Assembly: GCA_011050685.1 (NCBI GenBank)
Contig: DRFF01000130.1
Span: forward strand, 1-49,180
Length of the DNA: 49,180 bases
Direction of reading: 5' to 3'
Origin: Aurantimonas coralicida
GTDB taxonomy: Bacteria; Pseudomonadota; Alphaproteobacteria; Rhizobiales; Rhizobiaceae
How positions within the stretch are numbered: position 1 is the first letter of the stretch; the number at the start of each line of letters is the position of its first letter. The translations under genes were made by a program, and so were the position numbers. This document shows positions 1 through 49,180 of the stretch, piece by piece. The notes beneath the pieces were generated by a model. It was not told the origin of the DNA and did not search any database. It saw only the letters and a program-made list of their open reading frames with translations.

Positions 1-33
1 GGCTGGGCGTTCGACCGCCCTCGGCGCCGATCC

Positions 34-336
34 TCAGCGGATCGGCTCGTGGACCGTCACCAGCTTGGTGCCGTCCGGGAACGTCGCCTCGACCTGCACG
101 TCGTGGATCATCTCGGCAATGCCTTCCATCACCTGATCGCGGGTGATCACATGCGCCCCCGCCTCCATCAGATCCGCCACCGAGCGACCGTCGCGCGCGC
201 CCTCGACGACGAAGTCGCTGATCAGCGCGATCGCCTCCGGATGGTTCAGCTTGACGCCCCGCTCCAGCCGCTTCCGCGCCACGATGGCGGCCATGGAGAT
301 GAGCAGCTTGTCCTTTTCGCGCGGGGTCAGTTGCAT
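34..336 (-). CDS. ureA: Urease gamma subunit UreA
   Basis: This is the small gamma subunit of the nickel urease that hydrolyses urea to ammonia and carbamate in the cytoplasm. The 100-residue product has the family's usual length. It begins [12 protein letters not shown] and ends with the conserved [22 protein letters not shown] block, which identifies the family. The frame is open further upstream, but the internal ATG at 334-336 matches where UreA proteins normally start, and the upstream extension overlaps ureD. The gene lies 22 bp after ureD, at the end of a minus-strand operon that begins with urtA. UreB and UreC would be expected just beyond the left edge of the window. The assignment is secure. 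Confidence 0.95.
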
Positions 337-358
337 CCGTCCATCCTTCGCCGGTTCG

Positions 359-1249
359 TCAGAGCGACCATACAAGCGGCAGCGGCCCGTTCGCCAGAGC
401 CGACAGCAGCGGAACCAGCCGCTTGCGCAACAGAAAACCCGAAGGCGCCATGATGCGGGCGACGAGCAAGCCGCCGACAAGGCTCGCGCCCCCTGCCTCC
501 CCGATAATCGCACGAATGTCGTTAAGACCGCGTTCGACGCCGGCCCCCTGCGCGACCAAGGTGGCGAAGGCCCGGTTGCCGGCAAGGCTGGCGGCCCGCG
601 CCGCCCGCTCGGCGATCGCACCGTCGAGCCGCAGATCGTCGGCGAAGACCAGCCGGCCGCCGACGCGCACGCGCCAGCGGTCGCGGAACAGACCGGCCTC
701 GACAGTCTCGCCCATGCGCTCGCGTCCGAGGATCACGCTTTCACATAACAGGAAGCGGGAGGATTCGGCCGCCTCAAGATCCAACGCGCGCCGGACCGCG
801 CCGCCGTCATAGAGGATCGTTTCCTGCGGCAGCCAATGAAAACCCGCCTCGGGCCCGAGGGCGATGCGCGTCGCGACGGCGGCATGGCCTTCCGCCGCCC
901 GGTAAACGCGCTCACAGGCCTGGGTCGCCACCGTCAGGCTGGCGCCATCCGAAACGGCAAAGGTCTGGTCGATGCGATCACCGCCGGTCAGCCCGCCAGA
1001 CGTGTTGATCAGGATCGCCTCGGCCTCTGGCCGCGGCAGGCGGGGAAACCGCAGTTTCAGGCATCCGGACTGGTGCAAGCGCTTCAAACGCGTGCGGCCC
1101 GCGACGAGCTGGAATTCCGCCGTCGCCGAACCCGCCGCGCGCTGCAGCGGAACGACTCGCCCGGCGTCGGCCGGAAGCGACGGCTCGTCGGACGGCCGAT
1201 TCACAGGCGGTGGAGGGAGGTGGGTCTGCATCTCCCGTGCTTGCCGCAT
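359..1249 (-). CDS. ureD: Urease accessory protein UreD
   Basis: UreD is the urease maturation chaperone that binds the apo-enzyme and, with UreF and UreG, helps deliver nickel to the active site. The 296-residue product has the typical UreD length. The diagnostic motif [13 protein letters not shown] occurs at about residue 83-95, followed by the blocks [10 protein letters not shown] and [11 protein letters not shown]. The start at 1249 has a GGAAG about eight bases upstream; an in-frame ATG at 1231 preceded by GGGAG is an alternative. It sits 19 bp after urtE and 22 bp before ureA, so it appears co-transcribed with the urea importer, a common arrangement in alphaproteobacteria. Confidence 0.93.
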
Positions 1250-1268
1250 CCTTGCGACTTCCGCCAGT

Positions 1269-1964
1269 TCAAACCGTCAGGTGCCTGCGCACATCGGGAT
1301 CGTCGAGGCCCTCGGCGGGGCCGTCGAAGACGATCTCGCCGCGATCCATGATGTAGACCTGGTCGGCAAGCTCGCGGCAGAAATCGAGATATTGCTCGAC
1401 CAGCAGGATCGCGAGGCCGGACTGGTCGCGCAGATAGCGGATCGCCCGGCCGATATCCTTGATGATCGACGGCTGGATGCCCTCGGTCGGCTCGTCGAGC
1501 ACCAAGAGACGCGGCCTTGTTACCAGCGCGCGGCCGATCGCGAGTTGCTGCTGCTGGCCGCCGGACAGGTCGCCGCCGCGCCGACCGAGCATGTCGGCGA
1601 GAACCGGGAACAGCTCGAACACATGCTCGGGGATCGACCGGTCGGCGGATGCCAGCGGCGCGAAGCCGGTTTGAAGATTTTCCTTCACCGTCAGCAACGG
1701 GAAGATCTCGCGGCCCTGCGGCACGAAACCAATTCCTTTTCGCGCGCGGGCGTAGGAAGCGGAGCGGCCGAGATCGTCGCCATCGAGGGCGATCGCGCCG
1801 GCGCGGATCGGCTGCTGGCCGACGATGGCGCGCAACAAGCTGGTCTTGCCGACGCCGTTGCGGCCGAGAACGCAGGTGATCGCACCGGGCTTCGCGGTGA
1901 GCGAGACACCGCGCAACGCCTGAGCGGCACCGTAATAGAGGTCGACATTCGAAACGGTCAGCAT
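1269..1964 (-). CDS. urtE: Urea ABC transporter ATP-binding protein UrtE
   Basis: This is the second cytoplasmic ATPase of the urea importer, of the LivF type. The 231-residue product shows a Walker A (GRNGVGKTS) near residue 35, the signature LSGGQQQQLAIGRAL near 133, and a Walker B (LLVLDEPTEGIQP) near 153. The phrase DEPTEGIQPSII is typical of UrtE. The start chosen is MLTVSNVDLYYG at 1962-1964, because the longer frame overlaps the end of urtD and adds unrelated residues. Eleven bases separate it from urtD. With UrtD it energises transport through UrtB and UrtC. Confidence 0.94.
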   Translation of the reverse strand: MLTVSNVDLYYGAAQALRGVSLTAKPGAITCVLGRNGVGKTSLLRAIVGQQPIRAGAIALDGDDLGRSASYARARKGIGFVPQGREIFPLLTVKENLQTGFAPLASADRSIPEHVFELFPVLADMLGRRGGDLSGGQQQQLAIGRALVTRPRLLVLDEPTEGIQPSIIKDIGRAIRYLRDQSGLAILLVEQYLDFCRELADQVYIMDRGEIVFDGPAEGLDDPDVRRHLTV

Positions 1965-1974
1965 GGCACGCACC

Positions 1975-2832
1975 TCATCTCCCCAGATACACCTCGACCA
2001 CGCGCGGGTCAGCGGAGACATGATCAAGCGAGCCTTCCGACAGCACCGAGCCCTCGTGCAGGCAGGTGACCTTGACCCCCAGCGCCCGGACGAAATGCAT
2101 GTCGTGCTCGACGACGACGACCGAACGCGTCCGGGCGATCTCCTTGAGCAGCCGGGCGGTCTCCTCGGTCTCGGCGTCGGTCATGCCGGCCACCGGTTCA
2201 TCGACCAGAAGAAGCTCCGGGTCCTGGGCAAGCAGCATGCCGATCTCCAGCCATTGCTTCTGCCCGTGGCTGAGGTCGGCGGCCGGCGTTAGCCGTTTCT
2301 CACCGAGGCGTGTGGTTTCCAGAATCGCGTCGATCTTTGCCTGCTCGGCGGCGTCCTTGCGATGGAGCAGCGCCTTGAAAATCGAGCGCGAGCCGGCGAG
2401 CGACAGGCGGATATTGTCCTCGACCGAATGACCCTCGAAGACCGTCGGCTTCTGGAACTTGCGGCCGATCCCCATGTTGGCGATTGCCGCCTCGTCCTCC
2501 TGGGTCAGATCGACATCGCCGGCGAAATAGACCTCGCCCTCGTCCGGCCGGGTCTTGCCGGTAACGATATCCATCATCGTCGTCTTGCCGGCACCGTTCG
2601 GCCCGATGATCGCCCGCATCTCGCCCTTCGACACCACCAGCGAGAGGTTGTTGATCGCCTTGAAGCCGTCAAAGCTCTTGGTGACACCGTTGAGATAGAG
2701 CAGCGTGTCCCGGCGTTTGCTCCCCGCCGCCTGTTCGGCGAGCAGGGCGGCGCGCTGCGTCGCGTAAGGGTGCGGCGAGACCACCGGCGGGGATGGCCGG
2801 GCCGGGTCGCTGGCAGGGGTCATGTCGCTCAT
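1975..2832 (-). CDS. urtD: Urea ABC transporter ATP-binding protein UrtD
   Basis: This is the first cytoplasmic ATPase of the urea importer, of the LivG type. The 285-residue product carries a Walker A (GPNGAGKTTMMD), a signature written LSHGQKQWLEIGM (His in place of the usual Gly, as in other UrtD proteins) and a Walker B (LLLVDEPVAGMT). A 40-50 residue poorly conserved N-terminal extension precedes LYLNGVTKSFDG, where most UrtD alignments begin. The ATG at 2832 lies four bases after the urtC stop. A second ATG at 2823 is also possible. The long open frame upstream is only the shadow of urtC. Confidence 0.93.
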   Translation of the reverse strand: MSDMTPASDPARPSPPVVSPHPYATQRAALLAEQAAGSKRRDTLLYLNGVTKSFDGFKAINNLSLVVSKGEMRAIIGPNGAGKTTMMDIVTGKTRPDEGEVYFAGDVDLTQEDEAAIANMGIGRKFQKPTVFEGHSVEDNIRLSLAGSRSIFKALLHRKDAAEQAKIDAILETTRLGEKRLTPAADLSHGQKQWLEIGMLLAQDPELLLVDEPVAGMTDAETEETARLLKEIARTRSVVVVEHDMHFVRALGVKVTCLHEGSVLSEGSLDHVSADPRVVEVYLGR

Positions 2833-2836
2833 CGCC

Positions 2837-4003
2837 CTACTCCGCCGGGTTCGGGACGGCGTGCGCGTCGTCCGCCGGCGCCGCCTCCCCCTTTTCCGCT
2901 TCGGCCGAGGCGCGGCGCTCGCGCAAGGCGCGCCATCCCTGATCGAAGGTGCCGACGATGCCTTTCGGCAGAAACAACGTGACGAAGACGAACAGGCCGC
3001 CAAGCACGAACAGCCAGGATTCCGGCGCGATGGCGGTAAACGTGCTCTTGCCGAAATTGACCAGCAGCGCGCCAATGACCGGGCCGAGCAGCGTGCCGCG
3101 TCCGCCGACGGCCGCCCAGACGACGATCTCGATGGAATTGACCGGCGCGAATTCGCCCGGATTGATGATGCCGACCTGCGGCACGTAGAGCGCCCCGGCA
3201 ATGCCGGCCATCACCGCCGAGACGGTAAAGGCGAACAGCTTCACATGCTCCGGCCGCCAGCCGATGAAGCGGGTGCGGCTTTCCGCGTCGCGGACCGCGA
3301 CCATCAGCTTGCCGAGCTGCGAGCGGGTGATCCAGCCGACGAGGAGGACACCGAGCGCCAGCGCGACGCAGCTCGCCGCGAACAGTCCGGCGCGGGTCGA
3401 GGCGGCCTGCAGCGGAAAGCCGAGCAGTTCCTTGAAGTCGGTCAGGCCGTTATTGCCGCCGAACCCCATGTCGTTGCGGAAAAAGGCGAGCAGCAACGCA
3501 TAGGTCATCGCCTGGGTGATGATCGAGAGATAGACGCCGGTGACGCGGCTGCGGAAGGCGAAATAGCCGAACACGAAAGCGAGCAGGCCGGGTGCGACGA
3601 CGATCATGATCGCCGCGAACCAGAACTGGTCGAAGCCGGTCCAGTACCAGGGCAGTTCCTGCCAGTTGAGAAAAACCATGAAATCGGGAAGCACCGGATC
3701 GCCATAGACGCCGCGCGGGCCGATCTGGCGCATCAGATACATACCCATGGCGTAACCGCCGAGGGCGAAGAACGCGCCGTGGCCGAGCGACAGGATGCCG
3801 ACATAGCCCCAGACCAGATCGAGGGCGAGCGCCAAAAGCGCGTAGCAGACATATTTGCCGAACAGCGGCACCAGATAGGGCGGCACATGCAGCGGATGGC
3901 TCGCCGGCAGCCACAGGCTCGCCGCCGGCACGAGCACGGCGGCGGCCAGAAGCGCCGCGACGAGGATGAAGACCCGTGGGCCGAGAAAGCGCGCGAGGAT
4001 CAT
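2837..4003 (-). CDS. urtC: Urea ABC transporter permease UrtC
   Basis: UrtC is an inner-membrane permease of the LivM type and forms half of the urea channel with UrtB. The 388-residue product is rich in hydrophobic segments and contains the family blocks ALALDLVWGYVGILSLGHGAFFALGGYAMGMYL and FFRNDMGFGGNNGLTDF. The start MILARFLGPRV at 4001-4003 overlaps the urtB stop by four bases (ATGA), which indicates translational coupling. The C-terminus is charged and rich in Ala and Glu. The length matches the family. Confidence 0.94.
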   Translation of the reverse strand: MILARFLGPRVFILVAALLAAAVLVPAASLWLPASHPLHVPPYLVPLFGKYVCYALLALALDLVWGYVGILSLGHGAFFALGGYAMGMYLMRQIGPRGVYGDPVLPDFMVFLNWQELPWYWTGFDQFWFAAIMIVVAPGLLAFVFGYFAFRSRVTGVYLSIITQAMTYALLLAFFRNDMGFGGNNGLTDFKELLGFPLQAASTRAGLFAASCVALALGVLLVGWITRSQLGKLMVAVRDAESRTRFIGWRPEHVKLFAFTVSAVMAGIAGALYVPQVGIINPGEFAPVNSIEIVVWAAVGGRGTLLGPVIGALLVNFGKSTFTAIAPESWLFVLGGLFVFVTLFLPKGIVGTFDQGWRALRERRASAEAEKGEAAPADDAHAVPNPAE

Positions 4004-5628
4004 GCGTCGACGAACCTTCCCTTTTGGGCGAACAGGCCGCGCGGCCGCTTCTGGATGAACAGGATGATCAGCACCAGGACGACGATCTTGCCGAGCACCG
4101 CGCCGGCATAGGGTTCGAGGAACTTGTTGAGGATGCCGAGGCTCATCGCGCCGACCAGCGTGCCCCACAGATTGCCGACCCCGCCGAAGACGACGACCAT
4201 GAAACTGTCGATGATGTAGCCCTGGCCGAGACTGGGCGAGACGTTGTCGATCTGGCTGAGCGCGACGCCGGCGATCCCGGCGACGCCCGAGCCGAGCGCG
4301 AAGGTCATCGCGTCGACCCACGGCGTGCGGATGCCCATGGCCGATGCCATCTTCCGATTTTGCGTCACCGCCCGCATCTGCAGGCCGAGCGCCGTGCGGT
4401 TAAGTACCAGAAGCAGCCCGGCGAAAACGACCAGGGAGAAAACGATGATCCACAGCCGGTTCCAGGTCACCGACATCAGGCCGATGTCGAAAGCGCCGGA
4501 CATCCAGTCGGGATTGCCGACCTGGCGATTGCTCGGGCCGAAGATCGTACGGACCGCCTGTTGCAGCATCAGCGACACGCCGAAGGTTGCGAGCAGGGTC
4601 TCCAGCGGCCGGCCGTAGAGAAAGCGGATGATGCCGCGCTCCATGACGAGACCGACGAAACCCGAAACGAGGAAGGCGAGCGGCAGGGCGATCGCCAGCG
4701 ACCAGGGGAACAGCCAGGGCGCGTCGACCCGGATGACCTCCTGCACGACGAAGGTCGTGTAGGCACCGAGCATCACCATTTCGCCATGGGCCATGTTAAT
4801 CACACCCATGACGCCGAAGGTGATGGCGAGGCCGATCGCGGCGAGCAACAGGACCGAGCCCAGCGACAATCCGTACCAGATGTTCTGCATCTGATTCCAG
4901 AAGGCGATGTTGCTCTCGATTCCCGCGACCGCCGCTTCGGCGGCTTGCCGCGCCGCCGGATCGGCGGTCGCGGCGGCGAAACGCGTGAGCATCGTCAGGG
5001 ATTCCCGGTCGCCGCGCGCTTCGAGGATTGCGGCGGCCTCCGCCTTGGCGGCGGCGGGCCGGTCGGAGGAAAGGATTGCCGAAGCGCGGGCTTCTTCCAT
5101 TCGTGCCTTGACCGCCGGGTCGGTTTCCTCAGCGAGGGCCGCCTCAATCGGCTCCAGCATGTCGGGATCGGCATCCGAAAACAGCGTCGATGCGGCCCTC
5201 AGCCGCACGTTCGGGTCGGCGGCGCGAAGCGTCAAACTGCCGAGCGCGCCGGTGATGGCGTTGCGGATCGAATTCTTGATGCGGACCTTGGTCAGATCAC
5301 CGGATGGAGCGGTTCCGGCCTCCTTGCCGGTCAGCGGATCGCGCAGCGTGACCGCGTTGCCCTTGCCGGTCACGATGAACACTGCTTCGTCGGATTCGCG
5401 CCAGTAGAGGTCGCCGGCGGACAGCGCGCGCAATGTCCTGGCAACTTCCGGTTCGCCGGTAGCGGCCAGTTCGGCGATCACCGCCTCGGTGTCGTCGAAG
5501 CTCTGCTTGCCGCCGAATTTCTGGATGATTACCGCCGGATCACCGTCCTGGGCCAAGGCGGCAACCGGGAGGAGCGCGCCACCGAAGGCCAGGAGGCCGA
5601 CAAGGCACCAGCGCAGGAGATCGTTCAT
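4000..5628 (-). CDS. urtB: Urea ABC transporter permease UrtB
   Basis: UrtB is an inner-membrane permease of the LivH type. The 542-residue product has a signal-like N-terminus (LVGLLAFGGALLPVAALAQ) and a roughly 200-residue periplasmic domain rich in Ala and Glu. Residues from about 225 onward form the permease core with FGVMGVINMAHGEMVMLGAY, a motif shared by the LivH family. The long N-terminal domain is normal for UrtB and sets it apart from LivH. It is separated from urtA by about 100 bp containing a strong hairpin, and it overlaps urtC by four bases. A 554-codon open frame on the opposite strand is a composition artefact. Confidence 0.94.
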   Translation of the reverse strand: MNDLLRWCLVGLLAFGGALLPVAALAQDGDPAVIIQKFGGKQSFDDTEAVIAELAATGEPEVARTLRALSAGDLYWRESDEAVFIVTGKGNAVTLRDPLTGKEAGTAPSGDLTKVRIKNSIRNAITGALGSLTLRAADPNVRLRAASTLFSDADPDMLEPIEAALAEETDPAVKARMEEARASAILSSDRPAAAKAEAAAILEARGDRESLTMLTRFAAATADPAARQAAEAAVAGIESNIAFWNQMQNIWYGLSLGSVLLLAAIGLAITFGVMGVINMAHGEMVMLGAYTTFVVQEVIRVDAPWLFPWSLAIALPLAFLVSGFVGLVMERGIIRFLYGRPLETLLATFGVSLMLQQAVRTIFGPSNRQVGNPDWMSGAFDIGLMSVTWNRLWIIVFSLVVFAGLLLVLNRTALGLQMRAVTQNRKMASAMGIRTPWVDAMTFALGSGVAGIAGVALSQIDNVSPSLGQGYIIDSFMVVVFGGVGNLWGTLVGAMSLGILNKFLEPYAGAVLGKIVVLVLIILFIQKRPRGLFAQKGRFVDA

Positions 5629-5657
5629 GGAGCGTCCTGATCGGGATCGAAGGTCAC

Positions 5658-5682
5658 GGGGACGGCCGGCATGGCCGCCCCC
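5658..5682 (-). other. Intercistronic hairpin between urtA and urtB
   Basis: Read on the minus strand, GGGGGCGGCC and GGCCGTCCCC form a ten-pair stem (one G-U pair) with the five-base loop ATGCC. There is no U-run, so it is not a classical terminator. Such hairpins often stabilise the upstream message, and this would fit the higher amounts of binding protein UrtA needed relative to the permeases. The role is inferred from position. Confidence 0.5.
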
Positions 5683-5731
5683 ACAGGGTCGCGCCTTAGA
5701 AGGAAGGCGGACGTCTAGGAGGCGCGGAGGC

Positions 5732-7042
5732 TCACTTGGCCGCCGCCTCCTTGCTGCCGCAGCTCTTCGTCTCGGTGTTGTAGTTGCCGCAGTTGATCGG
5801 GTCGGTCCAATCGGCTTTCAGCATCTTGGAATCCGGCAGGAAGTCCGACCAGGCATCGCCCTCGACCAGGTCGGTCTCCTGGACGATGTCGAACTGGCCC
5901 TCCGCGTTGATCTCGCCGATCAGCACCGGCTTGGTGATGTGGTGATTGGGCAGCATCCTGGCGGTGCCGCCGGTCAGGTTCGGCACCTCGACGCCCGGCA
6001 GCGCGGCGATGACGGCGTCGGGCTCGGTCGTGCCGGCCTTTTCGACCGCCTTCACCCACATGTTGAAGCCGATGTAATGGGCTTCCATCGGATCGTTGGT
6101 CACGCGCTTGTCGTCACCGAGATAGGCCTTCCATTTCTCGATGAATTCCGCGTTTTCCGGCGTGTCGACCGACTGGAAGTAGTTCCAGGCGGCGAGGTGG
6201 CCGACCAGCGGTCCGGTGTCGATGCCGGCGAGTTCTTCCTCACCGACGGAGAAGGCGACGACGGGGATGTCGGTCGCTTCGATACCCTGATTGGCGAGTT
6301 CCTTGTAGAATGGCACGTTGGCGTCGCCGTTCACCGTCGAGACCACCGCCGTCTTCTTGCCGGTCGCGCCGAACTCCTTGATCGACGACACCTCGGTCTG
6401 CCAGTCGGAGAAGCCGAACGGCGTGTAGTTGACCTTGATGTCCTCCGCCGCGACGCCCTTGTCCTTCAGATACTGCTCGAGGATCTTGTTGGTGGTGCGC
6501 GGATAGACGTAGTCGGTGCCTTCCAGCACCCAGCGCTCGACGCCTTCTTCCATCAGATAATCGACGGCCGGGATCGCCTGCTGGTTCGGCGCGGCACCGG
6601 TGTAGAAGATATTGCGCGAGGATTCCTCGCCCTCGTACTGCACCGGATAGAACACCACCGTGTTCAGTTCCTCGGCGACCGGCAGGATCGACTTCCGCGA
6701 CACCGACGTCCAGCAGCAGAACACCGCCGCGACCTCTTCGGCCGAGACGAGGTCGCGCATCTTTTCGGCGAACAGCGGCCAGTCGGAGGCCGGGTCGACG
6801 ACGACCGCCTCGAGCGGCCGTCCGAGCAGACCGCCCTTGGCGTTCTGTTCCTCGATCAGCATCTCCATGACGTCCTTGAGGGTCGTCTCGGAGATCGCCA
6901 TCGTGCCCGACAGCGAATGCAGGACGCCGATCTTGATCGGGTCGCCGGAAGGTTTCTCCTGGGCGGTTGCGCCGGTCAGCGCCACGCTGGCCATGGTGGC
7001 CGCGGCCGCGGCGCCGCGAAGCCATGTGATGGGGGTTGTCAT
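5732..7042 (-). CDS. urtA: Urea ABC transporter substrate-binding protein UrtA
   Basis: UrtA is the periplasmic binding protein that captures urea for the UrtBCDE importer. The 436-residue product starts with a signal peptide (WLRGAAAAATMASVALTGATAQ, cleavage probably after residue 27). It then shows the family opening PIKIGVLHSLSGTMAISE and later blocks GLLGRPLEAVVVDPASDWPLFAEK and AVFCCWTSVSRKSILPV. The length and motifs separate UrtA from generic branched-chain amino acid binding proteins. It is the first gene of the operon, and a sigma-54 promoter lies about 55 bp upstream. Confidence 0.95.
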   Translation of the reverse strand: MTTPITWLRGAAAAATMASVALTGATAQEKPSGDPIKIGVLHSLSGTMAISETTLKDVMEMLIEEQNAKGGLLGRPLEAVVVDPASDWPLFAEKMRDLVSAEEVAAVFCCWTSVSRKSILPVAEELNTVVFYPVQYEGEESSRNIFYTGAAPNQQAIPAVDYLMEEGVERWVLEGTDYVYPRTTNKILEQYLKDKGVAAEDIKVNYTPFGFSDWQTEVSSIKEFGATGKKTAVVSTVNGDANVPFYKELANQGIEATDIPVVAFSVGEEELAGIDTGPLVGHLAAWNYFQSVDTPENAEFIEKWKAYLGDDKRVTNDPMEAHYIGFNMWVKAVEKAGTTEPDAVIAALPGVEVPNLTGGTARMLPNHHITKPVLIGEINAEGQFDIVQETDLVEGDAWSDFLPDSKMLKADWTDPINCGNYNTETKSCGSKEAAAK

Positions 7043-7097
7043 ACGCGCTCTCCAGTTGTTTCGCCTCCGTTGTCACCGGAGGTCACGACTGGATGGA

Positions 7098-7114
7098 TTG
7101 CAAAGCGCGTGCCA
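7098..7114 (-). promoter_or_regulatory. Sigma-54 (RpoN) promoter of the urt-ure operon
   Basis: The minus strand reads TGGCACGCGCTTTGCAA, which matches the sigma-54 consensus TGGCACG-N4-TTGCW at every fixed position, with correct spacing between the -24 GG and -12 GC elements. It lies 56 bp before the urtA start, so transcription would begin near 7088 with a short leader. This implies activation by an enhancer-binding protein such as NtrC under nitrogen limitation. No clear NtrC site was recognised upstream. Confidence 0.8.
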
Positions 7115-7266
7115 AATGCCCCCGCGGGCGATGGAAGGCGCGATCGCCCCGCTGGCGGCCCCTCCCCCAACGCGTCGAGGCAACCGCATCAGAGAAGAAT
7201 CGTCTATTTTTTAGGCTAATTCATCAGGCGCGATCAATTTCGCTATTAAATTAGGCAGCTACGGTC

Positions 7267-7398
7267 GCCGCAGATCGCATCGACGTCGGGGTCGATCTGG
7301 GTGATGTAGGAGCCGTAATCCGCGGTGTTCAGCGGCGGCCACAGCTACTGGACGACGGTGCCGCCATTCTCCTGGAACACCCGCTGGAAGCCCGAGGC
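7267..7398 (-). pseudogene. Fragment of an amino-acid-type ABC substrate-binding protein
   Basis: The minus strand encodes ASGFQRVFQENGGTVVQ, then an in-frame TAG at 7345-7347, then LWPPLNTADYGSYITQIDP and DVDAICG. This is a typical internal stretch of a periplasmic branched-chain amino acid binding protein (Peripla_BP_6 family). The stop replaces what is normally a lysine codon. Neither the N-terminal nor the C-terminal part of the gene is present. The fragment ends exactly where a transposase fragment begins, so it is debris at the edge of the island rather than a working gene. Confidence 0.65.
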
Positions 7399-7519
7399 AA
7401 TCGACGACCCGCTGACGTCGGTGTTGCGTGACGGTGCGCGCCGGCTGCTTGCCGAGGCGATCGAGGCGGAGGCCGAGGCTTTCTTGGCCGCGATGCAGGA
7501 CGAGCGCCTTGCCGATGGC
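7391..7519 (+). pseudogene. IS256-family transposase N-terminal fragment
   Basis: About 43 codons read PEAIDDPLTSVLRDGARRLL followed by AEAIEAEAEAFLAAMQDERLADG. This is the conserved N-terminus of IS256-family DDE transposases. The normal continuation (VVRHGHLPER-type) is missing, and the frame runs into unrelated sequence. The upstream end abuts the binding-protein fragment. No terminal inverted repeats were found. The remaining stretch to 7778 shows no recognisable gene. Confidence 0.7.
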
Positions 7520-7778
7520 CCGCTTCGCCATCCGGCCCGGCTTCACCGGCGCTTATGGGCCGGACGCGGAAGGTCGGCCATGGGCCGATAGCCGACCGAC
7601 AGCTCTCGAGCGCCAAACCGTCGAAGCTGCCGTCCCTAGAACTGTGTCGCCACGCTAAGCCTCGCCGACAAGGACGCCGCGTGCCACTCATTAACCGAAG
7701 GATTCACCGGCTTCGCAGATCTTTTTGGGGTTGCGGCGCGGGCGCACCCGCCTGATCTTGCCGCGGGGGGATGCTTTC

Positions 7779-10700
7779 ATGGACGTGCTGACAATGATGC
7801 CGGATCGCGCGGGCGAGCCGTCCGATAAGATGGACGGCGCGGCGGCCGTCGGGCAGTTCCTGCGCGAGGTGTCTCTCGTCGATCTCGTGGTCGAGCTCGT
7901 GCAGAACGACCTCGACGCGGGCGCGAGCCGCACTTCGATCGACTTCGGTGAGCACGGCCTCTCGTGCGAAGGGGACGGCGCGCCCCTCAACGCCAAGGCC
8001 TGGGTTAGGCTCGAGAGTGTCATTGCCGCGGGCGGGGACATCGAGGCGAAAAAGGACGGCATCGGCTCGAAGAACCACGGGCTTCGCTCGCTCTTCCTGC
8101 TCGCCGACCGGATCGGCGTTCAGTCGGACGGTCTTCGGACTGACCTCACGGTCCGTGGGAACCGGGCCCGACCTCGCAAGTTCAAGCCAGCGTTCTGGCT
8201 GCGCGAGCCCGATCCGGGTGCGCCTGCGTTCGGAACGAGGATCCTAGCGCCGTACCGGCAGTCGCCAATCAAGGTCCCGGACGGGGACAACACAACGCTG
8301 CAGCCCCTCAACGCTGCGGCGCTCGATGGGCTCTGGCGGACCGCCGTCGACGAGGCGCCGGAGCGGTTCATAGCCGCCTCGCGACCGGGTGCGCCTTGGC
8401 GCTACACCCTCAGACTCTCGCGGCATGGCCTGGGGACGGCGATCCTTACCTTCGAGTGCGCCCCCGCCGGTCCGCTTTCGAGGAGGGTGTGGCTCCGGAC
8501 CTGCCGCGTCCGCCGCGACAGCGGCTCCACGCGCACCGTTCTGAGGCGTCACGCGGTTCGCTTCCAGTGCGTCATCGACGACGGCGGCAAGATTCCGAGG
8601 CTGTTCCGCGCTGGCGGCCGCGTCTGGGGTGAACTCAACTGGAGGGTAGACCAGGCCGGGCGCCCTCTCCTCGATCGGGGCCGCCTGCGCTACCCGATCG
8701 CGTTCTCAGGGCAGGAGGCCCGCAGCGGTCACGGGTTCGACATCGCGGCTCCGTTCATCGCGGGAAGGTCGAGGCACGACATCAGTGCCGACCGCCGCAA
8801 CATGGAGTTGGTGCAACAGGCGCGCGATGCGTTCGCGGCGGCCGGGAACCTTCTCGCGCGGATGTATGGGACCCGGTCGACGGCAATGATCCGAGGACTC
8901 GAGCAGCGCGCCATGGACGCCGGGCCCGAACGTCAAATCGTTGAGCGGATGCTGGATGGCGGTGGGCTGTGCTCGGCAGTGTTCGACAAGAATGCCGTCC
9001 CCAGCGTAGCGGGGCGCCAGGTCATACCCGGTGGCACGGCGGTTATCCTGCCGGTCGCCGCGGACGGCCGTCCCCATGGTCTAGCCATGCTCGCGGGCCT
9101 CGCAGCCGGCAGCGGCGCGGTGCTCCATCCCGACACGCCCCATTGCGTGAGGGAGCATCTCGAGGGCTTGGCCAAGAAGAGCGACTTGGTCCAGCGTTTC
9201 GCCGAGCCAGACGCGGCTCGGCTGGTCTTGCTGACGCAGAGCAAGGTGGATCGGCCCAGTTCGGATGCCGCCGCGCAGCGCGCGGCGGCGGCCTTACAGG
9301 CGTTGGAGGTCGCGCGCCGCAAGGGGGCGCTACCCGCCGACCTCGTGGACGAACTGAAGGCAGATGGAGCCCTGCCAGGGTTTGACGGGCGCTTCGTAGC
9401 GTGGCGAAAGGCCCGCAGACTTGACCGGGCGCCGCCGATCATCCCCGGCGTGGCATCGCCGCCGGTCGTCCACCAAGAGGTGGTGCATTCCCCAGTGCTC
9501 AGCAGGGGCGCGCTGTTCCTCAAGCCTTTCGACCTGGGCGACTATCTCTCCGCTCTCAACTTCGATGTGGTCGGCGACCCCGTGCGCCAGCGCTTCTTCG
9601 GCTGGCTGGCCCGCAACGCTTCCCCCCTCAAGGCGGCGACGCTTCGCAAGATCGCGCAGAAGCCGGTTTGGCCGGGGGTGGATGGAGTCCATCGTCCGCT
9701 CGCGGCCTATTGCCATCCAAGGAGCCGCACGCTGCAGCGCCTGCTGGCGCTTGGCCTGGTAGCGCCGGCGCCCGCCACGCTTTCCCTCCTCGGGTCCAGG
9801 AGGCTCCCGGCTAAGTCGCCCCGCGTGCGGGCCGAGCCCACCGACCAAGAGCTCCTGGAGTGGCACGCGGCGGCCCTAGCGGCGGTGAAAGTCGAGCAGT
9901 CGCCCGAGGAAGGTCGGCGACGGCTCGACGCGCTGGAGAAGGACTTGGCCTGGGTCCTCCAGCGCCATCCGGGCGTGGCCGTGCGGATGGGATCGGCGCA
10001 CGAGACCCTCACCCAGATTGGCGAGATGATCGCCGTGTCGAAGCTGCACATTCCATCGATCGCCGCGGCGGCATGCGGGCTACCAGCCTCGGCACTGACC
10101 CGCAAGGGCGCTGCCCCTCTCTACGAGCGGCTGGGCGCCTATGCGCGGCCCACGGCGGCTGCCGTGCTGACCGCATTGAGGGATGATCCCGACCCGCAGA
10201 AGCTGTTCGTGAGACTAGAGGCGTACAAGCGGGGTTCCCGCAACCTTTCCGAGTTGGCGTCGGAAAAGGTGATTCCGGTGAACGGCACGGTGCTCGCGGG
10301 CGATGACTGCGCCTTCGTTGGTGATTCCGACTTCTGGGGCGACTGGAAGGTCGGGCTCTCCGGCGACGGGGTTGCCGACCACCACGCGCTGCTCTCGCAA
10401 CTCGGCGTGACGCGCGCGCGACCGACGAAGGATCTTGCGGTCGCCTTCTTTAGCTGGCTGTCCAGACAGCACCGAGCAGTGCAGCAGAAGCACCACGCGC
10501 AGGTCTACCGGCACTGGAAGGAGGCGTCGGGCCCGCCTGCATGGATTGCTTCGAACCAGGACATCCCCTGCATTCCGGTGACGAGCGTCGCGAAGCCCTT
10601 CGAGTTGGTGAGCCTGGCGTCCGCCATGCACCAGTCGGAGAGGATCTACCTCGACGACTTCCCCGAGGTGAGGGAGAAGGCGCTCGCCGATGGAAAGCTC

Positions 10701-11867
10701 AGGTTGACCCTAATCAAGGCGCCTGGAACGCGGTCCACGATCCTCGACCTAGTGGCCGGTGTCGGGGTGCGCTCGCTTCGCGGCGCGTTCGGGCCCCCTC
10801 GGACTGTCGGCGGCAGCGGAGCGCTCGAGCTCGTCGGCGACCTCGGGCTTGAGCTGTCTCAGCTGCAGACCAGGAAGCAGCTCGCCGAGCTCCGCTCACG
10901 GCTGCCGCTCAACGGGGTAGCCATCGCCGACCTGCGGCCTGAGTGGCAGAAGATGCTCAAGGCGATCAGCGGGGTGAGGTCCCGCCCCGAACTCCGGGCC
11001 GTCTACCGGCTGCATGGCCAGGACTTCGAGGTGCCTGTGCGCAGCGGGATCGACCGCGATTCCGGTTTTATCCTCGTGGGGAGTGATTCCGACAAGCTCC
11101 ACGAGATGTACGAGGTGCTGGCGGAGCATCTGTTCAAGTCTGGGCGATCGAACGCCTGGGGCCTCATGCGAGCCGCGCGCGACAAGCGCCAGCTTGAATT
11201 TCTTGCCACGGGCATGGAAGAGCCTGAGGACGACGAGGAGGGCGAGGAGGACGGAGATCCAAAGAATACCGGCGGCGACGTGGACAAAGGGCACGGCCTC
11301 TCGGCGGCGAAGCTCAAGCCGGTCGTGCCGGATCCCAAGCCGCTCCCGCAGATCACGGATCCGACGCGGGTCCCTCGCGAGCGCCGCTCGATTCCCAAGG
11401 CGCGCAGTCAGTCTCAGGCGACCCAGTCGCTCGAGGAGGAGGATCAGAAGCGCGCCTTGAAGCGGGAGCATTATGGCTATCACTGTCAGGCGTGCATCGG
11501 GGACATGGACGTGCTGAAGGCGGCGCCGCCAGGGACGTACGTTTTCGCTCCCGGTTACCGGCAGAGGCTCATCCAGGCGCACCATGTGCAGCATCGCCAG
11601 AACGGCGGCGGCGTCGGCGCGGGCAACCTCGTGGTCCTCTGCGAGTATCATCATCGGCTTTGGGGCGACCGGATGGCCCGCGGCCCGGTTCTGGCGGCCT
11701 TGGCGAATGCGACGCCGCTCAAGCGTGCGTTCCCTACGGACGCGGCAGGCGATGTGCTGGAGACCCAGGCCGGTCTGCTCGCCAAGGTGCCTCTTTCGGC
11801 CGAACCGTTCGAGGCGCGTCTCTTTTTCACCGCCGAGCACGCCGCCGCTTGGAAGGCGAGCCAGTGA
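7779..11867 (+). CDS. Large GHKL-ATPase / HNH-nuclease fusion protein
   Basis: The 1362-residue product is not a named protein I recognise. Residues 30-115 look like a GHKL (HATPase) fold of the sacsin/MORC kind. The N-box is VELVQNDLDAGA (E39, N43, D46), a degenerate second box is EGDGAP (64-69), and a glycine-rich lid is KKDGIGSKNHGLRS (91-104). Roughly residues 250-1130 are uncharacterised and probably act as a sensor or scaffold. An acidic linker follows near 1150-1165. The C-terminus is an HNH nuclease module: C1236-x2-C1239, AHH (H1268, H1269), N1283, C1288 and H1291-H1292. The ATG at 7779 is preceded by GGGGGA; an in-frame ATG lies 54 bp upstream without such a site. The gene stands alone between gene wrecks on a mobile island. 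ATP-gated DNA cutting in phage or plasmid defence is an inference from architecture and context. Confidence 0.8.
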   Translation: MDVLTMMPDRAGEPSDKMDGAAAVGQFLREVSLVDLVVELVQNDLDAGASRTSIDFGEHGLSCEGDGAPLNAKAWVRLESVIAAGGDIEAKKDGIGSKNHGLRSLFLLADRIGVQSDGLRTDLTVRGNRARPRKFKPAFWLREPDPGAPAFGTRILAPYRQSPIKVPDGDNTTLQPLNAAALDGLWRTAVDEAPERFIAASRPGAPWRYTLRLSRHGLGTAILTFECAPAGPLSRRVWLRTCRVRRDSGSTRTVLRRHAVRFQCVIDDGGKIPRLFRAGGRVWGELNWRVDQAGRPLLDRGRLRYPIAFSGQEARSGHGFDIAAPFIAGRSRHDISADRRNMELVQQARDAFAAAGNLLARMYGTRSTAMIRGLEQRAMDAGPERQIVERMLDGGGLCSAVFDKNAVPSVAGRQVIPGGTAVILPVAADGRPHGLAMLAGLAAGSGAVLHPDTPHCVREHLEGLAKKSDLVQRFAEPDAARLVLLTQSKVDRPSSDAAAQRAAAALQALEVARRKGALPADLVDELKADGALPGFDGRFVAWRKARRLDRAPPIIPGVASPPVVHQEVVHSPVLSRGALFLKPFDLGDYLSALNFDVVGDPVRQRFFGWLARNASPLKAATLRKIAQKPVWPGVDGVHRPLAAYCHPRSRTLQRLLALGLVAPAPATLSLLGSRRLPAKSPRVRAEPTDQELLEWHAAALAAVKVEQSPEEGRRRLDALEKDLAWVLQRHPGVAVRMGSAHETLTQIGEMIAVSKLHIPSIAAAACGLPASALTRKGAAPLYERLGAYARPTAAAVLTALRDDPDPQKLFVRLEAYKRGSRNLSELASEKVIPVNGTVLAGDDCAFVGDSDFWGDWKVGLSGDGVADHHALLSQLGVTRARPTKDLAVAFFSWLSRQHRAVQQKHHAQVYRHWKEASGPPAWIASNQDIPCIPVTSVAKPFELVSLASAMHQSERIYLDDFPEVREKALADGKLRLTLIKAPGTRSTILDLVAGVGVRSLRGAFGPPRTVGGSGALELVGDLGLELSQLQTRKQLAELRSRLPLNGVAIADLRPEWQKMLKAISGVRSRPELRAVYRLHGQDFEVPVRSGIDRDSGFILVGSDSDKLHEMYEVLAEHLFKSGRSNAWGLMRAARDKRQLEFLATGMEEPEDDEEGEEDGDPKNTGGDVDKGHGLSAAKLKPVVPDPKPLPQITDPTRVPRERRSIPKARSQSQATQSLEEEDQKRALKREHYGYHCQACIGDMDVLKAAPPGTYVFAPGYRQRLIQAHHVQHRQNGGGVGAGNLVVLCEYHHRLWGDRMARGPVLAALANATPLKRAFPTDAAGDVLETQAGLLAKVPLSAEPFEARLFFTAEHAAAWKASQ

Positions 11868-12203
11868 GGCCAGCGCAGACCTCTTGCTAATTCGAGAGGA
11901 ACTCGGCGCGAGTTCGAACGAATGGGGCCTTCAGGATCAGCGAAGCTCACCGCGAACGACCGCAATGGGCGCGTTGCCGTCTGGCTGCTTATTTGACGAG
12001 AGCGGGGCGGAATCGGTCTGGCAGGTTTCAAGCGCCGGTGCTGGAAGGCGGCCATTTGGGCTCCGGCAAATCTCCCCGTTCCCAAGCCGTTAACGGTTTA
12101 GTGAGAGCGGTCGTTCGTAGCCGTCCTAACTGTCGGACGCGGTCGGCATCGGGCTGGCCGGGAGGTGATAATAGATACGCTTTGGCAGCATGTGAGTTCA
12201 TTC
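11868..12203 (+). other. Gene-free stretch after the GHKL-HNH gene
   Basis: No reading frame in these 336 bases resembles a known protein on either strand, and no terminator with a U-run was found. It probably consists of decayed mobile DNA. Confidence 0.5.
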
Positions 12204-12600
12204 TCAACTGCCGCTTTTGCTAGACGATCGCGACAACGCAATGCGATCGGAGCCGGGCACAAATCGGTCTGGTTGAGCTTTTTGGGCGATGCACACGAGG
12301 TCGACAAGCGCCGAACGGAGAAAGGGCCAGGGGAACTCCGGACATTCAGCAGAGCTTTCTCCCTCGCGTAAGATGACATCGAGCTTGCCCCGCAACGCCG
12401 GCAAGGGATGTGGCAGATGCACTCATCAGCGCATCTGCCAGCTGTTGTTCGCGGAAGGCTGCAGCCTCTTCGGCCTCTTTGGCGGCGGAGTATCCCAACT
12501 CGCCATCTGCGCCATCCCAGCGAGCTTGGTGTGCCGTGTGAGCTCGACTTCCGCGATTGCCCACGTCGCGGCCATCGCCGGATCGCCGCCGAAGGTCTCT
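12204..12600 (-). pseudogene. Frameshifted remnant of a small plasmid-type hypothetical gene
   Basis: Three minus-strand frames can be joined into one plausible protein. The first reads DPAMAATWAIAEVELTRHTK, the second DGELGYSAAKEAEEAAAFRE followed by QQLADALMSASATSLAGVAG, and the third KLDVILREGESSAECPEFPW followed by PFLRSALVDLV. The blocks ATSLAGVAGKL and EFPWPFLRSAL resemble small hypothetical proteins of alphaproteobacterial plasmids and phages. At least two frameshifts separate them, so the gene looks dead. Its 5' end meets the relaxase fragment. The function is unknown. Confidence 0.45.
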
Positions 12601-13469
12601 TCGATCTGATCACGGGTATGCACGAAGATCGATCTGCCCTCGTCAGGCAGATCGACCCGGCGCGGGATTACGCCGAACGGCGTGGCATCACCTTCCGCGC
12701 CCGAGTTGCCGAGATCGTGCGTAAGGTCGTGCCGGAAAAAGTGCGCGGCATGTTCGACGGTATGCGACTGCCCGCCGATGGCGAACAGGGGCCGGAACGG
12801 GCAGCGCCGTCGCCGGGCGCTGGCGAAGCGCAGGGGCCGGTACGGGAAAGCGCTGCGGCAAAGGTCCGGCGAACGACGGATGCGCCGGAAAGAGCCGCGG
12901 CGGCGGACCCGGACGAAGCGCTGCGCAAGGCCCGCACCAAGGCGCTCATCCGCCATGCCCGCGCGTTGGATGTGATCCTCGCTACTGGGGATGCGGACGG
13001 TAGAGGCAGTCCTGCGCAGGTGCGCGAACTGACGGACGCCCGCAAACCCTTCGAGAAAGTACGTCCCCTCAGCTGGCGCGATGCCGAAGCCGCCTACGCC
13101 AAGAACCCGGAACTCACTCACGAGGCAGCGACGGGTCGAGTCAACCGCGCCATCCGGGCGCTCCAGCTTGAAACCGAAATCCGCACCGATCCCAGCCGCC
13201 GCGCCGACCGCTTTGTCGAGCGCTGGCAGAAGCTCGACCGCGCCAGCCAGCATCAATACCAGGCGGGCGATATGTCCGGCTACAAGGCCACCCGGTCGGC
13301 AATGGGCGACATGGCCAAGAGCCTCGAACGCGATCCGCAGATGGAATCCCTGCTCGCTAATCGCAAGGCAGCCCTCGGCATCGACATGGAGGCTGGCCGC
13401 CGACTCGGCGCGGCCCTCGCCCTCTCTCACGGTCTCGACCTCGGCAGAGGGCGCGGACTTGGGCTGTAA
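12594..13469 (+). pseudogene. traA: C-terminal part of a TraA-type conjugative relaxase
   Basis: The frame reads GLFDLITGMHEDRSALVRQ, then DPARDYAERRGITFRARVAE, IVRKVVPEKVRGMFDGMRLP and near the end FVERWQKLDRASQHQYQAGD, MSGYKATRSAMGDMAKSLER and DPQMESLLANRKAALGID. This is the C-terminal third of the Ti-type TraA relaxase/helicase of alphaproteobacterial plasmids. A complete TraA has about 1000 residues or more; the relaxase and helicase domains are absent here, leaving about 290 codons. The open frame continues upstream to 12408 but there it is only antisense to another remnant. Without the N-terminus it cannot nick DNA, so it marks a past plasmid or ICE integration. Confidence 0.7.
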
Positions 13470-13597
13470 TCTTTCCTATTTGCCGCCGTTTCCATCCGGC
13501 GCCGCGACGATTCTCCGAACCCTCTTGCGCCCCGGCAAGGGCCTGTCCTGACTGGACAAAGAGCCGTCAGAAACCGCCAGCCGGAGGCATCGCATCC

Positions 13598-13804
13598 ATG
13601 CCCGCGCCAGACCGTATCGTCCGCCTCAACACCGTCCTCGCCCGGACGGGCCTGTCCCGGTCCACCATCTATCGAAAGATCGCTGAGAGTACGTTCCCGG
13701 CCCAGATCAGAATCAGCATCAACGGTGCCGGGTGGCGAGAATCCGACATCGATCGCTGGATCGAAGATCCCGTATCGTGGAGGCCGGGAGCAGGAGGCCG
13801 GTGA
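13598..13804 (+). CDS. AlpA-family DNA-binding regulator
   Basis: The 68-residue product is a winged-helix, excisionase-like regulator. It contains LNTVLARTGLSRSTIYRKIA (helix-turn-helix), the block FPAQIRIS where most AlpA proteins have FP-x-P, and WRESDIDRWIE, the conserved end of the AlpA/MerR-like fold. CCGGAGG lies about ten bases before the ATG. Such proteins activate or restrain excision of integrated elements. The stop overlaps the next start by one base, and the serine recombinase lies 950 bp downstream, so a role in controlling this element is likely. Confidence 0.8.
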   Translation: MPAPDRIVRLNTVLARTGLSRSTIYRKIAESTFPAQIRISINGAGWRESDIDRWIEDPVSWRPGAGGR

Positions 13805-14043
13805 TGGCCGATGACGAGCGGCGCTTCGGTAGAGAGAGACCGGCAAACGACAATCGCGCGCCGGCCGGTCAGGATACGGAGGGCGATGCCGAAGCTCTCG
13901 AGCGGCTGGACACGGTGGTGCTATCGATTGCTCGGCTGATCGGCAGGCGGATGGCGCGCGAGGACTACGAGAAAGCCATGCGCGCCGCCAATGACAATTC
14001 GCCGCCCGACGCGGGCGACGATGGCGGAGACGACAAGGCATGA
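13804..14043 (+). CDS. Small recombinase-associated hypothetical protein
   Basis: This 79-residue acidic protein has no named domain. It shows two Asn-rich tags, RPANDNRAP and RAANDNSPP, around a helical core that includes RLDTVVLSIARLIGRRMARE. Similar short proteins accompany AlpA and serine recombinases in alphaproteobacterial elements, as far as I recall. The start overlaps the alpA-like stop (TGATG), so translation is probably coupled. The function is unknown. Confidence 0.6.
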   Translation: MADDERRFGRERPANDNRAPAGQDTEGDAEALERLDTVVLSIARLIGRRMAREDYEKAMRAANDNSPPDAGDDGGDDKA

Positions 14044-14106
14044 ACGGACCGTCGCAACGATATACGCACCGAGGCGGCCTATTCCCTTCCCCTGCACCGC
14101 AACACA

Positions 14107-14127
14107 TGATATGCATGAGGTATATCA
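14107..14127. promoter_or_regulatory. Inverted repeat before vapBC, probable autoregulatory operator
   Basis: TGATAT (14107-14112) and ATATCA (14122-14127) form a perfect six-base inverted repeat with a nine-base spacer, ending 12 bases before the likely vapB start. Ribbon-helix-helix antitoxins usually bind such palindromes at their own promoter. No experiment supports it. Confidence 0.45.
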
Positions 14128-14139
14128 ATGGAGAGTGCG

Positions 14140-14355
14140 ATGCGAGCCCTTGTCGATATGAATGATGCGCAGATCGAAGCCCTCGATAGCCTTGCCAAGC
14201 GGGTGCGCCAATCCCGTGCCGCACTTATCCGGGCGGCGATAGACGATTATCTTGGCCGCCATCACCGCGAACAGGTCGAGGACGGCTTCGGCCTGTGGGG
14301 CAAGCGCAAGGTCGATGGTCTGGCCTATCAGGAAAAGGCGCGTAGCGAATGGTAG
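14140..14355 (+). CDS. VapB-type ribbon-helix-helix antitoxin
   Basis: The 71-residue product begins MRALVDMNDAQIEALDSLAK and continues RVRQSRAALIRAAIDDYLGR, a ribbon-helix-helix (CopG/Arc-like) DNA-binding domain. The tail DGFGLWGKRKVDGLAYQEKARSEW would wrap the toxin. The ATG at 14140 is preferred because GGAG sits six bases before it; an ATG at 14128 would add four residues and has no such site. The gene overlaps vapC by seven bases, the usual toxin-antitoxin arrangement. Confidence 0.8.
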   Translation: MRALVDMNDAQIEALDSLAKRVRQSRAALIRAAIDDYLGRHHREQVEDGFGLWGKRKVDGLAYQEKARSEW

Positions 14356-14714
14356 GCGCGCTTTTCGATACCAATATCCTCATCGACCACCTGAACGCGA
14401 TCCCGCAGGCCCGTGAGGAAATCGAGCTCTTTGAAAACCGGGCCATCAGTATCATCACCTGGATGGAGGTGATGGTGGGGGCGAACGCCGATCTGGTCGA
14501 ACCGACCCGGCATTTTCTCGAGGGTTTCAATGTCATCGCCCTGGACGATGAGATTGCCAACCGCGCGGTGGAATTGCGGCGTGCGCATCGCATCAAGCTA
14601 CCCGACGCAGTGATCTGGGCCACGGCGCAGACTGCCGGACGCCTGCTTGTGACCCGAAACACCAAGGATTTTTCATCCGACGATCCGGGGGTGCGCGAAC
14701 CCTATACCCTGTAG
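14349..14714 (+). CDS. VapC-type PIN-domain toxin
   Basis: The 121-residue product is a PIN-domain ribonuclease toxin. The acidic catalytic residues can be placed at D7 (ALFDTNILID), E40 (ITWMEVMVGA), D86 (KLPDAVIWATA) and D107 (RNTKDF), so the active site is complete. VapC enzymes cleave tRNA or rRNA and are neutralised by the cognate VapB. It overlaps the antitoxin gene and lies 35 bp before the recombinase, so the pair probably stabilises the element. Confidence 0.85.
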   Translation: MVGALFDTNILIDHLNAIPQAREEIELFENRAISIITWMEVMVGANADLVEPTRHFLEGFNVIALDDEIANRAVELRRAHRIKLPDAVIWATAQTAGRLLVTRNTKDFSSDDPGVREPYTL

Positions 14715-14749
14715 GGGAACGCGCCCAGCCCGAACCACAGGAGGCCACC

Positions 14750-16423
14750 ATGTCCCGCGCAGCCCTTTACGCCCGCTATTCATCCGACAACCAGAGCAAG
14801 GCGTCCATCGAGGACCAGTTTCGCCTGTGTCGGGAACATGCGCAGCGGGAGCGATGGGAGATTGTCGGCTCCTACGAGGATGCGGCCATATCGGGATCGA
14901 GCACGATCCTGCGACCGGGCATCCAGAGGCTCATGCGCGATGCGCAGCACGGCGAGTTCAACATCCTGCTGGCCGAGGCACTGGATCGGATCAGCCGCGA
15001 TCAGGCTGATGTCGCCACGCTCTACAAGCAGTTGAAGTTCGCGGGCGTCACCATCGTGACGCTGGCCGAAGGCGAGATCAGCGAGCTTCATGTCGGCCTG
15101 AAAGGCACGATGAACGCCCTGTTCCTGAAGGACCTCGCCATGAAGACCCATCGCGGACTGCGCGGGCGGGTCGAGAAGGGCAAGGCGGGCGGCGGCCTCT
15201 GCTATGGCTACAGGGTGGTGAAGAAGCTCGACGCCAACGGCGAGCCGATCCGGGGCGACCGCGAGATCGTCCCGGAAGAAGCGGAGATCGTGCGGCGCGT
15301 CTTGCGCGAGTTTGCAGCGGGCAAACCTCCCAAGGCCATTGCCGTCGATCTGAACAAGGCTGACATTCCAGGCCCACTCGGGCGAGCATGGGGCGATACC
15401 AGCATTCGGGGTCACCGCACACGCGGCACCGGCATCGTCAATAACGAGCTTTATGCAGGCGTTCTGGTCTGGAACCGCCTGCGCTTTGTCAAAGACCCCA
15501 GCACAGGCAAGCGTGTCTCGCGACCGAACCCGGAATCCGAATGGATCAGGGTCGAGGTTCCGCATCTTCGGATCGTAGATGATGCACTTTGCAACGCGGT
15601 GCGCGAGCGGCAAAGGCAGATCGCCGAAATTTTCGGGCCGAACCCGGCCAACACCCGCGAGGGCAGGGCAAAGCGTCTGCACTTGGCGAACCGGCCTGTT
15701 TCTCTCCTTTCCGGTCTTCTGACTTGCAGTTGCTGCAGCGGGAAGATTGGCATTATTCTCTCCGACCGGCTCGGCTGCCTGAATCATCACCGGCGCGGCA
15801 CCTGCACTAACAACCGCACCATCTTGCGCAAGAAGCTGGAGGCGCGGGTGCTGGCCGGGTTACAGGACAGGCTGGTTTCGGCCGAGGCGGTCGAGGAGGC
15901 CATGCGTGCCTATGTCGAGGAAACCAACCGGCTGAACCATCAGCGCCGTGCCCAGCACGAAACCGACCGCCGCGCGTTGGCGAAGATCGGGCGTGCCATT
16001 GCCGGGATCATCTCGGCCGTTGAGGACGGTATGTATCAACCGTCGATGAAGGCGCGGATGGACGAATTGGAACGGCAGAAGACCGAAATCACCGCCCGCA
16101 TGGCGGAAGCCGCTGCCGATGTGCCGGATGTTCATCCCAATATCGCGTCGAACTATCGCCGCAACGTCGCGCGCTTCGCCGAAGCTCTGAACGATCCCGA
16201 TGGGGGCAGGCAGGCCGCGGAGGCTCTGCGCTCATTGATTGGCGAGGTGATCGTTACCCCTGGAGAGAAGCGTGGCGAGGTTCATGCCGAGCTACGCGGC
16301 GAGTTGATGGGTATCCTTGGCGTTGCCAAGGCCGAGGAAGGAAGGGCGCCGGGCATCCCTTTTATGACAGCGGTTGAAGCGAACCCCCGCAACCAAAAAA
16401 CAAACGCATTCTCAGTGATTTAA
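14750..16423 (+). CDS. Large serine recombinase (site-specific integrase)
   Basis: The 557-residue product has a resolvase-type catalytic domain at residues 1-150 (LYARYSSDNQSKASIEDQ, nucleophile S11 or S12; later DRISRDQADVATLYKQLK). It is followed by a recombinase domain (GLCYGYRVVKK to about residue 290) and a zinc ribbon at about 326-350 (CSCCSGKIG with CLNHHRRGTC). A helical or coiled-coil tail completes it. This is the layout of large serine integrases of phages and integrative elements. AGGAGG precedes the ATG. Nothing indicates truncation, so the enzyme may be active and would have inserted the island. Flanking att sites were not resolved by eye. Confidence 0.92.
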   Translation: MSRAALYARYSSDNQSKASIEDQFRLCREHAQRERWEIVGSYEDAAISGSSTILRPGIQRLMRDAQHGEFNILLAEALDRISRDQADVATLYKQLKFAGVTIVTLAEGEISELHVGLKGTMNALFLKDLAMKTHRGLRGRVEKGKAGGGLCYGYRVVKKLDANGEPIRGDREIVPEEAEIVRRVLREFAAGKPPKAIAVDLNKADIPGPLGRAWGDTSIRGHRTRGTGIVNNELYAGVLVWNRLRFVKDPSTGKRVSRPNPESEWIRVEVPHLRIVDDALCNAVRERQRQIAEIFGPNPANTREGRAKRLHLANRPVSLLSGLLTCSCCSGKIGIILSDRLGCLNHHRRGTCTNNRTILRKKLEARVLAGLQDRLVSAEAVEEAMRAYVEETNRLNHQRRAQHETDRRALAKIGRAIAGIISAVEDGMYQPSMKARMDELERQKTEITARMAEAAADVPDVHPNIASNYRRNVARFAEALNDPDGGRQAAEALRSLIGEVIVTPGEKRGEVHAELRGELMGILGVAKAEEGRAPGIPFMTAVEANPRNQKTNAFSVI

Positions 16424-16448
16424 AAGGCGTCCTCCGGGGCGCCTTTTT
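16423..16448 (+). terminator. Rho-independent terminator after the serine recombinase
   Basis: AAAGGCG and CGCCTTT form a seven-base stem around a ten-base loop, followed by a short T-run. The stem starts at the last base of the recombinase stop codon. Confidence 0.75.
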
Positions 16449-16863
16449 GCGTTCGCGCGCACCTTAGCAAGCGCGCAAGGTTGCCCGCTGCCAGCAGAAA
16501 TCCGACGCCATGATCATCGACGAGGACGCACAAGCGCGACGAGCGTTCGACCCGGAACCCGCGACCCGGTGCAGGAGGTCACGGTGCAGATGGCCCGCCG
16601 GAGCGGCACACGACATCGGTACCCGGTTCCGCCGGCCGTAAGCATGGTTTAGGACTACATCGTTCCGCCGCGAGCGGCAGTTCGTTCCGATGGGACGGAT
16701 TGGCGTCCACTTCCTCCTTCCTGTCTTGCCCCGACGGCGAGATCGTTCCTCGTACCTTGTCCGATATGACCGTATTCCGCACGATGAAGAGAACCGCACG
16801 CCGCCGGACACCGCATGCCGGCGACGGCTTTGGCCCGCCCGACCGCGGCACTTCCGCGAACGG
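16449..16863. other. Gene-free stretch at the right side of the island
   Basis: No recognisable gene, repeat or RNA was seen in these 415 bases. Open frames exist on both strands but encode Arg-rich sequence without family resemblance. The right attachment site of the element could lie here. Confidence 0.4.
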
Positions 16864-17970
16864 ATGTCGATGAGCGCGATACGCGATTGGCTGGCCAAAG
16901 CCCTGGAGCCTCTCGCTCCGAAGCGCTTTGCCTATGCGCGCTTCGCGCTGGCGCTCGGGATCGGGCTTCTCGGCGCCGTCGTCTTCCTGCGTCTGTCGCT
17001 GCCGCTGCCCTGGATGCTCGGGCCGCTGGCGGCGTGCCTCCTCGCCTCGCTCCTGCGAATGCCGGTTACCGCGCCCACAATCCTGCGACCTCCCATGACC
17101 ATGCTCGTCGGGGTGCTGCTGGGAGCAGGCTTTACGCCGGGTATGGTGACCGGGATAGCGGATTGGCTTCCGAGCCTCCTCGGCCTGATGGTCTTCCTCT
17201 TCGTCGCGGCGGCGGCCTGTGTCACCTATTTCTACCGCGTCGCCGGTTTCGATCTGCCCACAGCCTATTTCGCCGGCATGCCCGGCGGCCTGATCGAGAT
17301 GGTGACGCTCGGCCAAGCCAAGGGCGGCGATCCGCGGATCATCGCCCTGATCCATTCCAGCCGCATCATGCTGATCGTCTTCTCGCTGCCGTTCGTCCTC
17401 GACGTGGTGACCGGCGAACAGGTGATCACACGACCGACGACCGGGCTGTCCATCTTCGACGCGCCATGGACGGTGGAAGCATGGCTGGTTCTGACAGGGC
17501 TGGTCGGGATCGTCCTGGGACGAATACTGCGACTGCCCGCGCCCTATCTGATGGGGCCGATGCTGGCCAGCGGCGCGGTGCATTTGACCGGGATCACGGA
17601 GTTCCGCCCGCCCTACGAGCTGGTGGCGGCCGCGCAGTTGGTGCTCGGCACCGCCCTCGGCTGCCGGTTTGCCGGAACCCGGTTGACCGAACTCGCGCGG
17701 ATTCTTGGGCTCGCACTGGGATCGACCGCCATCTTGCTGTCGATCACGCTCGGCTTTTCGCTGGGATTGAACCGGCTGATCGGTTTGCCGGTCCTCGACC
17801 TGCTGCTGGCCTATTCCCCCGGCGGCCTGACCGAAACGAGCCTGATCGCGCTAGCCCTCCATGTCGAGGTGGCTTTTGTCGCGACCCATCACGTCACCCG
17901 GGTTTTCCTGGTGATGACCACGGCGGGTCTGGTGTTCCGCCTGGTTGACAAATTTCGCGGGCCGAGCTGA
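16864..17970 (+). CDS. AbrB-family (COG3180) membrane permease
   Basis: The 368-residue product has about ten hydrophobic segments in two repeats. Marker blocks are LPLPWMLGPLAACLLASLL and FAGMPGGLIEMVTLGQAKGG in the first half, and LPAPYLMGPMLASGAVHLTG and LAYSPGGLTETSLIALAL in the second. This pattern defines the AbrB/COG3180 family, often misnamed as transcriptional regulators. The family is thought to contain ammonia-monooxygenase-like or organic acid permeases, and the substrate here is unknown. The start MSMSAIRDWLAK was chosen because upstream codons are Arg-rich and unlike the family. It precedes an alcohol dehydrogenase in the same direction. Confidence 0.8.
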   Translation: MSMSAIRDWLAKALEPLAPKRFAYARFALALGIGLLGAVVFLRLSLPLPWMLGPLAACLLASLLRMPVTAPTILRPPMTMLVGVLLGAGFTPGMVTGIADWLPSLLGLMVFLFVAAAACVTYFYRVAGFDLPTAYFAGMPGGLIEMVTLGQAKGGDPRIIALIHSSRIMLIVFSLPFVLDVVTGEQVITRPTTGLSIFDAPWTVEAWLVLTGLVGIVLGRILRLPAPYLMGPMLASGAVHLTGITEFRPPYELVAAAQLVLGTALGCRFAGTRLTELARILGLALGSTAILLSITLGFSLGLNRLIGLPVLDLLLAYSPGGLTETSLIALALHVEVAFVATHHVTRVFLVMTTAGLVFRLVDKFRGPS

Positions 17971-18097
17971 CGGCAAGGCTCATCCCGCACGCGCTGCAAA
18001 AGGGAGCACCGGTGCGCATGGCTGGGCGAACGGCTCGTTCCGCGCCAGACTGGCGGCTACGATTCGACAACGAGACGAAAACGGGAAAGATCTCGCC

Positions 18098-19258
18098 ATG
18101 ACGCCCTTCCTCTTCAACACCACGCCGTCGATCGTGTTCGAGCCGGGCGCGGCCAGGCGGCTGGGGCCGATCGCGGCGAAGACGCTCGGCGCGCGCGTGT
18201 TGCTGGTCACCGACCCCGGCCTCCGCGCGCTCGGCCTCTGCGACCCGGCGATCGCCTCGCTGGCCGAGTCCGGCGCCGCCGTTACCATCTTCGACGACGT
18301 CGCGGCCGATCCCAAACTGTCGATTCTGGAGGCCGCGACCGACGCCGCCCGCACGGCGGATGCCACCGGCATTGTCGGCTTCGGCGGTGGCTCGTCCCTT
18401 GACGTGGCCAAGCTCGTCGCGCTCATCGCCGGCTCCGGCGAGGACCTTGATGCCGCCTGGGGGGTCGGCAACGCCAAGGGTCCCCGCCTGCCACTGGTGC
18501 TGGTGCCGACCACCGCCGGCACCGGCTCGGAGGTGACGCCGGTCTCGATCATCACTGTCGGCGAGGAGGAAAAGCGCGGCGTTTCCTCGGCGCTGATCGT
18601 GCCGGATATCGCCGTGCTCGACGCCGAATTGACCCTCGGCCTGCCGCCGGCGATTACCGCCGCCACCGGCGTCGACGCCATGGTCCACGCGATCGAGGCC
18701 TATGCGTCGAAGAACGCCAACAACAACCCACTGTCGAAGATGCTGGCGCGCGAAGCCTTGCGGCTTATCGGCGCGAATATCGAAGCGGTGATCGCCGAAC
18801 CGGCCAATGTCGCGGCGCGCGGGGCGATGCTGCTCGGCTCGATGCTCGCCGGCCAGGCCTTCGCCAATTCGCCGGTCGCCGCCGTCCACGCCCTCGCCTA
18901 CCCGATCGGCGGCACCTTCCATATTCCGCACGGCCTGTCGAACGCACTGGTGCTGCCGCATGTGCTGCGCTTCAACGCCCCCTACGCGGCGCATCTTTAC
19001 GCCGAAATCGCCGCCGACGCCTTTCCAGCCCTAGAACGCGAGGAAAGCACGCAAGGCCGCTGTGCCGCCTTCGTAGAGGAACTCGCCGCGCTGTCAGAGC
19101 GCCTCGGCCTGCCGCCGCGCCTGCGCGATGTCGGGATCGGCGAGGAGCATCTGGCCAAGATGGCGGCCGACGCGATGAAGCAGCAGCGCCTTTTGGTCAA
19201 CAATCCGCGCGCGGTCTCGGAATCCGACGCGCTGTCGATCTACCGGTCGGCCTGGTAA
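18098..19258 (+). CDS. Iron-containing alcohol dehydrogenase
   Basis: The 386-residue cytoplasmic NAD(P)-dependent oxidoreductase has the group III iron-ADH layout. It opens with FNTTPSIVFEPGA, followed by the dinucleotide site GFGGGSSLDVAKL, the block PTTAGTGSEVTPVS, and metal-ligand regions DAMVHAIEAYAS, AVHALAYPIGG and FHIPHG. The length is typical. ATG at 18098 follows GGGAAAGA; the longer frame upstream lacks similarity. The substrate cannot be read from the sequence. It lies after the AbrB permease and faces the hydroxyproline operon convergently with a 15 bp gap. Confidence 0.9.
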   Translation: MTPFLFNTTPSIVFEPGAARRLGPIAAKTLGARVLLVTDPGLRALGLCDPAIASLAESGAAVTIFDDVAADPKLSILEAATDAARTADATGIVGFGGGSSLDVAKLVALIAGSGEDLDAAWGVGNAKGPRLPLVLVPTTAGTGSEVTPVSIITVGEEEKRGVSSALIVPDIAVLDAELTLGLPPAITAATGVDAMVHAIEAYASKNANNNPLSKMLAREALRLIGANIEAVIAEPANVAARGAMLLGSMLAGQAFANSPVAAVHALAYPIGGTFHIPHGLSNALVLPHVLRFNAPYAAHLYAEIAADAFPALEREESTQGRCAAFVEELAALSERLGLPPRLRDVGIGEEHLAKMAADAMKQQRLLVNNPRAVSESDALSIYRSAW

Positions 19259-19273
19259 GGCGCCGGCGGGCCG

Positions 19274-20302
19274 TCAGCCGCCGGGCCAGGTGTCGGACAA
19301 CCGATATCCGCCAGGCCATGGATCGGATGGATCGAGCATCAGTTGCGTCGTTCCGGTGATCCAGGCGCGCCCGGAGATCGACGGGATAATGGCCGGCCGG
19401 TCACCCACCGTCGTCAGGCTCTCGATGCGGCAGTGGAATTGCGATCCGGTGACCGACTGCCCGACAAAGGCGTCTCCGGCCTGCATCTCACCGCGCGCGT
19501 TCAGCACCGCCATGCGGGCGGAACAGCCGGTTCCGGTGGGCGATCGGTCGAGCTTGCCGGGGCGGATCGCGACCGTGTTTCGGCCAGCTAGGATGCCGTT
19601 CTCCCGCGTCACCGGTTCGGTGAACTGGCAGAAGGAGATATGGTCCCACTCTCCGTTCTGGGGATGCCGAAAGCCGATCTGTTCGTTGGCGGCGCGGGTG
19701 ATCCTCATGCCGGCTTCGGCCAGCGCTACCGCGTTTGCCGGGCTGATTTCAAGACCGGCCTCAGCGGCGTCGACGAGCACGAAGCTGTCGCCGCCATAGG
19801 CCGTATCGACGGTCAACGTGCCCAGCCCCTCGACCTCAAGCTTGACGCCAAGGCGATCGGCGAAGGACGGCACGTTGGTGACCGTGATGCGCTCCGCCTT
19901 GCCATCCATGCAATCGGCGGCGATCTCCACCAGCCCGCCCGGCGCTTCCAGCCGGAAGCGGGCGACCGGTTCGCTCATCGGCACGATCCCGCTGTCGAGA
20001 AGAACTGTGGCAACGCAGATCGCGTTGCTCCCCGACATCGGCGGCGTATCGGCCGGCTCCATGATGATGAAGCCCATCGCGGCCTCGGGGTGCTTCGGCG
20101 GCACCAGCAGATTGACATGGCGGAAGACGCCGCCCCTCGGTTCGTTGAGGACGAAATTGCGCAATTCGCCGTCAGTCGCCACGTAGCGGGATTGCTCCCA
20201 GAGCGTGTTGCCCGGCGGCGGCGCCACGCCGCCGACGATGACATCGCCGACCTCGCCTTCCGCGTGGCAGCCGACGATGTGGACGAGTTTGGAGCTGCGC
20301 AT
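19274..20302 (-). CDS. Proline racemase-fold protein, trans-3-hydroxyproline dehydratase-like
   Basis: The 342-residue product belongs to the proline racemase superfamily. In racemases and 4-hydroxyproline epimerases two cysteines act as acid and base. Here the equivalent positions are S90 ([10 protein letters not shown]) and T256 ([13 protein letters not shown]). A threonine at the second position is the hallmark of trans-3-hydroxy-L-proline dehydratases, which remove water instead of epimerising; the serine at the first position is a further change. The opening [19 protein letters not shown] supports this subgroup. It is the last gene of the hydroxyproline operon, four bases after the enolase-superfamily gene. 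Dehydratase function is likely but not certain. Confidence 0.75.
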
Positions 20303-20306
20303 GCGT

Positions 20307-21413
20307 CTAGCTCCCGACGTTCAGACAGGGCTCGCCTAGCGCCTCCCAGCGCGGGGTCACGCCAAGGCCCGGCTCGTCCGACGCGCCCATGGTCCCATTC
20401 TCCCGTATCGGCGCCCCGTCGGCGATCGAGACAGTTCCGTAGGAGTTGAAGTCGGTCGCCGAGAAGGTGAATTCGGCAGGCGTCGACTGCGCCAGATGGG
20501 CGATGGTGGCCGTGACGATGTCGCCGCCCCAGGTGTCCTCGATCGTCATCGGCGTTCCGCTGGCGACGCAAAGGTCGCGCATCAGCCGCGCCTTGGTCAG
20601 GCCGCCGACCTTCGAGATCTTCAAATTGACAATGTCCATGGCGTCGTCGGCCAGGGCCCGCTGCAGCGTCGCGACGCTATCGATGACCTCGTCGAGCACG
20701 AAGGGCAGCGGGGTGCGCCGGCGCACCGACAGACACTCGTCATAGGTCGGACAAGGCTGTTCGATCACGACGTCGAGGTCTCGGACCGCCAGCACGACCC
20801 GCGCCGCCTCGGCTCGCGTCCAGCCGGTATTGGCATCGGCGACAAGAACCTCTCCATCCTGGAGGACCGAACGGGTCGCGCGAATGCGGGCGATGTCCGC
20901 GTCGGCGTCGCCGCCGACCTTGAGCTGGAACTTGCGATAGCCTTCCGCGCGGTAGCCCTCGATATTCGCCGCCATCTCCGCCGAGGCCCGCTGGCTGATG
21001 GCGCGGTAGAGGGCGATGGAACCCTGCGCCTTGCCGCCCAGCAGCTTCCACACCGGCAGGCCGGCCGCCTTGCCGAGGATATCCCAACAGGCGATGTCGA
21101 GCGGCGCCTTGATATAGGGATGGCCGCGCAGGACCCGGTCCATATAGGCGTTGACGACGCCAAGGTCGGTCGGATCGAGACCCAGCAATTGCGGCGCGAG
21201 TTCGGCCAGGCCCGCCCGCACGCCGGCTGCGAAAGCCGGCAGATAGGCTGAGCCGAGCGGGCAGCACTCGGCGTAGCCGGTAATGCCCGCATCCGTTTCG
21301 ACCGCAACGACCGTGCTGTCGAAGATTTCGACGAAATGGCCGCTCGACCAAGTGTAGCGTCCCTCCTTCAACGGAAGGTCGACCTGCCACGCCTTGATGC
21401 CGGTGATCTTCAT
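20307..21413 (-). CDS. Enolase-superfamily (MLE subgroup) hydroxyproline-type enzyme
   Basis: The 368-residue product is a mandelate racemase/muconate lactonizing enzyme homologue. It has an N-terminal capping domain (residues 1-125) and a TIM barrel. Barrel residues visible are K165 (KFQLKVGG), metal ligands D193 (VADANTGW), E218 (VIEQPCPT) and D241 (FVLDEV), and K265 ([10 protein letters not shown]). The Q-x-K at strand two instead of K-x-K recalls hydroxyproline betaine epimerase (HpbD) and cis-3-hydroxyproline dehydratase. The neighbourhood with 4-hydroxyproline epimerase favours one of these two reactions. It sits 23 bp after the epimerase gene. Confidence 0.75.
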
Positions 21414-21436
21414 GCGGAACCTCTCATTCGCTGGAC

Positions 21437-22438
21437 TCAGACGACCTGGAATCCCGTCGCGAAGGGATCACGGTCGTCGATGAAGATGGTGTTGAGACCC
21501 GTCATCCTGGCCCAGCCGGCCACCGACGGGATGATCGCCGGCAGATCGCCGACCCGCGCGTTCTCCTCGACGCGGCCGCGAAACAGCGAGCCGATGATGC
21601 TTTCATGGACGAAGTCGTCGCCCGGCTTCAGCCGCCCCTTGGCGGCCCATTGCGCCATCCGGGCCGAGGTGCCGGTGCCGCAGGGGCTGCGATCGATCGC
21701 TTTGTCGCCGTAGAAGACGGCATTGCGGGCCGTCGCCTCCGGCCGGGTCGGCTTGCCTGTCCACAAAATATGGCTGAGACCATTGATCTCCGGCTTTTCC
21801 GGATGGACGAATGGGTGGGCGTCGTTAAGGGCCTGGCGGAGCGCGCCGGACATCTCCACCAGCTGCCCGGCCGAAAACGCCGCCATGTCGTCGAAATTCT
21901 CCTGGCTGTCCACGATCGCGTAGAAATTGCCGCCATAGGCAACGTCGACGGTGAGCCGGCCGAGATGCGGGCTTTCCACCTCCAGCCCCTCACGGAACAG
22001 GAAGGCCGGAACATTCGTCAATCGAACCTCGGCGACGTATCCGTCCGCCTCGGTATAGGTCGCGATGACCAGCCCGGCCGGCGTGTCGAGCCGGACCACG
22101 CCCGGCTCGCGCGGACGGATCAGGCCGTTTTCGAGGCCCATCGTCACCGTGCCGATCGTGCCGTGGCCGCACATGGCGAGACATCCGGAGGTCTCGATGA
22201 AGAGGATCGCCGTGTCGCAGTCCGACCGCGTCGGGGGATAGAGGATCGCACCCGACATCATGTCGTGACCACGCGGCTCGAACATCAGGCCGGTGCGAAT
22301 CCAGTCGTATTCGCGCAGGAAGTGGGCGCGCTTCTCGATCATGGTGTCCCCGACCAGCGCCGGCCCGCCGCCAGCGACAAGCCGGACCGGATTGCCGCAG
22401 GTATGACCGTCTATGCAAAAGAACGTGTGACGTGCCAT
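21437..22438 (-). CDS. 4-hydroxyproline 2-epimerase
   Basis: This cytoplasmic cofactor-free epimerase converts trans-4-hydroxy-L-proline to cis-4-hydroxy-D-proline. The 333-residue product has both catalytic cysteines, C90 in CLAMCGHGT and C253 in [13 protein letters not shown], and the opening [16 protein letters not shown]. The length is typical. It is followed by the enolase-superfamily gene and preceded by the FAD dehydrogenase that would act on its D-product, which supports hydroxyproline rather than proline as the substrate. The corresponding gene is called lhpA or hypRE in other bacteria. Confidence 0.9.
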
Positions 22439-22462
22439 CGAGAGACCTCCGGAAATATGCAG

Positions 22463-23719
22463 CTAGAAGCGATCTGGCCGGAACGGCGCGACGTCGATCA
22501 CGGTCGGACGGTGGGCGACGAGGTCGGCTATGAGGCGGCCCGTGGCCGCCGATTGCGTCAGGCCGAGATGGCCGTGCCCGAACGCATAGAGAACCGACGG
22601 TACCCGCGGCGAGCGCCCGATCACCGGCAGGGAATCGGGAAGCGAGGGCCGGAAGCCCATCCATTTCTTGCCGCCGGTCGTGTCGAGCGCCGGCAGGAAG
22701 GCCTTGGCCTTGGCCAGCATGACGTCGGCCCGGCGCATGTTCGGCGGCAGGTGCAGCCCGCCGAACTCCACCGCCCCGCCGACGCGGATGCCGGAGGAGA
22801 GCCGGGTCACCACGAAGCCGTGGCCGCCGAAGGTCAGATGGCGCTGAAGGTCGAACGCGCCGGACGGCAGCGTCGTGTTGTAGCCCCGCTCGGTGTCCAG
22901 GGGGATCTTGTCGCTGAGCGACGCCGCGAGGCTTTTCGACCATGCCCCCGCCGCGATCACGGCTTGCTTGGCGCAGATCTTTTCCCCGTCGGCACAGCGC
23001 AGGACGACGCCGTCCTCGCCGGGCTCGACGGCCGTGATCTCGGCGGTGCGAAATAAGACGCCGCGTTCCCGCAGCTTGTCGGCGAACGCCACGGCAAAGT
23101 CATAGGGGTCGGTGACCGACTGCCACTCGGGCAGGAAGGTCCCGTACGAAAAGCGGGAGTCCAGCCCAGGCTGCAATTCGTCGATCGCGTCTCTGCCCAC
23201 ATGCTCGAAGCGGATGCCTACCCGGCCGCGCACGTCCCAATTCGGGCGCGCGGCATCCCGCTCGGCCTCGCTTTCGTAGAGTTCGAGGGCGCCGTCGCTG
23301 ACCAGCATGTGCGACAGCGACGCCTCCGCGACCTGACGCTGCATCTCACTGCGGGCGAGTGTCATGAGCGCGACCTGCGCCGCCATCGAGCGTGCGGCCG
23401 CAGCGGGAAAACTCGACCGCCAGAAGCGGAAGAGCCAGGGGGCGATCGGCAACAGGTAACCCGGTCGGATCGTCAGCGGTCCGGCCGGGTCGAGGAGCCA
23501 GCGGGGGGCCTTTCGCATGATCCCGGGCGAGGCCAGCGGCAGCACATCCGAATAAGCGAGCGCGCCGGCATTTCCGCGGCTCGCGCCGCAGGCGACGCCC
23601 TCCCGATCGACGAGGGTCACGGTCAGGCCGTCCCGCACGAGCGCATGGGCGATGGAAATTCCGACAATGCCAGAACCGACAATGGCGACGTCGACCCTGT
23701 GATCTGGCGACGGGTTCAT
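22463..23719 (-). CDS. FAD-dependent D-amino acid (D-hydroxyproline) dehydrogenase
   Basis: The 418-residue product is a DadA-like member of the DAO family. The FAD-binding motif VAIVGSGIVGISIAHAL is at residues 11-27, and WMGFRPSLPDSLPVIG and FGHGHLGLTQSAATGRLIADL complete the family signature near the C-terminus. In hydroxyproline pathways this enzyme oxidises cis-4-hydroxy-D-proline to the pyrroline carboxylate and passes electrons to the membrane. It lies 12 bp after the DHDPS-like gene and 24 bp before the epimerase. A general D-amino acid role cannot be excluded. Confidence 0.88.
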   Translation of the reverse strand: MNPSPDHRVDVAIVGSGIVGISIAHALVRDGLTVTLVDREGVACGASRGNAGALAYSDVLPLASPGIMRKAPRWLLDPAGPLTIRPGYLLPIAPWLFRFWRSSFPAAAARSMAAQVALMTLARSEMQRQVAEASLSHMLVSDGALELYESEAERDAARPNWDVRGRVGIRFEHVGRDAIDELQPGLDSRFSYGTFLPEWQSVTDPYDFAVAFADKLRERGVLFRTAEITAVEPGEDGVVLRCADGEKICAKQAVIAAGAWSKSLAASLSDKIPLDTERGYNTTLPSGAFDLQRHLTFGGHGFVVTRLSSGIRVGGAVEFGGLHLPPNMRRADVMLAKAKAFLPALDTTGGKKWMGFRPSLPDSLPVIGRSPRVPSVLYAFGHGHLGLTQSAATGRLIADLVAHRPTVIDVAPFRPDRF

Positions 23720-23731
23720 CCGAGACCGACC

Positions 23732-24628
23732 TCAGGCGAAAGATGGAAGTTGCGGGCGGGTCGCGAGGGCGTCGGCGATCACCTTCTCCACCCGCTGACG
23801 CTCGGCGCCTTGGAGCGGCTGACGCGGCAGGCGGACACGGTCGTTTGACTGGATGGCGTGAACTTCCGCCAGCTTGATGTTCTGGACGAGGGTGCGCGAC
23901 ACGTCGAGATCGAGCAGCGGTCGAAACCAGCGATAGATGCCGAGCGCCTCCTTGGCGCGCCCCGCCTTCATCAGGCGGTAAATCGCCACAGTCTCGCGCG
24001 GAAACGCGACGACGAGGCCCGCCACCCAGCCGATTGCGCCGACCGACAGCGCCTCGAAGGCCAGATTGTCGACACCGGTGAAGACGCCGTAGCGATCACC
24101 GAGACGGTTGATGATTTCGGTCGTGCGTCGGATGTCGTCGCAGGACTCCTTGATCGCGACGAAGCGCGCGTCGGGCGCGAGGTCTTCCATCATATCGGGG
24201 GTCACGTCGACCTTGTAGGCGACCCGGTTGGAGTAGATCATCGCCGGAAGATCGCCCGCCCCGACCACCGCGCGCAACGTGTCCAGCGTCTCCCGGCGAT
24301 CGGTGAAATAGACAAGGCTCGGGACGATCATCAGCCCGTCGGCACCGGCCTTGGCGGCGGCCCTGGCGATGTCGCAGGATTCGGCCGTGGAGGCGGCTGC
24401 GACCGTCATCAGCACCGGCTTGCCGTTCGCGGCCGACTTGGCGATCCGCAGAAGCTCGAGCTTCTCCGCCAGAGTCAGCATCGGACCTTCGCCGAGCGAC
24501 CCGCAGACGATCAGGCCATCACATCCGGCATCCATCTGGATGCCGAAGCAGCGCTCGTTCTCGGCGGGGTCGAGGTCGCCGTCCTCGCGGAACTTCGTGG
24601 TCGCGGCCGGCATTACTCCACACCACAT
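23732..24628 (-). CDS. DHDPS-family pyrroline-4-hydroxy-2-carboxylate deaminase-like protein
   Basis: The 298-residue product is a Schiff-base aldolase-fold enzyme. The motif GSLGEG is at 43-48, the tyrosine Y132 is in MIYSNRV, and the lysine K160 is in FVAIKESCDD. In hydroxyproline catabolism the family member converts pyrroline-4-hydroxy-2-carboxylate to alpha-ketoglutarate semialdehyde and ammonia. MWCGVMPAATT is the chosen start because GGGAGAACGAG precedes it; the longer frame adds Arg-rich sequence. It is the first gene of the minus-strand operon. The next pathway enzyme, alpha-ketoglutarate semialdehyde dehydrogenase, is not in this window. Confidence 0.82.
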   Translation of the reverse strand: MWCGVMPAATTKFREDGDLDPAENERCFGIQMDAGCDGLIVCGSLGEGPMLTLAEKLELLRIAKSAANGKPVLMTVAAASTAESCDIARAAAKAGADGLMIVPSLVYFTDRRETLDTLRAVVGAGDLPAMIYSNRVAYKVDVTPDMMEDLAPDARFVAIKESCDDIRRTTEIINRLGDRYGVFTGVDNLAFEALSVGAIGWVAGLVVAFPRETVAIYRLMKAGRAKEALGIYRWFRPLLDLDVSRTLVQNIKLAEVHAIQSNDRVRLPRQPLQGAERQRVEKVIADALATRPQLPSFA

Positions 24629-24837
24629 TCTCGTTCTCCCGTCTAAACAGCTTTTGTCGGATGGGGCGGCGGTCGGCGGAGCGACACGAACCCGCATTGC
24701 CCTGAGCTTGGTGATTGTCCTGACTGGTACTTGTCGATGATCTACCCAGGAATGCGTAAGACGCCGGCGCGACTGTGCCAAGACCCATTTCGGCGAAACC
24801 GGGATATCGCGCGCTCTTGTCTCGCCGGGGGTTGCAT

Positions 24838-24876
24838 TTACATTCAAGTTCCTTAAATTCACGATTATGAATGTAA
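24838..24876. promoter_or_regulatory. Inverted repeat over the ArsR-family gene start
   Basis: TTACATTCA (24838-24846) and TGAATGTAA (24868-24876) are perfect nine-base inverted arms with 21 bases between them. The right arm overlaps the ATG of the regulator at 24867. Self-repression is a natural reading. The site also lies in the divergent region before the hydroxyproline operon. Confidence 0.5.
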
Positions 24877-25271
24877 GTGACGTGATTCAGGCTTCGGAAG
24901 AGGCGGCGGATCTGATGGGCAGCCTGTCGCATCCGCAACGCTTGCTCGTGCTCTGCGCACTGGCGGACGGCGAGAAGCCCGTGAGCCAGTTGCGCGAAGA
25001 GCTCGCGATCGATCAGGTGCGGATGTCGCAGCAGCTCATGCGGCTGCGGGCTGATGGGCTGGTCGAGTCGCGACGCGTGGGGACGACCGTCTACTACAAG
25101 ATCGCTCGCAGCGAAATCTTGCTGATCATCGAAGCCTTGCAGAAGGCCTTCTGCCCGGATCCTCCCTTCAAGCTGGGCAGCGGGGGCGGTGATCGCGGCG
25201 AGATCAAGGAAACGTCGGCGGCTGCCCTAGAGCCCCTGCCGCTCCCCCGGCGATCGCGGACGAAGTCTTGA
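24867..25271 (+). CDS. ArsR-family regulator, BigR/SqrR-like persulfide sensor
   Basis: The 134-residue product has a winged helix with SHPQRLLVLCALADGEKPVS, QLREELAIDQVRMSQQLMRL and the wing RRVGTTVYYKIA. Two cysteines, C30 in LVLCAL and one in KAFCPDP about residue 94, occupy the positions used by BigR and SqrR to form a polysulfide link on sensing sulfide. Metal-binding ELCVCDL is absent. No ribosome site precedes the ATG, which also lies inside an inverted repeat, so initiation may be unusual. The downstream persulfide-handling genes support the sensor role. The basic tail PLPRRSRTKS is extra to the family. Confidence 0.83.
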   Translation: MNVSDVIQASEEAADLMGSLSHPQRLLVLCALADGEKPVSQLREELAIDQVRMSQQLMRLRADGLVESRRVGTTVYYKIARSEILLIIEALQKAFCPDPPFKLGSGGGDRGEIKETSAAALEPLPLPRRSRTKS

Positions 25272-25439
25272 TGATCTCCGGAAAGTTGGCGTCCCCGCGA
25301 GGAGCGACGCCGGACGCCCGCTCGTCGGGCGTGCGGCCGCGGCTCACGACACCAAGCGTATCAACGCAAGAAATTCTTCCGCGCTGATTTTTCGCGGACT
25401 GCTTCAGCCCATTCTGAATCTGGAAAGGAAAGATAGCCA

Positions 25440-26348
25440 ATGACGCTCACGCGACATAGCCCCTCCCGCGGCAAGGGAAGTCCCGACATCTGGGGCTTCT
25501 ATGAGGAAGACACCGGCTCCATTCAGTATGTCTGCGCCGACCCGACCACGCGAAAAGCGGCGTTGATCGACGTCGTGTTGAACTTCGACCCGAGCGAAGC
25601 GCAGACATCGACCGACAGCGCCGACGAGATTCTCGCCCATGTGAAACGGGAAGGCCTGGAGGTCGAGTGGATTCTCGACACCCATCCGCATGCCGATCAC
25701 ATGATGGCCTCGGCCTATCTGAAGGAGAAACTCGGCGCGCCAACCGCCATCGGGGCGAAGGTCAAGGAAATCGCCTCGCTCTGGGAAGGCCTCTACAACT
25801 TGCCCGGCGGCTTCGATCCCGAGCGGGACATCGATGTCCTCTGGGACGACGGAGCGAGTTTCAAGATCGGCGAACTGGACGTCCGGGTGATGCTGTCGCC
25901 AGGCCATACACTTGGCTCGATCACCTATGTCGTCGCCGACGCCGCTTTCGTCCATGATACGCTGATGTACCCCGACAAGGGCTCGTCGCGCGCGGACTTT
26001 CCGGGCGGTTCGGCCAAGGAGCTCTGGGGCTCGATCCAGGCAATTCTGGCGCTTCCCGGTGACACGCGTCTGTTCGTCGGCCATGACTACGGGTCGGACG
26101 ACCGCGACGGGCCGGCTTGGGAAGCCACCGTCGACGAGCACAAGCGCGACAACGTCCACGTCAAGGACGGAACGTCCGAGAGCGCGTTCATCGAGACGCG
26201 CGAGAAGCGGGATCGCACACTCCCCCTCCCCGATCGGATGCTCCACGCCCTGCAGGTGAACCTGCGCGGTGGCCGGCTGCCGCCGGCCGAGGACGACGGC
26301 AACCACTACTTCAAGATTCCCGCGAACCGGTTCCAAGGAGGCAATTGA
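25440..26348 (+). CDS. Persulfide dioxygenase-like metallo-beta-lactamase-fold hydrolase (Blh/ETHE1)
   Basis: The 302-residue product has the metallo-beta-lactamase fold. Visible are the metal motif HPHADHMMAS, a second histidine in LSPGHTLGS, the aspartate in MYPDKGSSRADF, and FVGHDYG. ETHE1-like enzymes oxidise glutathione persulfide to sulfite with a single iron, and Blh proteins next to BigR belong to this group. GGAAAGGAAAG precedes the ATG. The stop overlaps the start of the rhodanese gene (TGATG), so the two are coupled. Confidence 0.88.
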   Translation: MTLTRHSPSRGKGSPDIWGFYEEDTGSIQYVCADPTTRKAALIDVVLNFDPSEAQTSTDSADEILAHVKREGLEVEWILDTHPHADHMMASAYLKEKLGAPTAIGAKVKEIASLWEGLYNLPGGFDPERDIDVLWDDGASFKIGELDVRVMLSPGHTLGSITYVVADAAFVHDTLMYPDKGSSRADFPGGSAKELWGSIQAILALPGDTRLFVGHDYGSDDRDGPAWEATVDEHKRDNVHVKDGTSESAFIETREKRDRTLPLPDRMLHALQVNLRGGRLPPAEDDGNHYFKIPANRFQGGN

Positions 26349-26728
26349 TGGCCATGGGTATTAAAGACTTCATCGCCGCCGCAATGGGGACGGCAGGCTC
26401 GGTCTCGCCGCGCGACGCGCATGGCGCCGACGCCGTCATCCTGGATGTGCGCGAGGCCGGAGAACTCGCGCAGACCGGCCGCGTCGCCGGGTCTGTCCAC
26501 GTTCCCCGTGGGTTTTTGGAAGCGCGCGCCGATCCCTCGGCCGAGACCGCCGATGGCGGATTGACCGCGGCACTGGACAAGAACCAGCCGGTCTATGTGC
26601 TGTGCGCTTCCGGCGCTCGCGCGGCCATGGCAGCCAAGACGCTCACCGACATGGGCTACACCGCCAAGAGCATCGAGGGCGGCTTGAAAGGCTGGCGCGA
26701 ATGCGGCCTGCCGGTCGAGACGCGCTGA
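26348..26728 (+). CDS. Rhodanese-domain sulfurtransferase
   Basis: This 126-residue single-domain rhodanese carries the catalytic loop VYVLCASGARAAMAA with the nucleophilic cysteine, and the blocks VILDVREAGELAQTG and EGGLKGWRECGLPVE. It would move sulfane sulfur between thiols and feed or drain the persulfide dioxygenase. The start MAMGIKDF at 26348 is set by the one-base overlap with the hydrolase stop. The longer frame upstream is out-of-frame shadow of that gene. Confidence 0.9.
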   Translation: MAMGIKDFIAAAMGTAGSVSPRDAHGADAVILDVREAGELAQTGRVAGSVHVPRGFLEARADPSAETADGGLTAALDKNQPVYVLCASGARAAMAAKTLTDMGYTAKSIEGGLKGWRECGLPVETR

Positions 26729-26808
26729 TACCTCTCTGAGTCCGTTAAGAACCAACAGGAGCGTCTGCCGAGCTGGTGGGCGCTCCTCTGTCGCCGAAAG
26801 CTTGTCCG

Positions 26809-27597
26809 ATGGTCCTCGACCTCTCCCAGTATCTGCTCGGCGCCTTTTCCGGCTCGCTCGTCGGCTTCACCCTCGGCCTGTTCGGCGGCGGCGGCTCGAT
26901 CCTGGCGGTGCCGCTTCTGGTCTATCTCGTCGGCGTGCCCGGCGCGCATATGGCGATCGGCACCAGCGCCCTGGCGGTCGCCGCCAATGCCGCGGCGAAC
27001 CTCGTCAGCCACGCCCGTCATGGCAATGTGAAATGGCGTTGCGCCGCGCTCTATAGCGGCGCCGGCGTCCTCGGCGCGCTCGGCGGCGCGGCCGTCGGCA
27101 AGGCCATCGACGGTCAGCAATTGCTGTTTCTGTTCGCCATCCTGATGCTCGTCGTCGGGGTCTTGATGTTCCGCCGCCGGGGCAGCACGGGCGATGCCGG
27201 CGCCGAGTGCAACCGCGAGAACGCGCCGAAAGTGCTGGGCTTCGGGGCTGTCACCGGCGCCTTCTCGGGTTTCTTCGGCATCGGCGGTGGTTTTCTGATC
27301 GTGCCGGGGCTGATCGCCTCGACCGGCATGCCGATCCTCAACGCGGTCGGCTCCTCGCTGGTCGCCGTCGCCGCTTTCGGCTTGACCACCGCCTTGAGCT
27401 ACGCCTTTTCCGGCTACGTGCTGTGGACGCTCGCCCTCGTCTTCATCGGCGGAGGAATCGCCGGGGGTCTGGTCGGCGCCACCGCCGCGCGAGGGCTCGC
27501 GGCGAAGAAGGGCGCGCTGAACATGGCCTTCGCCGGGCTGATCTTCGTTGTCGCCGTCTATATGCTCTACAAGAGCGCCATGACCTGGCTGGCTTAG
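26809..27597 (+). CDS. TauE/SafE-family sulfite/sulfur compound permease
   Basis: The 262-residue product has about eight hydrophobic segments in two repeats. The glycine-rich blocks GFTLGLFGGGGSILAVPLL and GAFSGFFGIGGGFLIVPGLI are diagnostic for TauE/SafE (DUF81) permeases. In BigR operons this protein is thought to export sulfite formed by the dioxygenase. MVLDLSQYLL at 26809 is the family-like start; a GTG at 26776 behind AGGAG is an alternative adding 11 residues. It closes the core of the sulfide operon. Confidence 0.88.
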   Translation: MVLDLSQYLLGAFSGSLVGFTLGLFGGGGSILAVPLLVYLVGVPGAHMAIGTSALAVAANAAANLVSHARHGNVKWRCAALYSGAGVLGALGGAAVGKAIDGQQLLFLFAILMLVVGVLMFRRRGSTGDAGAECNRENAPKVLGFGAVTGAFSGFFGIGGGFLIVPGLIASTGMPILNAVGSSLVAVAAFGLTTALSYAFSGYVLWTLALVFIGGGIAGGLVGATAARGLAAKKGALNMAFAGLIFVVAVYMLYKSAMTWLA

Positions 27598-27719
27598 AGT
27601 CGCGAGGCTCCGGCGTCGTCTTCGTCTGCGCGCCGCTTGGCGCAGAGCTTCGGCCTGATGACGCGGGCCGCCTCGGTGGCGGCCCATTTTCCAGATGCTT
27701 TGCAAGAAGAGGCGCTCTC

Positions 27720-28418
27720 ATGGTCCCGGTCCAGCTATCGTATTATTCCGACATCCTGTGCATCTGGGCCTATGCCGCTCAGCGCCGCCTCGAGGCACTG
27801 GTGGAGAAATTCGGCGCCGACCTCGCGATCGACGCGCATTTCTGCCCTGTCTTTCCCGACGCCTGGGGCAAGATCGAGACGAACTGGAAGGATCGTGGCG
27901 GCTTCGAGGGCTTCAATCGGCACATCAACGAGGTTGCGCGGAAGTTTCCCCACATCGAGGTTCACGAGCGCCTGTGGCTCGAAACCCGGCCGCGAAGCTC
28001 TGCAAGCGCCCACCTGTTCGTCAAGGCTGTCGAACTGGTCGAAGCCGACGCGACGGGCGGCGAGGCCGAACAACTGCCTTATCTCGACCGGCTTTCCACA
28101 CGCGCCAGTTGGGAGTTGCGCCACGCCTTCTTCGCGTCGGCGAAGGATATTTCCGACTGGCGAATCCACGAGGAGATCGCCGACCGTCTCGGCATCGACT
28201 ACAGCAGCGTCGACCGCAAGATCCGATCCTCCGAAGCGCTGGCGCAGCTTGCCGCCGATGATCAGATGAGCCGCAAGAACGGCGCCGAGGGCAGTCCGAC
28301 CTTCCTGCTCAACGAGGGCCGGCAAAGGCTTTTCGGCAATGTCGGCTACCGACTGCTCGAGGCCAATGTCCACGAACTGTTCCACAACACGGCGACAAAC
28401 GAGGCCAGCTGGTGCTGA
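27720..28418 (+). CDS. DsbA-family oxidoreductase with a single active-site cysteine
   Basis: The 232-residue product has a thioredoxin fold with a helical insertion, as in FrnE and 2-hydroxychromene-2-carboxylate isomerase relatives. It begins VQLSYYSDILCIWAYAAQRR; the usual CPWC is replaced by CIWA, so only one cysteine remains. The cis-proline region GSPTFLLNEGRQRLFGNVGYR is intact. There is no signal peptide, so it acts in the cytoplasm. It lies 122 bp after the permease in the same direction. A glutathione-linked or isomerase role fits better than disulfide exchange. Confidence 0.75.
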   Translation: MVPVQLSYYSDILCIWAYAAQRRLEALVEKFGADLAIDAHFCPVFPDAWGKIETNWKDRGGFEGFNRHINEVARKFPHIEVHERLWLETRPRSSASAHLFVKAVELVEADATGGEAEQLPYLDRLSTRASWELRHAFFASAKDISDWRIHEEIADRLGIDYSSVDRKIRSSEALAQLAADDQMSRKNGAEGSPTFLLNEGRQRLFGNVGYRLLEANVHELFHNTATNEASWC

Positions 28419-28449
28419 GACGCCGGCCGACCGGGATCGGCGCCGCCCA

Positions 28450-28619
28450 TCAATCGATGGCGTTTCGGACGGCGCGAGCGCGTTCGTCATCCCGGCAGGA
28501 TTTTTGCAGGAAGGGCTTCAGGGCGTCGTCCCCCGCTGAGGCGACGATCTCGCCGTCATAGCCGGAGGTGAACAGGACCTTCCAATCTGGACGCCGGCGC
28601 TGCGGATCAGCGCCTCTGC
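28450..28619 (-). pseudogene. C-terminal remnant of a receiver-domain (hybrid kinase) gene
   Basis: The minus strand encodes GADPQRRRPDWKVLFTSGYD, then GEIVASAGDDALKPFLQKSC and RDDERARAVRNAID followed by a stop at 28450-28452. VLFTSGY, a K-P-F-like block and the terminal helix with R-x-x-ID match the last 50 residues of receiver domains in hybrid histidine kinases. No upstream part of the domain is present because the BKACE gene ends immediately before it. It is a truncated relic. Confidence 0.55.
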
Positions 28620-29453
28620 TTAATCTGCACTGAAGCGTCGCAGATCGTCCGCGTCTGCAACCGTCAAGCCGCAGCCTCGAACCGTTTCTGCCACTGACGA
28701 GACCAGGTCGGCGTTTGTGTCCGCCAGCGTGCCATTCGGCCGGAATAGATTGTTCTCGAAACCGACCCGTGCATGCCCTCCGAGGAGCGCGCCCGCCGTC
28801 ACGCAGGCCGTTTCATGCCGGCCGAAGGCACAAACGCTCCAATGTGCGTAGCGCGGCATTTCGGGGGCCAGGAACGGCAGGAGGTCCGTCGGCGTCGACG
28901 TCTGCCCGACGCTGTAGCGGCCGAGCACGTAAAGCACGGGAATGCGATCGAAGGGAACGAGGCCCCGCCGCCACATGGCATCGAGCCGCACCGCCTCCTC
29001 CGGCGTGTAGAGAATGATCTGAGGGGCGGCGCCTTCGCGCTTCATCCAGGCGAGCAAGCCGGCGAACGCGGCTTCCTCGCTGTCGTCGGGCACGAGCTCG
29101 CGCAGCGCCAGCGACACCGCCTCGGGCTTGACCTCGCGCACCACGCTTCGCTGCTCGGCGGGCGTATAGATCCCCAGTGCTTCGCTGGTGATCTGAATCA
29201 CCATGCGATCGCCCACAGTGCCGCGAATGGCCGCGATGGCGTCGCGATAGGCGTCGGCGTCGAGGAGATGGGTCCCGTCGGGTTTCCGTACGTGCGCGTG
29301 GATCATCGCTGCGCCGGCATCCAGGCATTCGGCCGCGGTGTTCGCCAGTTCCTGCGGCGTCAGCGGGATTGCCGGATGGTCGGCCTTGATGCGACGTCCG
29401 CCATTGGGAGCGACCGCGATCACGACGGGCTGTGGGAAAGAGGCTGCTTCCAT
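28620..29453 (-). CDS. Beta-keto acid cleavage enzyme (BKACE, DUF849) 1
   Basis: The 277-residue product is a zinc-dependent TIM-barrel enzyme that condenses a beta-keto acid with acetyl-CoA to give acetoacetate and a CoA ester. The metal motif IHAHVRKPDG supplies H52 and H54, APNGGRRIKADHPAIPLT is the family opening, and GFENNLF provides the conserved glutamate. The substrate is not determined by what I can see. It is transcribed away from an RpiR regulator and an aminotransferase, so the pair may form one pathway in which an amino acid becomes a beta-keto acid. Confidence 0.85.
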   Translation of the reverse strand: MEAASFPQPVVIAVAPNGGRRIKADHPAIPLTPQELANTAAECLDAGAAMIHAHVRKPDGTHLLDADAYRDAIAAIRGTVGDRMVIQITSEALGIYTPAEQRSVVREVKPEAVSLALRELVPDDSEEAAFAGLLAWMKREGAAPQIILYTPEEAVRLDAMWRRGLVPFDRIPVLYVLGRYSVGQTSTPTDLLPFLAPEMPRYAHWSVCAFGRHETACVTAGALLGGHARVGFENNLFRPNGTLADTNADLVSSVAETVRGCGLTVADADDLRRFSAD

Positions 29454-29551
29454 TTTACCTACTCGCTTGGATGATGACCTGATTGAATCTTTTTTATCAT
29501 TATTGAAACAGTTGTTGCAATGATCGTCGCTACGGCGTACAGCTGACGGCC
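29454..29551. promoter_or_regulatory. Divergent promoter region between BKACE 1 and the RpiR gene
   Basis: These 98 bases are AT-rich compared with their surroundings. On the minus strand TTCAAT occurs twice, 18 bases apart, around a run of A residues. The RpiR protein encoded next door is the obvious candidate to bind here. No exact operator could be defined. Confidence 0.3.
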
Positions 29552-30442
29552 ATGGATCAGGGACCTCTTACCGAAGAGATCGTCAAGGCATTCGGCACGA
29601 TGTCTGGGCAACTCCAGACGGCGGCCCGATACGTGCTCGACTGTCCCAGGGATGTGGCTCTCCTGTCGATGCGGGAGCAGGCCAAGCAGGCTGGCGTCCA
29701 GCCCGCGACCATGACGCGCCTCGCCAAGCATCTGGGTATGGACGGGTTCGACGACCTCCGAGAATTATATGCCGCCGCCGTACGTGACGGGCACCTTGGC
29801 TTTGCCGGCAAGGCCGGGGCGCAGGTCGCCGACCAGAAGCTGCGGGGCGACAAGGCTCTCGCGGCCGAGATGCTGACGTCCATCGGGCGGCAGATCGAGG
29901 AGCTCCGGTCGCCGGACAATCTGGAACGCGTCGCCGCCGCCGCCAAGGTGCTCGCCGCGGCACGTCGGGTCTACTGCCTCGGCTTGCGCTCCAGTCACGC
30001 GGTCGCCTGGCACTTTCATTACGTGCTGACACTGATCGGAGAGCGCTCGATCCAACTCGACGGGATCGCCGGGACCGGCGCCGACGCACTGGCCACCGCC
30101 ACGGCGGAGGATGTTCTTCTCGTCACGAGCGTCCAGCCCTATACCCGCCAGACGGTCGAACTGGCCGAGCATGCCGCCCGGCGTGGCGTGAAAATCGTCG
30201 CGATCACCGACAGCGCGGTCGCCCCGCTCGCGCAAACCGCGACCTGCGCAATCGTCGTTCCGACGAGCAGCCCGTCCTTTTTCCACACCATGGCGCCCGC
30301 CTTCGTGATTGCCGAAATCCTCGCGGCAATCATGGCCGGCCATGACGACGACGCGGCTCTCGCGGGGCTGCGTCGGACCGACGAACACCTTGCGTCCCTC
30401 AACATCCACCTGAATCCGAAGCAGGCAAAGAGACCGTCATGA
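29552..30442 (+). CDS. MurR/RpiR-family transcriptional regulator
   Basis: The 296-residue product has an N-terminal helix-turn-helix (residues 1-75, with AARYVLDCPRDVALLSMREQ and PATMTRLAKHLGMDGFDDLR). A SIS domain follows (about 115-250, with RRVYCLGLRSSHAVAWHFHY and ITDSAVAPLAQTA), which normally binds a sugar phosphate. In several proteobacteria RpiR proteins instead control amine or amino acid catabolism, which fits here. The stop overlaps the aminotransferase start by four bases (ATGA), so the regulator and enzyme are co-translated. Confidence 0.9.
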   Translation: MDQGPLTEEIVKAFGTMSGQLQTAARYVLDCPRDVALLSMREQAKQAGVQPATMTRLAKHLGMDGFDDLRELYAAAVRDGHLGFAGKAGAQVADQKLRGDKALAAEMLTSIGRQIEELRSPDNLERVAAAAKVLAAARRVYCLGLRSSHAVAWHFHYVLTLIGERSIQLDGIAGTGADALATATAEDVLLVTSVQPYTRQTVELAEHAARRGVKIVAITDSAVAPLAQTATCAIVVPTSSPSFFHTMAPAFVIAEILAAIMAGHDDDAALAGLRRTDEHLASLNIHLNPKQAKRPS

Positions 30443-31785
30443 GCCACATCCTCCACCGTGCCGCCAATGCCGTGATGCCAGTCGCCGTCGCGGGGCGCGG
30501 CATCGAGCTGTTCGACCGCGACGGCAAGAGTTACATTGATGCTTCGGGGGGCGCGGCCGTCTCCTGCCTCGGCCATGGCCATCCTGACGTCATCGCCGCG
30601 CTGCACAAGCAACTCGACACGATCGCCTACGCCCATACCGGCTTCTTTACGACCGAGGTCGCCGAGCGCTTGGCCGATCGCCTCATCGAGGACGCGCCGG
30701 ACGGGCTCGACCACGTCTATCTGGTCAGCGGAGGCTCGGAAGCCGTCGAGGCAGCGCTCAAGATGGCGCGCCAGTATGTCGTGGAGAAGGGCGAACCCAA
30801 GCGCCGCCATATCATCGCACGCAAGCAGAGCTACCATGGCAACACGCTCGGTGCCCTGGCGACGGGCGGCAATGAGTGGCGTCGGGCGCAGTTCCGCCCG
30901 CTTCTGATCGAAACCCACCACATCGACGCCTGCTACGCATACCGTCTGCGCGAAGACGGCGAGAGCGACGCGGACTACGCCGCCCGTTCCGCCCAGCAGC
31001 TGGAAGACAAGATCCTGGAACTCGGCGCCGACGAGGTCATCGCCTTCGTTGCCGAGACCGTGGGCGGCGCGACCGCCGGCGCCGTGCCGCCGGTCGGCGA
31101 TTATTTCAAGCGCATCCGCGAGATATGCGACCGCTACGGCGTCCTTTTGATCCTCGACGAGGTCATGTGCGGCATGGGCCGCACCGGGACGCTGCACGCC
31201 TGCGAGCAGGACGGCGTCGTGCCGGACCTGATGACCATCGCCAAGGGTCTCGGCGGTGGCTACCAGCCGGTCGGCGCGGTGCTTGTATCGGCACAGATCT
31301 TCGAGGCCTTTTCGAAGGGCTCCGGCTTCTTCCAGCACGGCCATACCTATATGGGCCATCCGATGGCCGCGGCCGCGGGCCTCGCCGTTCAGGACATCAT
31401 CCGCCGCGACGGTCTCCTCGATAACGTCGTGGCCATGGGCGAGTGCCTGAACAGGCGCCTCGTCGAGCGGTTCGGCAATCACCATCACGTCGGCGACATC
31501 CGCGGGCGTGGCCTGTTCCGGGGCATCGAGCTGGTCCACGACCGCTCGACCAAGGAGCCCTTCGACCCGAAGCTGAAGCTCCATGCCCATATCAAGCGCG
31601 AGGCGATGGCGCGCGGGCTGATGGTCTATCCGATGGGCGGTACGATCGATGGCGTGCGGGGCGATCATGTCCTCCTCGCGCCACCGTTCATCGTCGACGA
31701 AACCCAGATAGCAACGATCGTCGAGCGTCTCGGCGACGCCATTGATGCAGCTCTCAAAGGCCTGCCGGGCAACCTTACGCGGTAA
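30439..31785 (+). CDS. Class III PLP-dependent aminotransferase
   Basis: The 448-residue product is an omega-amino acid aminotransferase-like enzyme. The PLP lysine is K269 in TIAKGLGGGYQPVGA, and the aspartate is in LLILDEVMCGMGRTG. YLVSGGSEAVEAALKMARQY and SYHGNTLGALA are family blocks. Such enzymes transaminate beta-alanine, GABA, taurine or related amines. The nearby beta-keto acid cleavage enzyme suggests that the product keto acid could be cleaved. It starts inside the rpiR-like stop codon. The exact substrate is unknown. Confidence 0.88.
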   Translation: MSHILHRAANAVMPVAVAGRGIELFDRDGKSYIDASGGAAVSCLGHGHPDVIAALHKQLDTIAYAHTGFFTTEVAERLADRLIEDAPDGLDHVYLVSGGSEAVEAALKMARQYVVEKGEPKRRHIIARKQSYHGNTLGALATGGNEWRRAQFRPLLIETHHIDACYAYRLREDGESDADYAARSAQQLEDKILELGADEVIAFVAETVGGATAGAVPPVGDYFKRIREICDRYGVLLILDEVMCGMGRTGTLHACEQDGVVPDLMTIAKGLGGGYQPVGAVLVSAQIFEAFSKGSGFFQHGHTYMGHPMAAAAGLAVQDIIRRDGLLDNVVAMGECLNRRLVERFGNHHHVGDIRGRGLFRGIELVHDRSTKEPFDPKLKLHAHIKREAMARGLMVYPMGGTIDGVRGDHVLLAPPFIVDETQIATIVERLGDAIDAALKGLPGNLTR

Positions 31786-32019
31786 GAAGACGATCCCTTC
31801 CCCGCCAACCGAGGCCTGTCGCGGGTCGCATCTTCGACGGTGACTTCTAGGCAGAACCCGGTCAGCTACGCCTCGGCAGTCACTGCGCCGACGTGGTGCT
31901 GCGCTACACGCTCGAGACGTATCCATGACGGTCGTTTCGCCGATCGGTCCCGTCCGGTATTGTCTGGGAGTTACGCCTGCCCACAAACCACTGATGCGGC
32001 CAATCGGGATATCCAGACG

Positions 32020-33125
<1,106 letters not shown>

Positions 33126-33127
33126 TC

Positions 33128-33727
33128 ATGGTCCAACAGCTTCACTACCTCAAGGAATCTCCGTCCCAGACCGCCGGGCCTTTTGTGCATATCGGTCTTG
33201 CGCCAGGCGCTGCGGGGTTCGACATCTACCGGCAGGAACTGGGCCGGGACATCGCCGGGTCGAATGCGGCGGGCGAGCGGATCACCGTCGAGGGCATCGT
33301 TACCGATGGCACCGGCGCGCCGGTCAAAGATGTCCTGATCGAAATTTGGCAGGCCAATGCGTCGGGTGTCTATCCGGGCACCGGCGCGGTCGAGGAGGGG
33401 TTTTTCGGATGGGGGCGGGTGATCCCGGATTTCGAGACAGGCAAGTGGTCGTTCGAGACGGTCAAGCCGGGCGCAATCGTGGATCGTAACGAGCGCCCGA
33501 TGGCGCCGCACCTTAACCTCTGGCTGGTGGCGCGCGGCATCAATATCGGGCTCAATACGCGGCTCTATTTCGGCGACGAGCATGAAGCCAACGCCGCCGA
33601 TCCGGTCCTCAATCTGATTGAACAATCCCACCGACGCGACACCCTGATCGCCATGAAGATCGGGTCGATCTATCGTTTCGATATCTGCCTCCAGGGCGAT
33701 GCCGAAACCGTGTTCTTCGATATCTGA
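33128..33727 (+). CDS. pcaG: Protocatechuate 3,4-dioxygenase alpha subunit PcaG
   Basis: The 199-residue product is the non-catalytic partner of PcaH. It shows LKESPSQTAGPFVHIGLAPG at the start, then VLIEIWQANASGVYPG and MAPHLNLWLVARGINIGLNT, where the iron ligands of the beta subunit are lost as expected. The ATG at 33128 follows GGAGGGCAATTGATC; a TTG at 33122 in the same frame is less likely. It ends nine bases before the second cleavage-enzyme gene. Confidence 0.94.
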   Translation: MVQQLHYLKESPSQTAGPFVHIGLAPGAAGFDIYRQELGRDIAGSNAAGERITVEGIVTDGTGAPVKDVLIEIWQANASGVYPGTGAVEEGFFGWGRVIPDFETGKWSFETVKPGAIVDRNERPMAPHLNLWLVARGINIGLNTRLYFGDEHEANAADPVLNLIEQSHRRDTLIAMKIGSIYRFDICLQGDAETVFFDI

Positions 33728-33736
33728 GGGCCTGTC

Positions 33737-34573
33737 ATGACAAACCCCTGCATCATCTGCGTTGCAATTACCGGCTCGCTTCCGACCAAGGACAACAATC
33801 CAGCCGTGCCGATCACGATCTCAGAGCAGATCGAAAGCACGCACGAAGCCTTCGATGCCGGCGCAAGTATTGCCCACTGCCATGTGCGCGATGACGAGGG
33901 AAAGCCGACATCCGACCCCGACCGCTTCGCGCGCCTCAAGGAGGGGCTCGAAACATACTGCCCGGGCATGATCATCCAACTCTCGACAGGGGGCCGGTCC
34001 GGCGCGGGTCGGGAGCGCGGCGGGATGCTGCCGCTCAGGCCTGACATGGCGTCGCTCTCGGTCGGATCGAACAACTTCCCGACCCGCGTTTATGAGAACG
34101 CGCCCGATCTCGTCGACTGGCTGGCTTCGGAGATGCAGACCTACGAGGTGAAGCCCGAGATTGAGGCCTTCGATCTCGGCCATATCGTGCAGGCCACCCG
34201 AATGGCTGCCGATGGTCGCCTCAGGGGGCCGCTGTATGTCCAGTTCGTCATGGGCGTTAAAAATGCGATGCCCGCGGACGAGCCGATATTCGACTTCTAC
34301 ATCGCAACCCTCAAGCGGCTTGCGCCGGACGCCCAATGGTGCGCGGCGGGGATCGCGTCGGCGCAATTGACCATCAACGAATGGTCGATCGCCAAGGGCG
34401 GCCATACGCGAACGGGATTTGAAGACAATGTGCGCCTCGATCGCGAGCGGCTTGCACCGTCCAACGCGGCCCTTGTCAAACGCGCGGTTGAACTGTGCGA
34501 GAAGTACGAGCGGCCTGTCGCGACATGGCGGCAGGCCCGTGAGACCCTGGGCTTGAGGACCTGCGCGGCCTAA
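33737..34573 (+). CDS. Beta-keto acid cleavage enzyme (BKACE, DUF849) 2, in the pca operon
   Basis: The 278-residue product is a second zinc-dependent beta-keto acid cleavage enzyme. IAHCHVRDDEG supplies H47 and H49, ITGSLPTKDNNPAVPIT is the family opening, and RTGFEDNVRLD carries the conserved glutamate. It belongs to a different subgroup from the copy at 28620 (ITGS versus APNGG opening). It lies nine bases after pcaG in the same direction, so it is very probably co-transcribed. A natural substrate would be beta-ketoadipate or a close derivative, replacing the CoA-transferase and thiolase steps. That substrate is inferred. Confidence 0.85.
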   Translation: MTNPCIICVAITGSLPTKDNNPAVPITISEQIESTHEAFDAGASIAHCHVRDDEGKPTSDPDRFARLKEGLETYCPGMIIQLSTGGRSGAGRERGGMLPLRPDMASLSVGSNNFPTRVYENAPDLVDWLASEMQTYEVKPEIEAFDLGHIVQATRMAADGRLRGPLYVQFVMGVKNAMPADEPIFDFYIATLKRLAPDAQWCAAGIASAQLTINEWSIAKGGHTRTGFEDNVRLDRERLAPSNAALVKRAVELCEKYERPVATWRQARETLGLRTCAA

Positions 34574-34872
34574 AGAATGTCCCAGGTGCCGCTTCTGTCC
34601 TGGCATGCTGTCCCAGCTGCCAGCACGCTGGTCCTGTGACCGTCAGCCAGGAACTTTGAATACCAGCGTGCCGATGCCGAGCATCTTCCTGGCAATCGTA
34701 ACAAGCCGATCCGCCGCGACGCCTGAAGACGACAACGCTTCACCGACATTCTCGGCCGGCGGCCCGATGAGCGCGCAGCATCGATCGAAGTCAGAGGACG
34801 CATCAGCGCAAATTCTTCCGATCAGGCGCCCATCCCCATCCACAGCCCAGTCTTTCCTAATAAGAAAAATTT
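34574..34872. other. Intergenic stretch with a possible short minus-strand remnant
   Basis: No complete gene is present. The minus-strand frame ending at 34643 reads protein-like between about 34868 and 34643, for example AVDGDGRLIGRICADASSDF and GEALSSSGVAADRLVTIARK. It lacks a recognisable family and a start signal. The frame upstream of it runs through a promoter region, so if real it is a fragment. Confidence 0.3.
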
Positions 34873-34902
34873 TTGACAAACGGGCGAGCAAGGGACAAGA
34901 TA
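34873..34902 (+). promoter_or_regulatory. Candidate sigma-70 promoter of the APC permease
   Basis: A consensus -35 TTGACA lies at 34873-34878, with AAGATA at 34897-34902 after an 18-base spacer as the likely -10. Transcription would start near 34910, just before a palindrome. The -10 is weak, so an activator or repressor is probable. Confidence 0.45.
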
Positions 34903-34914
34903 TTTCCGGAGGGT

Positions 34915-34940
34915 AAATTTTCCTGTCTACAGGGAAATTT
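34915..34940. promoter_or_regulatory. Near-perfect 26 bp palindrome before the APC permease
   Basis: AAATTTTCCTGT (34915-34926) and ACAGGGAAATTT (34929-34940) are inverted with one mismatch and a two-base spacer. The position just downstream of the candidate promoter suits a repressor site. A second, shorter relative lies at 34954-34967 (GATCCC-GCA-GGGAA). Similar CAGGGAAAT half-sites occur before dmm and tdm. Confidence 0.6.
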
Positions 34941-35087
34941 ATAGAGGGGGAGCGATCCCGCAGGGAATCAGATTTTTCGCATGTCGGGAGCATACCCGGC
35001 GGAACATCGGTCTCTGAGCTAGAGCTCGGATCAATTACTCCTATTGCAATATACACTTATAAATAAAAAACGGAGGAACCCTGATAA

Positions 35088-36803
35088 ATGTCGACCATAT
35101 CCACAGCTGTCGATAGCGCCCCAGCATCCGGAAAGCTTCATCGGAGCATTGATTGGACTGGCGCCTTCTGGGTAGCAAGCGGTGTGCCCGCGTTGGTTCT
35201 TTTCTCCATTGGCGGCATCGCCGGAGTTACAGGAAAACTTGCATTCCTGATCTGGATCGCATCGATGACGATGGGGTTCCTACAGTCGTTCACCTATGCC
35301 GAGATCGCCGGGTTGTTTCCGAATAAATCCGGCGGAGCCTCGATCTATGGTGCGGCTGCCTGGGTGCGCTATGCCAAACCGATCGCGCCCCTGTCGGTCT
35401 GGTGCAACTGGTTCGCGTGGTCGCCGGTGCTTTCGCTGGGTTGTTCCATTGCGGCAGCCTACATCCTCAACGCGCTCGCGCCCGTGCCCTTGGCCAATAG
35501 CACGGCCGTCGCCGACTGGCTGGCAACCAACGGGGCGGCCTTGACTGTCGCCGAGGCCGACAAGACCGCCGCCGCGGTCGCCGCCCTGACGCCGGGGATT
35601 CGCGAATGGACGTTGTTTCGCACGACCCTCGGTCCGGTGTCGCTGTCCCTCAATTCGGCGTTCTTCATCGGCGCCGTCTTGATGTTGATGGTGTTCGCGA
35701 TCCAGCATCGCGGCATATTGGGAACCGCCAAGTTCCAAAAATATATCGGACTGCTCGTCATCATCCCGATGGCGATCGTCGGCGTCGTCCCGATCCTGAA
35801 CGGTAACGTGGATTGGGGGAACTTTTCGCCGCTCGTGCCCCTGGCCGAGCCATACGCGCCGGAACCGGGCGCCTGGAACATAGCCGGTTGGACGCTCGTC
35901 CTGGGCGGCATGTTCATCGCCGCATGGTCGACTTACGGCTTTGAAACCGCCGTTTGTTACACCAGCGAGTTCAAGAACCCCGCAACCGACACCTTCAAGG
36001 CCATTTTCTACTCGGGTCTGCTCTGCCTTGTGCTGTTCAGCCTGGTGCCGTTCACCTTCCAAGGTGCGCTTGGCCTCGACGGCATGCTGTCGGACTCGAT
36101 CGTCGACGGATCGGGCGTGGCGGCTGCCATGGCGCATATGGTCGGCGGCGGGGCGATCATCGAGAGCCTGCTCGTCATGTTGATGATCCTGGCTTTGATG
36201 CTGACCTTGATGACGGCGATGGCCGGCTCATCGCGGACCCTCTACCAGGGCTCGGTCGATGGCTGGCTGCCGCGGTATCTGTCGCATGTGAATGAACACG
36301 GCGCGCCGACGCGGGCCATGTGGACCGATCTGGTGGTAAACCTCGTCGTCCTCGCGATCGCGGTGGCGGATGCGACCAGCTTCTTCTTCATCCTGGCCGT
36401 TTCCAATTGCGGCTACATCATCTTCAATTTCCTCAACCTCAATGCCGGGTGGATTCATCGCATCGACTCCGCCCACATTCCCCGCCCCTACAAGGCGCCG
36501 ACCGTGATCATCGTGATCGGCACCCTCTTCGCCTTCGTCAACGCCGTCTTCATGGGCGCCGGCGCGCAGGTCTGGAACCCGATGGCCTTGTGGGCGGGCC
36601 TGTTCACCGCGGCATTGATCATCCCGGTCTTCTTTTACCGTCACTACATCCAGGATCGCGGGAAATTTCCCGATCAGATGCTGGTCGACCTGCACATCGA
36701 ACCAGGCACGGCGATGACGCGGAAGGCAGGCATGTTGCCCTACCTGACGCTTGCCGGGGGCGTCATCGTGGTGCTCGTCTCGAACTGGATTTTCCAGGCC
36801 TGA
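35088..36803 (+). CDS. APC-superfamily amino acid/amine permease
   Basis: The 571-residue product has about twelve hydrophobic segments and APC blocks such as WVASGVPALVLFSIGGIAGV, MGFLQSFTYAEIAGLFPNKS and ggASIYGAAAW. Later come STYGFETAVCYTSEFKNPAT and MTAMAGSSRTLYQGSVDGWL. It would carry an amino acid or amine across the inner membrane by cation coupling. A roughly 45-residue Ala/Thr-rich loop sits near residue 135-180. GGAGG precedes the ATG by eleven bases. Its position before the methylated-amine block and the shared operator-like half-site suggest that it imports a methylated amine or a precursor; this is inferred. Confidence 0.85.
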   Translation: MSTISTAVDSAPASGKLHRSIDWTGAFWVASGVPALVLFSIGGIAGVTGKLAFLIWIASMTMGFLQSFTYAEIAGLFPNKSGGASIYGAAAWVRYAKPIAPLSVWCNWFAWSPVLSLGCSIAAAYILNALAPVPLANSTAVADWLATNGAALTVAEADKTAAAVAALTPGIREWTLFRTTLGPVSLSLNSAFFIGAVLMLMVFAIQHRGILGTAKFQKYIGLLVIIPMAIVGVVPILNGNVDWGNFSPLVPLAEPYAPEPGAWNIAGWTLVLGGMFIAAWSTYGFETAVCYTSEFKNPATDTFKAIFYSGLLCLVLFSLVPFTFQGALGLDGMLSDSIVDGSGVAAAMAHMVGGGAIIESLLVMLMILALMLTLMTAMAGSSRTLYQGSVDGWLPRYLSHVNEHGAPTRAMWTDLVVNLVVLAIAVADATSFFFILAVSNCGYIIFNFLNLNAGWIHRIDSAHIPRPYKAPTVIIVIGTLFAFVNAVFMGAGAQVWNPMALWAGLFTAALIIPVFFYRHYIQDRGKFPDQMLVDLHIEPGTAMTRKAGMLPYLTLAGGVIVVLVSNWIFQA

Positions 36804-36862
36804 CCCAAGCAAAACGATGACGGAAGAATGGCTCCGCCGAACCGGCCGAGCCTCACACTGAA

Positions 36863-36900
36863 GACAAACCCCGCCGATCGTCGGCGGGGTTTGTCGTTTT
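36863..36900 (+). terminator. Strong rho-independent terminator after the APC permease
   Basis: GACAAACCCCGCCGA (36863-36877) and TCGGCGGGGTTTGTC (36881-36895) form a perfect 15-base stem around the loop TCG, with TTTT close behind. It ends the permease transcript 60 bp after the stop. Confidence 0.9.
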
Positions 36901-37248
36901 GAGTGCGCCGCGAGTCCGATTGCGGATGGCCCGACCCGACGCCGCGTGAACTTTCCATCCCACGCGGATGCGCGAAGGACCCGTGGGCAGTCGTTGCCGC
37001 CGCGTCGGCGGCGTCATCGGCCAGTGGCCGACAACGCGGCGTCAACCGCCGGCCATTTGCAAACGCCGACCACGGCGATGGTTCAAGACGGGCGGCGCGA
37101 GCGAGGACGACCCGTCCGCTCGATTACGGCTTTGATCTTGGGAGAGGCAGCGCCGCGCCTTTACGGCACGGCTGAGCAACGCCGATGAAACGTCCGGCTC
37201 GCTATCGCATGGAAGATCTTGGTGCCGCAGGCGATCCGGACCAGGTCG
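36901..37248. other. Gene-free stretch between the permease and dmm operon
   Basis: These 348 bases show no recognisable gene on either strand, no repeat and no RNA. The open frames present encode low-complexity Arg/Ala-rich sequence. Confidence 0.5.
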
Positions 37249-38292
37249 TCAGTCGTCGGGAAATATCCCCGCAGACGTGGGCGCCCCGTCGTCATATTTC
37301 GCCAGCCATTCGACGATCATCGGCCGGTTGGCGGCGAAGCCCTTGTAGGTCGCCAGATCCTCCGGGAGGTCGCGCAGGATCCGATGCAGTCGCCGACCCC
37401 ATTTGGGAACCGTGACCAATTCCTCCAGCTTGATCAGATAGCAGCGGATCGGGAAGACGAGAGCGTTGGAGCGCGGTAGCCGAAAGAATGTCTGCAGTTC
37501 GACGCGCAAATGCTGCTTGTACCCCAGATTCTCCGGCGTCAGCGTCGCCTTCTGCACACCCCATTTGTGGTAATTCTCGGGGCTCGTATCGAGCAGCGGA
37601 TTGACGGTCATCGTCCAGTTCAGCCGCCGCGCCGGACTTCCTTGCTGAATGTTCAGCAGAAACTTCAGGGCGCGCGTGAAAATTCCCATTTCATGGGCGC
37701 GCGGCACCGGAGCGTGCCATTCGAAAAAGTTCATGCCGATATCGAAATCCAGCGACCAGTCGGCCTGGCTGGTGACCATGCCGGCGTCCATCCACAGATT
37801 GTCCTCCCTCTGATCGAGGACGGCGAAATCGCCCTGGGTCTGGCGCGTGATGTATTCCATCGGGCCGCAAGGGAGGCTGGCGTCGTCGAGAAAGACGAAT
37901 GTCTGTTCGATTCCGAGCGGTCGGTTGATCCAGTGCCAGTTGTCGCCGTCGCGGTGCAACTCGAACAGGTCGGGATAGTCCTGCGACTTGGCGACCATGA
38001 TGAGTTCCAAAAGGTCCCATCCCGCCAGGTTCATGTGCGGCAGCGACTGACAGCGCAGCGGATCTTCCGCCAGAACCTTGGCGCGATCTCGCATTTCGGC
38101 AACGTAGTGTTCGTCGACGTCGAAAGCGTGCTCGAATGCGCTGCCCGGCCGACCGGAATCGTGCGGCTCCATGTTCACCGAGTACATGTAGGTGTCTTCG
38201 ATAAACGGAAACGGAAACCGACGAATTTGTTCGGGCGAATTGAAGAAGGTGAAATCGTCGCGAAAGGTTTCGTCTTTGAAATTAATGCCCAT
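37249..38292 (-). CDS. Haem-dependent oxidative N-demethylase (DUF3445), dimethylamine monooxygenase subunit
   Basis: The 347-residue product belongs to DUF3445, the haem-dependent oxidative N-demethylase family that supplies the catalytic subunit of dimethylamine monooxygenase. Recognisable blocks are FPFIEDTYMYSVNM, AGWDLLELIMVAKSQDYPDL and RLNWTMTVNPLLD, with VELQTFFRLPRSNALVFPIR towards the end. ATG at 38292 follows GGTGG; a GTG at 38301 is an alternative. It is the last gene of the four-gene operon, nine bases after the reductase. The literature letters for the subunits (DmmA, B, C) are not assigned here because I cannot confirm which applies. Confidence 0.85.
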   Translation of the reverse strand: MGINFKDETFRDDFTFFNSPEQIRRFPFPFIEDTYMYSVNMEPHDSGRPGSAFEHAFDVDEHYVAEMRDRAKVLAEDPLRCQSLPHMNLAGWDLLELIMVAKSQDYPDLFELHRDGDNWHWINRPLGIEQTFVFLDDASLPCGPMEYITRQTQGDFAVLDQREDNLWMDAGMVTSQADWSLDFDIGMNFFEWHAPVPRAHEMGIFTRALKFLLNIQQGSPARRLNWTMTVNPLLDTSPENYHKWGVQKATLTPENLGYKQHLRVELQTFFRLPRSNALVFPIRCYLIKLEELVTVPKWGRRLHRILRDLPEDLATYKGFAANRPMIVEWLAKYDDGAPTSAGIFPDD

Positions 38293-38301
38293 ATCGACCA
38301 C

Positions 38302-39267
38302 CTATCGTTCGAGGACCAGCGTCTTGCCTTGGAAGCGCGAGACACATGGCATGATCTTGAGACCTGATTTGCGATCTTCTTCCGAGAGCCAGTGATCGTT
38401 GTGAATGAGCGTGCCGTCGCAGGAGATCACATTGGTCTCGCATTGCCCGCATGCCCCGCCGCGGCACAGATACGGCGCCTCGACCCCCGCATGCTCGATC
38501 GCCTCCAGAAGGCTCTGGTGTTCGCCCACCGTGACGGTCTTGTTCGAAACGGCGAGCTCCGCGGTAAACGGGTCGCCCGAGGCCGGCGCTAGAAACTCCT
38601 CGGAGTGAACGGTCTGGCGCGGCCAGCCGAGTGCGAGAGCGGTCTTCTTGACCTCGTCGATCATCCGCTCCGGCCCGCAGACATAGACGTGGGTTCCCAA
38701 CGGCTGGCTCGTCAACAGAGCCGCGAAATCGATCCCATCGCCTCGATCGCGTTCGTAGATCCGCACCCTGTTCGGGTAGCGCTCCGTCGTTTCGCGGCAA
38801 TAGGCGCCGTGTTCCGCATTGCGCACCACGTAATGCAACTCGAAATGCGCGTTCGCGGCTTCAAGCTGCCGGGTCTGGGCCAGAAACGGCGTGATGCCGA
38901 TCCCGCCTGCAATCAACAGGTGCTTGCGGGCCCTCAGATCGAGCGGAAACAGGTTGACGGGATTGCTGATCGTCAACCTCATCCCGCGCTCGACCTTGCG
39001 GTGCATGAATAGCGAGCCGCCTCGACCCGCTTCGTCGCGACGCACCGAAATCATGTAGTTCGACCGGTCGGCGGGATCGCCCATGAGCGAGTAAGGATTG
39101 CGCCGCAGGACATCGCCATCCGGCATCTCGACGACGGTGTGGGCGCCGCCGGAAAATGCCGGAAGCGGCCGGCCGTCCTCCCGCGCCATACGAACCCGCC
39201 TGACAAGTGGGGTCACATCGCAGGTCTCGGTCACGATCACCGAGAGCTTGGCGCCGCCGGCGCTCAC
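38302..39267 (-). CDS. Ferredoxin-type reductase subunit of dimethylamine monooxygenase (VanB/PDR family)
   Basis: The 321-residue product has three modules. An FMN/FAD-binding barrel carries RRNPYSLMGDP, an NAD-binding fold carries HLLIAGGIGITPFLAQ and YVCGPERMIDEV, and a C-terminal 2Fe-2S plant-type ferredoxin carries CRGGACGQCETN followed by C in KIMPCVSR. It passes electrons from NAD(P)H to the haem demethylase. The start is a GTG at 39267, overlapping the stop of the preceding small-subunit gene by four bases (GTGA). The longer frame upstream encodes out-of-frame sequence. Confidence 0.88.
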   Translation of the reverse strand: MSAGGAKLSVIVTETCDVTPLVRRVRMAREDGRPLPAFSGGAHTVVEMPDGDVLRRNPYSLMGDPADRSNYMISVRRDEAGRGGSLFMHRKVERGMRLTISNPVNLFPLDLRARKHLLIAGGIGITPFLAQTRQLEAANAHFELHYVVRNAEHGAYCRETTERYPNRVRIYERDRGDGIDFAALLTSQPLGTHVYVCGPERMIDEVKKTALALGWPRQTVHSEEFLAPASGDPFTAELAVSNKTVTVGEHQSLLEAIEHAGVEAPYLCRGGACGQCETNVISCDGTLIHNDHWLSEEDRKSGLKIMPCVSRFQGKTLVLER

Positions 39268-39875
39268 TGGAAACGCTCCACGGCCGGCGGGATGTCGCCG
39301 GGATTTTCGGCATCCACACAGACCGCCTGGAACGCCGCCATGCGGCGCGAATAGTGATCCCTCACAAAGAGGTTGAGCCCGCAATGCGCACATACGAAGG
39401 GATCATGGGTGACGTCCTCGGTGATCCCCTTGCAATGCACGCACTGCATTCGCCTCGCCGTCGAGCCGCGATGCTCGGTCTGAATGGCTTCGTGCGGAAT
39501 ACCGGCGTCGGTCGCTTCTCGCATGGCCTGCCCGATCAGCCCCTCGGTTCCCGCCAGATAGACCTGCAAGCCCATACGGGCGTCCTGCAAGGCCTTGCGC
39601 AGGCGTGGCACGGCCGCCTCGTAGGAGGGGCCAGCATAAAATTGTGCCGGCGCGAGCCCTTCAAATGCCTCGACCCAGCGACGCCCGGTCTGCTTCGGAA
39701 TATAGATCACGTGCGATGCTGCCGGGAGATCGGCGGGCGCGGCCGCGAACAGATCGAGCAGCGCTTCGGCGCCTTCGGCGTCGGCGATCATAAGGTGCGC
39801 ATAGCCGCTCCGCGGCTGCAGCACGCCATATACCGGTCGGCTCGCTATGGACGGTTCGAAGACAGTCTTCGTCAT
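39264..39875 (-). CDS. Small zinc-ribbon subunit of the dimethylamine monooxygenase cluster
   Basis: The 203-residue product has an N-terminal part resembling a reductase-like fold (PRSGYAHLMIADAEGAEALL, GLQVYLAGTEGLIGQAMREA). A C-terminal four-cysteine ribbon (MQCVHCKG with FVCAHCG) may bind zinc or iron. A protein of this kind accompanies the haem demethylase and reductase in dmm clusters. It overlaps the reductase gene by four bases and follows the folate-dependent gene by 86 bp. A role in complex assembly or electron transfer is likely. Confidence 0.75.
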   Translation of the reverse strand: MTKTVFEPSIASRPVYGVLQPRSGYAHLMIADAEGAEALLDLFAAAPADLPAASHVIYIPKQTGRRWVEAFEGLAPAQFYAGPSYEAAVPRLRKALQDARMGLQVYLAGTEGLIGQAMREATDAGIPHEAIQTEHRGSTARRMQCVHCKGITEDVTHDPFVCAHCGLNLFVRDHYSRRMAAFQAVCVDAENPGDIPPAVERFQ

Positions 39876-39961
39876 GCCTGTGGTTCACCTCGCGGAACGA
39901 TCATGGACGCTGGCGGTTGGCCCCTCTGTCGCCCGACTTTGACTTCGCCAGTCGTCGCGTA

Positions 39962-41095
39962 TCAGCCCTTCGCCGTGCGCCTTTTCTTGTCGACATCGTA
40001 GAACGGCATCGGCTGCGCGATGCAGGAAATGTTACCGCTTGCGTTCGCGACGACCAACGGCGTGCCCTCGACCGCGCAATCGACCGGCATGCGTGCGATG
40101 CCAACATTATGCTTGTTGAGCGGGGAATACATCCCGACCGTCACGGTACCGACCCGCTTGCCGTCCTTCATCAGCGCGGCACCTTCGTCGGCGGGTTCGG
40201 TGCCCTCCAGCTTGACGCCGTAGATCTTGAACCGCTCCTTGCCCTTCAGCCGGTAGTGTTCCTCGGCGCCGCGGAAGCCGGTCTTGCCGGGCGAGACCGT
40301 GAAGTCGAGCCCGAGTTCCCAGAGCGTATCGCCTGGCCCCTCGTTCTCGAAGGGATATTTTTCGGAGTTGTCATAGGGGAAGAAGAGAAGATAGCTTTCG
40401 GCGCGCAGGAGATCGAGCGTGGTGAACCGGGTCGGGATGATGCCCATCGCCGCACCGTCCTCGACGATCCGATCCCAGATCGTCGGCGCGTCCTGGCCGC
40501 GGCAGAAAATCTCGTAGCCGCGCTCGCCCGTGTAACCCGTGCGCGAAATCGTCACCGGCCTGTCGAACAGCGTCGTGTGGGTATGGCTGAAATAGTTCAG
40601 ATTGCGGATGCCATCGACGTGCTTGGCGAGGAAATCCACCGCGAGCGGGCCCTGCAGCGAGATGTCGTGCAGGTCGTCGTCGAAATGCACGGAGACGTTC
40701 CTGCCGCTCGCCGACATCGTCAGTTGCTCGTGCCCTTGCCCCGAACCGTGGACGACCATCCAGCTGTTCGGCCCCATGCGGTAGATCACGCAGTCGTCGA
40801 CGAATTTGCCCTGATCGTTGAGCATCGTGGCGTAGGTTGAGCGGCCCGGCTTGATCTTCTCCACGTTGCGCGTCGTGGCCCGGTCGATCACATGGCTTGC
40901 ATGCGGTCCCACCAGATGAACCTTCTTCAGGCCCGAGACATCCATGACTCCGGCCTTCGTGCGAATCGCCAGATATTCCTCCCCCTGATCCTTGTCGTAG
41001 GTCCAGGCGGTGCCCATGCCGCTCCAATCCTCGAGATGGGAGCCCATCGCCCGGTGCCGATCGGCGAGTGCCGAAAATCTCCAGGATGCCGTCAT
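39962..41095 (-). CDS. GcvT-family folate-dependent protein of the dimethylamine operon (DmmD-like)
   Basis: The 377-residue product has the aminomethyltransferase (GcvT) fold. Blocks include KAGVMDVSGLKKVHLVGPHA, ISLQGPLAVDFLAKHVDG, ISRTGYTGERGYEIFCRGQD and LDLLRAESYLLFFPYDNSEK. It probably traps formaldehyde released from dimethylamine on tetrahydrofolate as methylene-H4F. It is the first gene of the minus-strand dmm operon and is divergent from tmm. Another folate-dependent N-demethylase is possible from sequence alone. Confidence 0.82.
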   Translation of the reverse strand: MTASWRFSALADRHRAMGSHLEDWSGMGTAWTYDKDQGEEYLAIRTKAGVMDVSGLKKVHLVGPHASHVIDRATTRNVEKIKPGRSTYATMLNDQGKFVDDCVIYRMGPNSWMVVHGSGQGHEQLTMSASGRNVSVHFDDDLHDISLQGPLAVDFLAKHVDGIRNLNYFSHTHTTLFDRPVTISRTGYTGERGYEIFCRGQDAPTIWDRIVEDGAAMGIIPTRFTTLDLLRAESYLLFFPYDNSEKYPFENEGPGDTLWELGLDFTVSPGKTGFRGAEEHYRLKGKERFKIYGVKLEGTEPADEGAALMKDGKRVGTVTVGMYSPLNKHNVGIARMPVDCAVEGTPLVVANASGNISCIAQPMPFYDVDKKRRTAKG

Positions 41096-41165
41096 GTCTT
41101 TCTCCCATTCGAAGCGCGCGAGCGAACCCTATTTGACCCATGTCGAGCGGAAAAATGCAACCTCC

Positions 41166-41195
41166 TTATGCAAATTTATTTCCTGACAGGCAAAT
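41166..41195. promoter_or_regulatory. Palindromic element in the dmm-tmm divergent region
   Basis: ATTTCCTG-A-CAGGCAAAT (41178-41195) is an inverted repeat, preceded by TTATGCAAATTT (41166-41177). Nearly the same composite, TTATGCAAGTAATATTCCCT, precedes tdm at the same orientation relative to its gene. It lies 70-100 bp before the first dmm gene. The rest of the 465 bp divergent region shows no gene. Confidence 0.5.
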
Positions 41196-41560
41196 CGTAG
41201 CGATTGCCGTCCCGCCTACGGCTTCAAATGCTGCTGCCCATGCCAGATTTACCTATCAAGAATAAAAAATTCCTGTTAGTTGAAATCTGGAATGACATGC
41301 GGGACGATGTCGTCGAAGGGGCGGAGGAACCTCATACGCCGAAAGGGCCACATACCGGGAACGATGGTCGAGAGCGGCTATCGTCCACTGCGGATTTTCC
41401 GATTTGGCGCGGCGGCGTCGGGAGACGCAGCCGACGACCGATCGGCGCTGGACAGGGGTCCGATGCCCGGCCCTTCGCGAATCGGGAGCGGGACAAATCT
41501 CTGGATATCTGACGAAAGAGCCATGAACGATTTAAAAGTTCCATGGAAAGGGAGAGCACA

Positions 41561-42904
41561 GTGACTAAACGCATCGCCATCATCGGCGCCGGACCCTCCG
41601 GCCTGGCCCAGCTTCGAGCCTTCCAGTCGGCGGCTCAGAAAGGCGCCGAAATCCCGGAGATCGTCTGCTTCGAGAAGCAGGCCAACTGGGGCGGTCTGTG
41701 GAATTATTCGTGGCGAACCGGACTGGACGAATATGGCGAGCCCGTCCACGGCTCCATGTACCGTTATCTGTGGTCGAACGGCCCGAAGGAAGGTCTGGAG
41801 TTCGCCGACTACTCCTTCGAGGAGCATTTCGGCAAGCAGATCGCTTCCTATCCCCCGCGCGCGGTGCTCTTCAACTACATCGAGGGGCGGGTGAAGAAGG
41901 CCAATGTGCGCGACTGGATCCGCTTTCGCACCCCTGTGCGTTCGGTTACCTACGACGAGGGGTCCGGCCTGTTCACGGTGACCGCGCACAACCTTCTGGA
42001 GGATCACGAATACACCGAGGAGTTCGACCACGTCGTCGTCGCCTCCGGCCATTTCTCGACTCCGAATGTCCCATATTTCGAGGGATTCGAGGGTTTCAAC
42101 GGCCGCGTGCTTCATGCTCACGATTTCCGCGACGCCCGCGAATTCATCGGCAAGGACATTCTGGTGATCGGCACCAGCTACTCGGCCGAGGACATCGGCT
42201 CGCAATGCTGGAAGTACGGCTGCAAGTCCGTGACGGTCTCCTACCGTACAGCGCCCATGGGCTTTAACTGGCCGGACAACTGGCAGGAGGTGCCGCTCCT
42301 GCAGAAGGTCGAGGGCGATATCGCCACCTTCAAGGACGGCACCACCAAGCGGGTCGACGCGATCATCCTGTGCACGGGATACAAGCATCATTTCCCGTTC
42401 CTGCCGGACGATCTGCGGCTGAAGACTGCCAATCGGCTGGCGACCGCCGACCTCTACAAGGGCGTCGTCTGGGTCCATAATCCGAAGCTGTTCTATCTCG
42501 GCATGCAGGACCAGTGGTACACATTCAATATGTTCGACGCGCAGGCTTGGTACGTGCGCGACGTCATTCTCGGCCGGATCGAACTGCCCGACAGCAAGGA
42601 GGCACTTCTCAAAGATGTCGCCGATCGTGTGGCGGCCGAGGACGCCGGGGAGGACGACTACGCCGCGATCCGCTACCAGGGCGATTACGTCAAGGAGCTC
42701 GTCGCCGAGACCGACTATCCGAGCTTTGACGTCGACGGCGCCAACGAAGCCTTCTTCCAATGGAAGAAGCACAAGAAGAAAGACATCATGGGCTTCCGCG
42801 ACAACAGCTACAAATCGGTCATCACCGGATCGATGGCGCCGGCGCATCATACGTTGTGGAAGGATGAACTCGACGATTCCCTCGAGAGCTATCTGCGAAA
42901 TTGA
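41561..42904 (+). CDS. tmm: Trimethylamine monooxygenase Tmm
   Basis: Tmm is a flavin monooxygenase that oxidises trimethylamine to its N-oxide with NADPH and oxygen. The 447-residue product has the FAD motif [15 protein letters not shown], the FMO identifying stretch [14 protein letters not shown], the NADPH motif [13 protein letters not shown], and Tmm-specific [20 protein letters not shown] and [12 protein letters not shown]. The start is GTG at 41561 after GGGAG; the ATG 18 bases earlier has no ribosome site and would add MEREST. It runs opposite to the dmm operon and tdm. Confidence 0.94.
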
Positions 42905-42984
42905 ACCGAGCAGGTGGGGGGCTCGGCGCGCTCCCCCTGCCTGGTCCTCGCGGGAAACTTTCGCTGGGCCGATCCCGGAAGCTT

Positions 42985-43380
42985 CTATTCCGACTCGACG
43001 TTGACCAGCACCAAAGCGACGCGGCCTAACGCGGCGCGCATATGGTCGGCGGCCTCGCCGACCATATTGCAATCGCGCATCGCCTTGTCGAGACAGGCGA
43101 GCCACTGATCGGCGTCCTCGCGCCGGATCGGCACATGCGCATGCACCTCGCGGACATCCATGTGGCCGTGGCGTTCCGCGTAATACCGCCGACCGCCCAG
43201 GAAGCCGCAGAGGAAGTCGAACTGCTCGGTCCTGGCATGCGCCATCCCGTGCCCACGCAGGTGAAGCGTCAACAGATGTGCGGATGCTGGGTCGCTCTCA
43301 ATGATATCGTAGAAGCGCTCGACGAGGGTCCGCAACGATGTCTCGCCACCAATGTCCTCGACAGTCGATCGGATCGACAC
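42985..43380 (-). CDS. Group II truncated haemoglobin
   Basis: The 131-residue product is a 2/2 globin. FLGGRRYYAERHGHMDVREV with HAHVPIRREDADQWLACL holds the probable proximal histidine and the group II tryptophan at G8 (QWL). IESDPASAHLLTLHLRGHGM covers the B-E region. Such globins bind oxygen or nitric oxide and often protect haem enzymes. It begins 18 bp after the tdm stop on the same strand and is therefore probably co-transcribed with tdm. The link to methylamine breakdown is new to me. Confidence 0.88.
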   Translation of the reverse strand: MSIRSTVEDIGGETSLRTLVERFYDIIESDPASAHLLTLHLRGHGMAHARTEQFDFLCGFLGGRRYYAERHGHMDVREVHAHVPIRREDADQWLACLDKAMRDCNMVGEAADHMRAALGRVALVLVNVESE

Positions 43381-43398
43381 ATTCCCCTCCCTTGATGA

Positions 43399-45768
43399 TC
43401 AGGCCCGGACGCGGGACTTCGTCGGATCGTAGTGGGACAGGGTGACGATCCGTGCCGGCAGTCGCTTCTGATGGCCATCGAGCTTACCGACCTCGACCTC
43501 GGTGTCGACGGCGGCGTGGGCCACGTCGAGGCGCGCCAATGCGATATTCTTCTTCAGCAAAGGCGAGCGCATCGAGGAGGTGACCTCGCCAATCTGGGCA
43601 CGGCCGATATGCACGCAGTCTCCATGGGACACATCGACATTCCCGTCGATGTCGAGACCGACCATGACGCGCGCCGGATGCTCCTTGCGGCGGATGAGGG
43701 CGTCGCGGCCGATGAAGTCGTCTTCCTTGGATTTCAGCGGTACGGTGAAGCCGATTCCCGCCTCGAACGGATCGGTCTGGTCGGAGAAATCGTAACCGGC
43801 AAAGATCAGGCCGGCCTCGATGCGAACCATGTCGAGGGCTTCCAGCCCCATCGGACGCAAGCCATGCGGCTTGCCGGCCTCCCAGACCGCATCGAAGACG
43901 ATCTCGCAGTCCTTCGGATGGCACCAGACCTCGTAGCCGAGCTCGCCCGTATAGCCGGTTCGCGAGACCACGATCGGCGCGCCGTGCTCGCCGCCGATGC
44001 GGCCGATGGTGAAGCGGAACCATCCCAATTCGGCCAACGATGCCTGATGCGGGGGCGTCCAGACGATCTCATTCAGGAGATCGCGGCTGTTGGGTCCCTG
44101 AACGGCAATGTTGTGGAGTTGGTCGGTCGAGGTGCGGATGAGAACCTTGAGGCCGAGCTTTTCGGCGACCTCGCGCAACCAGATCCCCGAATAATCGTCG
44201 CCGCAAATCCAGCGAAAATTGTCGCGGCCCAGCCGAAACAGCGTGCCGTCGTCGATCATTCCGCCATGCTCGTAGCACATGGCGGAATAAACCACCTGGC
44301 CGACCGCCAGCTTCTTGACGTTGCGCGTCAGCGTGTACTGCATCAGCGCTTCGGAATCCGGACCGGTGATCTCGAACTTTCGCAATGCCGACAGATCGAT
44401 CACCGCGGCCTTTTCGCGGCAAGCCCAGTATTCCTCGATCGGACCGGCGTCCGAGAAGCAGTTGGCGAGCCAATAGCCCTTGTAATCGACGAAGTTGCGC
44501 GTGTGTTCGGCGAACCGTTCGTGGAAGCCGGTCGGCTTGGTCATTTTCGGCTCCGAGTCCGGTGTAGGGCGATAGGCGACGGCGCGCGAGAAGGTCTCGG
44601 CGCCCGAATAGCTGCGCACGTGAATATCGGTCGGGTTCCAGCCGTTGGCCGCCGTCGTATCGTCGGGGCAGGCCGAGCTGACGCAGACGATATCGGTCAT
44701 CGCGCGCAGCAGCACATAGTCCCCGGGCCGGGACCAGGGTTCGTCGACGACGATCACACCGTGGGCATCGATCGCGGTGTTGAAGAAGAAATTGATCGCC
44801 ATCCAACCGGCGCGGCTCGTCACTCCGTGCGGCGCCAGCGCCGCGTTGAAGTTGTTGGTGCAGTTGGCATGGCCTGGATAGCCGATATCGTCGTAGTATT
44901 TGGCGGCGCAAGCCAGCGCAAAGGCATCGTGCCGGCCGCAAGTGTCCTGGATCACCTCGACCAGCGGCATGTTCTCATGGTCGTAATATTTCGCATGCAG
45001 ACCGGGCATCGGATAGGCGTGTCCCATCAGCGAGCGGGTCGTCGTCATGTCGAGCGGGTGCTCGATCCCGCGATCGAGTTTGCGGGCATCGAAACACTGG
45101 AAGTCGGTACACTGTCGGCCGTCGACGTCGAGGATCTGAAAATAATCACCCGCCTTGACGAAATAGGATTCCGCAGTGGCGGACCGGACCCTGAGATCGA
45201 GGATTGGATCGGCCAGCGGCTCGGGAAGCGCGAATCTCGCCCCGCGCGCGGGGTTGGCTCGCTCGACCAGAACCGTCAGTGGCGTCGCGGTATCCTGCCG
45301 TTCGAAATCCATCGCATTGCCGGGAGCCGCAATGACCACCGTGCCGTCGCGCTGGACGGTGAGCGACACCGAGTTGCCCGGCGGCGTAGTGCCCTCGAAA
45401 AAGCCGATCGCGGCGGCTTGCGCGAGATCGATCCCGCGGCGCTCCAAGCCCTGGCGCAATTTGCGCAAGCTGGCGTCGCCGTCAGCCAGCAGCGCTCTCA
45501 ACCCCGGCGCCTGCGAATTCGCGGTCTCGCCCAAAATGCCGGCATCGATCATGCCCCGCGCGTCCGCCGCGATGACTTCGCAATGCTGGCCGCCTTCGTC
45601 GTTGGTGATGGTGATCCGATCGCCAGCTTCGACCGCGAACAGGATCGCGCCCTGTCCTTGGACCACATGACGCTCGGAACCGGGCGCCATCGTAAAGGCC
45701 AACGGCTCGATGATCTGGCTCGGCTTTGGGGGACCCGCATGGAACTCACGAAGATCAAGGTTGAGCAT
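43399..45768 (-). CDS. tdm: Trimethylamine N-oxide demethylase Tdm
   Basis: Tdm splits trimethylamine N-oxide into dimethylamine and formaldehyde and can hand the C1 unit to tetrahydrofolate. The 789-residue product has the two expected parts. The N-terminal half (to about 400) is a DUF1989-type zinc domain with C220, C277 and C303 in GRQCTDFQCFDA, DTCGRHDAF and HANCTNNF. The C-terminal half (about 425 on) is a GcvT-like folate domain with WLANCFSDAGPIEEYWACRE and VVSRTGYTGELGYEVWCHPK. ATG at 45768 follows GGGAGGG; the longer frame adds 15 unrelated residues. A 798-codon frame on the opposite strand is an artefact. Confidence 0.93.
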   Translation of the reverse strand: MLNLDLREFHAGPPKPSQIIEPLAFTMAPGSERHVVQGQGAILFAVEAGDRITITNDEGGQHCEVIAADARGMIDAGILGETANSQAPGLRALLADGDASLRKLRQGLERRGIDLAQAAAIGFFEGTTPPGNSVSLTVQRDGTVVIAAPGNAMDFERQDTATPLTVLVERANPARGARFALPEPLADPILDLRVRSATAESYFVKAGDYFQILDVDGRQCTDFQCFDARKLDRGIEHPLDMTTTRSLMGHAYPMPGLHAKYYDHENMPLVEVIQDTCGRHDAFALACAAKYYDDIGYPGHANCTNNFNAALAPHGVTSRAGWMAINFFFNTAIDAHGVIVVDEPWSRPGDYVLLRAMTDIVCVSSACPDDTTAANGWNPTDIHVRSYSGAETFSRAVAYRPTPDSEPKMTKPTGFHERFAEHTRNFVDYKGYWLANCFSDAGPIEEYWACREKAAVIDLSALRKFEITGPDSEALMQYTLTRNVKKLAVGQVVYSAMCYEHGGMIDDGTLFRLGRDNFRWICGDDYSGIWLREVAEKLGLKVLIRTSTDQLHNIAVQGPNSRDLLNEIVWTPPHQASLAELGWFRFTIGRIGGEHGAPIVVSRTGYTGELGYEVWCHPKDCEIVFDAVWEAGKPHGLRPMGLEALDMVRIEAGLIFAGYDFSDQTDPFEAGIGFTVPLKSKEDDFIGRDALIRRKEHPARVMVGLDIDGNVDVSHGDCVHIGRAQIGEVTSSMRSPLLKKNIALARLDVAHAAVDTEVEVGKLDGHQKRLPARIVTLSHYDPTKSRVRA

Positions 45769-45847
45769 GGCGACCCTCCCGAAATGCGATCGCGTCCAAC
45801 CGAGCGTTTTCACGAGCGGCCGACATGACGCGTCGCGATCATCGTTG

Positions 45848-45895
45848 CAGGGTTATTCTTTTTATGCAAGTAATATTCCCTGAATGAAATCCCTG
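45848..45895. promoter_or_regulatory. Cluster of CCCTG half-sites before tdm
   Basis: CAGGGTTATT (45848-45857) faces AATATTCCCTG (45872-45882), and a further AAATCCCTG (45887-45895) repeats the latter in the same direction. TTATGCAAG lies between them. The group resembles the element before dmm and the palindrome before the permease. It sits 80-127 bp before tdm in the divergent region towards the nitronate monooxygenase-like gene. Confidence 0.45.
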
Positions 45896-45975
45896 TGTCA
45901 CCGCGAAGACGGGTGCTGGCCGGAACAGTCTGCCCGCGACGCGGATTTGGAACGTCACCATGGGGGAGTGGAAAC

Positions 45976-47043
45976 ATGAACCATTCGGATGCAACCTCCC
46001 GCAGCGATGCGGCGCTCCGCACACCGCTTTGCGACATCATCGGTTGCCGCTATCCAATCCTGCAGGCCGGCATGGGCGGCGTCGCGCGATCGGAGCTTGT
46101 CGCGGCGGTATCGGCGGCGGGTGGTTTCGGCTGTCTCGGCATGGTCCGCGAGCCGCCGAAGCTGATCGCGCGCGAGATCGCTTCCGTCCGCTCGCGCACC
46201 GACCGGCCCTTCGGCGTCAACCTGATCCCGGCGGCGACCGACCCCACGCTTTTCGACGAAGAGTTGGCGGTCTGCCTTGAGGCCAAGGTTCGGGCGATGG
46301 TCTTTTTCTGGGAGGTCGTCCCGGAGGCGATCGAGACGGCGAAGCGGGCCGGATGCCGGGTGCTCTATCAGGTCGGATCTCTCGCCGCCGCGCGGGCTGC
46401 CGAAGCCGCTGGAGCGGATGCGGTAATCGTCCAAGGGGTCGAGGCCGGCGGCCATGTTCACGGCAGCGTCTCCTCGCTGGTACTGCTGCCACAGGTCGCC
46501 AGCGCGCTTAAAATCCCCGTGGTCGGATCGGGAGGATTTTCCTCCGGTGCCAGCCTCGTGGCAGCGCTGGCTCTCGGCGCGCAGGGCATCCACTGCGGCA
46601 CCGCCTTCCTGGCGACGCAGGAATCCTTCGCCCACGACCTGCACAAGCACCGCGTCGTCACGGCGTCCTGCGAGGACACCGTCCACACCGACGCCTTCGC
46701 GATCAACTGGCCGCCCAACTCCCCGGTCCGGGTCCTTGCCAGCGACGTCACCGAAACCCTCGGCGAGCGGCTGTTCGGCTACAAGGCCGAGGACCTGCCG
46801 CGCGAGGCGATCGCGATGGAGGACGACCGGTCGATCTATCTCTTCAGCACCGATTCGCCGCTTCAATCGATGCGCGGCGATCTCGAGCGGCTGGCGCTTT
46901 TCGCCGGTCAGGTCGCCGGCCGGATCGAAGCGATCGAGCCGGCCGGAGAGGTCGTCGCCACCATCGCCCGTGACGCGTTGGCGATTTTGTCCGATCTCGC
47001 GCGCATAGGCACCAACGCACAGGCCGCCGCGCTACGCCGCTGA
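45976..47043 (+). CDS. Nitronate monooxygenase-like FMN oxidoreductase
   Basis: The 355-residue product is a TIM-barrel FMN enzyme. [20 protein letters not shown] is the family opening, [14 protein letters not shown] holds the catalytic histidine region, and [20 protein letters not shown] and [18 protein letters not shown] bind the FMN phosphate. The start [10 protein letters not shown] follows GGGGGAG. It is divergent from tdm and convergent with folD, overlapping its end by twelve bases. Family members oxidise nitronates or act as flavin reductases; the substrate here is open. Confidence 0.85.
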
Positions 47044-47922
47044 CGTCTCGGGATTGGCGCGGCAGCAGGCGGTCAGCGTATTGGACAACAGGCAGGCGAT
47101 GGTCATCGGCCCGACGCCGCCCGGCACCGGGGTGATCGCGCCGGCGACCTTGGCGGCGCTGGCGAAGTCGACATCGCCGACGAGGCGTGTCTTGCCCTCT
47201 CCCTTTTCCGGCGCCGCGACCCGGTTGATGCCCACATCGATGACCGTGGCGCCGGGCTTGATCCAATCGCCCTTGATCATCTCGGGCCGGCCGACGGCGG
47301 CTACAACGATGTCGGCGCGGCGCACCACGTCCGCCAGATTTTTCGTCCGCGAATGGGCAATCGTCACCGTGCAGCTGTCTCCCAGGAGAAGTTGCGCCAT
47401 CGGCTTGCCGACGATGTTCGAGCGACCGACCACCACCGCTTCCAGACCGGACAGACTTCCGTGGTGGTCGCGCAGCATCATCAGGCATCCGAGCGGCGTG
47501 CACGGCACCATCGAGTCCTGCCCCGTCCCCAGCAGACCGACATTCGACAGATGAAAACCGTCCACATCCTTGGCTGGGTTGATCGCGTTGATAACCAGAT
47601 CCTCGTTGAGATGCTTCGGCAGCGGCAACTGGACGAGGATGCCATGCACCGCCGGGTCGTCGTTCAGGCTTTCGATCAGGGCCAAAAGGTCGGCCTCGGA
47701 AATGTCGGCGCCGAGCTTGTGCTCATAGGAGTTCATTCCGACCTCGAGGGTCTGTTTGCCCTTCGAGCGTACATAGACTTGGCTGGCTGGGTCCTCGCCC
47801 ACCAGGACGACCGCCAGCCCGGGGGTTATGCCGCTCGTTTCCTTCAGCTGGCCCACGCGCGCCGCCACGTCTTCGCGCACCGAAGCGGCAAAAGCTTTCC
47901 CGTCGATAATACTGGCTGTCAT
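47032..47922 (-). CDS. folD: Bifunctional methylene-H4F dehydrogenase/cyclohydrolase FolD
   Basis: FolD oxidises 5,10-methylene-tetrahydrofolate and hydrolyses the methenyl intermediate to 10-formyl-tetrahydrofolate. The 296-residue product keeps every key residue at the E. coli positions: Y50, K54 and K56 (YVRSKGK), Q98 (VQLPLP), D121 (KDVDGFH) and [13 protein letters not shown] at 47922 follows GAGGTGGG. It lies 13 bp after a second, altered folD copy and would pass formaldehyde carbon from Tdm and Dmm towards formate. Confidence 0.95.
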
Positions 47923-47935
47923 GATCCCACCTCGG

Positions 47936-48835
47936 TCATCCATTGTTCGTGCTCGCAAAAGACTGCTGGTAGTGCTCTTTCTGCATTCGCGTCGCCAGCA
48001 CCGCGTTCTGCATCAGCACGGCTACCGTCACCGGCCCGACGCCGCCGGGCACCGGCGTGATCCAACCGGCGACCCTGGCGCAGCTGTCGAAGTCCGCGTC
48101 GCCGACGGTTTTCCCATCGACCCGGTTGATCCCGATATCGATCAGCGCCGCGCCGGGCTTGATCATCTCGCCCGTCACTAGGCCGGGCTTGCCGACGGCA
48201 ACGAAGACCGCGTCGGCCGCGCGGCTGTGCATGGCCACCGAGCGCGTCATGTGATGGCAGACCGTCACGGTCGCCCCCAGTCCCATCAAGAGAAACGCGA
48301 TCGGCTTCCCGACGATTTCGGAGTGGCCGATAATCGTTACGTCCAGCCCCTCGATCTTCAACGGCAGCGTCTTCATGATTTCCACCGCCGCCACCGCCGT
48401 GCAGGGACCAAGCGCCAGATCGTTGTAGACGATATTGCCGATCGAGGCCGGGTGCATGCCTTCCACATCCTTCAACGGATGCACGGCCTTCTGCAATGCC
48501 TTGACCGGAATATGCGCGGGCAGCGGGCGCTGGATGATGATCCCGTGCACGCGCGGGTCGGCGTTGAGCCCCTGCAGGATACCGACCAGTTGCTCGGGCG
48601 ACGTCTCGTGCGGATAGCTGCGTGCCTCGAAGGCGACGCCGGCGCTCTCGGCGCTTTTCTGCTGGTTCCGGACATAGAGTTCGGCCGCCGCGGTATCTCC
48701 GACGGAGACCGAGACGAGGCGCGGCTGCCAGCCCTCTTCGGCCAGCCTCGCCGCATCGTTCGCCGCCTCGGCCCGCAGGCGCGCCGCGATGGCCTTGCCA
48801 TCGATCATCGCGGCACGGGTCACATCGCGGAGCAT
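47936..48835 (-). CDS. FolD paralogue with altered cyclohydrolase residues
   Basis: The 299-residue product is FolD-like throughout, with [19 protein letters not shown] and [18 protein letters not shown]. At the positions matching E. coli K54 and D121 it has Q58 (YVRNQQK) and E125 (KDVEGMH), while Y54, K60 and Q102 are kept. K54 is required for cyclohydrolase activity in characterised FolD enzymes, so this protein may be only a dehydrogenase or have another role. ATG at 48835 starts four bases after fhs; [11 protein letters not shown] at 48808 is an alternative start. It precedes the normal folD in the same operon. Confidence 0.85.
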
Positions 48836-48839
48836 CGCC

Positions 48840-49180
48840 CTAGAACAGGCCTTCGATGAGGCCTTCGTCGTTGAGCCTGATGGATTCCGACGAGGGCACG
48901 CGGGGCAGGCCCGGCATGGTCATGATCTCGCCGCAGACGACGACGACGAAGCCGGCGCCGGCCGACAGCCGCACTTCGCGGATCGGCACCGAATGACCGG
49001 TCGGCGCACCGCGCAGATTGGCGTCGGTGGAGAACGAATACTGCGTCTTGGCCATGCAGATCGGCAGATCGCGGAACCCCTGCTCCTCCCATTGCGCCAG
49101 CTGGTCGCGGATCTTCTTGTCGGCCAGAACCTCGTCGGCCCGGTAGATCCGCTTGGCGATCGTCTCGATCTTCTTCATCA
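48840..49180 (-). CDS. fhs: Formate-tetrahydrofolate ligase Fhs, C-terminal part (cut by window edge)
   Basis: About 113 codons of the C-terminus are visible. They include [37 protein letters not shown] and [20 protein letters not shown], which identify formate-tetrahydrofolate ligase. In the reverse direction the enzyme makes ATP and formate from 10-formyl-tetrahydrofolate. The gene continues beyond base 49180; no damage is seen in the visible part. It is followed within four bases by the altered folD copy. Confidence 0.93.

Follow-up and report, generated by a model that had tools for sequence, protein, structure and literature searches.

The window, a stretch of 49,180 nucleotides from Aurantimonas coralicida, carries one intact reading frame at 7779-11867 (+) that encodes a 1362-residue protein with a GHKL-type domain at its N-terminus and an HNH module at its C-terminus. 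The two domains are retained as one unit across phyla. Because the family is rare, jumps between phyla and often lies near known anti-phage genes, the window protein probably serves, as the product of a single gene that spreads horizontally, in defence against phages or other DNA entering the cell. A first-pass annotation had read a GHKL-type domain and a complete HNH module in one polypeptide of this length, and the modelled fold and the conservation of the N-box, lid and HNH residues bear this out. The gene and its parts are as follows:

7779..11867, + strand: single gene for the sacsin-type GHKL/HNH protein, 1362 residues, stop codon included (reading frame, homologues)
7833..8876, + strand: GHKL fold plus transducer module, residues 19-366, with N-box E39/N43/D46 and lid K91-G101
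8877..11198, + strand: middle region, residues 367-1140 (27-31% mean pairwise identity)
11199..11423, + strand: acidic linker, residues 1141-1215 (ten-residue pLDDT means of 27-37; 22% mean pairwise identity)
11424..11678, + strand: HNH module, residues 1216-1300 (C1236, C1239, H1268-H1269, N1283, C1288, H1291-H1292; PHROG, Pfam and residue conservation)
11679..11864, + strand: C-terminal tail, residues 1301-1362, with F1350-T1351, H1354 and W1358 invariant (homologue comparison)

Structure prediction, proposed earlier as a check on the N-terminus, gave the N half a GHKL fold and a transducer, at a pLDDT of 80.5. This Bergerat fold and transducer place the family in the GHKL superfamily at the level of the predicted fold only, and a competent ATPase is not claimed. 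The best solved structural match was human sacsin SR1, followed by MORC, GyrB and Hsp90, with a lead of less than 1 Z, i.e. tied. E39, N43 and D46 of the N-box (ExxxN) and G96 and G101 of the glycine lid are present in 11/11 aligned sequences. In motif II (DxGxG) of GHKL ATPases, the Asp contacts adenine; this canonical residue was found in 0/11 aligned sequences, all of which have G65 at its position, followed by D in five and N in six, and then by G67 in 11/11. Nucleotide use by the family therefore remains putative. TmtA-type proteins carry N, G-N or H at the same position.

The missing motif-II Asp and the rank of sacsin SR1 would suit a sacsin-like chaperone in which the HNH serves as a zinc-bound structural element and has no nuclease activity, but this is very improbable in view of the HNH itself: its CxxC, HH, N and CxxHH residues are retained in 11/11 aligned sequences (H1268 in 10/11), and it is the best conserved of the segments compared (49% mean pairwise identity). 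PHROG HNH families matched the window protein at E values of 2.6e-4 and 3.3e-4, and Pfam HNH and HNH_2 matched three (best E 7.7e-4) and two of the 11 members, respectively. In the predicted structure the HNH region has low pLDDT and zero strands, and the beta-beta-alpha metal fold is not visible. The window protein had no Pfam match (E<=1) and no PADLOC match (0 families at E<=1, PADLOC 2.0.0), and PHROGs and NCBIfam matched it at its ends only. The C-terminal part of the middle region matched no solved fold; the middle region is probably the sensor or target-recognition part.

Thirteen relatives were found: 10 are full length, two have the HNH part on a separate contig of the same genome, and one is broken; both ends thus lie in one frame in 10/13. 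They are labelled with about six phyla, and some of these host labels may be wrong because the relatives come mostly from metagenome bins. The 11 full-length sequences, used for alignment and tree, all carry the HNH at the C-terminus, and the N-box, lid and HNH residues vary little or not at all among relatives. Neither Alphaproteobacteria nor Actinomycetota holds together in the tree of these 11: each is divided by sets with full support. The family is rare, sparsely distributed and horizontally transferred between bacterial phyla.

The window copy sits among mobile remnants; the transposase and traA remnants and the large serine recombinase around it agree with the mobile setting proposed in the first-pass annotation:

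7391..7500, + strand: transposase remnant upstream of the gene (81% DNA match to G007:C19)
12408..13469, + strand: 3' remnant of the relaxase gene traA (NCBIfam NF010464, E 4.2e-86)
13598..13804, + strand: AlpA-type regulator (PF05930, E 1.3e-16)
14128..14714, + strand: RHH protein and PIN protein pair, toxin-antitoxin-like (PF01402, E 2.8e-7; PF01850, E 2.6e-15)
14750..16423, + strand: large serine recombinase (PF00239, E 1.7e-26; PF07508, E 1e-18; phrog_95 integrase, E 7e-89)

We take the transposase remnant to be IS256-like; Pfam found no match in the window frame 7325-7588, and longer transposase-like frames are read in G007:C19. The traA remnant scored 289.8 bits against NF010464 (cut-off 1015), covering profile positions 729-992 of 992, and matches a Paracoccus traA at the DNA level. 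A role in DNA maintenance or repair for mobile elements or the host, as a MutL-like ATPase plus nuclease and not in immunity, would fit this setting and the locus L019, a conjugative element by eye. MutL likewise joins GHKL and nuclease, and the matches in PDB sequence searches were to MutL/PMS1, none of them significant. Such a role is nevertheless improbable given the very sparse distribution, the horizontal spread and the immune genes among the neighbours, which occur at between 4 and 7 of the 11 loci.

The search for these neighbours reached 10 kb from the gene and took in those relatives whose flanks could be read, 11 of 13. PADLOC-type genes occur in 7/11, or in 4/11 without three weaker cases; the first-pass annotation had proposed scoring defence islands in this way as a check. 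The stronger cases are type I restriction-modification genes at L008 (HsdM/S/R) and L014 (HsdR/S/M plus PDC-S35), CBASS at L009 and DarTG at L015; the weaker are a Tmn match covering half the protein (L007), a lone C5 methyltransferase adjoining an integrase (L013) and a lone PtuA-like ATPase (L016). At E<=1e-20, 164 PADLOC families were matched in 109 neighbour genes, compared with 58 in a control set of 128 genes from these genomes; the control set also matched PD-T4-6, mad3, mad6, MkoA and others, among the matches listed (25 of 58 families), and the contrast is therefore as much in kind as in number. When 20 neighbours picked by eye were scored singly, 18 matched at E<=1e-6. L012, L017, L018 and L019 were scanned in the pooled search alone, with 25 of 164 families among the matches listed; L017 and L018 are metabolic-looking by eye.

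No partner recurs: in 12 loci with 124 neighbour genes, HsdM/S/R are the only ones shared, by two loci, in keeping with the earlier proposal that no partner gene is needed. A suicidal variant of the system, in which the clamp responds to infection and the HNH then degrades host DNA (or RNA), so that cell death stops the phage, would agree with the lack of a recurring methyltransferase or other self-marking partner among these neighbours, and some of them (CBASS phospholipase, DarT) belong to systems that act abortively. This variant is unlikely, however, since the available text of PMC2292703 links MORC and paraMORC genes to loci of restriction-modification systems, and the present data do not point to any one target. 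In the favoured reading, that of a defence against phages or other invading DNA, the N-terminal GHKL/transducer clamp would join two chains and shut when nucleotide binds, as it does in Hsp90, MutL and MORC; the invader or its DNA would be recognised by the large, divergent middle; and the shut clamp would release or place the C-terminal HNH, on its flexible acidic linker, for DNA cutting.

The overall plan, a GHKL clamp and a nuclease in one gene, has a precedent in at least one system that has been tested. VcSduA, a GHKL-type Shedu (type I-D; formerly paraMORC3), is likewise a single-gene GHKL ATPase with a C-terminal nuclease and is experimentally anti-phage; as far as the available text of PMC12137116 goes, either E27A (ATPase) or K557A (nuclease) abolishes defence, and its GHKL has motifs I-IV, whereas the window protein family lacks the canonical motif-II Asp. 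The VcSduA nuclease is a PD-(D/E)xK DUF4263, unlike the HNH found here, and VcSduA is probably much shorter, because its nuclease Lys is residue 557. The window protein was rejected as Shedu: it has no Pfam match at E<=1, and DUF4263 is absent from the nine families matched by the 11 members.

Septu (PtuAB), named in the first-pass annotation, also combines an ATPase and an HNH, but proved a poor comparison: in the accessible descriptions PtuA and the PtuB HNH are on two genes, whereas the window protein is one polypeptide. The Septu ATPase belongs to another class than GHKL. With one polypeptide and no PADLOC match, Septu was ruled out. Bacterial MORC and paraMORC pair GHKL with an S5 module in restriction-modification loci; as excerpted from PMC2292703, they lie mostly in operons with helicases, methylases or endonucleases, unlike the present family without recurring partner, and HNH genes of their own may accompany paraMORC1, and paraMORC3 carries a fused RE-fold nuclease where the present family has an HNH. 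Human sacsin, unlike the 1362-residue window protein with its HNH, is of giant size and contains Hsp90-like repeats, DnaJ and HEPN; the available part of PMC3710099 names no HNH in it.

Tiamat (TmtA) is likewise one large gene with an N-terminal sacsin-type GHKL plus transducer and a C-terminal nuclease-type domain. Tiamat reportedly protects against phage, in work by Millman from 2022. Several of its single-gene sacsin-type proteins are annotated with a C-terminal DUF3883, and the haloarchaeal (Halorubrum) TmtA WP_008580622.1 ends in an HNH, as here; with these proteins and VcSduA (as described in PMC12137116), the earlier remark that no named defence system of exactly this layout was known proved too strong. 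Profile comparison (hhalign) of the N-terminal module with TmtA gave a probability of 98.1 and a score of 103.7, against 20.1 for the reversed and 12.6-16.0 for five shuffled profiles, pointing to homology of the two GHKL/transducer modules. The middle region scored 27.4 (nulls 11.8-18.5) at 1.0 percent probability, and detectable sharing thus appears limited to the N-terminal module. The window protein matched no TmtA model (PADLOC, E<=1); seven relatives scanned singly stayed at or below 15.6 bits, with the match lying in the GHKL part, and the best E among the 11 aligned sequences was 7.5e-4, whereas the best scores for six TmtA-type proteins ranged from 219.9 to 1283.9 bits. Identity with Tiamat was rejected, as no match to a TmtA model spans most of the length.

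The family may plausibly be an undescribed, phylum-spanning one-protein immune nuclease. In that reading its sacsin-type clamp, whose nucleotide pocket is altered, would drive an HNH cutter acquired separately from the DUF3883 and PD-(D/E)xK versions, and its large sensor region would be its own; together with TmtA and VcSduA, the family would form a modular class in which a GHKL clamp is combined with interchangeable nucleases. If so, the same Hsp90/sacsin-like clamp was placed before unrelated nucleases more than once to give self-contained immune proteins, the general question of how such a GHKL clamp detects a phage and switches the nuclease tethered to it becomes testable, and a family is added whose window protein went unmatched in Pfam and PADLOC 2.0.0. 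As a separate observation, one TmtA example lies directly upstream of qatABCD.

The reading frame of P0001, the sacsin-type GHKL/HNH protein of the window, is unbroken from 7779 to 11867 on the forward strand and encodes 1362 aa, and all residues named in the first-pass annotation are present at their places; an alternative in-frame TTG lies 54 bases upstream of the ATG at 7779, which was taken there as the start. The window is a complete contig from a 4.86 Mb genome that shares its genus with G006, a genome with Aurantimonas manganoxydans SI85-9A1 as its main contig. In library scans, P0001 was recognisable at both ends, but not as a whole protein: no Pfam family matched at E<=1, and no PADLOC family matched. 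The NCBIfam sacsin N-terminal ATP-binding-like domain covered residues 36-113 (E 3.1e-7; 30.8 bits, under the cut-off of 50), PHROGs HNH endonucleases matched the C-terminus (best E 2.6e-4), and NCBIfam IscB matched 1260-1298 (E 0.013, far under its own cut-off). PDB sequence searches gave MutL N-box matches for P0001 (E 0.7-0.85), PMS1 for an N-half profile (E 0.89), and only unrelated chains for a C-half profile (E 0.19-0.95).

As sole query, P0001 found no relatives in the genome collection. A two-sequence profile of P0001 and a relative from the same genus (L002/L013 of A. manganoxydans, 37-39% identity), run over 205 stretches matching a peptide pattern, revealed 13 loci; the family thus has at least 13 relatives, because the pattern step passes over those lacking the chosen peptides. 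Hosts among the Proteobacteria are Caulobacterales, Rhodospirillaceae, another alphaproteobacterial bin, a gammaproteobacterial bin, and A. manganoxydans; the others are Acidimicrobiaceae, SAR202, another Chloroflexi bin, Acidobacteria, Thermoleophilia, Latescibacterota, Spartobacteria, and an unclassified bacterium. Ten of the 13 are full length in a single frame. The L012 and L017 genes end at contig edges, and in both genomes the profile matched the missing part, HNH columns included, on another contig. L011:1930-4077 has an in-frame stop on a contig that ends early, and is a decayed or mis-assembled copy. Four partly overlapping genome samples, each including the genome of P0001 itself, gave 2/60 positives (the other being G006), 2/397 (a spurious antisense match), 2/385 (the L018 gene), and 2/398 (a weak HNH-only match). 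This is a real family, undescribed in the literature as far as searched.

Among 11 aligned sequences, mean pairwise identity was 0.40 in the GHKL and transducer region (47/348 positions invariant) and 0.49 in the HNH (18/85 invariant); it was 0.27 and 0.31 in two segments of the middle region, 0.22 in the linker, and 0.28 in the C-terminal tail. Conserved ends and a variable middle are the pattern expected of a sensor between engine and cutter, and the middle may have that role. In motif II of GHKL proteins, an Asp contacts adenine. This position is Gly65 in all 11 sequences, followed by D66 (five) or N66 (six) and then G67; therefore, ATP use by the family is only putative. TmtA-type proteins (TmtA being the PADLOC protein of Tiamat) have N or H at the place aligned with Gly65.

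The family follows a known kind of plan, resembling those of TmtA and VcSduA. VcSduA is an anti-phage protein with an N-terminal GHKL and a DUF4263 nuclease, whose defence is abolished by E27A and likewise by K557A (PMC12137116). In restriction-modification loci, Iyer and others (2008) described families named MORC and paraMORC; paraMORC3 carries an RE-fold nuclease fused to it, and paraMORC1 has adjacent HNH genes (PMC2292703). Profile comparison with controls showed that the N-terminal module is homologous between the P0001 family and TmtA, whereas no homology was detectable in the middle region; the family is therefore like TmtA and VcSduA in plan, yet on the features tested it belongs to none of TmtA, Shedu, and Septu. 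Of six TmtA-type proteins taken into an alignment and a scan, WP_008580622.1 (Halorubrum hochsteinianum; TmtA 7-1395, E 2.8e-170; HNH 1427-1556, E 4.4e-14) is a second sacsin-type ATPase-HNH fusion. BLASTP of P0001 against it gave weak co-linear matches in the GHKL (3e-4), the transducer end (0.01), and the HNH (0.014), the remainder being at chance level.

This haloarchaeal plasmid protein (L065:7815-12500, NZ_CP098416.1) is annotated solely as an HNH endonuclease; about 3.6 kb upstream of it is a gene for a cytosine DNA methyltransferase. TmtA-type L022, as tblastn query, matched 29 plasmid records, with DUF3883 annotated under the match in 13. L066:4953-7973 (Sulfuricurvum kujiense plasmid pSULKU01), a TmtA-type DUF3883 protein, has qatABCD directly downstream and a NERD-domain gene upstream. 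The PADLOC TmtA model PDLC03972 matched at E<=0.001 in 17/40 related and 7/14 control genomes, mostly Hsp90-sized frames, so a score cut-off is needed before a Tiamat call.

Flanks were readable in 11 of the 13 relatives (the L010 and L011 contigs are too short), with gene lists from a simple frame caller that include some artefact frames. Twenty neighbour proteins picked by eye were run against PADLOC one at a time; matches at E<=1e-6 came from 18 of them, the exceptions being L009:15274-16641 and L015:11-514.

PADLOC matches of neighbours, by locus
L007: Tmn (E 5.5e-78, 46-657 of 1215; additional to the 18, from the pooled scan of neighbour genes)
L008: HsdM, HsdS, HsdR
L009: two cyclases, phospholipase effector, E1-E2, capP
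L013: C5 methyltransferase
L014: HsdR, HsdS, HsdM, PDC-S35
L015: DarG, DarT, partial REase_II, PDC-S02 match
L016: PtuA-like ATPase

Defence-type neighbours were thus present at 7 of the 11 relatives (4 without the weaker L007, L013, and L016). By eye, L012, L017, and L018 showed nothing clear. Also by eye, L016 has an MNT/HEPN-like pair, and L019 a relaxase, coupling protein, ParA, and integrase. At E<=1e-20, 109 neighbour genes matched 164 PADLOC families against 58 for 128 control genes (nine 20-kb stretches, 9 of the 11 genomes), a rough contrast because redundant models inflate both counts. Of the families listed, the 25 from neighbours are components of type I RM, one type II methyltransferase, cyclases, and PDC-M11A, whereas the 25 from controls are PD-T4-6, mad3, mad6, C3a189, PDC-M72A, and MkoA. 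Across 124 neighbour genes at 12 loci including the window (blastp E<=1e-5), only HsdM/S/R of L008 and L014 were alike between loci. No obligate partner gene was seen, in agreement with the earlier proposal that none is needed. Gene context and analogy make an immune function likely; the mechanism is a proposal and unproven. At L009, the 1010-aa frame 16593-19622 has a C-terminal CD-NTase cyclase match (728-1008) and an N part that looks ATPase-like by eye; if the frame is real, it is an unusual ATPase-like/cyclase fusion. A separate second CBASS cyclase lies a few kb away.

In the tree, P0001 groups with A. manganoxydans and Caulobacterales; the other two alphaproteobacteria, Latescibacterota, and Thermoleophilia form one fully supported set, and Acidimicrobiaceae groups with the two Chloroflexota. 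Bins may have been assigned to the wrong hosts, but A. manganoxydans is a named isolate. The two Aurantimonas copies share about 38% identity and no neighbour genes.

Window features, left to right
periplasmic binding protein (PF13433), conserved in the genus
transposase remnant
7779-11867, forward strand, P0001 gene
traA remnant
AlpA
RHH-PIN
large serine recombinase

The name attached to PF13433 is that of a urea transporter. Left-flank DNA matches stop at about 7059-7282, and right-flank matches start at about 16535 and 16595 (two relatives); no simple empty site was found, because the flanks lie on separate contigs in G002 and G005. Nine plasmid records matched window 7000-17000 at the DNA level, none including the P0001 gene. 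The best two are Paracoccus plasmids, one matching 13072-16317 (75.8% identity, two pieces, 25% of query) and the other 13899-16321 (83.3%, 17% of query). The stretch 13072-16321, from the traA remnant to the serine recombinase, is thus 76-83% identical to these plasmids, and looks like a recombinase element inserted into a conjugation gene.
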